Assembly (NCBI RefSeq): GCF_029937855.1
Contig: NZ_JAPYPC010000010.1
Location: 1 to 64,000 of the forward strand
From: Christiangramia sp.
GTDB lineage: Bacteria; Bacteroidota; Bacteroidia; Flavobacteriales; Flavobacteriaceae
DNA: 64,000 nucleotides
Reading direction: 5' to 3'
Positions 1-64,000 of the stretch are shown in pieces (within the stretch, counting starts at the first letter, position 1; each line of letters opens with the position of its first letter). The position numbers were made by a program, and so were the translations under genes. The notes under the pieces were generated by a model. The model was not told the origin of the DNA, searched no databases, and saw nothing but the letters and a program-made list of their open reading frames with translations.

Positions 1-55
1 ATAGGGGTTTGCAAACCCCTATATTTTCTACTTACACAGTTTTTGAGACAGTCCC
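1..55 (-). mobile_element. Terminal end of an insertion sequence whose body lies left of the window
   Basis: Positions 1-22 form a perfect palindrome (half-site ATAGGGGTTTG) followed by a T-rich stretch, which fits a terminator after a transposase gene. Read on the minus strand, 55-31 begins GGGACTGTCTCAAAAACTGT and continues GTAAG, which resembles terminal inverted repeats of IS256-type elements as I remember them. Just to the right an open frame starts mid-protein (see the next entry), as expected if the element inserted into that gene. The transposase and the other end are outside the window, so family and target duplication cannot be checked. Confidence 0.5.
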
Positions 56-406
56 GGTACACCAGATCTTGTCAATCAAATCAAAGACTCCCCTTTTTCT
101 TACCACCTATTTCTTTTATCTGAACTTGAAAAGGCAGTAGAATCTGGAGAGATTCAAAAATACCACTTCAATTTTTTGCGTAATTTACTCGAAAAGACTT
201 CCACTTTTCTAGGATTCAACAATTGGGAAGATTTGTTGCCCCAGGAATCCCGTCAAGCATATTATAACCGTATAATCAATCTTTCAAGTCATTCTAAACA
301 TAATGGCGAAGAAATTTCAATTATTGAAGATAACGATAAAAGAGTTTTAGGTTTTTTAGTTGGTGAAGTAAAAAGAATGTATGGCTTTAAATCTGCAGTA
401 AATTAA
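56..406 (+). pseudogene. 3' remnant of an AAA_13 / RloC-like ATPase gene cut by an IS
   Basis: An open frame without a start codon runs from the IS end through 406. It reads [20 protein letters not shown] near 91-150 and then [20 protein letters not shown]. The end of the protein has FSSHS-type and HNGEEI-type segments ([14 protein letters not shown]). This pattern, a helical YHxxFL segment, an RNLLEKT segment, a SSHSK segment and a final DKR-L segment, is how I remember the C-terminus of large AAA_13 ATPases, including RloC-type anticodon nucleases often placed between hsdS and hsdR. Only about 116 codons remain. A TTG at 176 could in principle start translation, but similarity to the family continues upstream of it, so I treat the gene as truncated. 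It lies 15 bp before hsdR. Confidence 0.6.
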
Positions 407-421
407 GTATAAAAACAGAAA

Positions 422-3400
422 ATGTCACAGAATAAAACCATAGCAGAATCGAAAAACTTTATTGTTTTAGATAACTATAAAAAGTTTTCAGAACTCAATG
501 AAGCGTCGGTTAGCTATCAAACGGAAGCAGCTTTAGAAAAAGAACTTATTCAGGATCTACAAGATCAGGGTTACGAAGTGCTTCCGCAGTTTAATCAGGA
601 ATCTATGCTGGCTAATGTTCGGGTACAATTGCAGAACCTGAACGATATGCAATTTACCAATAGCGAATGGCAGCGTTTTCTGGTAGAATATTTAGATAAG
701 CCAAGCGATAACCTTGTTGATAAAACAAGAAAGATCCACGACGATTATATCTACGATTTTGTATTTGATGACGGGCATATACAAAATATTTATCTGGTAG
801 ATAAAAAGAACATAACGCGCAATAAGGTACAGGTCATTTCCCAGTTTGAACAGAAAGGTACACAAGCCAATCGCTATGATGTTACTGTTTTAGTCAATGG
901 TTTGCCATTAGTGCAGATTGAACTTAAAAAACGCGGTATTGCCATTCGTGAGGCTTTCAACCAGGTACACCGCTACACCAAAGAAAGTTTCAATACTAAG
1001 AACTCCCTGTTTAAATATCTACAGCTTTTTGTGATCAGCAATGGTACCGATACCCGATACTTTGCCAATACCGTAGAGCGAAACAAAAATAGTTTCGACT
1101 TTACAATGAATTGGGCGAAATCCGACAATTCACTCATTAAAGATCTAAAAGATTTTACGGCTACTTTTTTTGAGAAAAATACCTTACTCAATATTCTACT
1201 CCACTATTCGGTATTCGATATAAGTAACACCTTACTTATAATGCGCCCCTATCAAATTGCAGCAACGGAGCGAATTCTATGGAAAATAAGAAGCAGTTAT
1301 GAAGCAAAAAAATGGGCATCAACTGAAAGTGGTGGATTCATTTGGCATACTACAGGATCGGGAAAAACCCTAACCAGTTTTAAAGCGGCACGCCTGGCTA
1401 CCGAATTAGATTTTATTGATAAAGTATTCTTTGTAGTAGATCGTAAAGACTTAGACTTTCAAACTATGAAGGAGTATCAGCGGTTTTCTCCAGATAGTGT
1501 AAACGGTTCAGAAAGTACAGCCGGTTTAAAAAGAAATATTGAGAAAGACGATAATAAGATTATTGTTACTACCATTCAAAAATTAAATAATCTTATTAAA
1601 AGCGAAAATAATTTAGCCTTATACCAGAAGCAAGTAGTTTTTATTTTTGATGAAGCACATAGATCGCAATTTGGGGAAGCTCAAAAAAACCTTCAAAAGA
1701 AATTTAAAAAGTATTATCAATTCGGGTTTACCGGTACACCAATTTTCCCTGAAAATGCTTTAGGTGCAGATACGACCGCAAGTGTATTTGGTAGGGAGTT
1801 ACATTCCTATGTAATTACCGATGCTATACGGGATGAAAAAGTACTGAAGTTTAAGGTAGACTATAACGATGTTCGACCTCAGTTTAAGGGAATTGAAACC
1901 GAACAGGATCTGGAAAAGCTAAGTGCCGCAGAAAATAAAAAGGCCTTACTACATCCCACACGGATAAAAGAAATATCACAGTATATTTTAAATAATTTCA
2001 GGCAAAAAACGCATAGAACCAGGGGAGGTAATACCGGTTTTAATGCAATGTTCGCGGTAAGTAGTATTGATGCTGCAAAGGCTTATTATGAAATGATAAA
2101 TGACTTACAAAAAGATAGCGATAAGCCCTTGAAAATTGCAACCATCTTTTCTTTTGCGGCCAATGAAGAGCAAAATGCAATAGGTGAAATTCAGGATGAA
2201 AGCTTCGAGCCTTCTGCAATGGATATGAGTGCCAAAGAGTTCTTAACCAAAGCTATCAACGACTATAACACAATGTTTAAAACCAGTTTTGGAGTTGACA
2301 GCAAAGAATTCCAGAACTACTATCGCGATTTAGCCAAACGGGTAAAAAATCAGGATATCGACTTTTTAATTGTAGTAGGTATGTTCTTAACCGGTTTTGA
2401 TGCTCCTACTTTAAATACCTTGTTTGTCGATAAAAATCTTCGCTATCACGGTTTGATGCAGGCATTTTCACGTACCAATCGTATTTACGATGCAACAAAG
2501 ACCTTTGGGAATATTGTGACCTTTAGAGACCTGGAGAAAGCGACAGTAGATGCCATTACTCTTTTTGGGGATAGTAAAACAAAGAATGTTGTATTAGAGA
2601 AAAGCTATAAAGAATATTTGGAAGGCTTTAAAGATCTAGCCGCAGGAAAAGCGAGTCGCGGTTACATAGAAATAGTAGATGAGCTAAATGAAAAGTTTCC
2701 AAATCCGGATGCAATAGAAACTGAAAAGCAGAAAAAGGAATTTTCTAAACTTTTTGGGGAGTACTTGCGAGTAGAAAACATCCTTCAGAATTATGATGAA
2801 TTTACACACCTAAAAGCACTTAAGCAATTAGATAAAAATGATACAGAAGCCATTGAAGAGTTTAAAGAAGTTAACTTTTTAACCGATGCAGATATTGAAA
2901 ATATGCAGGCGGTTGAAGTGCTTGATGAACGTACCGTTCAGGATTACCGTTCTACCTATAATGATATTCGTGATTGGCTAAGAAGAGAAAAACAGGGGAA
3001 GGAAGCTGAAGAATCTAGTATCGATTGGGATGATGTAGTTTTTGAAATAGACTTACTGAAGTCACAGGAAATCAACCTGGATTATATTCTTGAATTGATA
3101 TTTGAGAACAACAAGAAAACCAAAAACAAAGCAGACTTAGTCGAAGAAATAAGACGAGTAATACGGGCCAGCCTGGAGAATAGAGCAAAAGAAAGTTTAA
3201 TAGTTAAATTTATCAATTCAACGGATATTGATTCAATAAATGAAAAGGCTACTATATTGGAATCATTCTATGCCTTTGCGCAAAAAGAATTAAAAAAAGA
3301 GGCAGATGATTTAATTGAATCTGAAAATTTAAATGAAGAAGCAGCCAAACGTTATATATTAAATTCTTTGAAGCGTGAATACGCAAGTGAAAATGGTACA

Positions 3401-3526
3401 GAATTGAATTCTATTTTACCTAAAATGAGTCCGTTAAACCCCAATTACCTAACAAAGAAACAAAGTGTCTTACAAAAGATTTCCTCTTTTGTAGAAAAAT
3501 TTAAACAGGTTGGAGGTAAAATATAA
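422..3526 (+). CDS. hsdR: Type I restriction enzyme, R subunit (first system)
   Basis: This 1034-residue protein is the nuclease/translocase subunit of a type I restriction-modification complex, which cuts DNA lacking its host methylation after ATP-driven translocation. The N-terminal PD-(D/E)XK nuclease is visible as [10 protein letters not shown] (D153) followed by VQIELKK (E167, K169). The SF2 motor has Walker A TGSGKT at 311-316, motif II DEAH at 410-413 and motif III-like TGTPIF shortly after. A long helical C-terminus, which usually docks on the methylase, follows. Length is normal. No hsdM or hsdS is present beside it; they would be left of the IS. It is less similar in sequence to the second HsdR of this window (16888-20082) than expected for a recent duplicate. 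Confidence 0.93.
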
Positions 3527-3572
3527 ATGCACCATAGTAATATTATAATTTGTCACCATTAATCCCGGGAAA

Positions 3573-4694
3573 ATGTACCTAATAGACAAAAGCACTAACC
3601 GTATAACCAAACTCAAACAAAAGACTTTCTCTGAATTAAAATTCAGGGAACGGGACCATTTACAGGAGTGGATCGCCAATAATCCGGCATCTCTTGGTGA
3701 AGAATTATTAATAATCCAGAAAGAGTTTTGCGGTTTTACAGAAACCAACGAAAGACTTGATCTGTTAGCCCTGGATAAACTTGGCAATATTGTGGTTATT
3801 GAAAATAAGTTGGATGATTCTGGGAAGGATGTTACCTGGCAGGCTATTAAGTATGCTTCTTATTGTGCCAGCTTAACCAAACAGGATATTATCAAAATTT
3901 ATCAGGACTATCTCGGCTCATCTGCAATTGCTCAGGATAAATTATGTGACTTCTTTGAAGGGAAAGATATAAGCGAAATTGTATTAAATCAGGGCTTGAA
4001 TTCCCAGCGATTAATCCTGGTAGCAGCTAACTTCAGAAAAGAAGTCACCTCATCTGTTTTATGGTTATTAAACTTTAAGATCCGTCTCCAATGTTTTAAG
4101 GTTACGCCATTTTCCTTTGATGACCAACTATTCCTGAATGTAGAGCAAATTCTACCTACCAAGGAAACCGAAGATTTTGCTATTAGTATTTCCACCAAAG
4201 CCCAAGAAGAAATTGAGGTACAGGAAACATTAAAAAACAGACACCACGTCAGATTGAAGTTCTGGGAAAACTTTATTAATTATAGTAATTCCAGAAACAA
4301 CCTATTCTCCAACAATTCTCCCTCCAAAGAGAGTTGGATTGGTAAAGGTATTGGTATGAGTGGCGTTAGTTTAAATTTAGTAGTAAGCAGTAATTACTGC
4401 CGAAGTGAGATTGTTTTCAATAGAGGAAGTAAAGAAGAGAATAAAGAACTGTTTGATTTCATTTACAAGATGAAAGACCAGATTGAAGCTGATTATGGGC
4501 GTGAACTTACCTGGGAAAGAATGGATGAAAATGTTACCTGTCGTATCAAAGACCAGTTAGATGGAGTGAGCTATTTCGAAGAAACCGACTGGCCAACAAT
4601 CCCCGAATTTCTAGTAGATACTTCCGTAAAAATGGAAAACGCTTTTAAAGAACCCATTAGAAAATTAAACCTTTATTCCAAGAATAAGCCATAG
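3573..4694 (+). CDS. DUF4268-type PD-(D/E)XK nuclease-like protein
   Basis: A 373-residue protein following hsdR after 46 bp on the same strand. The N-terminal half shows a NucS/PD-(D/E)XK-like core: ERLDLLALDKLGNIVVIENK (about residues 60-79) supplies an acidic residue after RLD and an E-x-K pair. This arrangement, followed by a C-terminal domain with GIGMSGVSLNL and WPTIPEFL segments, matches DUF4268 proteins as I know them. These are common as extra genes in restriction and other defence loci, and their function is not established. A nuclease or DNA-binding role next to HsdR is inferred from fold and neighbourhood only. Confidence 0.72.
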   Translation: MYLIDKSTNRITKLKQKTFSELKFRERDHLQEWIANNPASLGEELLIIQKEFCGFTETNERLDLLALDKLGNIVVIENKLDDSGKDVTWQAIKYASYCASLTKQDIIKIYQDYLGSSAIAQDKLCDFFEGKDISEIVLNQGLNSQRLILVAANFRKEVTSSVLWLLNFKIRLQCFKVTPFSFDDQLFLNVEQILPTKETEDFAISISTKAQEEIEVQETLKNRHHVRLKFWENFINYSNSRNNLFSNNSPSKESWIGKGIGMSGVSLNLVVSSNYCRSEIVFNRGSKEENKELFDFIYKMKDQIEADYGRELTWERMDENVTCRIKDQLDGVSYFEETDWPTIPEFLVDTSVKMENAFKEPIRKLNLYSKNKP

Positions 4695-4979
4695 TTAGAA
4701 TGCTATTGTAATTGTAAAAAACATAAAGTTTGAAAAAGACCTATTAAATGTTTTGTATAAGGAAAGCTAGATTCTGTTCAAATTCATATTACAAATTAAA
4801 AAAGGGTTTATGTCTGATTACGGGCTACAATTTGCTAAATACCAAATTCTAAAGAATTCAAAAAGCCCTAAATAAAACCTTATTTGATTAGAAAAGTTAA
4901 ATTATGTTAAAGCGAGACCAATCCGGTGACCAATTTTTTTAGGCTTCTGGGAACCCCTGTAAATACTATAAAATTTAAA
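4695..4979. other. Non-coding stretch at the right edge of the first restriction island
   Basis: About 285 bp of AT-rich sequence between the DUF4268 gene and the tRNA-end-like scrap. I see no credible reading frame and no clear promoter. Several short inverted pieces occur (for example AAAGGGTTT near 4804 against AAAAGCCCT near 4861), but none forms a convincing terminator. Confidence 0.4.
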
Positions 4980-5003
4980 AATCGGTCGTTCCCTCCGACT
5001 CCA
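4980..5003 (+). other. tRNA/tmRNA 3'-end-like scrap, possible attachment-site relic
   Basis: The segment ending CTCCGACTCCA (4993-5003) looks like the 3' acceptor strand plus CCA of a tRNA-like RNA. It is preceded by CGGTCGTTCC, a shortened T-arm-like stretch; TCGG at 4982-4985 can pair with CCGA at 4995-4998. There is no matching 5' acceptor strand or D/anticodon arm upstream, so it is not a functional tRNA. It sits where island-type genes end and ordinary genes begin, which would suit an old integration site. This is inference. Confidence 0.3.
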
Positions 5004-5008
5004 CTTCC

Positions 5009-5056
5009 GCCCTCTGAAGCTTCGATTAAAACAAGAAGCGAAAGAGGGCTTTTTTT
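5009..5056 (+). terminator. Strong intrinsic terminator
   Basis: GCCCTCT (5009-5015) pairs with AGAGGGC (5043-5049). A second stem, GCTTC (5019-5023) with GAAGC (5035-5039), stacks above a symmetric GAA/GAA internal loop. Seven T residues follow at 5050-5056. It ends transcription arriving from the left (hsdR-DUF4268 or a lost RNA gene). Confidence 0.8.
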
Positions 5057-5138
5057 ATGTTACAACTGAATTCAAATTAGTGCAAAGGGGTGATCTTTTC
5101 GAGAACCTTTTCTTTTAAACCAAATTCCATAGCACTTC

Positions 5139-5429
5139 CTATATGTTTTCAATTCTCAGATTATCCATCTTCTGCTTAAAATCATTAAACAGCTCCACAT
5201 ACTGCTTCAGGATACTATCTGTAATTTCCCTGGCTGTTTTTTCGTCGTAGGTATGGGTTGTTTTATTCCGACTAATGATCATATCCATCCAGACTTCATC
5301 ATTAGTTATTAAACCAACCTTAAAAGCTTGCCGGGTAGCATCCCTGCTTCCCCTAATTTCCGGGTTAGCCTGGTACGCACGGTGGTAATTTTCCAGCCGC
5401 TGTTGCCATTTAATATCTTCCTTCCTAAC
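5139..5429 (-). pseudogene. Decayed HEPN nucleotidyltransferase-substrate-binding protein (HI0074-like)
   Basis: The minus strand encodes 96 residues, from KEDIKWQQRLENYHRA through EIRGSRDATRQAFKVGLI and EVWMDMIISRNKTTHTY to the stop at 5139-5141. These are hallmark pieces of HI0074/HepT-like HEPN proteins, which pair with a minimal nucleotidyltransferase (MNT) and can act as toxin or partner. The HEPN R-x4-H motif is intact (RNKTTH). Two defects are visible. There is no in-frame start: the only nearby ATG (5430-5432 region) is in another frame. The first helix also jumps directly to the GSRDATR region, so roughly 45 residues typical of the family are missing. No MNT partner gene is adjacent. 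Confidence 0.7.
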
Positions 5430-5509
5430 ATATAGAATCGTTCTTTACAAAGTTATCCATAATTGGAAAAAACCAGGAAAGCAGGGGTATACACTTTCAG
5501 GTTTTTATT

Positions 5510-6040
5510 CTAAGCATTATTTTCTTCGTCATCCTCTTTTAATTTAAGCAGCAATTCATCTATAGAGGTTATATTTTCCTGTTTTTCTTCTTCGCTCATC
5601 ACTTTATATTCTTCTACTGTTTTATTAATACTGTCCAATTGCTGCTGAATATCCACTTCTTCAAAACCAGCAAAAGTCATTTCGTGAAGACAATGTGCCA
5701 GGATCTCCAATTCAGAAAAACTCTTCAGACTTTGCGGACTTATATTCATAGCCAACCATTTGCTCCAGGCTGTAAATTCGAGGGCGCGTGCAAATTCTTC
5801 TTCTTCACTTTTCGGGTAAAGATATTTTCCGGAAACATCTACATATTCAGAGCTATCAAAATCATCTTTGACGGTCTTTATCAGAATCTCCATATCTGTT
5901 TCTTCAGACGACATTGTTACTAATTGATCAAAAACATTTTCATAGCCTTCCATATTCCTTCCTTCCTCAGGATATAATTCCCGGAATACAGAAGCTATAC
6001 TTAACCAGGAATTGCTCTGCAACATCTGTTTCAAGGTCAT
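5510..6040 (-). CDS. Conserved hypothetical protein, acidic helical (possibly DUF6557)
   Basis: A 176-residue soluble protein, rich in Asp/Glu, with no signal peptide or membrane segment. The N-terminal MTLKQMLQSNSWLSIASVFR and the EGYENVFDQL segment resemble a small Bacteroidota family I recall as DUF6557; this assignment is from memory. A central FARALEFTAWSKWLAM segment with conserved-looking Trp residues is followed by SELEILAHCLHEMTFAGF and a charged helical tail ending EDDEENNA. Function unknown. It stands alone, divergent from the esterase gene at 6210, with about 170 bp between them that must hold both promoters. Confidence 0.6.
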   Translation of the reverse strand: MTLKQMLQSNSWLSIASVFRELYPEEGRNMEGYENVFDQLVTMSSEETDMEILIKTVKDDFDSSEYVDVSGKYLYPKSEEEEFARALEFTAWSKWLAMNISPQSLKSFSELEILAHCLHEMTFAGFEEVDIQQQLDSINKTVEEYKVMSEEEKQENITSIDELLLKLKEDDEENNA

Positions 6041-6151
6041 ACATCGAGTATTTTAGGTTTGAATTCTGTAAAATTATAATTTTCCCACTTGAATTTCCCA
6101 GGAATTCATTACTGATAAATCTAAATGCTGTAATAAGATAAATTTTTTATA

Positions 6152-6168
6152 ACGACATATTTTGTCGT
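6152..6168. promoter_or_regulatory. Inverted repeat ACGACA-N5-TGTCGT, possible operator
   Basis: A perfect 6-bp inverted repeat separated by TATTT lies in the intergenic region, 42 bp upstream of the esterase start and therefore upstream of the esterase-WYL regulator pair. Its size and symmetry suit a dimeric regulator. A similar GCGACA-N5-TGTCGC repeat occurs at 27579-27595. Whether the WYL protein binds either is not known. Confidence 0.3.
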
Positions 6169-6209
6169 GACTTCTTCTTTAATTTGTTCAGAATTTATAA
6201 ATTCAAAGC

Positions 6210-6698
6210 ATGAATGTTTTATACCTCCACGGACTCCAAAGCAAACTCAGCCCTCAAAAGAAAACGATCTTAGAACAATACGGGAAAGTTTATGCGCCCG
6301 ATATTAATTACAAGGCGACGCACATTCAACCCGCCAGGATCTTAAAACAATTTCCAGATACCGAATTCAATACGATCATCGGCAGCAGTATGGGCGCCTT
6401 AAATGCTTATCTGATTTCTGAAAATATCGGCAGGCCTGCTTTATTATTTAATCCGCCATTATCGAAATATCAGAAAATAAAGTTTAGTTCCAGTTTTATG
6501 AAAGGACTGGCTTTTAAACAGATCATCCTGGGAGGAAGTGACGAAGTGGTAAATCCTTCAGAAACTATGAAATTCCTGGGGAATCATTTAAAAGAAGCTG
6601 AACTGGAAATTATCATAAATCCTCATCTCGGCCATCGAATTCCTATGGAAGTATTTCAGAAACAGGTACGATCATTCTTCTCTAAACTCTGCTATTAA
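6210..6698 (+). CDS. YqiA/YcfP-family alpha/beta-fold esterase
   Basis: A 162-residue minimal alpha/beta hydrolase. It starts with MNVLYLHGLQS (the beta-strand and HG oxyanion loop), contains the nucleophile elbow GSSMGA (Ser about 68) and ends with a HLGHR segment supplying the catalytic His. An Asp is plausible in ILGGSDEVV. The small size and the FNPPL segment after the elbow are typical of the UPF0227/YqiA group, cytoplasmic esterases of uncertain natural substrate. It is followed after 10 bp by the WYL regulator, so the two are probably cotranscribed. Confidence 0.8.
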   Translation: MNVLYLHGLQSKLSPQKKTILEQYGKVYAPDINYKATHIQPARILKQFPDTEFNTIIGSSMGALNAYLISENIGRPALLFNPPLSKYQKIKFSSSFMKGLAFKQIILGGSDEVVNPSETMKFLGNHLKEAELEIIINPHLGHRIPMEVFQKQVRSFFSKLCY

Positions 6699-6708
6699 AA
6701 ACTTACTT

Positions 6709-7602
6709 ATGTCTGTACGCCAAACCATCAAACGTCATTTTAAGATCATTTCTCTGCTTCAGAAAAAAGCTATGAGTTTTGAGGAGCTTCAGGATGAAAT
6801 TTCAGTAGATCCCGATTCTATTGAAGAAAAATTACTTACCTCCCAACGAACATTTCAGAGAGATATGCTGGACATCGCTTCTATTTATGGAATCGAGATC
6901 ACCTCAGACAAGAGCAGGAATCTTTATTATATAAAAGAAGACGTGAAAGATGAAAGCACCCAGAGATTACGGGAAAATTACGATCTACTCAATGCGATTC
7001 GTCTCTCTAAAGGCATGGGGAACAGTCTTTTTTTTGAACAAAGGAAAGCTTTGGGAACAAAGCACATGGCAGGCCTTCTTTATGCTGTTCAGAATTTATT
7101 GGTGGTAGAATTTGAATACCTGAAGTTCTGGGATGGATCTTTAAGTCAGAGACGGGTATATCCCATCTCATTAAAGGAAGCCCGTAACCGGTGGTACCTC
7201 ATCGCCCAGGATGAAAACGATGCTGTCATCAAAAACTTTTCGCTGGACCGGATAGAGAATTTAAATTTAACCCGGGATCCATTTAAGCCGATAGATTATG
7301 ATGTGGAAAAAGAATTTGAAACCAGTTTCGGGATCATTAATGGTACTGAAGAAGAAGCCGCGAAAGTAATTTTATCGTTTACACCCCGTGAAGGCCGATA
7401 TGTACAATCACTGCCTTTACATACTAGTCAGGAATTAGTAGAAGAAAATGATAAGGAGATTAAATTCAGCTATTTCATAAGGCCCACCTATGATTTTAAA
7501 ATGGAAATTCTCTCTTATGGAGACCAGGTAAAAGTAGTTGCTCCTGTTTCCCTTCAACAGCAGATCAGGGAGCAATTAGAAAAATCTATTGCGCAATATT
7601 AG
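6709..7602 (+). CDS. WYL-domain transcriptional regulator
   Basis: This 297-residue protein has an N-terminal winged-helix region (about 1-70, QTIKRHFKIISLLQKKAMSF and SQRTFQRDM). Its WYL ligand-binding domain spans about 120-195, with VVEFEYLKFWDG, RRVYPISLK, the RWYLIAQD core (the WYL-like signature) and FSLDRIENL. A WCX-like C-terminal domain runs to about 295. WYL regulators usually repress or activate defence, DNA-damage or metabolic genes in response to nucleic acid or other ligands. It follows the esterase by 10 bp and lies just before sbcDC, though a terminator separates it from that pair. Confidence 0.85.
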   Translation: MSVRQTIKRHFKIISLLQKKAMSFEELQDEISVDPDSIEEKLLTSQRTFQRDMLDIASIYGIEITSDKSRNLYYIKEDVKDESTQRLRENYDLLNAIRLSKGMGNSLFFEQRKALGTKHMAGLLYAVQNLLVVEFEYLKFWDGSLSQRRVYPISLKEARNRWYLIAQDENDAVIKNFSLDRIENLNLTRDPFKPIDYDVEKEFETSFGIINGTEEEAAKVILSFTPREGRYVQSLPLHTSQELVEENDKEIKFSYFIRPTYDFKMEILSYGDQVKVVAPVSLQQQIREQLEKSIAQY

Positions 7603-7651
7603 GCGACAGCTTTTGGCGCACATCTGCATTAGATTTGAAAATAAATTATAT

Positions 7652-7715
7652 CCGCTGAGCGAGATTCGTTTCCAAAGTAGGGTTAGGAATCATTATCTCT
7701 AACTCAGCGGTTTTT
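7652..7715 (+). terminator. Terminator after the esterase-WYL pair
   Basis: CCGCTGAG (7652-7659) is complementary to CTCAGCGG (7703-7710), and GAGAT/ATCTC can extend the stem inwards. Five T residues follow (7711-7715). The loop is long (about 30 nt after the inner stem), so the structure may do more than terminate. Confidence 0.65.
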
Positions 7716-7805
7716 AAGCATTAGAAATAACACTTAGGAATGGATTAGGTAGAACAGAACTAAAATTTTTTCATCTACAAAATTTTGTCAATATTAGACT
7801 GTGCA

Positions 7806-7877
7806 AAAATAGCCATCACTTCTTTGCATGATTCTCGAAATCTTTAAAGAAGCTCCATGTTTTGAGGCGGCTATTTT
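7806..7877 (+). promoter_or_regulatory. Long hairpin in the leader of sbcDC
   Basis: AAAATAGCC (7806-7814) pairs with GGCTATTTT (7869-7877), and an inner CTTCTTT/AAAGAAG pairing closes a smaller loop. The 3' arm runs into TTTT plus ATTTCTTT, so it could also act as a terminator or attenuator. It ends 29 bp before the sbcD start codon. Confidence 0.45.
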
Positions 7878-7906
7878 ATTTCTTTATATCCTTAGAAAAC
7901 TGACCC

Positions 7907-9121
7907 ATGAAAATTCTACATACTGCCGACTGGCATATTGGTAAAAAGCTGCATAAACACGAACTGAATGAAGATTTTGATCTTTTTATTGCGTGGCTCG
8001 TGGATTATATAAAAAATCACGGAATTGATGTGCTCCTTATTTCAGGGGATATTTTTGACCTGGCGAATCCTTCTTCTGAAGCTCGAAAGCAGTATTATCA
8101 ATCGCTGTTGCAACTTAAACAGCTGGATTGTAAGATCATCGCTACCGGTGGGAATCATGATTCTCCGGCCATGCTCAATGCGCCGGCAGAACTTATGCGT
8201 GCACTCGAAATGGAAGTTATTGGAGGAATTCCAGAAAATATTCGGGACGTACTTATCCCGATATACGACCAAAATAAAAAATTAGAACTGGTGATCGCAG
8301 CCATTCCCTATCTCAGAGATGGAGACCTACGATCTGGAATGAACCTTACAAATTATGAAGACCGTTTGCAGGCCATACGCGAAGGTATCCGGAATGTTTT
8401 TTCTACAGCTGAAGAAATATGCAAAAACAGTTTTCCAGGAGTCCCGGTGATTGCAATGGGGCATTTATATACCGCAGGCATCGAAAGTTCTGAGAGTGAA
8501 CGTGACATCCAGATAGGAAATCAGGCAGCTTTTCAGGCTTCTCATTTTGGTGACTACTTTAGTTATGTGGCTTTAGGGCATATTCATAAACCCCAGCAGG
8601 TAAAAGCCGATATTCCTGTTTTTTATAGTGGTTCCCCTCTTCCTCTTTCCTTTAGCGAAAGAAAGGACGAAAAAAGAATGCTGCTCATAGACACCAAAAA
8701 AGGATTTGAACCGGAAAGCATAAGGCTCCCCAATTTTAGACAACTTATTCGTATTACCGGAAACCTGGGGGAGCTGGAGAATAAATTACTGGCTTTAGAA
8801 AATACTTCCGCACTCACTTCTTTAATTGAAGTAGAATTAATTGAAGAGCAACACGATGCCCAAAAAGTATATGCACTGGATATGCTGATCAATAATTTCA
8901 AAAAAGTAGGTTTTGAAATCGTAAAACAGAGAGCTCATTTCAAAAACCGACTGCAGGGAACTGCCGAAATTTATGATCAAAGTCAGCAACTCGAAGATTT
9001 AAAGCCAAAAGAAGTTTTTACAGAACTTATCGCAAATCATGAATATACTGAAGAGGATAAAAATGAGATCCTGGCAGCTTTTGATGAGATCCTTGAAGAA
9101 GTTCAATCTGAAAAATCATAA
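7907..9121 (+). CDS. sbcD: SbcD, Mre11-type nuclease of the SbcCD complex
   Basis: A 404-residue metallophosphoesterase that works with SbcC to cut hairpins and protein-blocked DNA ends. The metal-binding motifs are in order: HTADWHIGKK (D8, H10), SGDIFDLAN (D about 48), GGNHDS (N/H about 84-85), GHLYTAG and GHIHKPQ near residue 225. Length matches bacterial SbcD proteins. The gene ends 3 bp before the sbcC start codon, so the pair is one operon. The start MKILHTADWH is the usual one for the family. The leader carries an unusual long hairpin. Confidence 0.95.
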   Translation: MKILHTADWHIGKKLHKHELNEDFDLFIAWLVDYIKNHGIDVLLISGDIFDLANPSSEARKQYYQSLLQLKQLDCKIIATGGNHDSPAMLNAPAELMRALEMEVIGGIPENIRDVLIPIYDQNKKLELVIAAIPYLRDGDLRSGMNLTNYEDRLQAIREGIRNVFSTAEEICKNSFPGVPVIAMGHLYTAGIESSESERDIQIGNQAAFQASHFGDYFSYVALGHIHKPQQVKADIPVFYSGSPLPLSFSERKDEKRMLLIDTKKGFEPESIRLPNFRQLIRITGNLGELENKLLALENTSALTSLIEVELIEEQHDAQKVYALDMLINNFKKVGFEIVKQRAHFKNRLQGTAEIYDQSQQLEDLKPKEVFTELIANHEYTEEDKNEILAAFDEILEEVQSEKS

Positions 9122-9124
9122 CAC

Positions 9125-12100
9125 ATGAAGATCTTAAAAGTAGAATTTGAAAATATAAACTCCCTTAAAGGTTTTCACGAGATAGATTTTAGTATCGAGC
9201 CCTTTGTCACCAATTCCCTGTTTGCAATTACGGGGCCTACGGGCAGTGGTAAAAGCAGTATTCTTGATGTGATCTGTCTTGCTATCTTCGGAAAAATCCC
9301 CCGCATCCCGGGTTCCCGGGAAATCTCCAGGAATGATATCGAAAAGATGGGGACCATCCTTACCAGGAATCAGGAAAGCGCCTTTGCCAGGGTAACTTAC
9401 GAATCGCGCTTTGGAAAATTTATTGCTCAGTGGGATATCTCCACGAATAGAAACGGGAATCTTCGGAATCCTGATATGGAGATCAAAGATGCTAGTGATG
9501 GTTCGATCATTACCTCAAAAAAATCTGAAGCACCAGGAAAAAATGAAGAATTGATAGGGTTGAATTACGATCAATTCATCAAATCTGTACTGCTGGCACA
9601 GGGTGAATTCGCACAATTCCTAAAAACCAGAAAAGAAGAACGAGGTGAACTCCTTGAGAAGATCACCGGAACAGGAATTTACAGGCAGCTGGGCATTAAA
9701 GCTTTTGAAAAGAACAGAGAAGCGACCAAAGAGATTCAGCAGCAGCAATATGACATTGAGAGTATTAAAAGAGACCTGCTGGATGAAGAAAAACTGAAAG
9801 AGTACACCTCAGAACTTCAACAGAAAAACAAGCTTTCAGACACACAAGAAAAGGAAATCGAAGCTTTAAAAAAAGCCCTGGACCTGAAGCAGGATATTGC
9901 CAATACCAGGAGCGATATTCAGAAGCAGCAAAACGAGCTGAACTCATCCCTGGAAAACTTAAAAGAATTCGAGGATAAATATGGCAGACCTTTAACCCAA
10001 CATGAAATTGTTCAGCCTAAAGCAGATGAACTAAGGAAATGGCAGCAGGCAGAAAATACTTCAGAAGCGCTTACAAAGAAAAAAGAGGAGCTTGCAGCAT
10101 CCATTGAAACCAATAAAATTCAGCTTAAAAAACTACTGAAAAACACTTCCGAATTAATTAAAAAGAACACCAATGCTGAAGAACTCTCGAGTGACCTAAA
10201 TAATTTCCGGGATAGGATCCTCTTACTGCAGGGGCAAAAACAAAAGAAGCTTGACCTGTATAATTCCAAAGCAGATCTGTTGCAGACAGAGCTTCGGGAT
10301 TCCCAGGTGCAATTTGTAAATAAAGACCTGGAGAATCTTAAAACGACCCTGGATTCAGAATTAAAAAAATATACCGCGCTTGCAGAGGAGATCAATAAAA
10401 AGCTAGACCTAAACCCTGCAGATGATATTGATAAAAATAAGCAGAGAATTAAAACAAAGATAGATTTGGCCAGAAAGGCTTCCCGGGATTTTTCTTTGCT
10501 TGAAAATTTAAAGTCTGAAATAAGTTCCAGGCAGAAAGAACTGGATGAAAATTCATCAAAATTAAAACAACTTCCGGAACAGATCAGGAAAGCTCAATTT
10601 CAGGCCAAAGATCTTCAAAAAGAACTTCAAAATTTAAGGCTGACCAGGGAAAACCAGAAACTAAGAGCCAGTCTTGAACAACACCGCGCTAAATTAATAG
10701 ATGGGGAAGTCTGTCCCCTTTGTGGATCTGAACATCATCCTTATGCTGAAAATAATGAGGAGGAAAAGCAGATTGATGATAATTCCCTGCACCTGGCGGA
10801 ACAGAAAACTGAAAAGGCACAGAAAGAACTCAGCCAATTGGAAGCTACTTATAGAAATCTTAATGAGCAGATTCTTACAATTGAAAAAGCCCTGAAACCT
10901 CTTCAGGAAAATGAGAAAACCAAGAAGCGTGCATTTTCAGAGAAATTTGCTGAATTTAATTATATAAGCGATCAGCAAAAATTTGATGAGATCATTGAGC
11001 AATTGGAAAGTCAGCTGGATTTAATTACAGGCTTTGAAAAAATTCAGAATAATAAAAGATCGATAGAAAATGCCATTCCTATCGCAAATGAAATGCAGAG
11101 CATCAAAAAAGATGGAGTAGCCATAAAAAAAGAACTGGATTCGCTTTACGAGGGTAAAAATATCCAGCAGGATGTTCAGCAGTTAATGAACAGCTGGAAC
11201 CGGCTTCAGCAGGATCATGTTCACCTGCATAAACTTTCACAGGAAAATCAGGACCTGATCGTTGCTAACCAAAAAATCATTTCCAGAACAGCAGAAAACT
11301 TAAAGCAATTCCTCTCTGAGACAGGTTTTGATACTATAGACGAAGCCGGGAATGCCCTGATGCCTGAAGCAGAAGTTTTAGAGCTTAGGAAAAAGAAACA
11401 ACAACATACCAAGGCAGTTGAAGACTGCAGGACCTCTATTAAAGTGCTGGAAACCCAGCTTCAGAACAAACAGCAGAAGGATACTGAAATAGAAAAAGAG
11501 GTTCTGGAAGATTCCCTGAAGAAGATCATTGAATCATGCAATAATTTAAAAAATGAATGTAAAGAACTGGAACGGCAATTGAAAAATAATGCCGACCAAG
11601 TCTCCAAAATGAAGCGATTAAAAGAAGAAATTGCAGAAAAGGAAAAACAGACCAGGCGCTGGAGAATGCTGAATGAACTCATAGGCGACTCCAGAGGCAA
11701 AATGTTCAATGACTTTGCCCAGGATCTTACGCTTACCCATCTTCTTTCCCTGGCGAATATCAGGTTAAAGGACCTTAATGACCGTTATCTTATAGATAAA
11801 CCAGGGGAGGATGAGGACGACGGACTCATCGCCATTGATGAACATATGGGTGGACAGAGAAGGTCTATAAAAACGCTATCGGGTGGCGAAACTTTTATTT
11901 TGAGTCTTAGTATGGCGCTGGCATTATCAGATCTTGCTTCGAAAAGTGTGGATATCAACAGCCTTTTTATCGACGAAGGCTTTGGAACACTGGATCCTGA
12001 AACTCTGGATCAGACTTTGGACACGCTGGAAAAGCTGCAGGCTGAATCGTCCAAAACTATTGGAATTATAAGTCATGTGGAATCTTTAAAAGAAAGGATC

Positions 12101-12187
12101 ACCACTCAAATTCAATTGAGCAGGAATGGCCAGGGATATAGTAAATTAAGGATCACTCCTGAACCGGAGAAATATTTGGGTAATTGA
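9125..12187 (+). CDS. sbcC: SbcC, Rad50-type ATPase of the SbcCD complex
   Basis: A 1020-residue SMC-like ATPase. Walker A GPTGSGKSS is at 37-45. It is followed by a Q-loop LLAQGEFAQFL near 157-167 and two long coiled-coil arms separated by a zinc hook CPLCGSEHHP near 529-538. The C-terminal head has the ABC signature LSGGETFILSLS near 918 and Walker B SLFIDEGFGTLD near 946. Rad50-like dimers tether and unwind DNA ends for SbcD. All expected motifs are present. The gene is convergent with the receiver-domain gene at 12267. Confidence 0.95.
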   Translation: MKILKVEFENINSLKGFHEIDFSIEPFVTNSLFAITGPTGSGKSSILDVICLAIFGKIPRIPGSREISRNDIEKMGTILTRNQESAFARVTYESRFGKFIAQWDISTNRNGNLRNPDMEIKDASDGSIITSKKSEAPGKNEELIGLNYDQFIKSVLLAQGEFAQFLKTRKEERGELLEKITGTGIYRQLGIKAFEKNREATKEIQQQQYDIESIKRDLLDEEKLKEYTSELQQKNKLSDTQEKEIEALKKALDLKQDIANTRSDIQKQQNELNSSLENLKEFEDKYGRPLTQHEIVQPKADELRKWQQAENTSEALTKKKEELAASIETNKIQLKKLLKNTSELIKKNTNAEELSSDLNNFRDRILLLQGQKQKKLDLYNSKADLLQTELRDSQVQFVNKDLENLKTTLDSELKKYTALAEEINKKLDLNPADDIDKNKQRIKTKIDLARKASRDFSLLENLKSEISSRQKELDENSSKLKQLPEQIRKAQFQAKDLQKELQNLRLTRENQKLRASLEQHRAKLIDGEVCPLCGSEHHPYAENNEEEKQIDDNSLHLAEQKTEKAQKELSQLEATYRNLNEQILTIEKALKPLQENEKTKKRAFSEKFAEFNYISDQQKFDEIIEQLESQLDLITGFEKIQNNKRSIENAIPIANEMQSIKKDGVAIKKELDSLYEGKNIQQDVQQLMNSWNRLQQDHVHLHKLSQENQDLIVANQKIISRTAENLKQFLSETGFDTIDEAGNALMPEAEVLELRKKKQQHTKAVEDCRTSIKVLETQLQNKQQKDTEIEKEVLEDSLKKIIESCNNLKNECKELERQLKNNADQVSKMKRLKEEIAEKEKQTRRWRMLNELIGDSRGKMFNDFAQDLTLTHLLSLANIRLKDLNDRYLIDKPGEDEDDGLIAIDEHMGGQRRSIKTLSGGETFILSLSMALALSDLASKSVDINSLFIDEGFGTLDPETLDQTLDTLEKLQAESSKTIGIISHVESLKERITTQIQLSRNGQGYSKLRITPEPEKYLGN

Positions 12188-12266
12188 TGAACGTAAAAGT
12201 GAATATTAAATAATTTCTGGAAAGCTATATTGTGTGAATTTTAAACTTATTAGCAATGAACTAACT

Positions 12267-12614
12267 TCAGCTTTTTTCACGGCTATTTAGAAAATTTCTG
12301 AGAAGCCTGTTTATATTAGCTTTTCCTACCGGATTAGCGCTTTGTGAACTCCATACCGGTGGTGGAACATTATTGTCCAGACAGAAATTCACCAGCCATT
12401 TTGCACACTCGTATCCGCTGGGTGTATTTTCTCCCAGATCATGATCAAAACATATTCCGTCCGGTAATCCATTTTCAAGTATCCAATTTTTAAACTGAGA
12501 ATAATTTTTCAACCAAATCACCTCCACCGCCTTGCCAATTGGGCTATAGGCCAGCCAGTCCATTCTGATATCTTCCGGATCTCTTATATCATCTAGCCAA
12601 ATTAGTGTTTTCAT
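12267..12614 (-). CDS. Cyclic-phosphate-processing receiver-like domain protein
   Basis: A small receiver-fold protein. I place the start at the ATG at 12614 (MKTLIWLDDIRDP), where the domain begins. The frame stays open upstream to 12752, but that extension is Lys-rich and unlike the family. Visible features are LDDIRDP (acidic pocket), ICFDHDLGENTPSGYECAKW (phospho-acceptor-like Asp and the G-x-E segment) and PPPVWSSQSANPVGKANI (Ser and Lys positions of receivers). I recall this group as 'cyclic-phosphate processing receiver' domains, found near RNA- or phosphoesterase-related genes. The exact role here is unknown. It lies downstream of the eight-gene operon on the same strand, about 190 bp away. 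Confidence 0.7.
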   Translation of the reverse strand: MKTLIWLDDIRDPEDIRMDWLAYSPIGKAVEVIWLKNYSQFKNWILENGLPDGICFDHDLGENTPSGYECAKWLVNFCLDNNVPPPVWSSQSANPVGKANINRLLRNFLNSREKS

Positions 12615-12806
12615 CTGTTTAGGTTTAGAAGATGGTATCTGTATTTTTTTAGGTGCGGGGTGAAATTCTATTTTTTTGAAAGCTTTCCTGATTACGGAAA
12701 TCCAGTATTTCTTCGAAATCCATTTCTTAAGGATTAATATATTCATCATCAATTTCTACAAGAATAGAAATGAAGAGAGACAGAAGATGTCGTAAATAAA
12801 GAAAAG

Positions 12807-14771
12807 TTACTGAATCAATTCTTTTAGATGCTCATAGATCATCACCATAGCCAGGGTATCCAGCTCGCAATATTTAAGTAGGGAATTTTTGATTTCCAGG
12901 CGTTCCTCTTCCGGCATATCGCTATACTGCAGTTTCCCATAAGCAGTAAGTGCGGCTCCTCCATCAGCGATATTTTCCATGTCTGAAATGGTGGCATCTA
13001 ACTGCGCTTCATCCCAATCTTCAAATAATGGAGGTAAGGTTTTATACGGACTCTGGATTTCACCATCTTTATGCTGAAGCCAGATATGATCTTCGAAGAA
13101 ATTCAGTGAGGTAAGCTTTAATTCACCAATAGGGCTTGAATATTTAGCCTGTAGAAATGCGGAAGTTTTTAATGATGCCGGCAAAACGTTCTTTATACTG
13201 TTTGAGCCGCCCATATGAAGATTATAATAATAGTCTTTGACGACTTCGCAGAGATCGATCATATTTCTTTCCCCGGTCCAGTTCTCGGCACTGCCGCCGG
13301 TTGAGCTGGTTATGGTCCTGATGAATTCTTTCAGTTCTTCTTTATCAGGTTCTGAAGATTCACATAACTGAACATAGATCTGGTTGAGAACAGAATTCTC
13401 ATGGTGTGAATATCTAAATATGCTTCCGGAATTTTTGGATAAAGCATTCTTCAGATTTCTGATAAATTCAAAATTGGGAAATTTACCGGCCTCGAAATTG
13501 ATGTACTGGGAAGCGTGTTTTATCTCGCCGTTTATCTCAACAGTATGATGTGAAAATTGAAAGGCAACTTGCTCATACGGCCTTCTGCCCTTATTGAATG
13601 GCAAAGCACTCATGGAAGTTTCAAAATCGATAAAATTCAGAGGAAATTTCCAGGTGGCCATCTCTCTTTTAAGATCGTCTTTAAAAAGCAGTACCGTATA
13701 ATCCTTATTAAGGCTTTTTTCCAATTGAACCCACTGCCGGTGGGAACCTGAAAATTTATCCGGCTTTTCTTTTAACCCGATATCATCCTGATCCAATAGC
13801 TCGAGGTGTATTTTGCCTTCTTCGAAAAGTTTACTTCCGCGCCTGAAGTTCCACAAGCTGAAAGTATTCGGTTTTTCAAAATCGGCCGGTTTCCAGCCTA
13901 ATTGTTTCTGAAAACATTCTTCAAATCCCGATTTTAATCCCTCTGCTTCCTGCTCCGGAGTGGCTCTGAATTCACAGGATTTACAGGTCCAGGAAACCGG
14001 GTAACTGAAATATTGATCTCTATGGTAATAATCTCCAAAAACTTTGATGGATTCTTCAAAACCCAGCTCTTCATAGATCCGGTGTTTCCCTGCTTCGATA
14101 TCATCGAGAATTTCATCAACCGGTACGTTTCCTAAAACTGTTTCTCCGATTTCATGAGGGCTATCCACTTTTCTTATAATTCCGGTTCGATTATTTGCCT
14201 GTTTAGAGATGCGGAATAACTGGTTCAGGCCATCGATCTGAGCGACCTTACTTTTATCGGCCAGTTTTAAATAGGATTTTATTTTCCAATCCGGGTGGCA
14301 TTTCTGAATTACATAACGCTGAAAAGCAACATCGAATAAATAAGGTTTCCAGCCGCCTGCTATACCTCCCCTTTTTCCGATCAGCAAATATTCATCCTCA
14401 GGATCGAAGGATTTCGCTTTTACTTCAATAAGCTGAATATTACTGCCTCGTTTTACCAGAATATCAGTCCTGATAAAAAGATTATCAAACTTAAAAGCCG
14501 CCTCAAAAATCACAACATTTTCACGTTGCAGCAGCTCATTTGTTTGCTCCACCAACAGCTCATAATTCCAGTCGTTATCTTCTATAAGTATGCCTTCGGG
14601 ATATTCCAGCCGGGCCAGCTCCTCCACCTGGAATCCGCCCTCAGCCAGCTCCTGCAAAAAAGTATCTTCCAATTGCTGATTAGCGTACTCAGGCTTTTTG
14701 GTATAATAGAGCTTATTAGGACATTCTAATGCCAATTTAAATCGGGATTTGGTGAGGAGGCGGTGGGACAT
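12807..14771 (-). CDS. DUF2779 protein: Cas4-like nuclease joined to a DnaQ-like exonuclease domain
   Basis: A 654-residue protein, last in the eight-gene minus-strand operon (11 bp after the preceding gene). Residues 1-290 look like a Cas4/AddB-type PD-(D/E)XK nuclease: C17 in LECPNKL, RTDIL (D103), LIEVKAK (E116, K118) and a C263-x2-C266 pair with C286, together four cysteines suited to a 4Fe-4S cluster. Residues about 378-654 resemble a DEDD exonuclease: FIDFETS (D382, E384), RYSHHENSVL, and near the end YCELDTLAMV. DUF2779 proteins combine these elements; their function is not established. Position suggests a processing or effector nuclease for the associated restriction system. Confidence 0.78.
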   Translation of the reverse strand: MSHRLLTKSRFKLALECPNKLYYTKKPEYANQQLEDTFLQELAEGGFQVEELARLEYPEGILIEDNDWNYELLVEQTNELLQRENVVIFEAAFKFDNLFIRTDILVKRGSNIQLIEVKAKSFDPEDEYLLIGKRGGIAGGWKPYLFDVAFQRYVIQKCHPDWKIKSYLKLADKSKVAQIDGLNQLFRISKQANNRTGIIRKVDSPHEIGETVLGNVPVDEILDDIEAGKHRIYEELGFEESIKVFGDYYHRDQYFSYPVSWTCKSCEFRATPEQEAEGLKSGFEECFQKQLGWKPADFEKPNTFSLWNFRRGSKLFEEGKIHLELLDQDDIGLKEKPDKFSGSHRQWVQLEKSLNKDYTVLLFKDDLKREMATWKFPLNFIDFETSMSALPFNKGRRPYEQVAFQFSHHTVEINGEIKHASQYINFEAGKFPNFEFIRNLKNALSKNSGSIFRYSHHENSVLNQIYVQLCESSEPDKEELKEFIRTITSSTGGSAENWTGERNMIDLCEVVKDYYYNLHMGGSNSIKNVLPASLKTSAFLQAKYSSPIGELKLTSLNFFEDHIWLQHKDGEIQSPYKTLPPLFEDWDEAQLDATISDMENIADGGAALTAYGKLQYSDMPEEERLEIKNSLLKYCELDTLAMVMIYEHLKELIQ

Positions 14772-14782
14772 TTCTTTTTAAA

Positions 14783-15649
14783 TTAATCCACGATTATATT
14801 AAATCTTCGAAGCTTCGCTGCTAGCCTCTCGTCAAGATTAGTTATATCATCGTCATTTAGTTCGATTAAGTTGATATTATATTTGTTATAAATTTCCTGT
14901 TTTACCTTTTTACGTCGAGCATATCTTTCATTCTCTTCAAGTCCCCAATATTCAATGTATAACTTTTCAGAGGGAATATAGAAATCGCAGTACATATCCT
15001 CATCTATATTTAATTTTCTCTCGTATGCATGCACAATTCCATTTTTGTAAAGAAAATCATCAATTAGTAATTCTGCTCTACTTCTAACGTAGTGGCCATC
15101 TGGAGTTCTTAAATTTGCAGGAAATTTAACTCTAAAATCATCCAGACTTTCTTGTTCGTGATCTTCTTCCTGAATAGTTGTATCTCCCTGACTTTCCTTA
15201 ATTTCTCTAATCAAATGCTTATTTGTTAAGACACTTTCGTCCCAAATGATATAAGGCTTTCCGTTTCGAGCTTCCATTTGCTTGGCTCCATTTCTAATAC
15301 CAGAATTAGTTGAAATCCAACCTCCTTTGCCTTTTTCAATCCATCCTAATTCTGAGAGATAAAGATTGACCTTCCTATTCGATATATTAAAATGCTCTCC
15401 AATTTTTGTAGCATTCACAGTGTTAGTTGAACTTACACTTTTATTAAAATTTAGACTCTCAGGCCATACCACATACTCTCCAAACTTTGGATTATACTTT
15501 ACGTCCCCTCCAGCGATCCTTCCATTTTTGGTTAGGTTCCAATTTCCGTCTTTTTTATAAATCCACTGCTTTTCAGTTAATAGTCTGAAAAGCTCATTCG
15601 GTTCCAAATCATTTTTTTTAGCTAATGCTGTAGTTGAAACAAACTTCAT
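14783..15649 (-). CDS. Two winged-helix-like repeats plus an endonuclease-like domain
   Basis: A 288-residue protein of the eight-gene operon, 20 bp after the membrane gene. Residues 5-66 and 79-140 are an internal duplication: both have a short helix-turn-helix-like part (NDLEPNELFRLLTEKQWI; NISNRKVNLYLSELGWI), then a GNWN/GGWI strand, a NGR/NSG turn and a closing YVVWPES / YIIWDES segment. The C-terminal 105 residues look like a PD-(D/E)XK (Vsr/DUF559-like) nuclease: RSRAELLIDDFL (E193), DMYCDFYIP (D222), KLYIEYWG (E233), then YNINLIELND. Paired DNA-reading modules with a nuclease suggest sequence- or modification-dependent cleavage. I do not recognise a named family. Confidence 0.6.
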   Translation of the reverse strand: MKFVSTTALAKKNDLEPNELFRLLTEKQWIYKKDGNWNLTKNGRIAGGDVKYNPKFGEYVVWPESLNFNKSVSSTNTVNATKIGEHFNISNRKVNLYLSELGWIEKGKGGWISTNSGIRNGAKQMEARNGKPYIIWDESVLTNKHLIREIKESQGDTTIQEEDHEQESLDDFRVKFPANLRTPDGHYVRSRAELLIDDFLYKNGIVHAYERKLNIDEDMYCDFYIPSEKLYIEYWGLEENERYARRKKVKQEIYNKYNINLIELNDDDITNLDERLAAKLRRFNIIVD

Positions 15650-15669
15650 TCAATAATATATTTTGATGA

Positions 15670-16875
15670 TTATGATACTTTTAATTCTGATCGAGCAGGA
15701 ATTTGCGATTTAAACCTCTCTTTCCATATATAATAACGTATTATACAATAAACCGGAGCCGCTATAAATCCAAAAGCCACTCCAAATATGAAAAAAAGAA
15801 GGGTAAGGAACTTAATAAACATTTTTGTTATAAACGAGCCGCCCTTAGGAATATACTTTCTGTAAGGTGAGAATAGGTAAATATTCGCCATTACTGCACT
15901 GATTACGAATCCAACTATAGGTATAAAACCGAGTAAAAAAGAAATTCCCGCTATCTTATAGAATTTCTTATCTATACTTCTCGTAAATGTTTTAAGTGAT
16001 GGTTCATTAAAAAGCTTCTCTTCGCAATATTCACATTTTTGAAATACTTCCCTACTCTGTAATTTATTACCACAACTTGGACATTTTCTATGGGAAATAA
16101 GATTAATCTGATGCTCTTTTACATTGGATATAAGGCCGTCTTTCTTTTGCCCGAAGATCCCAATTTGATGCACCCGTGATTGTTTGGTTCCGCAATTAAA
16201 GCATTTAATAGCAAAGGGCATATTTCGCTCACCACAATGACTACATTCCACCTCTTGTTCTTCCAGTTTCTTTTCCTGTCGTTTGCGTATATAAACAAAA
16301 AGAGCAATCAGCCCTGCATACAGGATCACCATGAGGATTCCTGACCAGATAAGTAGAATAAAACCGAAGAAGACCATACTATCTTCCATCCAGCTTATAA
16401 TCTTTCCTATAAAAAGATTATCATCTTCATCTATGTCTTCAAGAAATTCTATAAAATCCCTCCTTAGCGAGGCTAACCAGTGCACAGCTAACATTCCAAA
16501 AGCGAAAAGGATCCACATGGGATCAAAGCCTGCCAACTGTACTTCGTTCAGAATTTGCAAAGAACTATTATCAATCAAACCAAGACTTACAAGCAAATAA
16601 CTAGCCGGTTTAAAATAAGTCACCGCATTATTCATTAGAGAACGTATATCCGGATTTTTATCTGCTAAAATTTCGAAAAATGATAGAATACCCAAAGTAA
16701 CCAGTACCCACGTTTTTGTTAACATGTTTCCATCGGAAACTGTATCAACCCCTTCCATTCCAGGAAAGAGATTTGGATAGGTTAGAAAAATACCTGTTAG
16801 AAAGGCGGGTAAAAAAGTTCTTGAGGCAAACAATGGGATCATTCCCAGAGCCGCTACAACCTGGATAACGCTCAT
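15670..16875 (-). CDS. Multi-pass membrane protein with two zinc ribbons (N-terminus DUF4126-like)
   Basis: A 401-residue integral membrane protein, 12 bp downstream of hsdR in the operon. The N-terminal third has several hydrophobic segments, and its VVAALGMIPLFASRTFLPAF start with a TKTWVLVTLGILSFFEIL helix resembles DUF4126 membrane proteins. A further hydrophobic pair lies near 165-195. Two zinc ribbons follow in the middle, CSHCGERNMPFAIKCFNCG and CPSCGNKL...CEYC. Two more membrane helices lie near 305-335 and 350-385. Function unknown. A membrane protein cotranscribed with restriction genes may act in abortive infection or DNA-entry sensing, but that is inference. Confidence 0.6.
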   Translation of the reverse strand: MSVIQVVAALGMIPLFASRTFLPAFLTGIFLTYPNLFPGMEGVDTVSDGNMLTKTWVLVTLGILSFFEILADKNPDIRSLMNNAVTYFKPASYLLVSLGLIDNSSLQILNEVQLAGFDPMWILFAFGMLAVHWLASLRRDFIEFLEDIDEDDNLFIGKIISWMEDSMVFFGFILLIWSGILMVILYAGLIALFVYIRKRQEKKLEEQEVECSHCGERNMPFAIKCFNCGTKQSRVHQIGIFGQKKDGLISNVKEHQINLISHRKCPSCGNKLQSREVFQKCEYCEEKLFNEPSLKTFTRSIDKKFYKIAGISFLLGFIPIVGFVISAVMANIYLFSPYRKYIPKGGSFITKMFIKFLTLLFFIFGVAFGFIAAPVYCIIRYYIWKERFKSQIPARSELKVS

Positions 16876-16887
16876 ATTATTTTTTAG

Positions 16888-19800
16888 TTAGTAATTCATA
16901 GACTGCCTTTTATTCATAGTATATATATGCTGATAGACATCCGCGGCCCTCTGTCCTACTTCAGCATCAGAATATGAATCTTCAGGCAGATAAAGAAGCT
17001 TCTCGTAAATCAGCGTTTTGATTTGCGACCTCAGCATCCGGCTCTCTCTCCATCTATCAATTTTCAGTTTCTCTTCCTTTAGAGTAGCTAAGGTTTCTAC
17101 AGCAATCTTTTTGATAGATTTGAGTTCTTGATCACCTAATTTCTTTCCTTCCTTAAGTAAATCAAAAATCGCTAAAGTATCCTGATCTACACTTTCACGC
17201 ATTGCCCGTTTATCTTCAAAATCAAGATCACGTATAAACTCATTCAGCCTCTCAAAAGCTTTTATCGTATCTTCATAACTCTTTCCTCTGTTATATTCGT
17301 CTATGACCTCTTTATAACGATCATAGAATTCCAATCGCAAAGGATTATCCTGAATCATTTGCTGCACTTTCTTCTCTACTGCTTCCTGCAAATTATAGAC
17401 GATGGAATTTTTCTTTTTTGACCTGGAAAATGCTTGTTTCAATTTATCAAAGTCGAGGCTGGATAAATCCACATACACATCCTCTTCTTGGACCATTCCG
17501 TTTTCCTGAACCAAAATACTATCGCTTACAATAGACTGAAGTTCTTTAATGATCTCCGAAACATCAGCAGATTTCACCTTTTGATTTAAAGCCGAATAAA
17601 TGGCATCTATCGCATTATACTTTTTGATGTATGGTTTCACCACATCATCCGGAAATAAGGATTTATACTTTCTAAAAACATTTCTCGCCATCACTTCAAA
17701 AGAAGCCCTGGAGGTTTCATTAAGGTTTATTTTTTCAGTAGCCTGGTTTAAAAGACCAATTTTCTCCATTGGTTTTACATCCATCATACTGCATAGATCG
17801 AAACCTAATTCTTTTAGATAGTTTTCAGTTTCTTCAATTGCTTCACGCAATTCACCTTCCTGTTCTTTTACTAATTCAACTGGTTTCTCGGAACCATTCT
17901 TAACTCCGTCAGGTTGCGACTTCACACCTTCTCCATAAACTGAATAAGCCTTTTCTAATTGTTTATATACATTTCCGTAATCTACAATTAAACCATTCTC
18001 TTTCTCATCATCATAAACACGGTTTGCCCGGGCAATGGTTTGCATTAAGGTGTGACCTTTTATGGGTTTATCCAGGTAAACGGTAGAAACACACTGGGCA
18101 TCAAAACCGGTAATCCACATCGCGCAAACAATTGCTAATCTGAATGGGTTTTCTGAATCTTTAAACTCTTTTTCGAGGTTACGCTCCACCATTTTCTGGC
18201 GATGCGTACCAATATCGAGCCCTAGCTTTCTGAATTTATCGATCTCGTTCTGCTCTCCGCTTACCACAACGCAAACTTCAGTTTCACTTACCTTCTGATA
18301 TTTTCTTCTGAGTTCACGTTCTTCCTGAATATCCTCGCAATCCTGAATTCTTTTCTCAAGTTCCAATAAATATTCCGGCCAGTATTCCTTTACATAATCA
18401 AACATTCTAACTGCCGTAGGCTTATCCAACGCGACAAACATTGCTTTACCCTGATATCCCCTTTCATTAAAATGCCAGACCAAATCTTTTGCGATGGTTC
18501 TCAACCTTGGTTCGGCGGTTAGAACCGGGTAATCCTTTTTAAACAGGTATTCTAATTTCTTCTTCTGATCTTCATCCAGGTCTTCATTTTCAAAAACCTC
18601 CGCCATTTGTTCATCCAATTCAGGATTCTCAATATTAAGCTTCTCGCCCCTATTCAGATATAGTAATGGAAGTGTCGCTTCATCCTCGATCGCTCTCTTG
18701 AAATCATAGATAGAAACATAATCCCCAAAAATATTCTTTGTAATTTCTTCTTCTTCCTTAATAATCGGGGTACCGGTAAATCCTAGGTACGAAGCATTCG
18801 GAATTCCATGATAACGCATATTCCTGGCATATGTTCCGGCTTGTGTTCTATGCGCTTCATCTGAAATCACTATGATATTCTTGCGTTCTGTAATTAATGG
18901 ATATTCTAATTCCTGTTTAGGATCGATCGAGAATTTATGAATTAGGGTGAAGACATATTTATGGTTTTCTGCCAGCAGTTCCCTTAAATGTTCCCGCCCG
19001 GTCATGCCTTTTTTATTACCCGCAATAAAATTTTTATTGTTTACCGCGCCAACGCCTGAAAAAGTATCATAGATCTGGTTCTGGAGTTCGGTTCTATCCA
19101 GCACGATTAAAAAGGTATAAGAACCTCCGAATTTCCGATGGATTTTTTCACTAAGAAACACCATCGAATAGGATTTCCCACTTCCCTGGGTATGCCAAAA
19201 AACCCCGAGTTTGCCCTTAAGGTCATCTATATTCCTGGCATTTTCCATTACCTTATTTACCCCAAGGTACTGATGGTTTTTAGCCATTAATTTAGCTACT
19301 TCTCCTCCTGCATTATCGTATAGAAGAAAGTTCTCAAAAATATCCATAAACCTATGAGGTGCACAGGTTCCTTTAAGCATGGTATCTAAACTAACCAGAC
19401 CTTCTTCCTCTTCTTCAATCCGTTTCCAGTCCAGGAAATATTTATAAGGACTGGTAATGGTTCCAACCTTTGAATCTGTACCATTACTCAATATGATAAA
19501 AGCATTGGAATGGAAGAGCTCCGGGATCGCTTCTTTATAATCCTTTAAATTATCATCGTAAGCGTGACGAAGATCTGTATGATGCGCTTTTAGTTCTATA
19601 AATATTAGAGGAATCCCATTTACAAATCCAATGACATCAGGCCTGCGATTATAATGCTGGCCGAAAATCTCAAATTGTCTTACCGCCAGGAAATCATTGT
19701 TATGGTAATCCCTGAAATCGAAAACTTTTAGTTTCTTCTTTACAACTTCATTCTTATCGTTAGTAAAAGAAACCGGCACCCCGTTTTTAAACAGCTCGTA

Positions 19801-20082
19801 CTTCTCCTTATTGATCCGGGCAAGTTTCTTGTCTGCCTCACGCTGATCTATGATTTCAATAGCCTGGTCATAAGCCTGCTGAGGCAAACCGGGATTAAAG
19901 CTCTTTAAGGCCTGCTCCAATTTGCCCTTTAGAATGATCTCAGTCTTATCTTCCCTACCCAGAAGACCTTCTTTACCTAAGGTTTCATTTCTCCATGCGG
20001 TAGTAACGCACCAACCTAAATCTTCCAGGGTATCCTGGGTGGCCTGTTCTATTAAAGTGTCTTCTGAGTATTCGTAGCTCAT
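16888..20082 (-). CDS. hsdR: Type I restriction enzyme, R subunit (second system)
   Basis: A 1064-residue HsdR. The nuclease core is RRPDVIGFVNGIPLIFIELK (D149, E163, K165). The motor has HTQGSGKS near 297-304, SDEAHRTQ with DEAH at 408-411, and GFTGTPI soon after. Motif VI is ANRVYD-like (QTIARANRVYDD). The C-terminal helical region ends near MNKRQSMNY. It lies 3 bp after the upstream DUF262 gene and is translated with hsdM and hsdS from the same operon, so it should complete an active type I complex. Sequence and domain borders differ clearly from the HsdR at 422-3526. Confidence 0.94.
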   Translation of the reverse strand: MSYEYSEDTLIEQATQDTLEDLGWCVTTAWRNETLGKEGLLGREDKTEIILKGKLEQALKSFNPGLPQQAYDQAIEIIDQREADKKLARINKEKYELFKNGVPVSFTNDKNEVVKKKLKVFDFRDYHNNDFLAVRQFEIFGQHYNRRPDVIGFVNGIPLIFIELKAHHTDLRHAYDDNLKDYKEAIPELFHSNAFIILSNGTDSKVGTITSPYKYFLDWKRIEEEEEGLVSLDTMLKGTCAPHRFMDIFENFLLYDNAGGEVAKLMAKNHQYLGVNKVMENARNIDDLKGKLGVFWHTQGSGKSYSMVFLSEKIHRKFGGSYTFLIVLDRTELQNQIYDTFSGVGAVNNKNFIAGNKKGMTGREHLRELLAENHKYVFTLIHKFSIDPKQELEYPLITERKNIIVISDEAHRTQAGTYARNMRYHGIPNASYLGFTGTPIIKEEEEITKNIFGDYVSIYDFKRAIEDEATLPLLYLNRGEKLNIENPELDEQMAEVFENEDLDEDQKKKLEYLFKKDYPVLTAEPRLRTIAKDLVWHFNERGYQGKAMFVALDKPTAVRMFDYVKEYWPEYLLELEKRIQDCEDIQEERELRRKYQKVSETEVCVVVSGEQNEIDKFRKLGLDIGTHRQKMVERNLEKEFKDSENPFRLAIVCAMWITGFDAQCVSTVYLDKPIKGHTLMQTIARANRVYDDEKENGLIVDYGNVYKQLEKAYSVYGEGVKSQPDGVKNGSEKPVELVKEQEGELREAIEETENYLKELGFDLCSMMDVKPMEKIGLLNQATEKINLNETSRASFEVMARNVFRKYKSLFPDDVVKPYIKKYNAIDAIYSALNQKVKSADVSEIIKELQSIVSDSILVQENGMVQEEDVYVDLSSLDFDKLKQAFSRSKKKNSIVYNLQEAVEKKVQQMIQDNPLRLEFYDRYKEVIDEYNRGKSYEDTIKAFERLNEFIRDLDFEDKRAMRESVDQDTLAIFDLLKEGKKLGDQELKSIKKIAVETLATLKEEKLKIDRWRESRMLRSQIKTLIYEKLLYLPEDSYSDAEVGQRAADVYQHIYTMNKRQSMNY

Positions 20083-20085
20083 TTT

Positions 20086-22248
20086 TTATACCAATTCATT
20101 TACTTTTTCCTTGAGCTTTCCAATTGGGTTATCATCATTAGCATCCTTACACATGTACCATAACTGGCCGTTTCCGTATCCTCTAAAATTTCCTTTAGTA
20201 TTATAAAGAACAGTCTTCTCACCTTCACAAAGACGATCTATTACAGTCGGCTCATAATCTGCAATAAACCTTCCGTGCTTCCACATTTTAGGAATGAGAA
20301 TAGAATAAACTCTTAAAATATCAATCAATTCGGTAAATGGAGCTAAGTCCTTACAATTGGCTATTTCATCTGAATGAATTTCAAGAAACTCATCTTGTTT
20401 TTGCTTAAGGATTTCTGTTAGGTCTTCTTTATTATATTCATCGAAGAAACTTTTAAAAACTTTTTTCTTTGAGTCAAAGTCTCTGACAATTCTCCTCCAA
20501 TTACGAAAATCCCAATTACTATAGTAATATGGTGATACCTTATTCGCATACCATCCATAAAACAAGAGAATAGTATTTAAATCTGAAGATGGAGTAGATG
20601 AAGATCCGAATAAGGATCTAAATTTATCATTTACCTTTTCTAAGGACTTAAGTGTTAACTTCGAATCAAAATCCACAAGGTGAGTAATATTAATATTTTG
20701 CACTTGATACCCATTTAGATTCAATGGATGATCTTCAATCTTCCATATTGAACTTTCAAATTTAAATATGGTTTCTGAGTTCAGATTCTGTAAAAAATTA
20801 TGTCTCTTTTCTTCATCGTTGGTGTCATTTTGATTCCACACACCAAATTCCGCAGCATAAGTTATTCGTTCAATAATATTGTTAACTTTCCTATCATAAT
20901 TATTATATCTTAACCAATAAACTCTTACTAAACGGAAAACTTCTAATAAATCCCAATCATCCTGATTCTGCTTTTTAAATTGCAAGTATTCAAGAATAGA
21001 CCAGAAAAATACCATACGTCTCCTCTCTCGTGCCCTAAGATCATCCTGGGGATTAATAAACCAATTAGTTTCTGATCTAAACAATATTTCATTGATAAAA
21101 TCGAAACAGCTTTCTATCCACTCGCTATATTCAAAATAAGCAATGAATTCATCCTTTTTTAAATAAAGGTATTGGAGAGCTTCAAAATAGTCGTTGATAA
21201 TATCAAGTGACAAAAACTTTAGGAGCTTGGAACTTGGTATATTATCAGACACTTCTAAATATTCCCCTGATTCCAATTTTAAGCTTTGGAGTCCTGCTAT
21301 AGATTTTAAAAATTCATTAAATCCTTGGTCTGCACTATTTAACGAATTGGATTTATCCCTATGAATCCAAAAAAAATCTTGCCATTCTTCCCACTTCGCA
21401 CTCCATTTTAAAAGCTCTTTTTCATCATCTATACTTTCAAAAAACTTTGCTCGAACTGTTTCGTTTTCCTCAAGTTGCTTTCCTCTAGAATTCATGGTGA
21501 TGTATAATTCTTCACCTTGATCTGTTTTCTCAGTTTTAAAATGCCAGAATTTGACTTTATCTTTAAGAAATTCAAAGAATCCGGTTTCTTCATTTCGAAA
21601 ATGAAAATCAATTTTCCTAAAAGCTTTTAATACCGCCTGAACAGTAGGATCATTGGCGTATTCCTGAAGATACCAGGTTTTTAAATCAACCTCTTTAAAA
21701 TCGTCCAAGGTTGAAATATTACTTATTGAATCAATAATAAACCTGTGTGTTAAATTACGGACCCGATAATCAAAAGCAATTGTCTCTAATTCCTTATTAA
21801 ATCTAAACATTTGGATAAATTCATCCTTTTTATTTTCTTTTATCGATAAATAAAAGAGCATTAAAAATAATGTAGTTAACCGCTGTTGCCCGTCAATTAA
21901 ATATACGTCATGGTAGATTTCACTATCTGGAAATATGTCCATACGATAATTAGGTTCATAAGAGTATAAAAACCCAATATTCATTGGGTGGCTATCCTCC
22001 ATCTGACCAAGAAGTTCCTTTATTTTATCATACTCACCTTTCTGTGCAAGCTCACTTATTTTTTGTTGATTTTGAGATGTAGCTGAACTATTGCTTTTAG
22101 CTTCTTTAAGGTCATTGAAAAATATATCTAAGATTTCTCTATAGTTATGTCCCCACACATATTCACGTTGTATCTCAGGAACAAAAAAATTATAGTTATC
22201 GAAAAGTTCCTCAACAGAAACTTCTTTCATGAATTTATTAGTTTTCAT
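20086..22248 (-). CDS. DUF262 protein (ParB-like/GmrS-like), first of a pair as numbered left to right
   Basis: A 720-residue DUF262 protein. The family signatures are VPEIQREYVWG at 23-33 and LIDGQQRLTT at 118-126, the ParB-like nucleotide-binding core that in GmrS/SspE-type enzymes carries NTPase and sometimes nicking activity. A long Trp-rich helical region follows (KLEEWQDFFW-type segments). I see no C-terminal HNH (DUF1524) motif in it. It overlaps the preceding DUF262-DUF1524 gene by 11 bp and ends 3 bp before hsdR, so it is translationally coupled in both directions. It probably works with its neighbour as a split modification-dependent or phage-sensing nuclease. Confidence 0.85.
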   Translation of the reverse strand: MKTNKFMKEVSVEELFDNYNFFVPEIQREYVWGHNYREILDIFFNDLKEAKSNSSATSQNQQKISELAQKGEYDKIKELLGQMEDSHPMNIGFLYSYEPNYRMDIFPDSEIYHDVYLIDGQQRLTTLFLMLFYLSIKENKKDEFIQMFRFNKELETIAFDYRVRNLTHRFIIDSISNISTLDDFKEVDLKTWYLQEYANDPTVQAVLKAFRKIDFHFRNEETGFFEFLKDKVKFWHFKTEKTDQGEELYITMNSRGKQLEENETVRAKFFESIDDEKELLKWSAKWEEWQDFFWIHRDKSNSLNSADQGFNEFLKSIAGLQSLKLESGEYLEVSDNIPSSKLLKFLSLDIINDYFEALQYLYLKKDEFIAYFEYSEWIESCFDFINEILFRSETNWFINPQDDLRARERRRMVFFWSILEYLQFKKQNQDDWDLLEVFRLVRVYWLRYNNYDRKVNNIIERITYAAEFGVWNQNDTNDEEKRHNFLQNLNSETIFKFESSIWKIEDHPLNLNGYQVQNINITHLVDFDSKLTLKSLEKVNDKFRSLFGSSSTPSSDLNTILLFYGWYANKVSPYYYSNWDFRNWRRIVRDFDSKKKVFKSFFDEYNKEDLTEILKQKQDEFLEIHSDEIANCKDLAPFTELIDILRVYSILIPKMWKHGRFIADYEPTVIDRLCEGEKTVLYNTKGNFRGYGNGQLWYMCKDANDDNPIGKLKEKVNELV

Positions 22249-24040
22249 CCTGATCTAATACTTTAAAATAATTATACAATGTTTTCTTTATGTGTTCCTC
22301 ATTGGAAGCAATATCTTCTCTAGTCCAATGTTCTAAATCAAAACCATTTGATGAGCCGTCCTGAAAATAACGGGCAAAGACCTTTAAGGTGTGAGGCTGG
22401 ATATAATTCCCTTTATTGAAAAAATCTAATATTCTCTTTCTTTTATATGCATAGGGATTATTTCTGATGCTTCGGTTCAATGAATCATATAATAAAACTA
22501 AGTTTCCTATTGAGTGAATAGGAATATCTTCAATATATTCATCCAAAAACTCGTTAAGTTCTTCCTGATATAATGGATCATCATATTCGCTCTCGAATCG
22601 ATCAAGGATTTCATGATCCTTTAATTCTTCATCATACTTAACCAAGAAATTAATGAAACCTTCTATTTCCTCTTTCTTTTCAAATCCTTGTGGTTTTTGA
22701 GGAAAAATATGCTCAATATCATTTCCTTTTTTTGAAAAAGCATGACTTCGCAGTTTATCTTTATATTCTTTATTTCCTTCAATTATATCGAGCATTAGTA
22801 ATATTTGGACTAGAGTTTTATTATCACCTCCATACCAATTTTTATCAGATTTGAATAATTCATTCAGGGTGCTTTTACCGAAAATTTCCTGTTTTATCAA
22901 TCCTAAAAGATGAAGTTTAAAAGCTTTTCTCGAATCAGAATTATTAATCCAAGTATCCCAGACCTCGTTAAAACTAAATTCACTTCGGTTGCTTTTTTGA
23001 GCGAATAAAAAACCTAAGTAATGATAAAGTTCTTTATCATAATACCAATCCTTTAGAGTTTCATGCAACCTGTTTAATTTCTTATAAAGCTCTAAAGCAT
23101 TTTCGTAATTCTCTATAAACTCAAGTGTCAAAGCATCATGACCTTCACTTTCCGCCAATAGAGTTAATAGTCGATTTATTGGATATTTATCTTTATTAAA
23201 AACTATATCTCCAGACCATTTAATAGCTAACCATGGATCAAAATATTCCCTGACATTAGGATCACTCCACCACTGATTTATCTCATCTAATTGCCAACCT
23301 ATTCTTACTCTTCGCTCATTTATACGTACAATCGATTTTAAATCATTTTCTCTACGACTTTCCTCGTTTGTTACCCTAGTGATTAAAATAGCTCTAACAA
23401 GATCGGCACCATCCAGGTAAATTCTTTTTGAATTTAAATTTCCAAAAATTCTTTCTTCATTATCTCCTTCAATATAATTCGTGATAAATTTTACGTGATG
23501 TAAAAGCTTTTCAACAAATTCCTGCTTATCCTCTCTATCCACGAACCAATCAAAAACAGCTATAGCTGCCTGATGGATAAAATATATGTCCTGATGATCA
23601 TAATCAGGATGATCTGAAATTAATTTTTCCCAATTCTTATATTCACCTTGATATAATTCCTGTCCATCAGTTATGAACTTATCTATAAACTCATTAGTTT
23701 TTTCTCGAATTGAGTTTTTTGGAAATTTCACTTTCCTTCTAACTAAATCTTTTCGCCCTAAGCAAGATAAAATTATAGTCATTGTGGTTAATCTTTGTTG
23801 ACCATCCACAACATTAAAAAAGTCAGATTTAGGAACTACTGTAATATTTTGGACACAATAGAATTTTCCTGTAGTTGGTACAAACCTATCAATATCTTCG
23901 AGCAGTTTTTTTACTTGCTTAGTAGTCCATTTATAACCTCGTTGATAAAAAGGTATATTATAATAGCTTTTTTCATGGTCTACTAAAAAGCCTGCATCTT
24001 GAGAAAAGATAGCTTTGACATTATGTAATAATTCACTCAT
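22238..24040 (-). CDS. DUF262-DUF1524 protein (GmrSD-like)
   Basis: A 600-residue protein with an N-terminal DUF262 domain (IPFYQRGYKWT at 29-39, VVDGQQRLTT at 78-86) and a C-terminal DUF1524 His-Me finger nuclease (NDIEHIFPQ with H444, then SIGNLVLL and an N-R-S-I-R segment about 95 residues later). The same domain pair makes up GmrSD type IV restriction enzymes and SspE. It starts 46 bp after hsdS and overlaps the second DUF262 gene, which lacks the HNH motif. The key His and the following Asn are visible, so I expect an active nuclease. Confidence 0.87.
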   Translation of the reverse strand: MSELLHNVKAIFSQDAGFLVDHEKSYYNIPFYQRGYKWTTKQVKKLLEDIDRFVPTTGKFYCVQNITVVPKSDFFNVVDGQQRLTTMTIILSCLGRKDLVRRKVKFPKNSIREKTNEFIDKFITDGQELYQGEYKNWEKLISDHPDYDHQDIYFIHQAAIAVFDWFVDREDKQEFVEKLLHHVKFITNYIEGDNEERIFGNLNSKRIYLDGADLVRAILITRVTNEESRRENDLKSIVRINERRVRIGWQLDEINQWWSDPNVREYFDPWLAIKWSGDIVFNKDKYPINRLLTLLAESEGHDALTLEFIENYENALELYKKLNRLHETLKDWYYDKELYHYLGFLFAQKSNRSEFSFNEVWDTWINNSDSRKAFKLHLLGLIKQEIFGKSTLNELFKSDKNWYGGDNKTLVQILLMLDIIEGNKEYKDKLRSHAFSKKGNDIEHIFPQKPQGFEKKEEIEGFINFLVKYDEELKDHEILDRFESEYDDPLYQEELNEFLDEYIEDIPIHSIGNLVLLYDSLNRSIRNNPYAYKRKRILDFFNKGNYIQPHTLKVFARYFQDGSSNGFDLEHWTREDIASNEEHIKKTLYNYFKVLDQDEN

Positions 24041-24085
24041 TGGTTAGTTTTTCGGGTTTAATTGTAATCTTATTCAAACTATAGG

Positions 24086-25234
24086 CTACTCTTTAATTTC
24101 TTGCAGGTCCAAATTCTCCACATCGATCATCCCAGTCATTAACCTGGGTAATAAAATATCACGGGCTTCTTTTAGAAGTTGGTTTTGCTTTTTCAGGTTT
24201 CTAACTAGATCGAAGAACTTTTGTATTTCTATTTCGAATTTGTCGATTACTATAGAAGATGGTTTTATAGCATTTTTCAAGTAGGCCGCTTTTCGACTCA
24301 AGCCTGGAACTGCTGCATCATTGTTAACAAAACTTTCTCCCTTCAAATAAAAATAGCAATAGTACAAGCTAAGCTCTGAAGTAACATAATAAACAGTATC
24401 AATGGCATAAAAACTGTCATCAGCCCAGAAAACTGAACCAACATTTCCTTTCCTGCCGACTATTACTCCAGGTCCATTTATTAAAAACTCATTATGTGAC
24501 CCAACAATTCCTGAAGAACCATAAACCGAATAGTAACCTTGAATTCTATTAGATGCTTTTAATGCCTTTCCATAATTTAAGGTTAATACATCTTCCAATT
24601 TCACTTTTTTCCACCCCTCCGGCAAACCGGTTTCTTTATCGATCTCGACCGACTCATGACCCGGGAATTTCATGCTTACAAACCACTCTTCATAGGTAAG
24701 CTGAGCCTTTTCCTCCAGCAGTTTGATGCGCTTTAAATTATTTTCGATCAGGTCATCATAAGCTGTAAGTATGGAGGCGATTTTTTGCTGAGTTGATTTT
24801 GGCGGAATTGTAACTTTTATACTTTTAAATGCTCCATGATTTAAATCTGGTTGCGCTGAACCCGTAGCTAGTACTTTAGCTAACTCTCTTACAGGTTCAG
24901 AATTCAGTAAATGATATAAAAAAACTGAATCAATTTTTTCATTAGGGGTAACCCTAAAACAGTTATTATAAACCACACCCTTTCGGCCTATAAAAGCATA
25001 ACCCACCTGACCAGTTCTACTGTAAATAATTTCATGTGGTTCTACCAAAAATTGAGAGGGAATGGATCTCTTTACGAACAAAGTTTCAGTACCATTCAAT
25101 AAATCAGATATTTTCAACAAAGGAAATTCAGTTCTAGTTTCTGAAATGTGATGATTACTTTTTTTATTAACCGCAAATCCTTGTCTTAAAGAGACTAGTT
25201 CTCCCATATTATATTCCTTCCAACTACCTGTCAT
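24086..25234 (-). CDS. hsdS: Type I restriction enzyme specificity subunit
   Basis: A 382-residue HsdS, which reads the bipartite DNA target for HsdM and HsdR. Target-recognition domain 1 covers about 1-140. The central conserved helix begins IPPKSTQQKIASILTAYDDL and runs to LTYEEWFVSMKFPGH near 195. Domain 2 runs from LPEGWKKVKLEDVL near 204 to about 345, and the second conserved helix with LLKEARDILLPRLMTG closes the protein. Its ATG overlaps the hsdM stop in a four-base ATGA (25231-25234), showing translational coupling. The target sequence cannot be predicted from the sequence alone. Confidence 0.93.
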   Translation of the reverse strand: MTGSWKEYNMGELVSLRQGFAVNKKSNHHISETRTEFPLLKISDLLNGTETLFVKRSIPSQFLVEPHEIIYSRTGQVGYAFIGRKGVVYNNCFRVTPNEKIDSVFLYHLLNSEPVRELAKVLATGSAQPDLNHGAFKSIKVTIPPKSTQQKIASILTAYDDLIENNLKRIKLLEEKAQLTYEEWFVSMKFPGHESVEIDKETGLPEGWKKVKLEDVLTLNYGKALKASNRIQGYYSVYGSSGIVGSHNEFLINGPGVIVGRKGNVGSVFWADDSFYAIDTVYYVTSELSLYYCYFYLKGESFVNNDAAVPGLSRKAAYLKNAIKPSSIVIDKFEIEIQKFFDLVRNLKKQNQLLKEARDILLPRLMTGMIDVENLDLQEIKE

Positions 25235-26811
25235 ATTTTAGTGGATTGAATCTTATTCATCAATTTGTGAGCCTCATTATTTAACTGAGCCAATTCTGTA
25301 TTGATCTCTGAAATTCGTCCCAGGTAATCGAATTCATGATCTATTTCAATACTTACGCCAACATACCGGCCGGGAGTTAGACTATAATCCTGCTCTCTTA
25401 CTTCTTCTAGGTCTACTATTTTGCACAGGCCTTCCAAATCTTCATAATTCCCTTCTGGGAAATGTTCTTTAAACCATTTGTTATCTTCACTAATTACAGG
25501 TTGTCCTCCACGATACATCTGGATGATGGCGGTTAAACCTTCCATCTGGTCTGGACTAAAATCGTTCACCGTACTGCTTACTTTTCGATACACATTACGC
25601 GCATCGATCATCAGGATCTTATCTTTATTTCCCTTCTTCTTGCCTTTATCAAAGAACCATAAGTGGCAGGGTAATGACCTGGTGTAAAAGAAGTTGTTCC
25701 CAACCGCCACGATACAATCCACATCCCCACTTTCCACCAGCTGTTCACGAATGCGTTTTTCAGCATGTCCGGCATCGGTAGCCGAAGAAGCCATAACAAA
25801 ACCTGCTCTTCCGTTTTTATTCAAATACGAATGGAAATACTGTATCCAGAGATAGTTTCCGTTAGAGATCGTTCCTTTTCCGGTTAATGGTGGTCCAAAA
25901 GGCAAACGCTTATCTTCTGTCAGGAACTTATTCTTGGCATCGATCTTATCCATATTAAACGGCGGATTGGCCATTACGAAATCACACTTCCCAACTAGTT
26001 GATGCGGGTCGCTGTAATAAGAATTCTCGTTAATGATCTTGCCTTCAATCCCGTGAATAGCAAGGTTCATTTTAGCCAGTTTGGTGTTATTGCTTTTATA
26101 TTCGGTCCCGTAAACCGTGATCGCCTCGTTCACATTCCGGTTCTCATGATCCTGGATAAAATGCGCAGACTGTACAAACATCCCACCCGAACCACAGGCA
26201 GGATCATGTATAATCCCATGATCTGGCTGAATAAAATTCACAATAAGGTTTACCAGTGATGGAGGCGTAAAGAATTCACCACCTTCCTGTGCACCGGCGC
26301 CCTGCATGGAAAATTTCATAAGGAAGAATTCATAGATCCTTCCAAACACATCCCCGGATGCTTTTTTTACAGCATCAGAATTAAATGTCCGGACCAGGGA
26401 ACGAAGTAAAGCCTCGTCCATTTCCTGGTAATTTTTCGGAAGAATCCCGGCAAGATCAGGATATTCAGCTTCCACCAGTTTCATGGCTTCATTTACCTTT
26501 TCAGCAATATTCACATCGCTGGGAAGATTAGCCAGGTAATCATATTGTGCTTTTTCAGGCAGCCTTATTGCACCGGCACCCAAAAAATCTTCCTTGGTAG
26601 CTTCCCGCTTTTTACCTGTTCTGGGATTTACAGATAATTTATTTTCTATGTAGATCTTTGCCTCTTCATAACGGTTCTGTGCAAAACGAAGCAGAACCAG
26701 CCCCAATAAAGGATCTTTATATTCGGCAGCAGTCAATTTTGAATTTGCTCGAAGATCATCTGCAGCATCCCAAAGTTGCTTTTCAAGATCTTTGAGTTGT
26801 TCGTAAGTCAT
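25231..26811 (-). CDS. hsdM: Type I restriction N6-adenine methyltransferase subunit
   Basis: A 526-residue HsdM, first gene of the eight-gene operon. It has the N-terminal HsdM helical domain (EKQLWDAADDLRANSKL), the segment GGEFFTPPSLVNLIV before the methylase core, AdoMet motif I DPACGSGGMF at 203-212 and catalytic motif IV NPPF at 282-285, which defines adenine-N6 methylation. The C-terminal tail has the DYSLTPGRYVG segment usual in this family. It protects host DNA and forms the core of the restriction complex with HsdS. Start MTYEQLKDLE fits the family. Confidence 0.95.
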   Translation of the reverse strand: MTYEQLKDLEKQLWDAADDLRANSKLTAAEYKDPLLGLVLLRFAQNRYEEAKIYIENKLSVNPRTGKKREATKEDFLGAGAIRLPEKAQYDYLANLPSDVNIAEKVNEAMKLVEAEYPDLAGILPKNYQEMDEALLRSLVRTFNSDAVKKASGDVFGRIYEFFLMKFSMQGAGAQEGGEFFTPPSLVNLIVNFIQPDHGIIHDPACGSGGMFVQSAHFIQDHENRNVNEAITVYGTEYKSNNTKLAKMNLAIHGIEGKIINENSYYSDPHQLVGKCDFVMANPPFNMDKIDAKNKFLTEDKRLPFGPPLTGKGTISNGNYLWIQYFHSYLNKNGRAGFVMASSATDAGHAEKRIREQLVESGDVDCIVAVGNNFFYTRSLPCHLWFFDKGKKKGNKDKILMIDARNVYRKVSSTVNDFSPDQMEGLTAIIQMYRGGQPVISEDNKWFKEHFPEGNYEDLEGLCKIVDLEEVREQDYSLTPGRYVGVSIEIDHEFDYLGRISEINTELAQLNNEAHKLMNKIQSTKI

Positions 26812-26850
26812 ATAGGTAAATAGGTTATTATCGGTTTCGAGGCTTCATTA

Positions 26851-26882
26851 AATCTTCCGGAAGTAGGGTAGGTTGGAAGATT
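26851..26882. promoter_or_regulatory. Inverted repeat upstream of hsdM, possible operator or leader hairpin
   Basis: AATCTTCC (26851-26858) and GGAAGATT (26875-26882) form an 8-bp inverted repeat with a 16-bp centre, 40 bp upstream of the hsdM start. A second hairpin, AAAAAGGG/CCCTTTTT, lies at 26923-26943. Either could control the operon; no regulator gene is directly attached to it. Confidence 0.35.
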
Positions 26883-26987
26883 AAATGACAGCGGAGTAAA
26901 TCTAAAGATTTTCTTAAAGAAGAAAAAGGGGTTTTCCCTTTTTGAAAAAATAAAACCATAAGAAATCCTATTTTCCGTCAAAACTCT

Positions 26988-27053
26988 GCATCTCCTTGAA
27001 TTTATTTCAGGGTCTCAGGAGCAGATGCTGAATCAAGTTCAGCATGATGGTAA
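26988..27053. repeat. REP-like two-hairpin repeat, copy A
   Basis: Contains CTTGAATTTATTTCAGGGTC followed by GATGCTGAATCAAGTTCAGCAT. The two short stems (CTTGAA/TTTCAGG and ATGCTGAA/TTCAGCAT) and the outer GCATC/GATG-type ends match copies B (54870-54930) and C (58636-58693). It lies between the hsdM operon and the 27063 gene. Confidence 0.7.
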
Positions 27054-27062
27054 AAGGATTTT

Positions 27063-27353
27063 TTATTCTTCAAAATCATCTAATTCTTTTTGGGTGATAT
27101 TATTGATATTTGCAAAGCTGTTCATGGTATCTTCCAGATTATCATGTAGCTCCAATAGCAAATTCAGATTTTGATCTTTGGTTCCTCGGAACATTTCCTT
27201 ATCGAACTGAAACTGGTCATCTTTTTCAAAAATTTCATTGATCTCTTCCATTTCCCCGGTCATACCCACATTGATGATTCGGGTAAGCAATTCCTGATGA
27301 AAACTGATAAGTTCCTTATAGGTCATGATTAGTTTTTCTCTGTATACTTCCAT
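27063..27353 (-). CDS. Small acidic hypothetical protein
   Basis: About 96 residues from the ATG at 27353 (MEVYREKLIMTYKELISFHQ); an alternative start is the ATG at 27326 (MTYKELISF). The frame remains open upstream to 27440, but that part looks like non-coding sequence. The protein is helical and acidic, with LLTRIINVGMTGEMEEINEI and a Leu-rich LNLLLELHDNLEDTM region, and no signal peptide. I do not recognise it. It stands alone, between a REP-like repeat and an upstream region carrying a GCGACA-N5-TGTCGC palindrome. Confidence 0.5.
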   Translation of the reverse strand: MEVYREKLIMTYKELISFHQELLTRIINVGMTGEMEEINEIFEKDDQFQFDKEMFRGTKDQNLNLLLELHDNLEDTMNSFANINNITQKELDDFEE

Positions 27354-27578
27354 AAAATTAAATTTTGATAATTTTCCAATCCACTTCTCCAATTTCAGTA
27401 AGTTTTCCTGAATAAATATCCAATTTTGCCGGAAAGACATCGGGAATAGAAATGTTTAACCGAATTTCATAACCTCCAAAAACCCCTTCCTTCAAATGTT
27501 CTGAATTCGAATTACGAATTATAGAATTCAAGCTTCCTCATATTGATTTTTGTTATTATACAAGTTTATGATAGAGCG

Positions 27579-27595
27579 GCGACATTCGGTGTCGC
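27579..27595. promoter_or_regulatory. Palindrome GCGACA-N5-TGTCGC
   Basis: A perfect 6-bp inverted repeat around TTCGG lies between the end of the 27643 gene and the start of the small protein at 27353. It could be a hairpin with a stable UUCG-type loop (terminator-like but lacking a T tract) or an operator. It shares the CGACA-N5-TGTCG core with the repeat at 6152-6168. Confidence 0.3.
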
Positions 27596-27642
27596 AAATA
27601 CCCGTTATATTCAAATTGAAATTTTAATTTGATTGCAGTAAC

Positions 27643-28464
27643 CTAACGAGACAAAGCAAACTCAAATTCTGCCCAAACAGGAATATGATCAGAAATACGA
27701 CGTACTGCTTTCATATCAGGAAAACTTTTATAAATCAATATCACACCGAAATCCAAGAGTTTAAGATCCTTAGAATTGAAGAATATATTATCATATTCTG
27801 AGGCCAAACATTCATTTCCCTTGCATTCCATTTTCATTGTGGTTTTCTGGTTTACCAGGATTGGGAGGTAACCAGCTTTCCTTAAGGGATTAAATACTGT
27901 ATGGTTTTGCGGAACATTGAAATCACCCAAAAAAATCAAGTCCTTTTCGGGATAAATATTGGGTAAGAATTTGAAGTATTTAATCTCTGTCTCTGGCTGT
28001 TTCTTTTTAGGAATGGCATGAAAGTTTACCAATGTAAAAGATTTATTCTCGTAACAAAAGTCCGCCATAAATGGCTCCCTATCGATTTTATTTTTAAAAT
28101 GCTGATCAAGCCAACCATTACCAGTCTTTTCTACCCTGCCAGGTTTCCATAAGTATGCGTAACGCTCACTGGCATAAGGAGTACTTTGTGTTGGATCGCT
28201 TACAACGTATTCCCATTTTGCCCCCTTCCTATTCAAAGCATCAGCCAGTTTCGCAACTGCCTGAATTCCTCCAGATCCAGCCACGATTTCCTGCAATGCA
28301 ACCACATCAAATTCGTTCAAAACATTTGCAACAAAATTAATTTCAGACTCTGATTTCGTCTTTCCGAAATTTTGCAAATTCCATGATGATATCCTAACCT
28401 GAGCAAAAATAAGCTCACTGACGAATAGGAAAAATAAAAGAAGTAGGTTACGAATTAATAGCAC
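27643..28464 (-). CDS. Exported endonuclease/exonuclease/phosphatase (EEP) family protein
   Basis: A 273-residue protein with a signal peptide (MLLIRNLLLLFFLFVSELIFA, cleavage likely after FAQ). It has a DNase I-like fold: RISSWNLQNFG (Asn of motif 1), DVVALQEIV (catalytic Glu), ERYAYLWK, VNFHAIPK (His), FLGDFNVP (Asp/Asn) and RRISDHIPVWAEF (Asp-His near the end). All core EEP residues are visible, so it is probably an active metal-dependent phosphodiesterase in the periplasm or outside the cell. Substrate (DNA, RNA or lipid) cannot be told. It is on the same strand as, and just after, the TerB/vWA trio. Confidence 0.82.
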   Translation of the reverse strand: MLLIRNLLLLFFLFVSELIFAQVRISSWNLQNFGKTKSESEINFVANVLNEFDVVALQEIVAGSGGIQAVAKLADALNRKGAKWEYVVSDPTQSTPYASERYAYLWKPGRVEKTGNGWLDQHFKNKIDREPFMADFCYENKSFTLVNFHAIPKKKQPETEIKYFKFLPNIYPEKDLIFLGDFNVPQNHTVFNPLRKAGYLPILVNQKTTMKMECKGNECLASEYDNIFFNSKDLKLLDFGVILIYKSFPDMKAVRRISDHIPVWAEFEFALSR

Positions 28465-28568
28465 AGGATTCTGAAATTAAATCTTAGAAAGATGATTTCA
28501 ATAGATTTTTACTTCTCTGTAATTAATAAATTCCATACAGATAGGCCTTTCGCAAGAATTATGACGAT

Positions 28569-29501
28569 CTATTTATTAATAAAATTCATAATAATACCTT
28601 CCATATTAGATGGAATCACAGCATTTTTAATTTTGTAATTACCTTCCACAATTCCCATTTCCTCAAACCATTTACTCCAGTATACCTGAATTACATCTTG
28701 AGCATAAGGATTTTCATCGTTTAAACTATTAATACCTATAACCAAAACCTCCAAATCTTCAAGATTCTGGTTAGCAGGAATAAAACCTATATCTTTTTCT
28801 TCCATGATCTTCTTCCAGTTACTCGATTCTAGATTAAGCTTTTTAAGGCTATTAGGGGTAAGATAGGAAGTCTTGTTTTCCTCTGTCATTTGAGTGTTTT
28901 CATAGAACATATAGCCATCAGTAAGGATCACTAAAACATTTCGATGACAGTCGTCCATACTATAGTCTCTAACATTATCTTTAAAGAATCTCCAAATGTC
29001 TGAACCAGGATAATTTTTTTTATTACCATCGGCATCAGCTTGGGCTAATTTGTATAGTTTCAAGGGTTCTTCAGCGTAAAGATTCTTTGTGTCTTCAATA
29101 AGGTTTACAGAAGCATCTTTTGTAAAGACAATATTTAGTTTGTTGGCTATCTCATTAATTTCATTACTCGAAGGTTCAGGATTAAAGAATAATTGCATCC
29201 GATCTTCCAGTAAAACGGATTTTTTACCATTAATATGTTGAATGAAAGCATCTGCTAAACTCTTAAGATATGCGGTATCTTTCTCAATTGTCTTAGATTC
29301 TTCAATTCTATCGGAAAGATCTAACAATACACTAATATTTAAATTATTTTGTTTTTCCTTAGCCAGGTAAGCGGGACAGTCAGAATTTGATGCTTTAGTA
29401 TTAGCGGTGGCAATATCCTTTTGGCTTTCATTTTTTGGCTCATTCTTACAAGACCATAACAGGCAAATAATTGCCACGAATAGTAAACTAAAATTTTTCA
29501 T
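28569..29501 (-). CDS. vWA-like lipoprotein
   Basis: A 310-residue lipoprotein: signal MKNFSLLFVAIICLLWSC with the acylated Cys at 18. The body looks like a von Willebrand A-type fold: NISVLLDLSDRIE (a MIDAS-like DLSD in place of the standard DxSxS), AYLKSLADAFIQHI, and VLVILTDGYMFYEN (the TDG Asp loop), then LEVLVIGINS. The MIDAS is therefore modified. It starts 5 bp after the 419-residue membrane protein, with the TerB-like gene upstream, forming a tight three-gene unit. Function unknown. Confidence 0.65.
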   Translation of the reverse strand: MKNFSLLFVAIICLLWSCKNEPKNESQKDIATANTKASNSDCPAYLAKEKQNNLNISVLLDLSDRIEESKTIEKDTAYLKSLADAFIQHINGKKSVLLEDRMQLFFNPEPSSNEINEIANKLNIVFTKDASVNLIEDTKNLYAEEPLKLYKLAQADADGNKKNYPGSDIWRFFKDNVRDYSMDDCHRNVLVILTDGYMFYENTQMTEENKTSYLTPNSLKKLNLESSNWKKIMEEKDIGFIPANQNLEDLEVLVIGINSLNDENPYAQDVIQVYWSKWFEEMGIVEGNYKIKNAVIPSNMEGIIMNFINK

Positions 29502-29506
29502 TTCGT

Positions 29507-30766
29507 TTAGGAGGATTTTTTGAATATTTGATTTGGAGCGGTACCATTAGAAATATTTAGATCTAAAAGATGACCTTCGTATACTTCATGACAATTTTCT
29601 AATAAATTGTTCTTTTGCTCTTGTCCAATAGGTAAGTTTGAGGATATATAATAAATCCATCCTTCAAAATACTTTGAAGCTAAATATTGGTAATCTTTGA
29701 TAGGAAAAATGTATCCCTCAATGATGGAATCTAATTCACTTATCCTTACCTCAAGTTCATGAATCTGATTTCTAATAGCATCAATTTGTATATTGAGTTT
29801 TTCAATTAATTTCTGTTGGTTCTGTATTTCTTTATTGAAACTGGAAATATGAATTTTAATTTTATCCCTGTCGGCATGTTCATGCATTATGAAATCAAAG
29901 ACTAGACCCCAGATAATATAAGAGATAAATCCAGCGAAAATAATGACCCAGAAACCTGGACTCTCTAGAGCATATGAAACAGAAAATGGAGGATCCGTTA
30001 AGGATTTATTGAGATCATACAGTTTTTCTTCAATTAGATAAGCTAGAATAGCATCAAATAAAAATGTCACTATAAACAACATTCCAATTTTAAAGTAATT
30101 CATAATTCCGCTTTTTTGTTGGAACATATGAATAAGATAACCTAGACCAAAAAATACAAACGGAATGAAAACTATAAAACCAAATTCTAAAATTCCAGCT
30201 TCCCAGGCTTCAGATAACGCTTTTGGATAAAACATTCCTCCAAATAGATCTGTTGAAGGATCAAAAGTTCTGAAAAAACCAGAGAAAGAAGTTGAGATAT
30301 AGAAAATGAAAATATAAAGCGTTAATGGAATTATCAAACTAAGTCCTATCCAAAATTTTACACTTGCCCTTGAATCTACTTCAACCCCATAATTCTCAGG
30401 GTGTCGTTTAATATTAATTTTATCTTGCTTGAGTTTTTCAATTCTTTCTTCATAGACCCCAACCTGACCTTCAAGTTTACCTAAATCTTCAAATTTTGTA
30501 TTCAGCGCTGTTGTTTTTCCCTTTTTTTCTGTTAAGTAGGGTTGCTTTAATTTTTGTTGCTCCTCTTCTGCTTCTTTACACTTTTTTTCATAAGATTGGA
30601 ATAAAGCATTTAGCGATGCTTTTAAATTACTAACATTTCCCTGGGCTCCCTTCGAATTTCCAAAACCACGATTATGGTAGGACATTTCATGGTCTGTGCT
30701 ATTGCTCACTTCCTTAAAATTATTAGAAGAGTTCTTTAAAACCGTTAATTTTTTTAGACTGGTCAT
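29507..30766 (-). CDS. Coiled-coil membrane protein with four transmembrane helices
   Basis: A 419-residue protein, middle gene of the TerB-membrane-vWA trio. Residues about 50-115 are a charged coiled coil (YEKKCKEAEEEQQKLKQ). Four hydrophobic helices follow (FWIGLSLIIPLTLYIFIFYI; FIVFIPFVFFGLGYLI; IGMLFIVTFLFDAILAYLI; FWVIIFAGFISYIIWGLVF), then a second coiled coil near 290-345. The C-terminal region ends in YLASKYFEGWIYYI and a soluble tail. I do not recognise a family. It lies 7 bp downstream of the TerB-like gene and 5 bp upstream of the vWA lipoprotein. Confidence 0.6.
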   Translation of the reverse strand: MTSLKKLTVLKNSSNNFKEVSNSTDHEMSYHNRGFGNSKGAQGNVSNLKASLNALFQSYEKKCKEAEEEQQKLKQPYLTEKKGKTTALNTKFEDLGKLEGQVGVYEERIEKLKQDKINIKRHPENYGVEVDSRASVKFWIGLSLIIPLTLYIFIFYISTSFSGFFRTFDPSTDLFGGMFYPKALSEAWEAGILEFGFIVFIPFVFFGLGYLIHMFQQKSGIMNYFKIGMLFIVTFLFDAILAYLIEEKLYDLNKSLTDPPFSVSYALESPGFWVIIFAGFISYIIWGLVFDFIMHEHADRDKIKIHISSFNKEIQNQQKLIEKLNIQIDAIRNQIHELEVRISELDSIIEGYIFPIKDYQYLASKYFEGWIYYISSNLPIGQEQKNNLLENCHEVYEGHLLDLNISNGTAPNQIFKKSS

Positions 30767-30773
30767 GATATTT

Positions 30774-31175
30774 TTAATTAAGTTCTTCTAGTATTTTCGA
30801 CAAGGAATTTCTTTGTTTGGCATTGTCAAGCAGATATGTCGTTAATTCTTCTACATTCTCATCAAGAAATTCAAATTTTTTACAATACTTTTTAAATGCA
30901 TTCATTTCATCCTCGGTGATCTTTTCATCAGCCCAGATCATTTGTGCAAAATCATATAAATATTCGATTCGTTCTTCAAGTGTTTCCGGGATTGTTACTT
31001 CGCCTATAGAACCGGTCAAGATAGAATCAAGATCCGTTTTGGAGACACCTCTTTCTTCCGCAAAATTATAGAGCAGTTGCATTTCCATATGATTAAAGTT
31101 TTCATCGGACAAGGCAATTTGGTAGAGTCTTAAAAAATGACTTTTTAGCTGGAGAGGGATGTTTGTTGTTTCCAT
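30774..31175 (-). CDS. TerB-like protein
   Basis: A 133-residue all-helical acidic protein of the TerB (tellurite-resistance) domain type. It has LKSHFLRLYQIALSDENFNH (an acidic DExxxH turn), MEMQLLYNFAEERGVSKTDL, and a second half with LYDFAQMIWADEKITEDEM and FKKYCKKFEF. TerB-like domains bind divalent metal at such DExxx(D/E) turns and link membrane-associated vWA proteins in Ter-type stress or conflict systems. It is the first gene of the trio; the following gene begins 7 bp later. No tellurium-resistance role is implied. Confidence 0.65.
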   Translation of the reverse strand: METTNIPLQLKSHFLRLYQIALSDENFNHMEMQLLYNFAEERGVSKTDLDSILTGSIGEVTIPETLEERIEYLYDFAQMIWADEKITEDEMNAFKKYCKKFEFLDENVEELTTYLLDNAKQRNSLSKILEELN

Positions 31176-31318
31176 AATTGATTTCCTATTTAGAAATGTG
31201 AAAATTAGACCTATGATTGCTATAAGTCATTAAAGGCTAAACTAACACCCTCCAAATAAACATCCTTACGGTTTCCCGTAAAATGAAAATTTTTTAGTGT
31301 ACTGAGAATTAATACGAG

Positions 31319-31966
31319 TTATTTTCTGATATACTTTTCAATCATATATTCAGAAATAGGCTTTAAAGTTTTCCCGTTGACAGGATGAATGCCCGGTGCG
31401 GTAAAGAAGTCTAATTTATTATTGCTTTTATCATACCAGATTAGGGGATTGCCATTTTTAAAAAAAGTAGTTGAATCGGAAACATCAACTTTACTAAAAT
31501 TCTCATGCAAAAAATGATTATAGACCTTTTCTTCTGAAATGCCGGTACAGTTTGTTTTTTCATAATGATCATTTTTCCAGATCATACACTCTTCTTTACC
31601 ATTCATATACCCTATATATCCTGATGTTGCTACGATTAAAATCAGGATTAAAAGAAAGATTCCCACTCTCTTTGAAAAGTAAAGCTTATTCTTTTTTTCT
31701 TCCTGCTTCTTTTTATCAGTACCGGAATTCCATTTTATATAAGTTTCATAATTATCATACCCCAAATATTGAGCTAGATAATTTCTCACTTTCTGATTTG
31801 GAGAGGACTCTGCTTTATAATATCGGGTCAACGATTTTACAGAAATAGAATATCTGAATTTTTCAAAGATATATTCTGACAAAAATTCTGCATTGGCATT
31901 GATAGAGTCCTTTTCTGTTTCTCTTTCTGCCTTTTTAAAAGCCGCATTAATTATTTGGTGGGTCAT
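31319..31966 (-). CDS. Predicted HTH protein with a single membrane helix
   Basis: About 215 residues from MTHQIINAAFKK; the frame is open upstream to 32011, but the extra 15 residues do not look like part of the domain. The N-terminal 80 residues look like a DNA-binding module seen in flavobacterial proteins: AFKKAERETEKDSINANAEF, YSISVKSLTRYYKAESSPN (recognition-helix-like) and LAQYLGYDNYETY. After a basic linker a single transmembrane helix (VGIFLLILILIVATSGYIGY) leads to an extracytoplasmic tail with two cysteines (CMIWKND, TNCTG). This suggests a membrane-tethered regulator. Four TTGGACA heptamers lie just upstream. Confidence 0.55.
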   Translation of the reverse strand: MTHQIINAAFKKAERETEKDSINANAEFLSEYIFEKFRYSISVKSLTRYYKAESSPNQKVRNYLAQYLGYDNYETYIKWNSGTDKKKQEEKKNKLYFSKRVGIFLLILILIVATSGYIGYMNGKEECMIWKNDHYEKTNCTGISEEKVYNHFLHENFSKVDVSDSTTFFKNGNPLIWYDKSNNKLDFFTAPGIHPVNGKTLKPISEYMIEKYIRK

Positions 31967-32003
31967 ATTCCTGGAAATTCTACAGGTAAAAGTATTAATT
32001 CCA

Positions 32004-32045
32004 TTGGACATAGCGCTTGGACAAAACTGTCCAAACCTTGTCCAA
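32004..32045. promoter_or_regulatory. Cluster of four TTGGACA/TGTCCAA heptamers
   Basis: Exact heptamers lie at 32004-32010 and 32017-32023 (TTGGACA) and at 32028-32034 and 32039-32045 (TGTCCAA), with a weaker TGTCTAA near 32052. Spacing is 10-13 bp, about one helical turn, and the central pair forms an inverted repeat TTGGACA-N4-TGTCCAA. The cluster lies 38-80 bp upstream of the HTH-membrane gene start at 31966 and about 195 bp upstream of the lipoprotein gene at 32239. This is a good operator candidate for a dimeric regulator. Confidence 0.55.
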
Positions 32046-32189
32046 CATGTGTCTAACGCTGACCATACTTCTCAAAGTTACTTTGTCCTGTGATTGATAA
32101 ACCAGAAAAATCTACAGGGAAGAAGGTGACTTCCGGATTATCAAATCATGACTTCCCATCGGCTCCCATTAGAGCTAAAATTTTCAAAT

Positions 32190-32204
32190 CCCGGATTATC
32201 CGGG
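32190..32204. promoter_or_regulatory. Palindrome CCCGGAT-T-ATCCGGG in the leader of the small lipoprotein gene
   Basis: A perfect 7-bp inverted repeat around one base, 34 bp upstream of the lipoprotein start at 32239. The core CCGGATTATC also occurs as a direct repeat near 32135. Possible operator or mRNA hairpin. Confidence 0.3.
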
Positions 32205-32238
32205 GGAACAATCTAATGTCAATTTTAAAATCTAAGTC

Positions 32239-32403
32239 ATGAAAAGAATCAGTCTTTTACTATTAATTATCGTTTCAAATTTGTCCATTATTTCTTGTAC
32301 CGAAGAGAGTTTAGCAGACGTAGTTGATAACCCGCAAGATCATTATGCCAATGATGGAGATGAGGACAAAACAGATCCAGAAGTAGATCCTATAGGTGGT
32401 TAA
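32239..32403 (+). CDS. Small lipoprotein, 54 residues
   Basis: A short gene starting ATG AAA AGA at 32239 and stopping at 32401-32403. The product begins MKRISLLLLIIVSNLSIISC, a clear lipoprotein signal with Cys at 20. An acidic tail follows, with DNPQDHYANDGDEDKTDPEV and ending DPIGG. A strong terminator follows directly, and the TPR kinase gene begins 61 bp after the stop. The acidic tail could bind metal or face a partner protein. I do not recognise the family. Confidence 0.6.
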   Translation: MKRISLLLLIIVSNLSIISCTEESLADVVDNPQDHYANDGDEDKTDPEVDPIGG

Positions 32404-32425
32404 GAAATATATCATCTAATTTTTT

Positions 32426-32451
32426 AAAGCCGCAAAATTTGCGGCTTTTTT
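32426..32451 (+). terminator. Intrinsic terminator after the small lipoprotein gene
   Basis: AAAGCCGC (32426-32433) with GCGGCTTT (32441-32448), a short AAAATTT loop and a run of six T from 32446. It separates the small lipoprotein transcript from the kinase gene. Confidence 0.85.
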
Positions 32452-32464
32452 CTATTTTCGCTAA

Positions 32465-34390
32465 ATGAGATCCCCCCGATACCTTCCAATCCTGCTGTTA
32501 ATATTTTCAGCAGCCATAACCAGCTGTAATAAAACCTCTGAAAATACTCCGGCGGATATCAAAACTGATTCCGGAGAAGCTTATTTTCAGAAAGGTCTTG
32601 AAGCTAAAGAACCTTCCAAAATGCTTTCCATCTTTAAGGATGGACTTGATTCAGCGAAAATTGAAAATGATACGATCGAATTCTATCTGCTGGATGGCAT
32701 CATTCATTCCTATAATAGATTGAAAGAATACGACAGTTCTATGGTCTATTCTGAGATGATGATCCAGCGAGCAAAGACCAATCAGAACACCTATTTTGAA
32801 GCATTGGGATACTATCGAAAAGGCAATAGCTACCGGTTTCAAAATAATTCAGAAAATGCTTTTAAAAATTACTATAACTCCAGGGAAAAGTTTTTGAGTA
32901 TCGGTGATAGTTTAAGAGCCGGCCAGAGAAGTCTGGAAATGGCCAATGCACAGGCCAGGATGGCGGATAATCTGGGTAGTCAGGAATCGGCGACTACCGC
33001 TCTCAAATTATTGCCTAAAAAAGAAGACTCTTCATTTATAAGCAGCGCATATAATGTTATCGCCATTTCTTACGCCAATAGGAATTTTCAGGAAGATGCG
33101 ATAAGGGAATATAAAAATGGATTGAGATTTTCCAATTCCATGAAAGATAGTCTCTCCTATTTAAATAATATCGCATTGGTATATGTGGAGCAAGAAAATT
33201 TCCAAAAGGCTTTAAACATTTTTGAAAATGTTATGACAAAAGCTGATCAGGTTGATGAGGAATCCAGGGCAAGATTTATAGACAACCATGCCTATACAAG
33301 CTGGCTATTGGATCCTGAAAAGGATATTTTAGAGGACCTGGAATTGGCTTTGCAAATTAGACTACAGCTTAAGGATTTAGATGGTTTAACTTCCAGCTAT
33401 AATCATCTTTCCAATTATTATGAAAAAAACAAACCTGCCAAAGCCTTAGATTATGCTATAAAGTGGAGGGAAACCGCTCAGGATAATGCCAGTCCAAATT
33501 CAGAACTAAACGCTTTAAAAAGGATTATCAAACTTTCTTCAGCAGAAAATGCAAAACAATATACCGATAGATTTATGAGTTTGAACGATAGCCTTCAGCA
33601 AGCAAATCTGAAAGCTAAAAATACTTTTGCCAAGATCAAATTTGATGAGGAACAGAAGCAGAGTGAGATAGATACTCTGGAAGCTGAAACAGCACAACAA
33701 AAAATAGAGGCTAAAGAATTACAAGATCAGATCATTATTGTTTCTCTGGGCGGACTCCTTCTAATGGTAAGCAGCGGCTTTGGTTTTTATTATTTCAGGC
33801 AAAAACATAAAAGGGAAAAATTACAGGAGGTTTATAAAACGGAAGCCAGGATTTCCAAAAAGATCCACGATGAACTGGCGAATGATGTCTATAATGTAAT
33901 GAGTGGAATGCAGGAAATTGCACCAAATAATATCATGGATAAACTGGATCATATTTATAAGCGTACCCGGAATATTTCCAGGGAAAATAGCAGTATTCCC
34001 ATGGGAATTAGCTACCTGCCTCATTTAATTGCTACACTTAGTTCTTCCGTTTCAGAAAATACAAGGCTAATTTTGCGTGGAGAAGATAGCATCAATTGGA
34101 ATAAACTTAGTACTGAGAAAAAGATCATATTATATAGAGTTCTACAAGAGATGATGATCAATATGAATAAACATAGCCAGGCCAGTTTAGTGGCGATCAT
34201 TTTTTCTGAAGAAAATGATTTACTAAATATCCAATATTCCGATAACGGAGTTGGTGTTTCTGAGGAAAGCCTGGAATCGGGCAACGGAATTCAAAATATG
34301 GAAAACCGTATTTTTTCTATAAAAGGAAAACTTAAATTTGAAACTGAACCTGGTAAAGGTGTAAAAATTATAATCCAGATCAACATTTAG
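32465..34390 (+). CDS. TPR-containing sensor histidine kinase with a lipoprotein signal
   Basis: A 641-residue kinase. It begins with a lipobox (FSAAITSC, Cys21), unusual for a kinase. Tetratricopeptide-like repeats fill about 35-380 (ALGYYRKGNSYRFQNNSENA; DAIREYKNGLRF; FQKALNIFENVM). A coiled coil and one membrane helix (IIIVSLGGLLLMVSSGFGFY, about 422-445) follow. The kinase core has the HisKA_3-like phosphoacceptor KKIHDELAND (His about 467). The ATPase domain has EMMINMNKHS, DNGVG and GNGIQNM near 560-610. The TPR part is outside the inner membrane. The response regulator gene follows after 9 bp. Confidence 0.85.
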   Translation: MRSPRYLPILLLIFSAAITSCNKTSENTPADIKTDSGEAYFQKGLEAKEPSKMLSIFKDGLDSAKIENDTIEFYLLDGIIHSYNRLKEYDSSMVYSEMMIQRAKTNQNTYFEALGYYRKGNSYRFQNNSENAFKNYYNSREKFLSIGDSLRAGQRSLEMANAQARMADNLGSQESATTALKLLPKKEDSSFISSAYNVIAISYANRNFQEDAIREYKNGLRFSNSMKDSLSYLNNIALVYVEQENFQKALNIFENVMTKADQVDEESRARFIDNHAYTSWLLDPEKDILEDLELALQIRLQLKDLDGLTSSYNHLSNYYEKNKPAKALDYAIKWRETAQDNASPNSELNALKRIIKLSSAENAKQYTDRFMSLNDSLQQANLKAKNTFAKIKFDEEQKQSEIDTLEAETAQQKIEAKELQDQIIIVSLGGLLLMVSSGFGFYYFRQKHKREKLQEVYKTEARISKKIHDELANDVYNVMSGMQEIAPNNIMDKLDHIYKRTRNISRENSSIPMGISYLPHLIATLSSSVSENTRLILRGEDSINWNKLSTEKKIILYRVLQEMMINMNKHSQASLVAIIFSEENDLLNIQYSDNGVGVSEESLESGNGIQNMENRIFSIKGKLKFETEPGKGVKIIIQINI

Positions 34391-34399
34391 TTTTCCAGC

Positions 34400-35065
34400 A
34401 TGTTTAAAAAAGTTTTAGTGGCAGAAGATATGGACAGTATTAATCATGCTGTGGCATCCATTTTAAATGAACTTAACATTGCGGAAGTGGCTCATGCCCA
34501 ATATTGCGACAAAGCATGGCTTCTTGCTAAAAAAGCTGCCCAGGATCATAAGCCTTTCGATCTGCTTATTTGTGATCTTTCCTTTAAACAGGATCATCGC
34601 GAAGAAAAATTAAAATCGGGTAAGGAGCTTATAGCCGCATTAAAATCGGAAGATCCTGGATTAAAAATTATCGTGAATTCTATTGAAGACCATCCACAAA
34701 TGGTAAAAGATTTATGGGAATCTGGGAATATCGATGCGTATGTATGCAAAGATCGCCACGGACTCATAGAATTAAAGGAAGCAATTCTACATTTGAATAA
34801 TGGAGAAACCTATAATTCACCTTCTATTGAGAAAATCCTGAAACAAAACAATGTGCTTACTCTAAATGATTTCGAGATCAGTATTGTAACGCATCTCGCC
34901 AATGGCTTTACCCAGGATCAGATAGAGCAGGAATTGAAAAGTCAGAATATAAAACCTAGTAGTAAAAGTGCTATCGAAAAGCGTTTAAAAGAGCTCCGGG
35001 AAGAATTCAGTGCCAATACCAATCCGCATCTTATTGGCATTATGAAAGATTTGAAGTTGATATAG
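34400..35065 (+). CDS. Response regulator with C-terminal HTH-like domain
   Basis: A 221-residue partner of the TPR kinase. The receiver domain covers about 1-130: MFKKVLVAEDMDS (acidic pair), LLICDLSF (phospho-acceptor Asp near 60), IIVNSIED (Ser/Thr position) and AYVCKDRHG (conserved Lys near 116). The C-terminal 75 residues (LTLNDFEISIVTHLANGFTQ, IEKRLKELREEF) resemble a LuxR/NarL-like or related HTH. Nine bp separate it from the kinase gene. No target operon is evident; the heptamer cluster at 32004-32045 is one possibility that I cannot test. Confidence 0.85.
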   Translation: MFKKVLVAEDMDSINHAVASILNELNIAEVAHAQYCDKAWLLAKKAAQDHKPFDLLICDLSFKQDHREEKLKSGKELIAALKSEDPGLKIIVNSIEDHPQMVKDLWESGNIDAYVCKDRHGLIELKEAILHLNNGETYNSPSIEKILKQNNVLTLNDFEISIVTHLANGFTQDQIEQELKSQNIKPSSKSAIEKRLKELREEFSANTNPHLIGIMKDLKLI

Positions 35066-35443
35066 ATACTTATATTATCTTTTAAATAATATTATCCAGT
35101 ATGCATCTCTGGTTTGGTAAAACCTTTTAGGTGAAATCCATTTACCAGGTTGGTCCTTCTGCAATATTCTCAGTTTTTATTAAACTAACCTCAAGTAAAT
35201 CTTTTTTGGAAACAATTTAATTTCATTCAAAAAAATAAAGCTTAACTAACTAATAATCAGATATATTAAAAATTATATGTATTTTTAGTATTGTCCTTTA
35301 ACTTTCCAGAATTACTTCGTGTATTGTATTTCTTAGCCTTAGCTGCAAAATAGATGGATATATTCTTTACAGAACTGTGAATTTTATGTTCAGTGAATAG
35401 AAATTATGTTTTTATAATAATGCTAATTCCAAAAAGATAAATC
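35066..35443. other. Non-coding stretch, nothing recognised
   Basis: About 380 bp of AT-rich sequence between the response regulator and the AraC-fusion gene. I see no reading frame, no convincing terminator and no exact TTTG-N19-TAnnTTTG promoter. It should contain the promoter of the downstream gene. Confidence 0.4.
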
Positions 35444-36553
35444 ATGCCGATTTACATGGACCGTCACGATGTTTCAAAAGAAGTAACTGCTGAAATTGTT
35501 GCAGAACTGCATCAAAAAGATTTGAAAATACAACACAGGTTTAACTGTAAAGGATTAACCTATTGGTTCGACGATAAAAGAAAAACTGCTTTTTGTCTGG
35601 TCGAGGCTCCAAATAAAGCTGCTATCAAAGAAATGCATGACCAGGCTCACGGAGAAGTTCCTCACAGGATAATTGAGGTAGATAATGCTATAGTAGAATC
35701 ATTTTTAGGCCGTATAGAGGATCCTGAAAAATCCCAAAAAACAGAACTTAATATAATTAATGATCCCGCCTTCAGAGTAATAATGGTAGTGGGAGTAAAA
35801 CCCTCTTCTTTCAGAAAAGTTCTGGATGAAAAGGTTAACTTACTTATAAAGGAACAGAACAGTGAGATTATTAAATCCTTAAGTTGCCATGATGGAAGAC
35901 TGGTAAAAATAAATCAGGATCATTTTTTGATATCTTTTGATTCTGTTACAAATGCTATTAAATGCGCTCTTGAAATTCAACTTAATTTCAAAAAGAATTT
36001 TAATACCAACCACGATTCCCCTGTTAAACTAAAAATGAGTTTGAATGGAGGTGTCCCTGTAGATGAAAAGGAAGGTTTTTTTGAAAATACTATAAAAACA
36101 GCACAATCTTATTATGATCTGGTAGTAGGTAAAATGGTTTTATCTACTGAAGTCAAAGAATTGTATGAGAGTGAGAATTCGAATAATTCTATAGCATCTG
36201 ACTCTTTTGTAACACTGAATCCATCTGAAGAAAAATTTTTAAAGGATCTTGTGAATTTTACCGAGAAAGAATGGTGTAATCCCACTTTAAATATTCGTGA
36301 TTTCACCCAATACTTTGGATATAGTAAATCTAAGCTGTATCGAAAAATTATCACCTTAACAGGTAAATCTCCAAATATCTTTCTGAAAGATTACCGACTT
36401 ACTAAAGCATTACAGCTTCTAAATAAAAAAGACCTGAATGTCTCAGAAGTTGCATTTGAAACAGGATTTAACAGCCTCGCGTACTTCTCAAAATGTTTTC
36501 AGGAAAGCTTCGGGATCCTTCCTTCCCAATATCTGAAATCGAGATTTTTATGA
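35444..36553 (+). CDS. DUF4242 / cyclase-like / AraC three-domain regulator
   Basis: A 369-residue fusion. Residues 1-95 look like DUF4242 (MPIYMDRHDV, FNCKGLTYWFDDK, FCLVEAPNKAAIKEMH), a small domain thought to bind nickel or another metal. Residues about 105-250 resemble a class III nucleotide-cyclase fold: DGRLVKINQDHFLISFDS and AIKCALEIQ correspond to the usual K-x-x-GDG-F-x-x-F and A-CA-IQ pattern, then SLNGGVPVDEKEGFF and NTIKTAQ. The GDG metal Asp is replaced (NQDH), so catalysis is unlikely and sensing more likely. Residues about 270-369 are an AraC HTH pair (DFTQYFGYSKSKLYRKI; LNVSEVAFETGFNSLAYFSK). It probably regulates the cupin-flavoenzyme genes or itself; inference only. Confidence 0.75.
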   Translation: MPIYMDRHDVSKEVTAEIVAELHQKDLKIQHRFNCKGLTYWFDDKRKTAFCLVEAPNKAAIKEMHDQAHGEVPHRIIEVDNAIVESFLGRIEDPEKSQKTELNIINDPAFRVIMVVGVKPSSFRKVLDEKVNLLIKEQNSEIIKSLSCHDGRLVKINQDHFLISFDSVTNAIKCALEIQLNFKKNFNTNHDSPVKLKMSLNGGVPVDEKEGFFENTIKTAQSYYDLVVGKMVLSTEVKELYESENSNNSIASDSFVTLNPSEEKFLKDLVNFTEKEWCNPTLNIRDFTQYFGYSKSKLYRKIITLTGKSPNIFLKDYRLTKALQLLNKKDLNVSEVAFETGFNSLAYFSKCFQESFGILPSQYLKSRFL

Positions 36554-36560
36554 TTCTTTA

Positions 36561-36758
36561 ATCAGTAATGTCCGATAAAGATTTTCAAGAACGAACCAGA
36601 ACCCAATAATTCAAAAATTTTTACTACTATCCTGCTTTTAAAAATCTTTGAAAAACACAATTTTAAACTTTCTTTGTTTATCAGTTAGTTAAGTCCAGGT
36701 CTAACTTCTAATATCTAAAAGCGAAGCGGTCTAATTTCTTTAACCGGACACCACTGAT
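36561..36758. mobile_element. MITE-like element, left copy
   Basis: A 198-bp non-coding element beginning 8 bp after the AraC-fusion stop. Its ends are ATCAGTAATGTCCGAT and AACCGGACACCACTGAT, an imperfect terminal inverted repeat of consensus TCAGTGGTGTCCG. Shared blocks with the right copy (38828-39002, opposite orientation) include GTCCGATAAAGATTTT, AATAATTCAAAA, TTTTACTACTATC, TGCTTTTAAAAAT, CTTTGAAAAACACAAT, AAAAGCGAAGCGGTCTA and TTTCTTTAACCGGA. About 50 bp near 36665-36715 has no counterpart in the right copy. It contains no transposase. Confidence 0.7.
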
Positions 36759-36909
36759 TTTAATGGTTTTTATCAAATCTAAAATCTGCGACTTTCCCTC
36801 CTAATTACTCTATTGACCTAAAATTGGTATTTGTTGAACCAAAAGTAGCTATCCAGGTTTTAATTGCTAGTTAACTTTAAGCTATTAATAATTTTTAAAA
36901 TGCAGCAAA

Positions 36910-37296
36910 ATGAGAGTAGCAAAAGAAAATATCGAAGTGAAAATGGAAATTCCCGGTGCAATTATTCGTCAACGAACAGAATTTGGAGATGCATCGGGAT
37001 TAGGTAAAATTAGCGGTGAGTTTTTCAGCCTCTCTGCAGGTGTAGATACTACGCCACTCTTCATAGGCCTCGAGGGAAACTTATGCCAGAGTCCCCACTG
37101 GGGTTATGTTCTGAGCGGACAAATACAAACCACTGATTCTAAAGGTATTCAGGAAACTGTAAATACTAACGACTTGTTTTTCTGGCCAGCCGGGCATAAT
37201 GTAAAAGTAATTGAGGATGCTGAAATCATTATGTTCAGCCCACAACATGAACATACCAAAGTAATCGATCACATGATTGAGAAAACTAAAGCTTAG
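36910..37296 (+). CDS. Small cupin-domain protein
   Basis: A 128-residue protein with a single cupin barrel. It has a likely metal-site strand (CQSPHWGYVLSGQIQT, with one His), a NDLFFWPAGHNVKVIEDAEI segment (second cupin motif, PAGH) and a short SPQHEHTKVIDHM tail rich in His. A member of a large fold family, it cannot be given a substrate. It lies between inverted MITE-like copies, about 150 bp after the left copy and 100 bp before the flavoenzyme gene, and probably forms a two-gene cassette with it. Confidence 0.7.
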   Translation: MRVAKENIEVKMEIPGAIIRQRTEFGDASGLGKISGEFFSLSAGVDTTPLFIGLEGNLCQSPHWGYVLSGQIQTTDSKGIQETVNTNDLFFWPAGHNVKVIEDAEIIMFSPQHEHTKVIDHMIEKTKA

Positions 37297-37395
37297 TTCA
37301 AAAACCATATTAATTAATTCCTTACAAAATTGGCTTTTAAGGAATCTTTTGTCAAAATTAAATCTTCATTCCTCTTAAATTTTAAACATAAAATC

Positions 37396-38796
37396 ATGGC
37401 AACCCTAACAACTTCTCAACAAAATATCGACTCTTCAAAAATTGAAAAATTTACTACTCAATTGCGAGGAAAAATAGTATTGGCTTCAGATAAAAATTAT
37501 GATGAAACCAGGAAAGTATTTAATGCAATGATAGATAAACGACCTAAACTGTTTGTGTTGTGTGTAGACGTTGCTGATGTAATTGCTTCAGTAAAGTTTG
37601 CAAAAGAAAATGATTTGGAGGTAGCCATAAGGGGCGGCGGCCATAATGGCGGCGGCTTAGGTTTATGCGAAGACGGTATGGTTATAGATTTATCGGGGAT
37701 CAAATTTGTTCGTGTAAACACTTCTGATAATACGGTAAGGGTTGGTGGAGGTAATCTCTGGGGGGAAGTAGATCATGCCACACATATCTTTGGACTGGCC
37801 ATCCCGGCAGGAATTATATCTACTACAGGGGTAGGAGGTTTAACCCTGGGAGGAGGTGTAGGTTATTTGTCCAGAAAATTTGGCCTTACTATAGATAACC
37901 TTCTCGAAGCCGATATGGTTTTGGCAGATGGCTCTTTTGTAACTGTAAATAAAGATCAACATGAGGATTTATTTTGGGCCATACGTGGAGGCGGAGGAAA
38001 TTTTGGGATCATTACCTCTTTTAAATTTCAGGCACATCCTCTGAAAACTGTTTTTGGTGGTCCTACCTTATGGCCTATTGAAAAAACTGAAGAAATTATG
38101 GAATGGTTTGATGGTTTTATCCACACAGCTACTGATAATCTCAATGGATTTATAGCAACTCTTGTCATTCCGGGTCCTCCCTTTCCGGATTTTTTACACA
38201 ACAAACAATTTTGCGGCATCGTTTGGTGCTACACAGGTCCTATGGACAAAGCCAAAGAAGTTTTTGAACCTATCATGGCTAAAGAACCAATATTCGATCA
38301 TGTAGGAGAAATGCCTTATCCTGCTATTCAAACCTTGTTTGATGGTTTGTTCCCTCCCGGCCTTCAATGGTACTGGCGTGCTGATTTCTTTAATAACCTC
38401 AACCCTGAAATAAGTGCACAGCATTTAAAATTTGGCTCCAGAATACCCACTCCACTTTCGCAGATGCATCTATATCCCATTAGTGGTGCAGCCAGTAGAG
38501 TGGGAAAAGAAGAAACTCCATGGGCTTATCGTGATGCTAAGTATGCGGGTGTAATTGTAGGAGTAGATAAAGATCCTGCAAATAAGGACAAGATCACTGA
38601 GTGGTGTAAAGATTATTGGAGCTCGCTTCATGGCCATTCTGCAGGAGGGGCATATTCAAATTTTATGATGGATGAAGGACAGGAACGGGTGAAAACCAGT
38701 TATAAATATAATTATGAGCGCTTAGCCAGGATAAAAAAACAATATGATCCTGAAAATTTCTTTAGAATTAATCAGAACATACAGGCATCAACTTAA
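37396..38796 (+). CDS. FAD-linked oxidoreductase of the berberine-bridge (BBE) type
   Basis: About 466 residues from MATLTTSQQN at 37396; the frame is open 66 bases further upstream, but that segment is not like the family. The FAD-binding domain shows VAIRGGGHNGGGLGL with the covalent-FAD His at 83, TGVGGLTLGGGVGYLS and WAIRGGGGNFGIIT. The Cys that forms a second flavin link in some relatives is replaced (the PAGIISTTGVGG segment has none), so single covalent attachment is likely. The C-terminal BBE motif NFFRINQNI is present. Such enzymes oxidise sugars or alkaloid-like substrates; the true substrate is unknown. No signal peptide is seen. Confidence 0.85.
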   Translation: MATLTTSQQNIDSSKIEKFTTQLRGKIVLASDKNYDETRKVFNAMIDKRPKLFVLCVDVADVIASVKFAKENDLEVAIRGGGHNGGGLGLCEDGMVIDLSGIKFVRVNTSDNTVRVGGGNLWGEVDHATHIFGLAIPAGIISTTGVGGLTLGGGVGYLSRKFGLTIDNLLEADMVLADGSFVTVNKDQHEDLFWAIRGGGGNFGIITSFKFQAHPLKTVFGGPTLWPIEKTEEIMEWFDGFIHTATDNLNGFIATLVIPGPPFPDFLHNKQFCGIVWCYTGPMDKAKEVFEPIMAKEPIFDHVGEMPYPAIQTLFDGLFPPGLQWYWRADFFNNLNPEISAQHLKFGSRIPTPLSQMHLYPISGAASRVGKEETPWAYRDAKYAGVIVGVDKDPANKDKITEWCKDYWSSLHGHSAGGAYSNFMMDEGQERVKTSYKYNYERLARIKKQYDPENFFRINQNIQAST

Positions 38797-38827
38797 TACT
38801 GATTCTTAAATGGATGAGATAAAAAAT

Positions 38828-39002
38828 TACTCAGTCCGGTTAAAGAAACTAGACCGCTTCGCTTTTAATATTGTGTTTTTCAAAGAATGCCACCATTCAA
38901 AAATTTTTAAAAGCAGCGTATAGATAGTAGTAAAAAGTTTTGAATTATTAAAAATACCGGGTTCAGGTTCGTACGTTAAAATCTTTATCGGACACCACTG
39001 AT
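38828..39002. mobile_element. MITE-like element, right copy (inverted relative to the left copy)
   Basis: About 175 bp, starting ACTCAGTCCGGTTAAAG and ending ATCGGACACCACTGAT. Reversed and complemented, it matches the left copy at 36561-36758 along nearly its whole length, including CTTTAACCGGA, AAAAGCGAAGCGGTCTA, AAACACAATATTAAAA, CATTCTTTGA, GCTTTTAAAAATTTTTGAAT, TTTTTACTACTATCT and GTCCGATAAAGATTTT. One terminus of each copy is degenerate. The cupin and flavoenzyme genes lie exactly between the two copies. Confidence 0.7.
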
Positions 39003-39092
39003 AAAATTTCTTAAAGCCAGGACAATTTGGTGACTTTTTTTTGACCATCAATAAAGCCCAGTAAAAGTTATAAATTTCAGAAAAAGGATAAT

Positions 39093-40937
39093 TTATATTT
39101 GTGCTACAAAATCTGCAAAGACTTTTTTATGTAATTCCAGATCAAGGTTGGGTGAAACAGATACCCGGGCAATATAATCCTTATCATCTTCCTTAGTTGT
39201 TCCCTGGGTAGAAGTGGCAGGAATTGTCCAATAACATCCCTTCAACTGGCCATAACTAACACAATATTTGCTTTCATTAGGAATATTAGTGATCATCATA
39301 TGGATCAGCTTATTATTCAGCGCCCGTTTATAAACTTCCCTTTCTTGTTCACTCTCTCCTCTTGTTGGCAGATCTAAAGAAAATACTGAAGGTGTAAATC
39401 CCTCTTTAGCCAGGTCTTCTGAAACAAAATTGATCTTCGCCTCAGGTAAAGTCTTTTCAATGAAGTTAACAAACTCGCGGGTATTCTTATATGCATCCTG
39501 AATTCGCTGATTCATCGACGGTAATTGTTCCGCCAAAATTTTCACCTGAAGATCTGTTGCCCCGTTATCACATATTTTTAAATGCCTGTCTATTTTATCC
39601 ATCAGAGATTCCGCTTTATTATTAGCCACACAGTAACCGGCAGTACATCTACCTCCGCTGGGAAATTTGGAACCACTCACATAAGAAATCGTCCTAACCT
39701 CTGAAAGTATCCCATCTTCTCCACAGAATTGTACATTGGGACAAAAAGTTTGATCTAAAATAAATACCGGATCTATTGCTGTTTCGCCAGTCGCAGTTTT
39801 ACGTTCTTTTGCTAAAACTTTTCTCAATTTTTCGAGATCGGGTACTTCTACCCTGGGATTGGTTGGAATCTCTGCAATTATATAAGGAACTGCACCTTCC
39901 TTAGCTACACTATTGAGCACCTGGTCTGTACTTTGCACCATGTCGTTCTCCCCGTCCACCGGAAGGTCAAGAATCTCTACATTCCCAAGACAGGCTGCTA
40001 CCCTTCTAGCCTGGTCATTAGTACCTCCATAACAATTTGGAGGAACGATAATTTTTATCGGTTTTTCCGGATGTTTTTCCATTGCATCATCAATAAGCCC
40101 CATCATAATCGCGTATTGTACCGAAAGTCCGCAGGAACCAAGAAGTACTTTTGAGCTGGTAGCGGTGATGATGTGAATAGTATCAACCACTTTTACTTTG
40201 TTTTCCTTATCATTGAATTTCTCTCGAGAGAATGTTGAGTTGCCTATCAATTGCTGTAGGGCAATATGGCAATCTGCAGGGGTCATGGCAATACTTTCCC
40301 TTCTTCTTACATGCTGAATTTCGGGTATATACTGTTCATTTCCTGAACCGTTTACCAGGACTATACTTCCCAATTCGGCAAGTAGACTTATATAAAAGTC
40401 AATATTCGAATTTAGATCTACATCTGTAAGATCATCCTCTTGAGAAATAAAAATTCTGCTACCATTAAATTCGGGTACTTCCTGGGCACTACCTATTTTT
40501 TTAAGTTCGAAGGAATATCCATATACTTTTTCAAGGCTTTCAAAATCAAAAAATTCTGGTAATTCCCCAGTATAGCAGATCAGTGTATTCTTTTGTTCGA
40601 AAAGATTCTTCCGAAGCACCGCCATAACAGGCATCATCCTGGAAGAAAAACTGATAACGTAATCAGCTTCAAGGCCATTCAGTTTCGCAATCCCCCATTC
40701 CAAAATGGTAGATAATGGATGTCCAAGGCGTATATAATCAAAGGCTGTAGGTAATTCACTCAATGCCGATTTTTCAGCATTATTGGTATTATATAAATCT
40801 TCAAACTTTTCGAGAAATTCAGTTTTTGCAAGGGATTCATTATAAATATCCAGGCGATGGGTAGTTAGCTTAAGCCAATCTATGGGCATATTTTCAACTA
40901 CCTCCTCTAAATACACACGTATATTCTGCTCTTTCAT
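39093..40937 (-). CDS. PLP-dependent Cys/Met-metabolism-type enzyme
   Basis: A 614-residue protein whose C-terminal two thirds match the cystathionine gamma-synthase-like PLP family: IIVPPNCYGGTNDQARR, IIAEIPTNPRVEVPDLEKL, FILDQTFCPNVQ (the PLP-ring Asp) and SYVSGSKFPSGG with the PLP lysine at K424. The N-terminal 200 residues are an extra region with AFDYIRLGHPLSTILEW (a substrate-channel-like segment) and an alpha/beta stretch. Length exceeds typical family members (about 400). I cannot assign the reaction: lyase or synthase of sulfur amino acids is likely, but a degrading or regulatory role is possible. Single gene on the minus strand. Confidence 0.75.
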   Translation of the reverse strand: MKEQNIRVYLEEVVENMPIDWLKLTTHRLDIYNESLAKTEFLEKFEDLYNTNNAEKSALSELPTAFDYIRLGHPLSTILEWGIAKLNGLEADYVISFSSRMMPVMAVLRKNLFEQKNTLICYTGELPEFFDFESLEKVYGYSFELKKIGSAQEVPEFNGSRIFISQEDDLTDVDLNSNIDFYISLLAELGSIVLVNGSGNEQYIPEIQHVRRRESIAMTPADCHIALQQLIGNSTFSREKFNDKENKVKVVDTIHIITATSSKVLLGSCGLSVQYAIMMGLIDDAMEKHPEKPIKIIVPPNCYGGTNDQARRVAACLGNVEILDLPVDGENDMVQSTDQVLNSVAKEGAVPYIIAEIPTNPRVEVPDLEKLRKVLAKERKTATGETAIDPVFILDQTFCPNVQFCGEDGILSEVRTISYVSGSKFPSGGRCTAGYCVANNKAESLMDKIDRHLKICDNGATDLQVKILAEQLPSMNQRIQDAYKNTREFVNFIEKTLPEAKINFVSEDLAKEGFTPSVFSLDLPTRGESEQEREVYKRALNNKLIHMMITNIPNESKYCVSYGQLKGCYWTIPATSTQGTTKEDDKDYIARVSVSPNLDLELHKKVFADFVAQI

Positions 40938-41115
40938 ATTCTTTAATTAGATCGGCCGGGAATATAACTGAATTAGCTTATTTTTAAAAACCTCCTCCCT
41001 TTTATTAATATAGATTTATAATTTCAGAAGAAGTTGGCATGTACTATAAATTGCAGGTAAGTATACTATTCCAGATAGATGAACTATATAAGTCTAGACT
41101 AGAATATCAAAATTC

Positions 41116-41994
41116 TTATTTTTTAAATATGGATTTCCAAAGTTTTTTACCAAGTCCGACGATTGGAAGCATTAAAAAACCAACTATAAGCCCCACCAGG
41201 AATTCTCCCAGTATCGAAGGTAAATTATGCACAAGTTCATGAATAAAATGAATATTATGAACAAATATTCCACCGGATACAAGAATTAGAGCTATGGTTC
41301 CAATAATACTTAGCGATTTTATTATCCATGGAAGCGCATTGACTAGAAAACGACCAATCTTATCAGAAAAACTATCCTCACGTTCGTTCAGATTAATCAG
41401 CTTCAAACCAAATTCATCCATCCTTACAATCAGTCCAACAATTCCGTAAACACCAATAGTTGCAATAATTGCAATTATAGAAACCACTACAATCTGATTT
41501 AAAAGCTCGGCTTGCTCTACGGTGCTAAGTGCGATTATGATAATTTCTACCGATAAAATAAAATCTACCAGGATTGCAGATTTAATCTTTTCCTTTTCAT
41601 GTTCTAACATTTCTTCTTTTGAGAGCCCCTGTAAATTGTGAACATCCTCTTTTTTTGTATGAGGAACTATCCATTCATAAATTTTATGAGCTCCTTCATA
41701 GGCGAGATATAATCCCCCTATGATCAGAATTATTTTAATAGCGATTGGCACAAATGCGCTGAGCAAAAAGGCTATGGGCAGAATAATCACTTTATTAAGG
41801 AAAGATCCCTTCGTAATTGCCCATAGAACGGGGATTTCTCTATTAGAGAGAAATCCGGACGCCTTCTCTGCATTAACTGCAAGATCATCTCCTAAAAGTC
41901 CTGCCGTTTTTTTTCCTGCGACTTTACTCATTGCCGCAACATCATCCATGAGCGTTGCAATATCATCTAATAAGGCAAAAAATCCTGAGGCCAT
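41116..41994 (-). CDS. DUF808 inner-membrane protein
   Basis: A 292-residue membrane protein of the DUF808 (YedI-like) family. It begins MASGFFALLDDIATLMDDVA, followed by KVAGKKTAGLLGDDLAVNA, the family's signature start. Several hydrophobic helices follow (IILPIAFLLSAFVPIAIKII; IILIIGGLYLAYEGAHKI; FILSVEIIIIALSTV; SLSIIGTIALILVSGGIFV; LVGLIVGFLMLPIVGL). The function is unknown; neighbours give no clue. Start and length are usual for the family. Confidence 0.88.
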   Translation of the reverse strand: MASGFFALLDDIATLMDDVAAMSKVAGKKTAGLLGDDLAVNAEKASGFLSNREIPVLWAITKGSFLNKVIILPIAFLLSAFVPIAIKIILIIGGLYLAYEGAHKIYEWIVPHTKKEDVHNLQGLSKEEMLEHEKEKIKSAILVDFILSVEIIIIALSTVEQAELLNQIVVVSIIAIIATIGVYGIVGLIVRMDEFGLKLINLNEREDSFSDKIGRFLVNALPWIIKSLSIIGTIALILVSGGIFVHNIHFIHELVHNLPSILGEFLVGLIVGFLMLPIVGLGKKLWKSIFKK

Positions 41995-42139
41995 AGAATA
42001 TTATTTAGTGTTAGAGTCAGGAAAGTTCCATATTTTAAATGGATCCAAAAAATTATTCTTTGCTATATAGTTGCTAAAAAAATACCTACCATAAGAGAGC
42101 TGCATTCAATTTTAATGGTCCAGCTGAAACCAGAAAACC

Positions 42140-42319
42140 TTAAGCTTCTTTATAAATCGCATACTTCGCAATTGACATTTTGATTCCTTCTTTATCAAGT
42201 TCTTTTTTAACGACTTCCAGTTGTTCCCAATATGCACGCCAGTATTCATTTATATTATTTATGTATCCCCGCTCTATAAAATGCTTCTGAAAGAATTTCT
42301 TATAAAAAGAAATACTACC
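42140..42319 (-). pseudogene. Unidentified 3' gene fragment
   Basis: An open stretch of 59 codons on the minus strand, preceded by an in-frame stop (42320-42322) and with no ATG near its start. It reads SISFYKKFFQKHFIERGYIN, then EYWRAYWEQLEVVKKELDKE and a short end AKYAIYKEA. The composition (aromatic and charged residues, helical) looks protein-like, so I take it as the tail of a lost gene. The family is not recognised. Confidence 0.35.
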
Positions 42320-42378
42320 TTAACAACTGTATTTCAATTAGTTGCAGTCAGACTCTAATTTATTTCAGATTATAGAAA

Positions 42379-43476
42379 ATGAAGATCACTATTTATATTA
42401 CTTTGGTTTGCCTGGTTTTATCAGGCTGCAGCGCTTTTAAAGCTGATCCAACGAAAGAAGCTCACGAAAAGCTACTGGAGAATCCTCAAACCTATAAGAA
42501 CTTCAGAGGATATGAACCGGTAGATCCGGTAGAATTCGAGGAGAAGATCCTTATCGCGGACGGAAATAGTTTTTTGGTTTCTAAGGACATAAAACTTCTA
42601 AATAGAGAAGAAATCCTGGGATTCCTTAATAATGAGACTGTTCTGGTCTCGATAGCCGAAATCAGCAGGGAAGGTGATTTTAATTATTTGCCTATAAGTT
42701 TTTCCAGGAAGAATACGAGTTATAAAGTGACTATGGATTATATGAAATATGCCACTTTAGCCCAGGTTTCCGATACACAGTTCATCGGTTCCAAAAGAGT
42801 CGGGGTTGGTTTGCGCCTAATTTCTTTAATTACCACTGCCGAAAGCGGTATAAATATAAGTGATCTTTATTCCATTGGTCTGGCTGCTAAAGCGGGCAAA
42901 TTGAGCGGAACACTTATCATTGAGGTTATTGGTATTAAATCTAAAGAAGTCACAACTTTAATTCCTTTGCCTTCCGAAATTAACCAGACCACCATTCAGA
43001 ATGCCATGCAGGCCCTGGCGACTATCAAATCTAAAATATATGATGAAGAAACCAGTCTTTATCCCCAGGTAATGGCCATCAAAGAATATGAAAATAAAAA
43101 GGTTCAACTAGTAGAAAATAATATGGAAAACAACCTTAAGACATTGGAAGAATTTGATGATAGAGGGATCCAGCTACAATTCGGCAACATCAAATTCAGT
43201 TCTGAAGCAAGAAAAGAAGAAGCCTCGCAGCTTCTCTCCGGAGCTTTAAAGAGCATCCTTGAAAAGAATTTAGATAGAGCTATAGCTGAATTAGAAACCT
43301 ACCATCAGGAATTTCCGCAGTATTCCCTGAATGGCCTCATGGACAAACTCCTAAAGAATCGAAAAGCACTACTGAACAAAAATGCCAGTGAATGGAAGGA
43401 GGTTTATGAATTTATTCTAATCAACTATCAAGAAAGACTTTCTTATGCTACCATAGAAAAACTGAAAAATCCTTAG
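42379..43476 (+). CDS. Uncharacterised lipoprotein
   Basis: A 365-residue protein with a lipobox signal, MKITIYITLVCLVLSGC (Cys17). The body has IGSKRVGVGLRLISLITTAE, a Gly-rich KLSGTLIIEVIGIKSKEV strand region and a C-terminal helical half with SGALKSILEKNLDRAIAELE that looks TPR-like. No enzyme motif is visible. It is followed by the exonuclease-GIY-YIG gene 90 bp later. Function unknown; anchoring to the outer or inner membrane is expected. Confidence 0.65.
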   Translation: MKITIYITLVCLVLSGCSAFKADPTKEAHEKLLENPQTYKNFRGYEPVDPVEFEEKILIADGNSFLVSKDIKLLNREEILGFLNNETVLVSIAEISREGDFNYLPISFSRKNTSYKVTMDYMKYATLAQVSDTQFIGSKRVGVGLRLISLITTAESGINISDLYSIGLAAKAGKLSGTLIIEVIGIKSKEVTTLIPLPSEINQTTIQNAMQALATIKSKIYDEETSLYPQVMAIKEYENKKVQLVENNMENNLKTLEEFDDRGIQLQFGNIKFSSEARKEEASQLLSGALKSILEKNLDRAIAELETYHQEFPQYSLNGLMDKLLKNRKALLNKNASEWKEVYEFILINYQERLSYATIEKLKNP

Positions 43477-43566
43477 AACATATAGAATCATATCTTCATA
43501 CATGAAAATATATTGGATTTTTTCCTATCATTTGGATAATTTCCAATTAAGCAGTAATTTTCCGGC

Positions 43567-44994
43567 ATGAAAAATGTCAAATTCGCCATTATTGATATTG
43601 AAACTACCGGCAATGGGATCAAAGGAAATAAAATCACAGAAATTTGCGTGATCATAGTCCAGAATGCTAAAGTGATCGAGGAATATTCCTCTTTAGTAAA
43701 TCCCAGTCAGGCCATTCCGCTCTATATTGAAAGCCTCACTGGTATTAATGATGAAATGGTAAGTAATGCGCCTCATTTTTCAGAAATAGCCGATGAAATT
43801 GATAAGATAACCAGAGACTGTATTTTTGTTGCCCACAATGTGAATTTTGATTATAACATTGTGCGGGCAGAATTTGCAGATCTGGACATGGCCTTTAAGA
43901 GGAAACGCTTGTGTACGGTAAGGCTCACTAAAAAACTAATCCCAGGTTTGTTTTCTTATAGTTTAGGTAATATTTGTACTTCTATAAATATTCCCCATAT
44001 AGACCGGCATAGGGCCAAAGGAGATTGTGATGCGACGGTGACCTTATTTAAAAGGTGCCTAACGCTGGACCCGGAATTTGAAATTATAAATCAATTGCTC
44101 AATCAAAAAACCGCAGCTTCATATTTACCTCCAAACTTTAAAAGTTCAGATTTTGAAAAACTTCCTGCCGCTACCGGTGTTTATTTTTTTAAAGATAAAG
44201 ACGGAAGACCTCTTTATATAGGTAAAGCAAAAAATATTAAGAGTCGGATTAAATCCCATTTTCAGGAAAAGTCAAATCGAAAATATAAGCTGATGCAGGA
44301 AACTTACAGCATCGACTATGAGCTTACAGGTAGCGAACTACTTGCCTTACTAAGAGAATCTGAATTGATCCTGAAGTATTTTCCAAAATTTAATAAAGCG
44401 CAGAAAAAAATATCCAGACCGTATACACTTACCTCCTATCACAATCAAAAAGGAATTGAACAATTCGCTCTACATAAAAATAAAATTGCTCCTGTAAGCT
44501 GGATGAAATTTTATACCCGTGAAGAGGCTATTAAATTTCTGGAATATGTATGTGCGAAATTTGAATTATGTCCAAAATATTGTGGTTTGCAAGCTGGAGT
44601 GAAAATTTGTGATCACTATAAAATCTCGACTTGTAGTGGAATGTGCCAGGAAGAAATTTCAAAAGAGGAATATAATCTTAGAGTAGCTAAAGCCATTGAG
44701 TATATCGAAAAATTCGATGACTCCTGCCTAATACTTGAAAAAGGCCGAACCAGGGAAGAAAAGGCTTTTATCTACCTTAATAAAGGAAAGTATGCAGGAT
44801 ATGGTTTTATATCGCCTACTGAAGATTTCAATCATCCTGAGGAATTTAAAAATTTTCTTACCCCCTCCAAAACTTCCAGTTATGCTGACAGGATTGTGAG
44901 CAGCTACTTAAACACCAAGAAGAATCTTTCAAAAATCACCCTGAACACAGAGAACGAGGAAGAAGTGAGAGAAAAAGAAATATGGTTTGTTTAA
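43567..44994 (+). CDS. DnaQ-like exonuclease fused to a GIY-YIG (UvrC N-terminal-like) domain
   Basis: A 475-residue fusion. Residues 1-170 are a DEDDh 3'-5' exonuclease: FAIIDIETTGNG (D10, E12), FVAHNVNFDYNIV (His and Asp) and DRHRAKGDCDAT (the h-x-D motif). Residues about 195-275 are a GIY-YIG nuclease: ATGVYFFKDKDGRPLYIGKA, with Arg227 and Glu264 as likely catalytic residues. The C-terminus resembles the UvrC Cys-rich region (FELCPKYCGL, CSGMCQEEIS). Such epsilon-UvrC/Cho-type fusions are known in bacteria and are thought to act in excision repair. Convergent with the helicase gene, which ends 8 bp beyond its stop. Confidence 0.88.
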   Translation: MKNVKFAIIDIETTGNGIKGNKITEICVIIVQNAKVIEEYSSLVNPSQAIPLYIESLTGINDEMVSNAPHFSEIADEIDKITRDCIFVAHNVNFDYNIVRAEFADLDMAFKRKRLCTVRLTKKLIPGLFSYSLGNICTSINIPHIDRHRAKGDCDATVTLFKRCLTLDPEFEIINQLLNQKTAASYLPPNFKSSDFEKLPAATGVYFFKDKDGRPLYIGKAKNIKSRIKSHFQEKSNRKYKLMQETYSIDYELTGSELLALLRESELILKYFPKFNKAQKKISRPYTLTSYHNQKGIEQFALHKNKIAPVSWMKFYTREEAIKFLEYVCAKFELCPKYCGLQAGVKICDHYKISTCSGMCQEEISKEEYNLRVAKAIEYIEKFDDSCLILEKGRTREEKAFIYLNKGKYAGYGFISPTEDFNHPEEFKNFLTPSKTSSYADRIVSSYLNTKKNLSKITLNTENEEEVREKEIWFV

Positions 44995-45002
44995 CCTGAA
45001 TT

Positions 45003-46313
45003 CTATACCAGTCTTATTCTCACTTTTTTCTTTTTCAACCTGGAATTATTTAAATTTTTGATAATATCCTCAGCTTTTGCAGCTGCTACAGATACAAAGC
45101 TGCAATCCTGTTTTAATTCGATAGCCCCCAGTTCATCTTTATTAAGGTTTCCCTGTTTGAAAAAAAGACCGGCAATGTCACCTTTCGATATTTTATCTTT
45201 TCGCCCTCCGGAAATAAAAAGGGTTTTCCATTCGGTTTCTTTTTTTATAGAATTAGCTTCTAGATTTTGAACTGAAGATTCCTGAATAAATTCTGGTAAT
45301 TCTTCTTTCTCCCATTTCAGAACATAGGCTATCCCTTTTACTTCCATCCTGGCCGTTCTGCCGTTTCTATGAGTAAATTCTGCTTCTCTTAAAGGAAGCT
45401 GATAATGAATAATAAAATTAAGCTCAGGGATATCGATTCCCCTGGCTGCGAGATCTGTGGCGATAATAATTCGATGGGTTCCATTCCTGAATTTTATCAA
45501 AGCTCTTTCCCGGTCCTGCTGTTCCATTCCTCCATGAAAAATCCCGTGGGGAATATTATTTTCTGAAAGAAAATCGCTAACAAACTGAATACTATCCTTG
45601 AAATTACAAAAAATGATTCCCGGTTTATTGCCAATATGGCCAAGTAAATTTAAAAGACTATCCAGTTTATCCCTGTTCTTCGAATTAACCGTTTTTACTT
45701 GAAGAAGTGGTTTTTCTTCAGAGAGATAATTGATCTTTTTAGCATCTTTCATACCCACAAAACGAGGAATTTCCACATGCTGCGTTGCCGAAGTCAAAAC
45801 ACGTTTTTTGATAGTAGGCAAAAGCTCAAAGATTTCATACATTTCTTCTTCAAATCCTATTTCCAGCGATTTATCAAATTCATCCAATATAATAGTTTTG
45901 ATAGTTTCCGAAGAAAAAGTTTCTCTGCGCAAATGATCTGCCAACCTGCCGGGAGTCCCTATAATTATAGCCGGTGGATGTTTCAACTCGATCCTGTCTT
46001 TAGCCGATGATCTGCCCCCATAAACGGCATTCGCTTTAAAACCGGTTCCCATTTCACGAATTACCTGCTCTATTTGTATCGCCAGTTCACGGGATGGAAC
46101 CAGGATCAGTGTCTGAACTTCTCTAATTTCGGCATCTAATTCATTAAGAACTGGTAAAAGAAAGGCGAGTGTTTTTCCGGTACCGGTAGGCGATAATAAA
46201 ATAGTATTGTTATTGGAGCTTATTGCTGCACCCGCTTCTTTTTGCATCGGGTTGAGCTTTGATATCCTCAGTTTTTTAAGAATTTCTTCTTCAGATTTGA
46301 TATTATTGGCCAT
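45003..46313 (-). CDS. DEAD-box-type RNA helicase, DbpA-like
   Basis: A 436-residue SF2 helicase: Q motif near the start, motif I SPTGTGKT near 41-48, Ia VPSRELAIQI, Ib TPGRLADHL, motif III SAT, motif V ATDLAARGIDIP and motif VI HRNGRTAR. Motif II reads DEFD rather than DEAD, a variant at a key position. The C-terminal region (KTLFISGGRKDKISKGDIAG, ending KKKKVRIRLV) matches the DbpA RNA-binding domain, which recognises 23S rRNA hairpin 92. A ribosome-assembly role is therefore likely. The gene is divergent from rlmF, also a 23S-rRNA gene. Confidence 0.87.
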   Translation of the reverse strand: MANNIKSEEEILKKLRISKLNPMQKEAGAAISSNNNTILLSPTGTGKTLAFLLPVLNELDAEIREVQTLILVPSRELAIQIEQVIREMGTGFKANAVYGGRSSAKDRIELKHPPAIIIGTPGRLADHLRRETFSSETIKTIILDEFDKSLEIGFEEEMYEIFELLPTIKKRVLTSATQHVEIPRFVGMKDAKKINYLSEEKPLLQVKTVNSKNRDKLDSLLNLLGHIGNKPGIIFCNFKDSIQFVSDFLSENNIPHGIFHGGMEQQDRERALIKFRNGTHRIIIATDLAARGIDIPELNFIIHYQLPLREAEFTHRNGRTARMEVKGIAYVLKWEKEELPEFIQESSVQNLEANSIKKETEWKTLFISGGRKDKISKGDIAGLFFKQGNLNKDELGAIELKQDCSFVSVAAAKAEDIIKNLNNSRLKKKKVRIRLV

Positions 46314-46362
46314 GCCGTAAAAGTACAGCTAAATTGGTGAGTTTATTCAGTTTGAAAACTTT

Positions 46363-46370
46363 TACCTTTG
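46363..46370 (+). promoter_or_regulatory. Candidate -7 promoter element of rlmF
   Basis: TACCTTTG fits the Bacteroidota -7 consensus TAnnTTTG and lies 20 bp upstream of the chosen rlmF start. No good -33 TTTG was found at the usual 19-bp distance. Confidence 0.45.
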
Positions 46371-46390
46371 GCCAATTCCAAATTCTGAAA

Positions 46391-47248
46391 ATGCACCCGA
46401 GTAATATTCATCAAGCTCCTTATAATTTTGACGCCTTAACTCAATCTAATCCAGAACTATCAAATTTTGTCTTTCTGAATAAATATGGAACAGAAACCTT
46501 AAATTTCGCCGATCCCGAAGCGGTACTTCAGCTAAATAAGGCATTGCTGAATTTTCATTATCAGGTTGAAAGCTGGAGCATCCCGAAGAATTATTTATGT
46601 CCGCCAATTCCCGGCAGAGCAGATTATATTCATCATTTAAATGATTTGCTTTCAGAAGAAAATATACAGGGAGAAATTAAAGGCATTGATATTGGGGTGG
46701 GTGCAAATGCAATCTTTCCCATTCTGGCAAGTAGAATCTATAATTGGAAAATGATAGGGACAGATATAGAAAAAAAATCGGTTGAAATTGCCAGGGAGAA
46801 TGTTATTTCAGATAAAAAGCTTTCAAATAACCTCAGCATTGTTCAGCAAAAAGATCCCGGTAGTATTTTTAAAGGAATTATAGAGGAAGCTGATTATTAT
46901 CATTTCAGCATGTGTAATCCTCCTTTTCATTCTTCGGAAAAGGAAGCTCAAAAAGCAAACTACCGAAAAATTAAAAATCTTGGCCTGGAGCACCTTAAAA
47001 ATTTAAATTTCGGCGGACAGGCGAACGAATTATGGTGCAATGGTGGTGAATCCTTATTTATAAAAAGGATGATCAAAGAAAGTCTTTTGTTTAAAAAACA
47101 AGTCGGCTGGTTTACCTGTCTTGTTTCAAAAAAGGAGAATCTTCCGAAAATCTACAAACAACTGAATAAGATAGACGCCGATTTTAGAACTGTTGAAATG
47201 AGCCAGGGCAATAAAAAAAGTAGATTTATCGCCTGGCGGTTTGAATAA
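46391..47248 (+). CDS. rlmF: RlmF, 23S rRNA (adenine-1618-N6) methyltransferase
   Basis: I start the gene at 46391 (MHPSNIHQAPYNFDALTQ). The frame is open 57 bases further upstream, but the family begins here and a TAnnTTTG box lies 20 bp upstream. Features: LCPPIPGRADYIHHLNDLL, motif I GIDIGVGANAIFPIL, TDIEKKSVEIARENV, catalytic motif IV SMCNPPFHSS, then GGQANELWCNGGE and the IAWRF end. The enzyme methylates A1618 of 23S rRNA on assembling subunits, which fits its divergent neighbour, a DbpA-like helicase. Confidence 0.92.
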   Translation: MHPSNIHQAPYNFDALTQSNPELSNFVFLNKYGTETLNFADPEAVLQLNKALLNFHYQVESWSIPKNYLCPPIPGRADYIHHLNDLLSEENIQGEIKGIDIGVGANAIFPILASRIYNWKMIGTDIEKKSVEIARENVISDKKLSNNLSIVQQKDPGSIFKGIIEEADYYHFSMCNPPFHSSEKEAQKANYRKIKNLGLEHLKNLNFGGQANELWCNGGESLFIKRMIKESLLFKKQVGWFTCLVSKKENLPKIYKQLNKIDADFRTVEMSQGNKKSRFIAWRFE

Positions 47249-47263
47249 GGAGGATTGCTAAAA

Positions 47264-47446
47264 ATGAATTATTTAAAGTATATTGTTACGTATATCGAGA
47301 TTACTTTTAAAAAACGTGGTCATAAAGGCTTTTATATGAATGCACTTTATAATTATAAACGGGCAACAAACTTTTCTCCTGTTATTGAAATATCAAATTT
47401 TTCTCCTCTACTAATTCAGAAAATGTTTACTGATAAACCTATATAG
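47264..47446 (+). CDS. Possible small protein with an unusually strong Shine-Dalgarno
   Basis: A 60-residue frame from ATG at 47264 to 47446. AAGGAGGA (47247-47254) sits 9 nt upstream, which is notable in a genome where such sequences are rare. The product (MNYLKYIVTYIEITFKKRGH and ATNFSPVIEISNFSPLL) is basic and aromatic, without recognised motifs. Its stop lies 2 nt before the HD-domain gene start, so it could be a coupling leader or a real small gene. It could equally be chance; the SD is the main argument. Confidence 0.3.
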   Translation: MNYLKYIVTYIEITFKKRGHKGFYMNALYNYKRATNFSPVIEISNFSPLLIQKMFTDKPI

Positions 47447-47448
47447 AA

Positions 47449-48036
47449 ATGGAGAAAACCGATATTTTCTATAAGGTGCATCTCAGGTTGGAAAAAAAAC
47501 TACCAGCTAATCTTTTCTACCACGATGCAGCCCATACCAAGGATGTTATAGAAAAATCTGTTTTTCTAGCTGAAAAAGAAAATTTAAGTCCTTCTGAAAT
47601 TAACCTGATAAAAGTTGCTGCTTTATATCACGATGCCGGTTTTATTTTAGGCAGGGAAGAACATGAAGAGAAAAGCTGTAAGCTCGCCACTAAAGAATTG
47701 CCGGAATATAATTTTTCAAAGGCCCAGATCAAAACTATCTGCGGGATGATCAATGCAACCCGAATTCCACAAAAAACGAGTAATCTATATGAAGATATAA
47801 TTGCTGATGCCGATCTATTTTACCTTGGAACAGAAAACTATGATTACTTTTCCAATAAATTATACCTCGAATTAAAACATGACCGCCCTGAACTGACCCA
47901 AAAAGAATGGGTTAAGATTCAGCTTGATTTTCTAAAATCGCACCATTTTCATACAAATTTTGGAATAAAAGTGCTTGAGCCGGTAAAAAGAAAACATTTA
48001 GAGAAAATCACTGAGATGTGGAAAAATTTTGATTAA
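47449..48036 (+). CDS. HD-domain phosphohydrolase-like protein
   Basis: A 195-residue HD-superfamily protein. Metal-binding residues are seen in FYHDAAHTKDV (first His/Asp), LYHDAGFI (HD signature, about 65-66) and IIADADLFYLG (final Asp). The EEHEEKSCKLA segment supplies a further His. HD proteins hydrolyse phosphate esters such as nucleotides or (p)ppGpp; the substrate here is unknown. It is soluble, without other domains. A bidirectional terminator follows. Confidence 0.82.
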   Translation: MEKTDIFYKVHLRLEKKLPANLFYHDAAHTKDVIEKSVFLAEKENLSPSEINLIKVAALYHDAGFILGREEHEEKSCKLATKELPEYNFSKAQIKTICGMINATRIPQKTSNLYEDIIADADLFYLGTENYDYFSNKLYLELKHDRPELTQKEWVKIQLDFLKSHHFHTNFGIKVLEPVKRKHLEKITEMWKNFD

Positions 48037-48190
48037 TAAATAATTAAATTAGGCTTCAGTTTTTACGGGTTTACCCTCAGTAGGATAATTAAAAAAATAA
48101 GTATAACTTTAAAGTTCAAAGTTTTGGTTATGGAGTAAGTATACAGCATAGGTGAATTTTCAACCTTATTCTTTAACTAACCAACTCAAA

Positions 48191-48218
48191 AAAAGGGATA
48201 ACTTTCGTTATCCCTTTT
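48191..48218. terminator. Bidirectional terminator between HD gene and barrel gene
   Basis: AAAAGGGATAAC (48191-48202), loop TTTC, GTTATCCCTTTT (48207-48218), flanked by A-rich and T-rich runs on both sides. It serves the converging genes at 47449 and 48256. Confidence 0.9.
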
Positions 48219-48255
48219 AAATTTTTTATTAAACTTATTTGAAGAGCTTCAAGGC

Positions 48256-48945
48256 TTAAAAATAACAACCACCTTTTCTTCTTCCTGGATTTGCAGCACT
48301 GTCAAATATCTTAAAGCTTATACTAAGCAGTATTTGATTTAAACGAGAATCATCAAAATTTGCCGTGTTGATTCCAAAACCTTCATTGCCGCCATTCACT
48401 ATATTAATAATATAAGGCTCTTCTGAAGCTAAAGTGCGATCATATCTAAGATCAAGCTCAAACCTACCAAAAGCCGCTTTTATCCCAGCCTGGGCTGCCA
48501 ATGGATTATTTTGAACAACAACCGGTTGATCCGGTTCGTTTCCTTCCAAGGAAGCATCCAGTATTTTTTGATAAGCAGGCCCTCCATAAATATCTATTGG
48601 TCCCCATACATTATAACCGAAAAGTAAGGGAACACTTACTTTTTCAACTGCATATGTAGAGGGTTGGGTAGGAAATTGAAATTCTGTTTCCATTGCGCTA
48701 TAAATAACTTCAGGGCGAATAAGAAATTTGTTAAATCGTATCTCAAAAAATCCTCCCCCGTGATATTTAAATTGGGAATCGGCTTCTACGGTTCCAGCAA
48801 AATCGGTCCCGCCGCCTACTCTACCCGTTATCTGACCTCCCATTACATAACTGGGACCTCCCTTAATTCCGAAGCTAAATTCCTGTGCATGAGATACAGA
48901 AAAGCATAAGAATCCAATAAAAAATAAGTAAAGTGCTTTATTCAT
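48256..48945 (-). CDS. Outer-membrane beta-barrel (porin-family) protein
   Basis: About 229 residues from ATG at 48945, giving the signal peptide MNKALYLFFIGFLCFSVSHA with cleavage before QEFSFGIKGG; an earlier ATG at 48969 would only lengthen the leader. The mature protein has alternating hydrophobic strands (FSFGIKGGPSYVMGG, GGGFFEIRFNKFLIRPEV, VPLLFGYNVWGPIDIYGG, AGIKAAFGRFELDLRYDR) and ends with a barrel-like LLSISFKIF strand plus a Cys-containing tail. Fits OmpA/porin-like beta-barrels of Bacteroidota (outer-membrane beta-barrel domain, PF13568-like, from memory). Function unknown. Confidence 0.78.
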   Translation of the reverse strand: MNKALYLFFIGFLCFSVSHAQEFSFGIKGGPSYVMGGQITGRVGGGTDFAGTVEADSQFKYHGGGFFEIRFNKFLIRPEVIYSAMETEFQFPTQPSTYAVEKVSVPLLFGYNVWGPIDIYGGPAYQKILDASLEGNEPDQPVVVQNNPLAAQAGIKAAFGRFELDLRYDRTLASEEPYIINIVNGGNEGFGINTANFDDSRLNQILLSISFKIFDSAANPGRRKGGCYF

Positions 48946-49062
48946 AACTATAGTATAATTCGCGGACAATCGGGGTTAAATATATCAATTTAATAGACTA
49001 ATCAAATACTCCATTCTATATTTTTAACGGAAAAAAATATCTTTCAGTATATCATAAATAAA

Positions 49063-49087
49063 AAAGCACCATGGTGAATGGTGCTTT
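49063..49087 (-). terminator. Terminator of the subtilase gene
   Basis: AAAGCACCAT (49063-49072) and ATGGTGCTTT (49078-49087) around GGTGA. On the minus strand the stem is followed by a T-rich run, so it ends the subtilase transcript. Confidence 0.8.
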
Positions 49088-49110
49088 CTATATATTGGTA
49101 GTTTAGTTAA

Positions 49111-50316
49111 TTAATGAACGATAATTGCATCTGCATTCCCATCAGGATCTCCATTTACAGTTCCATCAGTAGTAAAATTACCCAGAAAGATAACTCCGGC
49201 AGCATGAGGTGCAGCCATGGATGTACCACTAATAGTATTATAACCTCCATCTTTCCAGGTAGATTTAATAGCGACACCAGGTGCGGCGAAATCTACAGGT
49301 GGATTTCCAAAATTAGAGAATGACGCCCAGTTATCACTGGAATCCATTGCAGAAATCGTATAGATATTAACACCGTTTACACGGGCTGGTGAATGATTAT
49401 TAGCATCATCACTATCATTTCCTGCCGCAAGTACAAACTTAACTCCATTAGCAGAAGCCGCCTTTACTGCATCATCTACGGCTTGAGAAACTGGACCACC
49501 TAAGGACATATTGGCTACATCCCCTGTATTTCCATTAGCACCAACATGGTCCACCCCGGCAATAACTCCAGAATATGAACCGCTACCTCTGCTATCCAGA
49601 ACTTTTACAGGCACAACCGTTGCACCAGCAGCTACTCCAACTACTCCTACATCATTATTGAGTGCAGCAATCGTCCCAGCAACATGAGAACCATGACCGT
49701 TTCCATCATCTAAAGATTTTCCATCTTTACCTGAAGTAAAAGCATTAAAACCAAGTGACGCATTTACATTCAGATCTTCGTGATCCAGGTCTATCCCAGT
49801 ATCTACTACCCATACTACATTTGAGCCGGTATAATTTACACCACCATTTACACGAGTAATACCATAAGGAATTTCCTGTCCTGTGGTTTCTCCTCCACCG
49901 CCACCGGCCCATGATGGCGGTGCATAGGTAACAAATTTATCTTCTTCGATATAATCTACTTCCTTTCTTTTTCTAAGAGCTTCAACTCCTTCAGCATTTA
50001 ATTTTATGGCAGCACCACTTAAGGTTTTGCTATAAACGTTCAACACCTCTCCCTTAATATTGGAGTCGGCCATAAGCTTTAAAGTTTGGGATTTCATGTT
50101 TTCCTGAGCCTTTTCATAACTCAGTTTACCATTATCCATACTTTTAATAAAGTCTTTTTTGTATACCACAATATACTGTCCGGGAATGGCCTGTGAACTA
50201 GAAGCTCCAATCACTTCTGCTTCTTGAGTTTGAACCTGTGAATCCTGATTACAGGACATTAAAAAAGTAGCAGTAATAGCTGCCACTCCTAATACTTTCA
50301 GCGAATTTAATTTCAT
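49111..50316 (-). CDS. S8-family (subtilisin-like) serine protease, lipoprotein
   Basis: A 401-residue protease. The signal ends in FLMSC with Cys22 as lipid-attachment site. An I9-type inhibitor propeptide covers about 44-130 (PGQYIVVYKKDF, LNAEGVEALRKRKEVDYIEE). The catalytic domain has VVDTGID (Asp172), NGHGSHVAGT (His208), AAGND (oxyanion Asn300) and ISGTSMAAPH (Ser366). All catalytic residues are intact. No C-terminal type IX secretion domain is seen, and the protein ends shortly after the core. It is probably a surface-anchored self-maturing protease. Single gene with its own terminator. Confidence 0.92.
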   Translation of the reverse strand: MKLNSLKVLGVAAITATFLMSCNQDSQVQTQEAEVIGASSSQAIPGQYIVVYKKDFIKSMDNGKLSYEKAQENMKSQTLKLMADSNIKGEVLNVYSKTLSGAAIKLNAEGVEALRKRKEVDYIEEDKFVTYAPPSWAGGGGGETTGQEIPYGITRVNGGVNYTGSNVVWVVDTGIDLDHEDLNVNASLGFNAFTSGKDGKSLDDGNGHGSHVAGTIAALNNDVGVVGVAAGATVVPVKVLDSRGSGSYSGVIAGVDHVGANGNTGDVANMSLGGPVSQAVDDAVKAASANGVKFVLAAGNDSDDANNHSPARVNGVNIYTISAMDSSDNWASFSNFGNPPVDFAAPGVAIKSTWKDGGYNTISGTSMAAPHAAGVIFLGNFTTDGTVNGDPDGNADAIIVH

Positions 50317-50422
50317 TAATGATAAATTTTAGGTTAAAATTTGGTTAATAATAAAGCTAAAAGTACATTTTAATCGACGAAATCCAAATTTAGATTCATT
50401 TTTATTCGAAAAATGGCAAAAA

Positions 50423-50449
50423 AAATGGCTATTAAAATAATAGCCATTT
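50423..50449 (-). terminator. Terminator of the rhodanese gene
   Basis: AAATGGCTATT (50423-50433) and AATAGCCATTT (50439-50449); the minus-strand product continues into a T run. It lies 20 bp downstream of the rhodanese stop. Confidence 0.85.
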
Positions 50450-50469
50450 GTAACTCGTTTGTCTGCTTA

Positions 50470-50781
50470 TCAGTTTTCCGTTTCCCCTTCCCATTCAGAA
50501 AATCCTCCTAATAGATTATAGGTTTCATTAAATCCCATTTGATCTAATAACGTACAGGCCTGCGAGCTCCTTTTTCCAGAGCGGCAATAAATATAATAAT
50601 GTTTGGATCTATCTAACTTTTCTACTTCATCAATAAACCCCTGTCCTTTATAAATATCAATATTTTTCGAATTCGGGATATATCCTTCCTCCACTTCTTC
50701 TTCTGTACGTACATCCAGGATCACAGAATCTTTATCATTTTTCAGTTGCTTCTGCCATTCTTCCTGATTTAATTCTTGCAT
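50470..50781 (-). CDS. Single-domain rhodanese-like protein
   Basis: A 103-residue rhodanese domain: VILDVRTEEEVEEGYIPNS, HYYIYCRSGKRSSQA with the active-site Cys at 66, and LLGGFSEWEGE. Single-domain versions transfer sulfane sulfur or act as protein sulfur carriers. Cytoplasmic, no signal peptide. It is divergent from the marR gene; its start region faces the marR operator. Confidence 0.9.
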   Translation of the reverse strand: MQELNQEEWQKQLKNDKDSVILDVRTEEEVEEGYIPNSKNIDIYKGQGFIDEVEKLDRSKHYYIYCRSGKRSSQACTLLDQMGFNETYNLLGGFSEWEGETEN

Positions 50782-50900
50782 GATAATTAAGTTTTACTAT
50801 TGATTTTGTAAAGATAACTTATTTTTTTAGCTGGAAAATCTGAAACTGCCTCTCCTAAAAATTTAACAAAATATTAAAATCATTGAACCAAAAATCATCT

Positions 50901-50930
50901 TATATTTGTATGTACAAATATTGTTTATAC
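50901..50930 (+). promoter_or_regulatory. marR promoter overlapping a probable MarR operator
   Basis: TATATTTG (50901-50908) fits the -7 consensus TAnnTTTG. Overlapping it, TTTGTA-TG-TACAAA (50905-50918) is a perfect inverted repeat and a second looser one (TTGTTTATACAA) follows immediately before the ATG at 50933. This layout suits autorepression by the MarR protein. Confidence 0.6.
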
Positions 50931-50932
50931 AA

Positions 50933-51385
50933 ATGAAAATTGAAGAGCTACTAAAAACAAATAATGATATGCCAGATTCAAAAAAACTGGTATTGAATAT
51001 TATTGTGACTGCAAATTTTATAAGTGAAAAACTCACGGAAGTATTAAAACCTTTCTCCATTAGCAGTCAACAGTTTAATGTTTTAAGGATTCTTCGGGGA
51101 CAAAAGAATAAACCTGCCAATCTCTCTACAATTCAGGAAAGAATGGTGTCAAAAATGAGTAACACCACAAGACTAGTAGATAAACTGGTAGAAAAAAACC
51201 TTTGTGAAAGGATTGTTTGTCCTTCCAATCGTCGAAAAATTGAGATAAGGATCACTTCAAAAGGTCTGGAATTATTAAAAAAACTGGATCCTCTTATTGA
51301 GGAAATAGAAAACAATATTGCAGGAAAAATCAACAAAAAAGAAATTTTATCACTTAACACTAAATTAAATGAACTTAGAAGTTAA
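50933..51385 (+). CDS. MarR-family transcriptional regulator
   Basis: 150 residues from ATG at 50933 (MKIEELLKTNNDMPDSKKLV). The frame is open 27 bases upstream, but that part covers the promoter and operator. The winged-helix core is clear: FSISSQQFNVLRILRGQ, LSTIQERMVSKMSNTTRLVD (recognition helix), KNLCERIVCPSNRRKIEIRI (wing) and LLKKLDPLI. It overlaps the nitroreductase gene by 17 bp. Together with yceI it forms an operon of a kind common in Flavobacteriia; likely ligands are phenolic or quinone stress compounds, by analogy. Confidence 0.88.
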   Translation: MKIEELLKTNNDMPDSKKLVLNIIVTANFISEKLTEVLKPFSISSQQFNVLRILRGQKNKPANLSTIQERMVSKMSNTTRLVDKLVEKNLCERIVCPSNRRKIEIRITSKGLELLKKLDPLIEEIENNIAGKINKKEILSLNTKLNELRS

Positions 51386-52022
51386 AACTCAAAGCAAATA
51401 CAACGAAGATCTTAACTGGAGATATGCTACCAAAAAATTTAATCCTGAAAAAGAAATTAGTCAGGAAGATCTGAATATTTTATTAGAAAGTGTTCAATTA
51501 ACCGCCTCTTCCTATGGCTTACAACCCTATGAATTAATAGTGGTGAAGAATCCGGAAATCAGGGAAAAGTTGAAGGCTGCGGCCTGGAATCAGACTCAGA
51601 TAACAGATGCCTCTTATCTCCTGGTCTTTGCCAATCTTCAATCGGTTACTGAATCTTATGTTAGTACTTATCTTGATAATATTGCCAATACCCGCAATTT
51701 AACCCGGGAAGATCTTAAAGGCATGGAAGACATGATAAAGAACACCACTTTAAAGCTTCCTGCTGAAAAGCAACAGGAGTGGGCAGCGAAACAGGCATAC
51801 ATTGCTCTTGGAAATTTATTATCTGCGGCAGCAAATTTAAAGATTGACACCTGCCCTATGGAAGGTTTTGATGCTGGAAAATTTGATGAGATCCTTGGCT
51901 TAAAAGATAAGAATCTCACAACAGCAGTTATCGCACCTATTGGTTACAGAAGCGAAGAGGATAATTACCAGCATTTAGCCAAAGTGAGAAAATCAAAAAA
52001 AGACTTAATAGAAATAATTTAA
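51369..52022 (+). CDS. Nitroreductase-family NAD(P)H oxidoreductase
   Basis: A 217-residue FMN-dependent nitroreductase. It has the FMN-binding start LNWRYATKKFNPEKEI, LTASSYGLQPYELIVVKN, the central AYIALGNLLSAAANLKIDTC and the PMEGFDAGKF segment with the closing IAPIGYRSEEDNYQHLAKVR. The start overlaps the marR end. It reduces quinones or nitroaromatics with NAD(P)H, plausible as the target of the MarR regulator. Cytoplasmic. Confidence 0.9.
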   Translation: MNLEVKTQSKYNEDLNWRYATKKFNPEKEISQEDLNILLESVQLTASSYGLQPYELIVVKNPEIREKLKAAAWNQTQITDASYLLVFANLQSVTESYVSTYLDNIANTRNLTREDLKGMEDMIKNTTLKLPAEKQQEWAAKQAYIALGNLLSAAANLKIDTCPMEGFDAGKFDEILGLKDKNLTTAVIAPIGYRSEEDNYQHLAKVRKSKKDLIEII

Positions 52023-52039
52023 TCTAAAATTTACAGATC

Positions 52040-52609
52040 ATGAAAAATAGAATTTTAAAAGGCGGTATCGCCACAGTAATCGTTTTAACCACAGTAGCAT
52101 TTACAAATTCTAAAAAAGAAGTGGATACTGAGGCCAGCATTATTACCTGGACAGGGGAAAAAGTTACAGGGTCACACAATGGAACTATTAAACTTGAGAG
52201 TGGACATCTAATGATGGAAAACGAGAAAATCGTCGGTGGTGAGTTTGTAATGGATATGAGCAGCATTACTGTAACAGATCTTTCTGGAGAAAACAAGGGA
52301 AAACTGGAAGGACATTTAAAGTCTGAAGATTTTTTTGGAGTTAAAAAACACCCCACTGCTAAACTTGTAATTACCAGTGCAGCCGCAAAAGGAGATGGAA
52401 AATATGGGATTGTTGGAGATCTAACCATTAAAAATGAAACACACCCACTCACTTTTGATCTTGAAATGAATGGAGATTCTGCTAACACACACTTAACCAT
52501 AGATCGTTCAAAATATAATGTGCGTTATGGATCTGGTAGTTTCTTCGATAATTTGGGAGACAAGACCATCTATGACAATTTTGAACTGGACGTGAATCTA
52601 AAGTTCTAG
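52040..52609 (+). CDS. YceI-family protein, exported
   Basis: A 189-residue protein with an N-terminal signal (MKNRILKGGIATVIVLTTVA, cleavage near FTNS). The YceI/lipocalin-like core has IITWTGEKVTGSHNGTIKLE, GGEFVMDMSSITVTDL, GHLKSEDFFGVKKHPTAKL and GDLTIKNETHPLTFDLEM, ending with YDNFELDVNLKF. YceI barrels bind isoprenoid chains such as ubiquinone-like lipids in the periplasm. It follows the nitroreductase by 17 bp. Confidence 0.92.
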   Translation: MKNRILKGGIATVIVLTTVAFTNSKKEVDTEASIITWTGEKVTGSHNGTIKLESGHLMMENEKIVGGEFVMDMSSITVTDLSGENKGKLEGHLKSEDFFGVKKHPTAKLVITSAAAKGDGKYGIVGDLTIKNETHPLTFDLEMNGDSANTHLTIDRSKYNVRYGSGSFFDNLGDKTIYDNFELDVNLKF

Positions 52610-52655
52610 GATATTTACCGGGGTTACTGCCTCGTGATTATTTTTTGAAAAAATG

Positions 52656-52686
52656 TTTGTTTAGAAAAATTTCATCTCTATCTTTG
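52656..52686 (+). promoter_or_regulatory. trp operon promoter
   Basis: TTTG at 52656-52659, exactly 19 bases of spacer, then TATCTTTG at 52679-52686. This is a perfect match to the Bacteroidota consensus TTTG-N19-TAnnTTTG. Transcription would begin just upstream of the leader peptide. Confidence 0.9.
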
Positions 52687-52700
52687 ACCTCATGTTAAAA

Positions 52701-52748
52701 ATGAAAAAAAATAACTGGTGGTGGAATAACTTACGTCAATCTTCGTGA
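52701..52748 (+). CDS. trpL: trp leader peptide (attenuator-coupled)
   Basis: A 15-codon reading frame, MKKNNWWWNNLRQSS, with three consecutive Trp codons at 52716-52724 and a stop at 52746-52748. It lies 14 bp after the promoter -7 box and before a terminator, 82 bases upstream of trpE. The ribosome's progress through the Trp codons is expected to report charged tRNA-Trp supply. The codon cluster and context make this a typical leader peptide, although too short to be found by ordinary gene callers. Confidence 0.88.
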   Translation: MKKNNWWWNNLRQSS

Positions 52749-52810
52749 GCTGAACTGCTATTTTTCAATATAGAAATTATAAAGGCTTGTCTCACGACAA
52801 GCCTTTTTTT
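52743..52810 (+). promoter_or_regulatory. trp attenuator: terminator and antiterminator
   Basis: The terminator stem is AAAGGCTTGTC (52781-52791), loop TCAC, GACAAGCCTTT (52796-52806), followed by T residues to 52810. The segment TCGTGAG (52743-52749), which covers the leader stop codon, is complementary to CTCACGA (52791-52797) in the terminator loop and descending arm. If the ribosome stalls at the Trp codons, TCGTGAG is free to pair and the terminator cannot form; if it reaches the stop codon it hides TCGTGAG and transcription ends. Confidence 0.85.
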
Positions 52811-52830
52811 ATTGCATAAACTAATATTCA

Positions 52831-54225
52831 ATGTTCAAATTAAATACAAAATACAAGAAGATCCTCGCCGATACTATTACACCGGTAAGCATCTATCTAA
52901 AATTAAGGGATAAATACCATAACAGTCTATTATTGGAAAGTAGTGACTATCATGCGAGTGATAATAGCTTTTCTTATATCTGCTGTAATCCCATTGCTTC
53001 TTTTAAAATTGAGAATGAACAAATCACCGAAACTTTTCCAGATGGAAGCATTGAAAAAACACCATTAAACAAATCTGTTTCAGTGCCTGAAGCTATTCAG
53101 AAATTTTCTAAACAATTTAAGGCAGATTCTTCAGAATTCAAGTTTATCAATAATGGCCTGTTTGGATATATCGCCTATGATTCTGTACGATATTTCGAAA
53201 ATGTTGAAGTGACCAGGAAAGAAAAAGACCTTCAGATTCCTGATATTTATTACGCGGTATATCAGAATATTATCGCTATAAATCATTTTAAAAATGAGGC
53301 TTATATTTTCGACCATTCTTATAAGTCAGAAAATAAGATAGATGAAATTGAACAACTACTGAAAGTCAAGAATTTTGCTTCCTATAATTTCAGCAGAAAT
53401 GAAGAAGCGATATCTAATCTCACGGATGAAGAATATAAAAAAGTAGTCCAGGAGGCAAAGGAACATTGCCACCGCGGCGATGTTTTCCAGCTGGTACTTT
53501 CCCGACGATTTTCTCAAAAATTTAAAGGAGATGAATTTAATGTATATCGTGCGCTTCGAAATGTGAACCCTTCCCCTTATCTCTTCTATTTCGACTACGG
53601 AAACTTTAAAATATTCGGAAGTTCTCCCGAAGCTCAATTAATCGTAGATAAAGGCAGGGCCGAAATCCATCCAATTGCAGGTACTTTCAAGAGAACTGGA
53701 AATGATGAAAAAGATGCTGAAATTGCAAAACAATTGGCCGTTGATGAAAAAGAGAATTCAGAACATGTAATGCTGGTAGACCTTGCTCGTAACGATCTAA
53801 GCAGAAACGGTAGCGATGTGAGAGTGGAGAATTATCGTGAAATACAGTTCTTTTCCCATGTAATTCATTTGGTAAGTAAAGTAACAGGCAAAAAAGACCC
53901 TAATGTGCCCACACCCCAAATTGTCGCAGATACTTTTCCTGCCGGAACTTTAAGTGGCGCACCCAAACCCATGGCTTTAAAACTGATCGAAAAATTTGAA
54001 AATGTAAATCGCAGCGCTTACGGCGGAGCTATTGGTTTCATGGATTTTGAAGGCAATTTTAATCATGCGATTATCATTCGCTCCTTTGTAAGCAAAAATC
54101 ATGAATTACATTATCAGGCCGGCGCAGGGATCGTATCTGAATCCAAACCTGAAAATGAATTACAGGAAGTTTATAACAAATTGGGAGCATTAACCAAAGC
54201 TCTCGAAATTGCTGAAGAAATTTAG
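52831..54225 (+). CDS. trpE: Anthranilate synthase component I
   Basis: A 464-residue TrpE, the chorismate-using subunit that makes anthranilate with TrpG. The N-terminal LLLESSD motif (33-39) is the tryptophan feedback-inhibition site. The catalytic half has HRGDVFQLVLSRRFSQKF, NPSPYLFYFDYG, HPIAGTFKRTGND, NSEHVMLVDLARND, and the GTLSGAPKPMAL and AYGGAIGFMDF segments. Both feedback control (here) and attenuation (upstream) are therefore available. It overlaps the open region of trpG slightly. Confidence 0.96.
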   Translation: MFKLNTKYKKILADTITPVSIYLKLRDKYHNSLLLESSDYHASDNSFSYICCNPIASFKIENEQITETFPDGSIEKTPLNKSVSVPEAIQKFSKQFKADSSEFKFINNGLFGYIAYDSVRYFENVEVTRKEKDLQIPDIYYAVYQNIIAINHFKNEAYIFDHSYKSENKIDEIEQLLKVKNFASYNFSRNEEAISNLTDEEYKKVVQEAKEHCHRGDVFQLVLSRRFSQKFKGDEFNVYRALRNVNPSPYLFYFDYGNFKIFGSSPEAQLIVDKGRAEIHPIAGTFKRTGNDEKDAEIAKQLAVDEKENSEHVMLVDLARNDLSRNGSDVRVENYREIQFFSHVIHLVSKVTGKKDPNVPTPQIVADTFPAGTLSGAPKPMALKLIEKFENVNRSAYGGAIGFMDFEGNFNHAIIIRSFVSKNHELHYQAGAGIVSESKPENELQEVYNKLGALTKALEIAEEI

Positions 54226-54235
54226 AATGAAAGAG

Positions 54236-54859
54236 ATGAAAAAAATATTAGTGATAGATAATTACGATTCTTTTGTATACAACCTGGTGCATTATCTGGA
54301 AGAGTTGGACTGCCAGGTCACGGTAAAACGAAACGACCAGCTGCATATTGATGATGTGGAAGAATATGATAAAATACTGCTGTCTCCAGGCCCGGGAATT
54401 CCTGATGAAGCAGGCCTTCTAAAACCAATTATAGAAAAATATGCTTCCTCTAAAAGTATTTTGGGAGTATGCCTAGGAATGCAAGCCATTGGAGAAGTTT
54501 TTGGAGGAAAACTCCTGAATCTTGACGAGGTTTATCATGGAGTAGCTACCAGAATAGATCTTTTTGTAGACGATGAATATATTTTTAAAGATTTGAATAA
54601 CGAATTGCAGGTAGGCCGCTATCATTCCTGGGTGGTTGAAAAGAATTTACCCCCCACCTTGCAGGCTACCAGTTATGATGAGAAAGGCGAAATCATGTCA
54701 CTAAGACATACTGAATTTGATGTAAGGGGAGTACAATTCCACCCTGAATCTGTACTTACACCAGAGGGTAAGAAAATGATCCAAAACTGGGTAGAAGGCC
54801 CATTATCTGATAGTTTTTCAGAAGATAAAAGAACAAAAACAGAAAAAACAATTCAATAA
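54236..54859 (+). CDS. trpG: Anthranilate synthase component II (glutamine amidotransferase)
   Basis: About 207 residues from the ATG at 54236 (MKKILVIDNYDSF), although ATG at 54227 or 54209 is possible. It is a class I glutamine amidotransferase that supplies ammonia to TrpE: LLSPGPGIPDEAG, the nucleophile elbow GVCLGMQ (Cys79), and FHPES with the catalytic His and Glu. An acidic-basic tail (SEDKRTKTEKTIQ) extends beyond the usual end. A REP-like repeat separates it from trpD. Confidence 0.94.
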   Translation: MKKILVIDNYDSFVYNLVHYLEELDCQVTVKRNDQLHIDDVEEYDKILLSPGPGIPDEAGLLKPIIEKYASSKSILGVCLGMQAIGEVFGGKLLNLDEVYHGVATRIDLFVDDEYIFKDLNNELQVGRYHSWVVEKNLPPTLQATSYDEKGEIMSLRHTEFDVRGVQFHPESVLTPEGKKMIQNWVEGPLSDSFSEDKRTKTEKTIQ

Positions 54860-54869
54860 AATGTTAGCT

Positions 54870-54930
54870 CGTCATCCTGAATTTATTTCAGGATCTTATG
54901 AGAAGCTGAAACAGGTTGAAAGATCAGATA
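54870..54930. repeat. REP-like two-hairpin repeat, copy B (between trpG and trpD)
   Basis: CGTCATCCTGAATTTATTTC followed by AGGATCTTATGAGAAGCTGAAACAGGTTGAAAG. The first hairpin (CCTGAA/TTCAGG) is intact; the second is weaker than in copy C. It lies inside the trp operon, so it could influence mRNA processing. Confidence 0.7.
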
Positions 54931-54949
54931 TCAGATAGATTTAAAAAGA

Positions 54950-55945
54950 ATGAAAGAATTATTAAACAGGTTAATTAGTCATGAGACCATAAGTACCGAA
55001 GAAGCCAAGCAGGTTATTTTCAACATTTCTGAAGGAAAATATAATGAAACCCAGATCGCGGCTTTTCTTACGGTTTATATGATGCGCAGCATAACCATTG
55101 AAGAGCTTGAAGGATTCCGGGATGCTTTGCTTGAATTATGTATAAAAGTTGATCTTTCAGCATATGAAGCTGTCGATCTTTGCGGAACCGGCGGCGATGG
55201 CAAAGACACCTTCAATATTTCCACTACTTCCTCTTTTGTTACTGCAGGTTCCGGGGTGAAGGTTGCCAAGCATGGAAATTACGGAGTTTCTTCGGTTAGT
55301 GGAAGTTCCAACGTAATGGAGCACCTGGGCATCAAATTTAGTAAGGATGCTGTTTTTTTAGAGAGATGTATAGATAAAGCTGGTATTTGTGTTTTGCACG
55401 CCCCATTATTTCATCCGGCTATGAAGAATGTTGCACCAGTAAGAAAAAGTCTGGCTGTAAAAACTTTCTTTAATATGCTGGGGCCAATGGTGAACCCTGC
55501 ATTTCCAAAAAATCAGTTAGTAGGAGTTTTTAACCTTGAACTGGCCCGGATGTACGCCTACCTTTATCAAAATACCAATAAAAATTATACTATTTTGCAC
55601 GCCTTAGATGGTTATGATGAAATCTCCCTTACCGGGGAAACTAAAAGCATCAGTAATCATTCTGAAAGAATATTAAAACCTTCAGATTTTGGAGTTTCAG
55701 AATTAAAGATGTCTGAAATTGCCGGTGGTGGTTCCATAGAAAGTGCCGCTAAAATCCTAACCAGTATTCTGCAGGGAAATGGATCTGAGGCTCAGAATAA
55801 TGTGGTTTGCGCCAATGCCGGAATGGCCATTGCGACTTCAAGAAATTTGAGTCCGCAGGAAGGTTTCCAGTCAGCAAAAGAATCACTCGAATCTGGAAAA
55901 GCTTTTGAAAGTTTCAAAAAATTACAGGAATTAAGTCAGAAATAA
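54950..55945 (+). CDS. trpD: Anthranilate phosphoribosyltransferase
   Basis: A 331-residue enzyme joining PRPP to anthranilate. The glycosyltransferase-3 fold shows the helical N-terminus (TEEAKQVIFNISEGKYNETQ-like segments), the PRPP loop CGTGGDGKDTFNIST, KHGNYGVSSVSGSSNVMEHL and PLFHPAMKNVAPVRK. The stop is directly followed by the trpC start codon (no gap). Length is usual. Confidence 0.95.
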   Translation: MKELLNRLISHETISTEEAKQVIFNISEGKYNETQIAAFLTVYMMRSITIEELEGFRDALLELCIKVDLSAYEAVDLCGTGGDGKDTFNISTTSSFVTAGSGVKVAKHGNYGVSSVSGSSNVMEHLGIKFSKDAVFLERCIDKAGICVLHAPLFHPAMKNVAPVRKSLAVKTFFNMLGPMVNPAFPKNQLVGVFNLELARMYAYLYQNTNKNYTILHALDGYDEISLTGETKSISNHSERILKPSDFGVSELKMSEIAGGGSIESAAKILTSILQGNGSEAQNNVVCANAGMAIATSRNLSPQEGFQSAKESLESGKAFESFKKLQELSQK

Positions 55946-56734
55946 ATGAATATCCTCGATAAAATTATTGCAGATAAATTTAAAGAAGTTGAATTAAAGA
56001 AATCGCTCATTCCGGTGCCGCAACTTGAAAATTCGGTATTATTTAAAAGGGAATGTATTTCTTTAGCTGAAAACCTTAAGAAAGGATCAGGAATTATAGC
56101 AGAGCATAAAAGAAGGTCCCCTTCAAAATCGGTGATCAATCAAAGTCTGAATGTTCAGGAGGTGGCCAAAGGATATGAAGAAGCCGGGGTATCAGGAATT
56201 TCAGTGCTTACTGATGGGAAATATTTTGGTGGCTCTTTAGAAGATTTGCTTTATGCCAGAGCTTCGGTAGAAATCCCTATTCTTCGGAAGGAATTCATGA
56301 TAGACGAATATCAGGTTTTGGAAGCAAAATCCTTTGGGGCAGATGCCATTCTTTTGATCGCTGCAGTTTTAACTGAAAAACAATTAATTTATCTTGCAGA
56401 TATTGCAAAAAACCTTGGTATGGATGTCCTTCTGGAAATCCATAATGAAGAAGAATTGCAAAAATCACTGAAAGTAAATGCTGATATGATAGGCGTGAAT
56501 AATCGTAGTCTAAAAACTTTTGAAGTTAGTATTGATACTTCGAAGGTTCTGGCGAAGCTTATCCCAGATGAGTTTGTAAAGGTTTCTGAAAGCGGAATAA
56601 GTAGCACTTCAGCTATAGCAGACCTTAAAAGTTATGGTTTTAAGGGCTTTTTGATTGGAGAGAATTTTATGAAAACAGACAATCCGGGAGCCGCAGCAAA
56701 AGAGTTTATTACAGAATTAAAATCTATTGTATAA
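55946..56734 (+). CDS. trpC: Indole-3-glycerol phosphate synthase
   Basis: A 262-residue TIM-barrel enzyme that closes the indole ring. Visible motifs: IIAEHKRRSPSKSVIN (catalytic Lys and the phosphate loop), GISVLTDGKYFGGSLEDL, PILRKEFMIDEYQVLEA, DAILLIAAVL, LEIHNEEEL, IGVNNRSLKTF and KVSESGISS. The start codon abuts the trpD stop. It is a separate gene, not fused to trpF. Confidence 0.95.
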   Translation: MNILDKIIADKFKEVELKKSLIPVPQLENSVLFKRECISLAENLKKGSGIIAEHKRRSPSKSVINQSLNVQEVAKGYEEAGVSGISVLTDGKYFGGSLEDLLYARASVEIPILRKEFMIDEYQVLEAKSFGADAILLIAAVLTEKQLIYLADIAKNLGMDVLLEIHNEEELQKSLKVNADMIGVNNRSLKTFEVSIDTSKVLAKLIPDEFVKVSESGISSTSAIADLKSYGFKGFLIGENFMKTDNPGAAAKEFITELKSIV

Positions 56735-57448
56735 ATGGATCATATGAATACCAAAGCAAAATCACTGATAACTCCCGCATCGGGCCAGAGTTCAGGCTTA
56801 AGCTTAAAAGTTTGCGGAATGCAACAGCCCGGGAATATCCTTCAGGTTTCTGAATTGCAACCAGATTATATGGGGCTTATCTTTTATGATAAATCGCCCA
56901 GGTATTTTGATGGCGAACTCCCGGAAATCGTTCCTGAAATTAAAAAAGCCGGAGTATTTGTGAATGCATCTATCCCAGAAATCAAGGAAAAGGTATCGAA
57001 ATACAATCTGAATGCAGTTCAGCTTCATGGAGATGAATCGGCTGCATTTGCGAAAGATCTTAAGAGGGAACTTCAAAAACTGGGAAATACACCAGAGATC
57101 ATTAAAGTGTTTTCAGTGGGCGATGATTTCGATTTTCAGATAATTAAGGCTTTTGAAGGGATTGTAGATTATTTTCTTTTTGATACTAAAGGGGCACTTC
57201 GGGGCGGAAATGGCACTGAATTCGATTGGAAAATATTAGAAAACTACCCTTCCAACACGCCATTCTTTTTAAGTGGCGGCATTGGTCCTGAACATGGAAA
57301 AGCCATCGCAGAACTTAAAAATCATTTTTTAAGAAATGGTAAACCCGGATTACTGTATGCCGTAGATGTAAACAGTAAATTTGAACTAAAACCCGGATTA
57401 AAAAAATTAAAGGAATTGAAAGATTTCAAAACTCAGATAAATTCATAA
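56735..57448 (+). CDS. trpF: Phosphoribosylanthranilate isomerase
   Basis: A 237-residue TIM barrel performing the Amadori step. The core begins at [12 protein letters not shown] (catalytic Cys), with [48 protein letters not shown] (catalytic Asp) and [12 protein letters not shown]. The first 24 residues are an extra, low-complexity leader; ATG at 56744 is an alternative start. The trpC stop is directly adjacent. Confidence 0.93.
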
Positions 57449-57449
57449 A

Positions 57450-58631
57450 ATGAGCTATCAGGTTGATGAAAAAGGATATTACGGAGATTTTGGCGGTGCC
57501 TATATTCCCGAAATGCTATATCCAAACGTGGAAGAATTGCGTTCCAGATATTTAGATATCATGCAGGAAGAATCTTTTCAGAAGGAGTTTAAAGAACTTC
57601 TGAGAGAATATGTGGGACGTCCTACTCCACTCTACTACGCGAAAAGATTTAGTGAGAAATATGGTACAAAGGTTTATCTAAAAAGAGAAGATCTTTGTCA
57701 TACTGGCGCTCACAAAGTGAATAATACCATTGGGCAAATTCTGATGGCCCAAAAACTTGGCAAAAAAAGAATTATTGCTGAAACCGGAGCAGGTCAACAT
57801 GGTGTAGCGACGGCCACTGTGTGCGCATTAATGGGAATGGAATGTATTGTTTATATGGGCGAGATCGATATAGACAGGCAGGCGCCCAATGTTGCTCGTA
57901 TGAAGATGCTCGGTGCGAAAGTGGTGCCGGCAAAATCTGGTAGTCGCACGCTAAAAGATGCTACCAACGAAGCGATTCGAGACTGGATCAATAATCCAGT
58001 AGATACACATTATATCATCGGTTCTGTGGTGGGACCTCATCCCTATCCCGATATGGTCGCCAGATTTCAGGCGGTAATTTCTGAAGAGATCAAAGTTCAG
58101 TTAAAGGAAAAAGAAGGCAAGGAAGATCCAGATTATGTTGTGGCCTGTGTTGGTGGCGGAAGCAATGCCGCCGGAGCCTATTATCACTACCTTGACAAAC
58201 CAGAGGTAGGAATTATTGCCGTGGAAGCTGCCGGGAAAGGGATCGATTCCGGAGAAAGCGCGGCTACTTCGGCATTAGGAAAAGCAGGTATCATTCACGG
58301 AAGTAAAACTTTACTGATGCAAACCGGCGATGGGCAGATCACCGAACCCTATTCCATATCTGCAGGACTGGATTACCCAGGCGTTGGGCCCATGCATGCA
58401 AATTTATATGCCAGCGGTCGCGGAGAATTTATCAGTATTACTGATGAAGCGGCAATGAAAGCCGGGCTGGAACTGGCGAAACTGGAAGGAATTATTCCGG
58501 CTATTGAAACTTCCCACGCCCTGGCAATTTTTGAAACCCGAAAATTTAAAAAAGATGATATCGTTGTGGTAAATCTTTCCGGGCGCGGGGATAAAGATCT
58601 GAACACATATATTGAATATTTTAATCTATAA
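57450..58631 (+). CDS. trpB: Tryptophan synthase beta subunit
   Basis: A 393-residue PLP enzyme that joins indole to serine. It has [11 protein letters not shown] near the start, [12 protein letters not shown], the PLP lysine in [28 protein letters not shown], and the phosphate-binding [13 protein letters not shown]. The conserved ETSHALA and the closing [10 protein letters not shown] are present. It begins 1 bp after the trpF stop. It is followed by a REP-like repeat, then trpA. Confidence 0.97.
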
Positions 58632-58635
58632 TACA

Positions 58636-58693
58636 CGTCACGCTGAATTTATTTCAGCGTCTCATGAGATTCTGAAACGAGTTCAGAATGACG
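58636..58693. repeat. REP-like two-hairpin repeat, copy C (between trpB and trpA)
   Basis: Outer ends CGTCA (58636-58640) and TGACG (58689-58693) pair. Inside are two hairpins: CGCTGAA-TTTA-TTTCAGCG and ATTCTGAA-ACGAG-TTCAGAAT. This is the best-preserved copy and folds as a three-way structure. Confidence 0.8.
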
Positions 58694-58713
58694 GCTCTAA
58701 GAATTTTTGAAGA

Positions 58714-59484
58714 ATGAATAGAATAAATAAAAAATTGCAGGAAGATCATAAACTGCTTTCCATATATTTTACGGCAGGTTATCCAGATTTCGGTGATACC
58801 GAAAAGATCATTGTAGACCTGGAAAAAAATGGAGTGGATTTCATTGAAATTGGGCTTCCTTTTAGTGATCCTCTTGCAGATGGCCCCACTATTCAGGAGA
58901 GTTCTACAAATGCACTTAAGAATGGTATGACTACTGCAAAATTATTTGAGCAGTTAGAGGGCATCCGGAATAAAGTTGAAATCCCTCTAATTATGATGGG
59001 TTATTTTAACCCTATTCTGCAATATGGTGTGGAAGAATTTTGCAGAAAATGTGAGTCGGTTGGAATTGACGGACTTATTATTCCAGATCTACCGGTAGAT
59101 GTTTATCACGACGAATACCAGGAGTTATTCGAAAAATATGGATTGAAAAATATTTTTTTGATCACCCCACAAACTTCAGATGAACGAATTCGTTTTATCG
59201 ATTCTGTATCAAACGGGTTCATTTATATGGTGAGCAGCGCCAGCGTGACAGGTTCTACTTCTGGATTTAGTGAAGACACAAAATCTTATTTTAAGAGAAT
59301 AAATGATCTTCAGCTTAAAAACCCTCAAATTGTAGGCTTCGGAATAAAAGATAAAGAAACTTTTGAGCAGGCTACAGAATATGCAAAAGGAGCGATCATA
59401 GGAAGTGCTTTCATTAAGCATTTGAATGAGAACGGAACGGAAACAATTAAATCCTTCGTTCAAAATGTTAAAGCTTTAACCTAA
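58714..59484 (+). CDS. trpA: Tryptophan synthase alpha subunit
   Basis: A 256-residue TIM barrel that cleaves indole-3-glycerol phosphate. The catalytic Glu is in FIEIGLPFSDPLADGP (with the second Asp), followed by PLIMMGYFNPILQYG, GLIIPDLPVD, ITPQTSDERI, GFIYMVSSASVTGS and a final VGFGIKDKET plus GAIIGSAFIKHL. It lies 82 bp after trpB because of the inserted repeat. It completes the trpEGDCFBA set. Confidence 0.96.
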   Translation: MNRINKKLQEDHKLLSIYFTAGYPDFGDTEKIIVDLEKNGVDFIEIGLPFSDPLADGPTIQESSTNALKNGMTTAKLFEQLEGIRNKVEIPLIMMGYFNPILQYGVEEFCRKCESVGIDGLIIPDLPVDVYHDEYQELFEKYGLKNIFLITPQTSDERIRFIDSVSNGFIYMVSSASVTGSTSGFSEDTKSYFKRINDLQLKNPQIVGFGIKDKETFEQATEYAKGAIIGSAFIKHLNENGTETIKSFVQNVKALT

Positions 59485-59554
59485 TTGTAACAGGCCCTTA
59501 GCAGGTTTTAAGACTTGATATTCTTATCTTAGATTAAACTTAAAAATTTACGTT

Positions 59555-59710
59555 ATGGGAGGACCAATTGAAGATAAACACAGAGGAAAAAAAGATCGAA
59601 GAAGAAGTGAGGATGATCCGCTGAGCGGAGATTTGGGAGATCGTAAAAAACAGACCAACGATGTTGATATCGACGAAAAGAACATAAGAGACCAGAAGAA
59701 TAAAAAATAA
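59555..59710 (+). CDS. Small hydrophilic protein (51 residues)
   Basis: A short gene, ATG at 59555 to stop 59708-59710. The product begins MGGPIEDKHRGKKDRRRSED and ends DIDEKNIRDQKNKK; about half its residues are charged. It lies 3 bp before the ribosomal protein THX gene and is probably cotranscribed with it. No family recognised. It may be an RNA- or ribosome-associated protein given its neighbour, but that is inference. Confidence 0.5.
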   Translation: MGGPIEDKHRGKKDRRRSEDDPLSGDLGDRKKQTNDVDIDEKNIRDQKNKK

Positions 59711-59713
59711 GTT

Positions 59714-59848
59714 ATGGGAAAAGGCGATAAAAAGACCAAAAGAGGAAAAATTGCCATTGGCACCAGTGGGAAATTAAGGCCAAGACGTAAAAAGTTTAAG
59801 ATAAAGCCAACCACACTGGCCAACCAGGACAAAAAAGAATTGCAGTAA
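59714..59848 (+). CDS. 30S ribosomal protein THX
   Basis: A 44-residue basic protein (MGKGDKKTKRGKIAIGTSGK and LRPRRKKFKIK) that matches the THX pattern MGKGD-xxTxRGKI-x-G-T-x-GK-x-RPR-KK remembered from Thermus and Bacteroidota. THX binds the head of the small ribosomal subunit. The gene follows the 51-residue protein by 3 bp and ends at a terminator that lies within the opposing gene. Confidence 0.85.
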   Translation: MGKGDKKTKRGKIAIGTSGKLRPRRKKFKIKPTTLANQDKKELQ

Positions 59849-59856
59849 AAATTGAA

Positions 59857-60522
59857 TTAGAAAAATTCTTTATATTGAAGAACCCTGAAATCAAGAGTAT
59901 TGAATTCAGGGTTTTTCTTTTTAATATCCTTATATAACTGCGAACTACCAACCGCAATATTTGCCGCCCCGGAAGGAGCAATTAATGATACTGTTTTTAT
60001 AAGCCTTCCATCCAGCACAAATTGATGTATCCTGGGAGATTTACTGGAAATTACTTTAAGCCGGATATCGTGATCTGACTCTTTCAGATATTTCCTAAAA
60101 AAATATTCTGGCCCATTTTTAGAATTACCTCCGGTAAAAAGCAACGTATCTATTTTTGGATTTTTCCTGAGAATGCCAATCATGTTACGTAATTCCACTT
60201 TCTGCATTCCCAGATCTGAAGCATCGATTTTCTCCCTGCGACTGCTCTCTACTACATCACAAATTCCAATACCTCTTTTTATTAAAAAATCCTTTCGTTG
60301 CTGTATGGCTTCGCTAGTATTCTCAAATTTTAGATTAAGGTCGAAAATCCTATCTAAAATAATCCATAACTGACCATCGCGGCTTCCATAACAAAAATCG
60401 ACATCTTCTTCCTTAAATTCCCGCTTTGTAAAACGCGGAGGAGGAAGTGTTCCTACGATTAATTTAGTAGCCGATTCAGGAATAAACGGTGGATATGGAT
60501 GTTTATGATGAAAAAGTTCCAA
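59857..60522 (-). CDS. Uracil-DNA glycosylase superfamily protein
   Basis: A 221-residue protein of the UDG fold: KLIVGTLPPPRF (motif A region), CYGSRDGQLWIILDRIF, GIGICDVVESSRREKIDASD, TLLFTGGNSKNG and the C-terminal SLIAPSGAANIAVG (the motif B-type Ser-Gly loop). It resembles the TDG/MUG or hypoxanthine-glycosylase branch more than classic Ung, since the GQDPYH motif is absent. It probably removes damaged bases, though the substrate is uncertain. Its 3' end overlaps a plus-strand terminator. Confidence 0.7.
   Translation of the reverse strand: MELFHHKHPYPPFIPESATKLIVGTLPPPRFTKREFKEEDVDFCYGSRDGQLWIILDRIFDLNLKFENTSEAIQQRKDFLIKRGIGICDVVESSRREKIDASDLGMQKVELRNMIGILRKNPKIDTLLFTGGNSKNGPEYFFRKYLKESDHDIRLKVISSKSPRIHQFVLDGRLIKTVSLIAPSGAANIAVGSSQLYKDIKKKNPEFNTLDFRVLQYKEFF
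59881..59918 (+). terminator. Terminator of the THX transcript, inside the opposing gene's 3' end
   Basis: AACCCTGAA (59881-59889) and TTCAGGGTT (59905-59913), followed by TTTCTTTTT. The hairpin lies in the last 20 codons of the minus-strand UDG-fold gene, so coding and terminator sequences overlap. Confidence 0.75.
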
Positions 60523-60564
60523 TATTCATAGTTTTTAGCTAAAAGCCTGAAGCTTTCAGTTGGG

Positions 60565-61326
60565 TTACCTTATAAAAGTCGGTTCGTTCTCATTTTCCGT
60601 ATGCTCTTCGCTATAGCGATAATCATCATAATCGAAGCCTTTTACATCTTCCAGAGTTTTGCAATCATTATCTATAATATAACGAACCATGGATCCCCGC
60701 GCTTTTTTAGCAAAGAAACTGATGATCTTCAGCTTACCATTTTTAAAATCCTTAAAGACCGGAGAGATCACTGGTACTTTTAATTTTTCAGTATCTACAG
60801 CTTTAAAATATTCATTACTGGCAAGATTTAGAAAAAGTTCCTCATCTTCCATTTCCGAATTAAGAAAATTAGTCACTTTCTTTTGCCAAACTTCATATAG
60901 ATTATTCTTTCTTTCTATTCCAATAGAAGTTCCCATCTCAAGTCGGTAAGGCTGAATAAGATCTAATGGTCTCAAAATACCATACATCCCTGAAAGAATT
61001 CGCAGTGTATCCTGAAGTCTGTCCAATTTTTCCGTAGGAATTGAATATGAATCCAAACCGGTATACACATCCCCGTTAAAAGCATACATGGCCGGCCTGG
61101 AATTTTTTTTATTGTGTTCTTCCTCAAACTCCTGGTAACGGGTATAATTAAGATCGGCAAGTTTATCGCTGATGCTCATTAATTCTGAAATGCCCTTTTT
61201 ACTCTGGCGAGCCAGTTTTCGGTTCAGTTTGGAAGCTGTTTCCAAAAATTCAGGCTGGGTGCCCCTGGTGGTAGGTAATTTGGATTCATAATCCAGCGTT
61301 TTCGCCGGTGAAACAACAATTTTCAT
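60565..61326 (-). CDS. yaaA: YaaA, peroxide-stress protein
   Basis: A 253-residue Yaa[88 protein letters not shown] and [16 protein letters not shown]. All family hallmarks are present. YaaA lowers free iron and protects DNA under peroxide stress, and it carries a helix-hairpin-helix-like DNA-binding element. Single gene. Confidence 0.95.
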
Positions 61327-61424
61327 TTCTTTTCGGTTAATTTTCTATCAAAGATAACCTATCAAATTAAAAACTGAAAAATCTCTGAAATTTGTTTCTT
61401 ATAAATCAATAGATGGCTCTTATG

Positions 61425-62483
61425 CTATAAATCTTCCAGCTGATTTTTAGCATACCCACGCCATTTTTCAATACAGGACACCATGTCTTCAGGTACCTCT
61501 GAATTGAAACTCATCCATTTTTTTGTTGCAGGATGTTCAAAGCCCAGTGTTTTAGCGTGAAGTGCCTGCCGGGGAAGAATTTTAAAACAATTATCTACAA
61601 ATTGTTTGTATTTCGTAAAAGTGGTGCCTTTCAATATTTTATCGCCGCCATAGCGTTCATCATTAAATAGCGTATGGCCAATATGCTTCATATGCACCCT
61701 GATCTGGTGCGTCCTTCCGGTCTCCAGCTTACAGGCAACAAGTGTGACATAACCCAGACGCTCAATTACTTTAAAATGTGTTACCGCAGGTTTGCCATTA
61801 TCTGCATCATCACCCAAATAGACTATATTTTGAAGTCGATTCTTTGGGTTTCTGCCTATATTTCCTTCAATGGTTCCTTCCTCTTCTTCTACATTTCCCC
61901 AAACAATAGCGACATATTCGCGTTCGCTGGTTTTATCAAAAAATTGTTTAGACAGATGAGCCATCGCTTCTTCTGTTTTAGCGACTACCAGGAGTCCGCT
62001 GGTATCCTTGTCAATTCTATGAACAAGTCCTGGACGATCACTACTGTTATTTGGCAGATTGCCAAAATGATGCACCAGGGCATTTATTAAAGTTCCGCTG
62101 TAATTTCCATGGCCAGGATGCACTACCATCCCGGCCGGTTTATTTACTACCAGTAAAGTTTCATCTTCATAAACAATATCCAGGGGAATATCTTCCGGAA
62201 CCAGCAAATACTCATAAGGAGGATGTTCAAACATCACTTGAACGGTATCTCCCCCTTTTACTTTATAGTTCTGCTTAACAGTCTCGCCGTTCACATAGAT
62301 ATTTCCACTCTTAGCTGCTTTTTGAATTTTATTTCGGGTGGCGTTTTCGATGAAATTCATCAAATATTTATCAACCCTTAAAGGTTTCTGCCCTACCTCG
62401 GCTTTAAATTTATGATGTTCATAAAGACTCTCATCTTCTTCCTGCTCTTCAATCTGGTCTCTTTGGTCTTTATTAGAATTCAT
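61425..62483 (-). CDS. RluA/RluD-family pseudouridine synthase
   Basis: A 352-residue enzyme. An N-terminal S4 RNA-binding domain (LRVDKYLMNFIENATRNKIQ, GNIYVNGETVKQNYKVKGG) precedes the catalytic domain with VNKPAGMVVHPG, the catalytic Asp in HRIDKDTSGLLVVAKT, and LETGRTHQIRVHM. It modifies uridines in 23S rRNA (RluD type is likely). It overlaps the PASTA gene by 11 bp; the order ddl, PASTA protein, RluD-like is common in Bacteroidota. Confidence 0.92.
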   Translation of the reverse strand: MNSNKDQRDQIEEQEEDESLYEHHKFKAEVGQKPLRVDKYLMNFIENATRNKIQKAAKSGNIYVNGETVKQNYKVKGGDTVQVMFEHPPYEYLLVPEDIPLDIVYEDETLLVVNKPAGMVVHPGHGNYSGTLINALVHHFGNLPNNSSDRPGLVHRIDKDTSGLLVVAKTEEAMAHLSKQFFDKTSEREYVAIVWGNVEEEEGTIEGNIGRNPKNRLQNIVYLGDDADNGKPAVTHFKVIERLGYVTLVACKLETGRTHQIRVHMKHIGHTLFNDERYGGDKILKGTTFTKYKQFVDNCFKILPRQALHAKTLGFEHPATKKWMSFNSEVPEDMVSCIEKWRGYAKNQLEDL

Positions 62484-63096
62484 CTATTTCGCTTTCAGTT
62501 TCTTCTTCTACATCAAGGCTATCTTCATCAAGATCCCTATATCTACCACTTCCATCGCCAAGAACAAGATCTATCACGGAAGTTTTCATCAATTTATCTC
62601 CTGGCTCCACCAATGTGCCTTTGTGTCTTAGTTCCAGAACCGCGTCTTCAGCAATATCTGGCTTGTAACTAATCTCTCCAATTTCAAAACCCAGGGATCT
62701 TAAAGTCGGTTCCACCTGTCTTCTGGTTTTTCGAATTAGATTATTTGGAATTTCAATCTTTCTATATCCTGAAGGATTAAGAGTCAAATAAATTTTCCTT
62801 TCCTCTTTTACAAACTTTCCGGGTGCAGGCACCTGATCTATTACTGAATATCCCGGAAAATCAGGATTAAAATTCGCCGAATCCAAAATCTCAAAATCAA
62901 GTTCTAATTCATCCAGCCTGTCTTCCACATTATCCAGATTCATTTTTGCCAGATCTGGCACCTCTATTCTTTGATCCTGATTTGTAGAATAATCAAGCCA
63001 TTGCATTGTGAAGAACGAAAGCACCACTAATACAATAACTGCCAGCACCAATTGAATTAAAAATGTTTTGCTGAATATAAATCGAAATAATCCCAT
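62473..63096 (-). CDS. Membrane-anchored PASTA-domain protein
   Basis: A 207-residue protein with one N-terminal membrane helix (LIQLVLAVIVLVVLSFFTM) and two PASTA domains (IEVPDLAKMNLDNVEDRLDE with VIDQVPAPGKFV; RKIEIPNNLIRKTRRQVEPT with RHKGTLVEPG). An acidic tail follows (LDEDSLDVEEETESEIDEF). PASTA modules bind peptidoglycan fragments; here there is no kinase or penicillin-binding domain. It overlaps the rluD-like gene and is divergent from ddl, a cell-wall gene. Confidence 0.88.
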   Translation of the reverse strand: MGLFRFIFSKTFLIQLVLAVIVLVVLSFFTMQWLDYSTNQDQRIEVPDLAKMNLDNVEDRLDELELDFEILDSANFNPDFPGYSVIDQVPAPGKFVKEERKIYLTLNPSGYRKIEIPNNLIRKTRRQVEPTLRSLGFEIGEISYKPDIAEDAVLELRHKGTLVEPGDKLMKTSVIDLVLGDGSGRYRDLDEDSLDVEEETESEIDEF

Positions 63097-63113
63097 AGTT
63101 TTTAGATAATGGG

Positions 63114-63121
63114 CAAAGATA
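63114..63121 (-). promoter_or_regulatory. Candidate -7 element of the PASTA-rluD operon
   Basis: On the minus strand TATCTTTG matches TAnnTTTG, 17 bp upstream of the PASTA-gene start. No TTTG was found at the expected upstream distance. Confidence 0.5.
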
Positions 63122-63135
63122 TAAAACCCTTTGGT

Positions 63136-63167
63136 TTTGGTGACTGCCCTTATAAGTGATATTTTTG
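63136..63167 (+). promoter_or_regulatory. Promoter of ddl
   Basis: TTTG (63136-63139), a 20-bp spacer, then TATTTTTG (63160-63167), close to TTTG-N19-TAnnTTTG. It lies 30 bp upstream of the ddl start codon. Confidence 0.7.
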
Positions 63168-63197
63168 TTTAACGACTTCTAACAGGATATATTGAAT

Positions 63198-64000
63198 ATG
63201 AAGAAAAAAATTGCCATTGCCATGGGCGGTTATTCCAGTGAATATCGCATCTCCATCAACAGCGGAAATATTGTTTATAAACATCTGGACCGTGACCTTT
63301 ATGAACCTTACCGCGTTCATATCTTAAAGGGAGAATGGTTTGTTGTGGCAGAAGATGACACTCCTTATCCTATCAACAAAAGTAATTTTACGGTTAAGAT
63401 TGATGAAAAAGTGATTCAATTTGATTGTGTTTTTAATACCATTCACGGTACTCCGGGCGAAAACGGACTTCTTCAGGCCTACTTAGAATTGATTGGAATC
63501 CCTCAAACCAGTTGTGATTATTACCAATCTGCCTTAACATTTAATAAAAGGGATCTTATAAGTGTTTTAAAGCCTTACGGAATAATAGCAGCAAAAAATT
63601 ATTTTCTGAATAAAGACCAGGAAATAAATACCAAAGAAATTGTGGATAGCGTAGGCTTGCCCTGTTTTGTAAAAGCCAATCGTGCCGGCAGCAGTTTTGG
63701 AGTAACTAAGGTGAAGACTGAAGAAGAGCTGATCCCTGCTGCTAAAACGGCCTTTACTGAAGATGATGAAGCTATTATAGAATCTTATCTTGACGGCACC
63801 GAAGTTTCGGTAGGAGTAATTACTTATAAAGGTAAGATTATGGCACTACCTGTAACTGAAATCGTACCTGAAGGTGAATTCTTCGATTATGCTGCAAAAT
63901 ATCTGGGGAAATCTCAGGAGATCACGCCGGCAAGAATTTCAGCAGAAGACACAAAAAAAGTTCAGGATATTGCAGTTATGATCTACAAAAAACTGAAAAT
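63198..64000 (+). CDS. ddl: D-alanine-D-alanine ligase, 3' end beyond window
   Basis: A partial gene of 267 codons running off the right edge. It begins MKKKIAIAMGGYSSEYRISI (the Ddl N-terminal GG-x-S-E-x-x-I/V-S pattern), has FNTIHGTPGENGLLQAYLEL, GIPQTSCDY, SALTFNKRD, the ATP-grasp loop CFVKANRAGSSFGVTKVKT and EAIIESYLDGTEVSVGVI. The enzyme joins two D-alanines for peptidoglycan. The metal-binding C-terminal motifs are outside the window. It is divergent from the PASTA-rluD operon. Confidence 0.95.
   Translation, partial: MKKKIAIAMGGYSSEYRISINSGNIVYKHLDRDLYEPYRVHILKGEWFVVAEDDTPYPINKSNFTVKIDEKVIQFDCVFNTIHGTPGENGLLQAYLELIGIPQTSCDYYQSALTFNKRDLISVLKPYGIIAAKNYFLNKDQEINTKEIVDSVGLPCFVKANRAGSSFGVTKVKTEEELIPAAKTAFTEDDEAIIESYLDGTEVSVGVITYKGKIMALPVTEIVPEGEFFDYAAKYLGKSQEITPARISAEDTKKVQDIAVMIYKKLK

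Follow-up and report, generated by a model that had tools for sequence, protein, structure and literature searches.

In the trp leader of Escherichia coli (trpL), a leader peptide with adjacent Trp codons is followed by RNA segments that can form the alternative 1:2, 2:3 and 3:4 pairings, and the transcript carries a normal 5' UTR. In Sinorhizobium meliloti, which belongs to a different phylum from the organism studied here, the 5' end of the trpL RNA coincides with the ATG of the leader ORF (PMC7298713), as we predict for our locus. For Bacteroidota, the closest described element is RF01692 (Bacteroid-trp), published in 2010 in a table (Weinberg et al., PMC2864571), which likewise sits upstream of trp genes and comprises a leader ORF and a 5' terminator arm. 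Its model ends at that arm (position 131, GGCUUGUC), so the full terminator and the 2:3 pairing are left unmodelled. Bacteroid-trp has been placed before trp in Flavobacterium psychrophilum and likened to E. coli attenuation (PMC6414381), and another study of this species reports strong clues to leader-peptide attenuation before amino-acid operons (PMC9723704); the section of the latter on cis-regulatory RNAs gives no pairing, its main text contains neither 'trp' nor 'Bacteroid-trp', and 'Bacteroid' is absent from the main text of PMC2965389. In the part of the literature covered, we found no report of a loop-capture pairing, a spacing rule or a leaderless trp leader in the phylum; the 2010 supplement may describe the terminator. 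What the present analysis adds to RF01692 is a proposed class-wide spacing rule, the drift of the terminator part that is caught, and a predicted leaderless start.

Elements of the probable attenuator in the window

The window, by which we mean the whole stretch of 64,000 nucleotides analysed here, comes from a Christiangramia genome of 99.89% completeness whose closest named relatives by TrpE are Christiangramia/Gramella. On its plus strand, trpE, trpG, trpD, trpC, trpF, trpB and trpA (52831..59484) constitute the regulated operon, and this NCBIfam assignment bears out the trp identity that had been proposed in an earlier note made from the letters of the DNA. The cut-offs were exceeded for the trpG/pabA subfamily, trpD, trpC, trpB and trpA; trpE and trpF were the best NCBIfam matches at their places, yet fell below cut-off. 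The attenuator lies in the intergenic gap between the end of the upstream ORF (52609) and the trpE ATG (52831). The Rfam covariance model of RF01692 matched 52672-52791 with 63.3 bits (cut-off 49), and the trpE ATG follows 40 nt downstream of the end of the match, which places the element before trp genes in Bacteroidota, as in the family. Since the element is an instance of RF01692, its kind is already known, and we regard it as an ordinary, well-supported trp attenuator of a known family. In the alignment, the RF01692 consensus hairpin contains many non-standard pairs in the window, and its inner part corresponds to the 1:2 hairpin described below. A second RF01692 copy was not found in the genome among the 150 of 1085 first-look candidates that were scored. 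Right behind the upstream ORF, at 52619-52634, there is another terminator-like hairpin, possibly the terminator of that gene.

All elements that follow are on the plus strand. Three adjacent Trp codons (TGGTGGTGG, 52716..52724), the putative sensor, lie within a short leader ORF and are followed by region 1 (CTTACG, 52730..52735), which pairs in the minimum free energy fold with CGTGAG of region 2, the candidate antiterminator strand TCGTGAG (52743..52749), whose start lies 27 nt downstream of the initial base of the first Trp codon. Downstream lies an intrinsic terminator hairpin of 11 bp at 52781..52806 (AAAGGCTTGTC[TCAC]GACAAGCCTTT; loop TCAC; -15.6 kcal/mol) with a T run at 52804-52810. 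Region 3 (CTCACGA, 52791..52797), the complement of region 2, comprises the loop together with the final base of the 5' arm on one side and the initial two bases of the 3' arm on the other. Region 2 of the window is thus directed at the loop and the beginning of the 3' arm, whereas region 2 of E. coli trpL pairs with the 5' terminator arm (CGGGC/GCCCG).

The earlier note had read a terminator with a T tract here, and the hairpin stands above chance: there were 3 terminator-like sites in 52500-53000, two of them the two strands of the attenuator hairpin, against 0.2 in shuffles. The leader fold had a z of -4.4 relative to shuffles, and a short W(x)W ORF followed by a terminator occurred in 2 of 180 window tiles, one of which was the attenuator. 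The 7-bp match between leader and loop, taken in the window alone, was weakly significant (p 0.045); relatives were consulted for this reason, and it is from them that the significance of the pairing derives. With an ORF carrying sensor codons, an intrinsic terminator, an antiterminator strand beyond the place of a stalled ribosome and a 1:2 protector hairpin, the element very probably controls trpEGDCFBA by ribosome-mediated transcription attenuation of the kind known from E. coli trp.

Spread of the architecture among relatives

RF01692 was detected in 60 of 119 genomes, our own included, with 49 above cut-off. We also assembled a sample anchored on TrpE and chosen without Rfam, which consisted of the 80 nearest named loci (nearly all Flavobacteriaceae by record titles), 60 class-wide loci and the window (141 in all). 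The class-wide loci were drawn from 63 TrpE places besides the window, found in 63 of 197 genomes at E<=1e-80; three of these places, namely G170 and G277 (with a contig edge no more than 19 and 331 bases away) and G291, were not included. Of the 141 loci, 129 had a W(x)W leader followed by a terminator, and our script did not find the element in the other 12. Upstream sequence was short in L100 (35 nt), L137 (165 nt) and L160 (158 nt). The upstream sequence of L180, L185, L188 and L196 resembles, by eye, the 3' end of a gene, which we take to be trpB-like, and no leader was seen by eye in the upstream sequence of L147 and L149. By the same kind of reading, L155 and L162 have a leader with a single Trp codon and L193 has a W-C-C leader.

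Among class-wide pieces of at least 600 nt, leader and terminator were found together in 49 of 58 in the forward direction and in 1 of 58 when reversed. Of the 60 class-wide loci, 50 had the attenuator architecture, including 44 of the 54 that lie outside the family of the window. RF01692 scored above cut-off in 5 of the 60, all among the 6 loci of the window's family, and reached cut-off in none of the 54 trpE loci outside it. Elsewhere, the model does extend beyond this family, with genome G103 and the Bacteroides control above cut-off.

The three Trp codons claimed for the leader proved conserved: WWW was present in all 79 element-bearing loci made up of the named TrpE relatives and the window. 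In the 50 class-wide loci that carry the element, adjacent Trp codons were found in 42 and Trp codons one codon apart in 8. In L145, L150, L152, L153, L154, L157, L173 and L177, WCW, WRW or WLW leaders take the place of WW. The Trp codons lie 115 nt upstream of trpE in the window and 469-564 nt upstream in L074, L076, L077, L092, L095, L099, L101, L115, L122 and L132, loci that are titled Salegentibacter, Muricauda, Flagellimonas and, in one case, Flavobacteriaceae. In the class-wide locus L183, a tRNA gene match (90-160) is located upstream of trpE.

For the comparisons below, sets of representatives were formed at <70% identity (n = 35), <60% (n = 9) and <80% (n = 55), together with a set of 13 defined by a more lenient identity measure.

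Leader start, promoter and stop codon

The leader ORF (MLKMKKNNWWWNNLRQSS) spans 52692..52748 and measures 18 codons plus stop from its first ATG (52692) or 15 codons from its second (52701). In 97 of 129 loci, an ATG stands 24 nt upstream of the first Trp codon, at the place of the upstream start; an ATG at 15 nt was seen in 10 of 129, namely the window, eight Christiangramia/Gramella loci and the distant locus L197; the eight Christiangramia/Gramella loci retain the upstream ATG as well. The upstream ATG is therefore most likely the leader start, as judged from its conservation, and the leader comprises 18 residues instead of the 15 given in the earlier note. We rejected the second ATG as the main start on these counts; within the genus it could serve as an additional start.

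The promoter that had been proposed for the leader is recognizable at 52656..52686, with TTTG (-33) at 52656-52659 and the -7 box TATCTTTG at 52679-52686. It corresponds to the promoter consensus described for Bacteroidota (TTTG / TAnnTTTG; PMC6847099). An exact TAnnTTTG within 110 nt upstream of the Trp codons was found in 115 of 129 loci, compared to 7.5% of shuffles. A TAHHTTTG box within 60 nt upstream of the Trp codons was present in 108 of 129, and the gap between this box and the first in-frame ATG was 4-6 nt in 51, 7-8 nt in 17 and 14-21 nt in 27 of these 108. Among the 35 representatives, 12 lacked an exact box within 60 nt and 15 had a gap of 4-8 nt, so the short gap is common in this set and not universal. 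In the window, the gap between the -7 box and the upstream leader ATG is 5 nt (52679-52703 region); the identical gap occurs in 38 of the 79 element-bearing loci comprising the named relatives and the window.

At probable promoters of F. johnsoniae, transcription starts 4-5 nt past the -7 box (PMC6847099). Combined with the 5-nt gap of the window, this distance puts +1 at 52691 or 52692, and the leader transcript is thus predicted to be nearly leaderless, beginning on the ATG or one base before it. With its AUG at +1 or +2, the predicted transcript would be unlike that of E. coli trpL. Leaderless mRNAs are uncommon across the phylum: they make up 5.5% in F. psychrophilum (PMC9723704), and 5' UTRs of <10 nt account for about 3.7% in Bacteroides thetaiotaomicron (PMC7366714).

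The stop codon of the leader (TGA, 52746-52748) sits inside TCGTGAG, and the earlier note had seen in this overlap a compact design in which the antiterminator uses the stop codon itself. The relatives speak against this reading. In the 85 nearest loci (L061-L146 with the element, and the window), a CGTGA motif was present in 84, starting 26-28 nt downstream of the base that precedes the first Trp codon, while its start relative to the stop codon varied, being -3 in 64, -7 or -8 in 17, +3 in 1 and +6 in 2 of these 84 loci. In representatives with region 2 at W+20..28, the start of region 2 ranged from -29 to +6 relative to the stop. Because the position of the stop drifts among loci, we rejected it as a working part of the antiterminator; judged from these sequences, its overlap with region 2 is incidental, an accident of the lineage and no principle of design.

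Pairing, folding and proposed mechanism

Pairing of TCGTGAG with the terminator loop had been claimed from the window alone, and the relatives now supply its covariation. In the 35 representatives, the helix between leader and terminator was more stable with the cognate partner than with swapped ones (-13.70 vs. -9.87 kcal/mol; z -8.7, p 1e-4), and the cognate-versus-swapped z was -3.8, -10.8 and -4.05 in the sets of 9, 55 and 13, respectively. The 1:2 duplex behaved alike in the 35 representatives (-11.1 vs. -8.5 kcal/mol; z -6.6). Close to the window, region 2 is almost invariant, so the local covariation rests on a few variants such as L039, in which region 1 (ATTGCGA), region 2 (TTGTCGCAAT) and the loop with the 3' arm (ATTGCGACAA) changed together. 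Taken one by one, 40 of 104 loci reached p<0.05 and 6 of 104 reached p<0.01; 7 of 111 loci had been dropped from this test since no terminator was found. The terminator stem itself (GGCTTGTC/GACAAGCC) is near-invariant among the near relatives (the window and L001-L060), which seems unusual for a terminator stem, and compensated stem variants are few (L037, L038 and L057).

The distance between Trp codons and region 2 was steadier than the sequences. Region 2 started at W+20..28 in 27 of 35 representatives, compared to 17% in shuffles, and the best helix lay outside this range in 8 of 35. The same helix search placed region 2 of the E. coli trpL control at W+20, within the range seen here. The leading edge of a ribosome lies about 12-15 nt past the A site, and the observed spacing fits this figure: region 2 would be free when the ribosome is stalled on the Trp codons and covered when it stands at most of the stops. 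Together with the covariation of the two alternative pairings, the spacing agrees with the geometry of ribosome-mediated attenuation that had been read from the window.

The part of the terminator that is caught differs among loci. The named relatives mostly have as target the loop plus the opening bases of the 3' arm (CTCACGA, TTCACGA); in the class-wide loci L148, L151, L156, L158, L186, L189, L191, L192, L194 and L197, the target is made up of the loop and the adjoining end of the 5' arm, around GCTGTTC; and other loci have targets that span most of one terminator arm. Seven distant loci (L163, L164, L165, L172, L174, L190 and L199) have their stop codon 23-29 nt downstream of the point where region 2 begins, and a ribosome standing there would scarcely cover region 2; simple masking does not account for these loci, which would depend on renewed formation of the 1:2 hairpin behind the ribosome. 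On balance, we favour the view that the sampled Bacteroidia share a class-wide trp attenuator, mostly missed by RF01692, in which the ruler of W+20-28 is held steady as in E. coli, and the antiterminator and terminator sequences, the position of the stop and the portion of the terminator that is caught, be it 5' arm, loop or 3' arm, drift in concert, with loop capture and a leaderless leader in the lineage of the window.

The sequence of events that we propose for the window is as follows. Transcription would start at the leader AUG or one base before it, so that a ribosome would load on a nearly leaderless transcript and translate the 18-codon leader. When charged tRNA-Trp is scarce, the ribosome would stall on the Trp codons and cover region 1 (CTTACG); since region 2 starts 27 nt past the first Trp codon, it would lie just beyond the leading edge of this ribosome, free to catch the loop as it emerges together with the beginning of the 3' arm (CTCACGA). 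Nucleation of the terminator would thereby be blocked, and RNA polymerase would read into trpE. When Trp is plentiful, the ribosome would reach the stop codon and mask region 2, and the terminator would form; it should form too when the leader is not translated, with region 1 paired to region 2.

Folding in the presence of a ribosome is consistent with parts of this scheme. With a ribosome on the Trp codons (52716) and the RNA extended to 52797, region 2 held the loop in an extended antiterminator of -12.4 kcal/mol, and with the ribosome at the stop, the extended structure was lost. We then compared two states, with the ribosome at the Trp codons or at the stop, by the computed probability of upstream pairing of the emerging loop. 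The window gave 0.84 in the stalled state and 0.35 at the stop. For the 35 representatives, the means were 0.58 and 0.36, as opposed to 0.36 and 0.40 with a shuffled spacer, and the probability exceeded 0.5 in 21 of 35 when stalled and in 10 of 35 at the stop. The stalled value was above the stop value in 109 of 129 loci. In this folding model, the separation of the two states is real on average and not universal.

With the 3' arm transcribed, the terminator (-15.6 kcal/mol alone) won at equilibrium in every state that was folded, the stalled ribosome included (ribosome positions to one or two bases). Antitermination must therefore be a kinetic race or act by steric or topological means; we infer a race in which region 2 would take the loop before the stem nucleates, with antiterminator and terminator mutually exclusive. 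It is less probable, though it deserves some weight, that leader and loop pair as a pseudoknot while the terminator stem persists, so that the stem is modulated and not replaced: beyond the loop, the pairing in the window takes only one base from the 5' arm and two from the 3' arm, and most of the stem is formally free. With no linker between a 7-bp loop helix and the 3' arm, however, there should be no room to cross the groove, and such a helix should exclude the stem; in loci where the target includes much of an arm, coexistence is impossible, yet region 2 keeps the same position after the Trp codons.

The equilibrium result would also suit a terminator that is constitutive or under the control of a protein (TrpR, TRAP or another factor), with the Trp-rich ORF not acting as a sensor. 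We consider this very improbable, as the sampled class conserves the Trp codons together with their spacing from region 2 and the two alternative pairings, and family matches to TrpR (PF01371) and TRAP (PF02081) were absent from the genome. Some trp genes of other phyla are under T-box control, but direct binding of uncharged tRNA-Trp to the leader deserves next to no credence here, given a short leader with a conserved Trp-rich ORF and no match to RF00230 at gathering score in the window or among the 150 of 197 first-look candidates scored in the genome.

Attenuation by a ribosome on the leader, the reading that we prefer, works only if the first ribosome keeps up with RNA polymerase. Conservation and covariation of the attenuator across the class are accordingly evidence of close coupling between transcription and translation, at least at the trp locus, in a phylum without Shine-Dalgarno initiation, and the leaderless start, if true, would offer a simple route to early loading of the ribosome. 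The steady spacing between Trp codons and antiterminator also provides a search rule that finds attenuators where a sequence model fails. As for other runs of codons, four consecutive His codons occur at 35 places in the genome of the window, compared to 19 for the reversed-pattern control.
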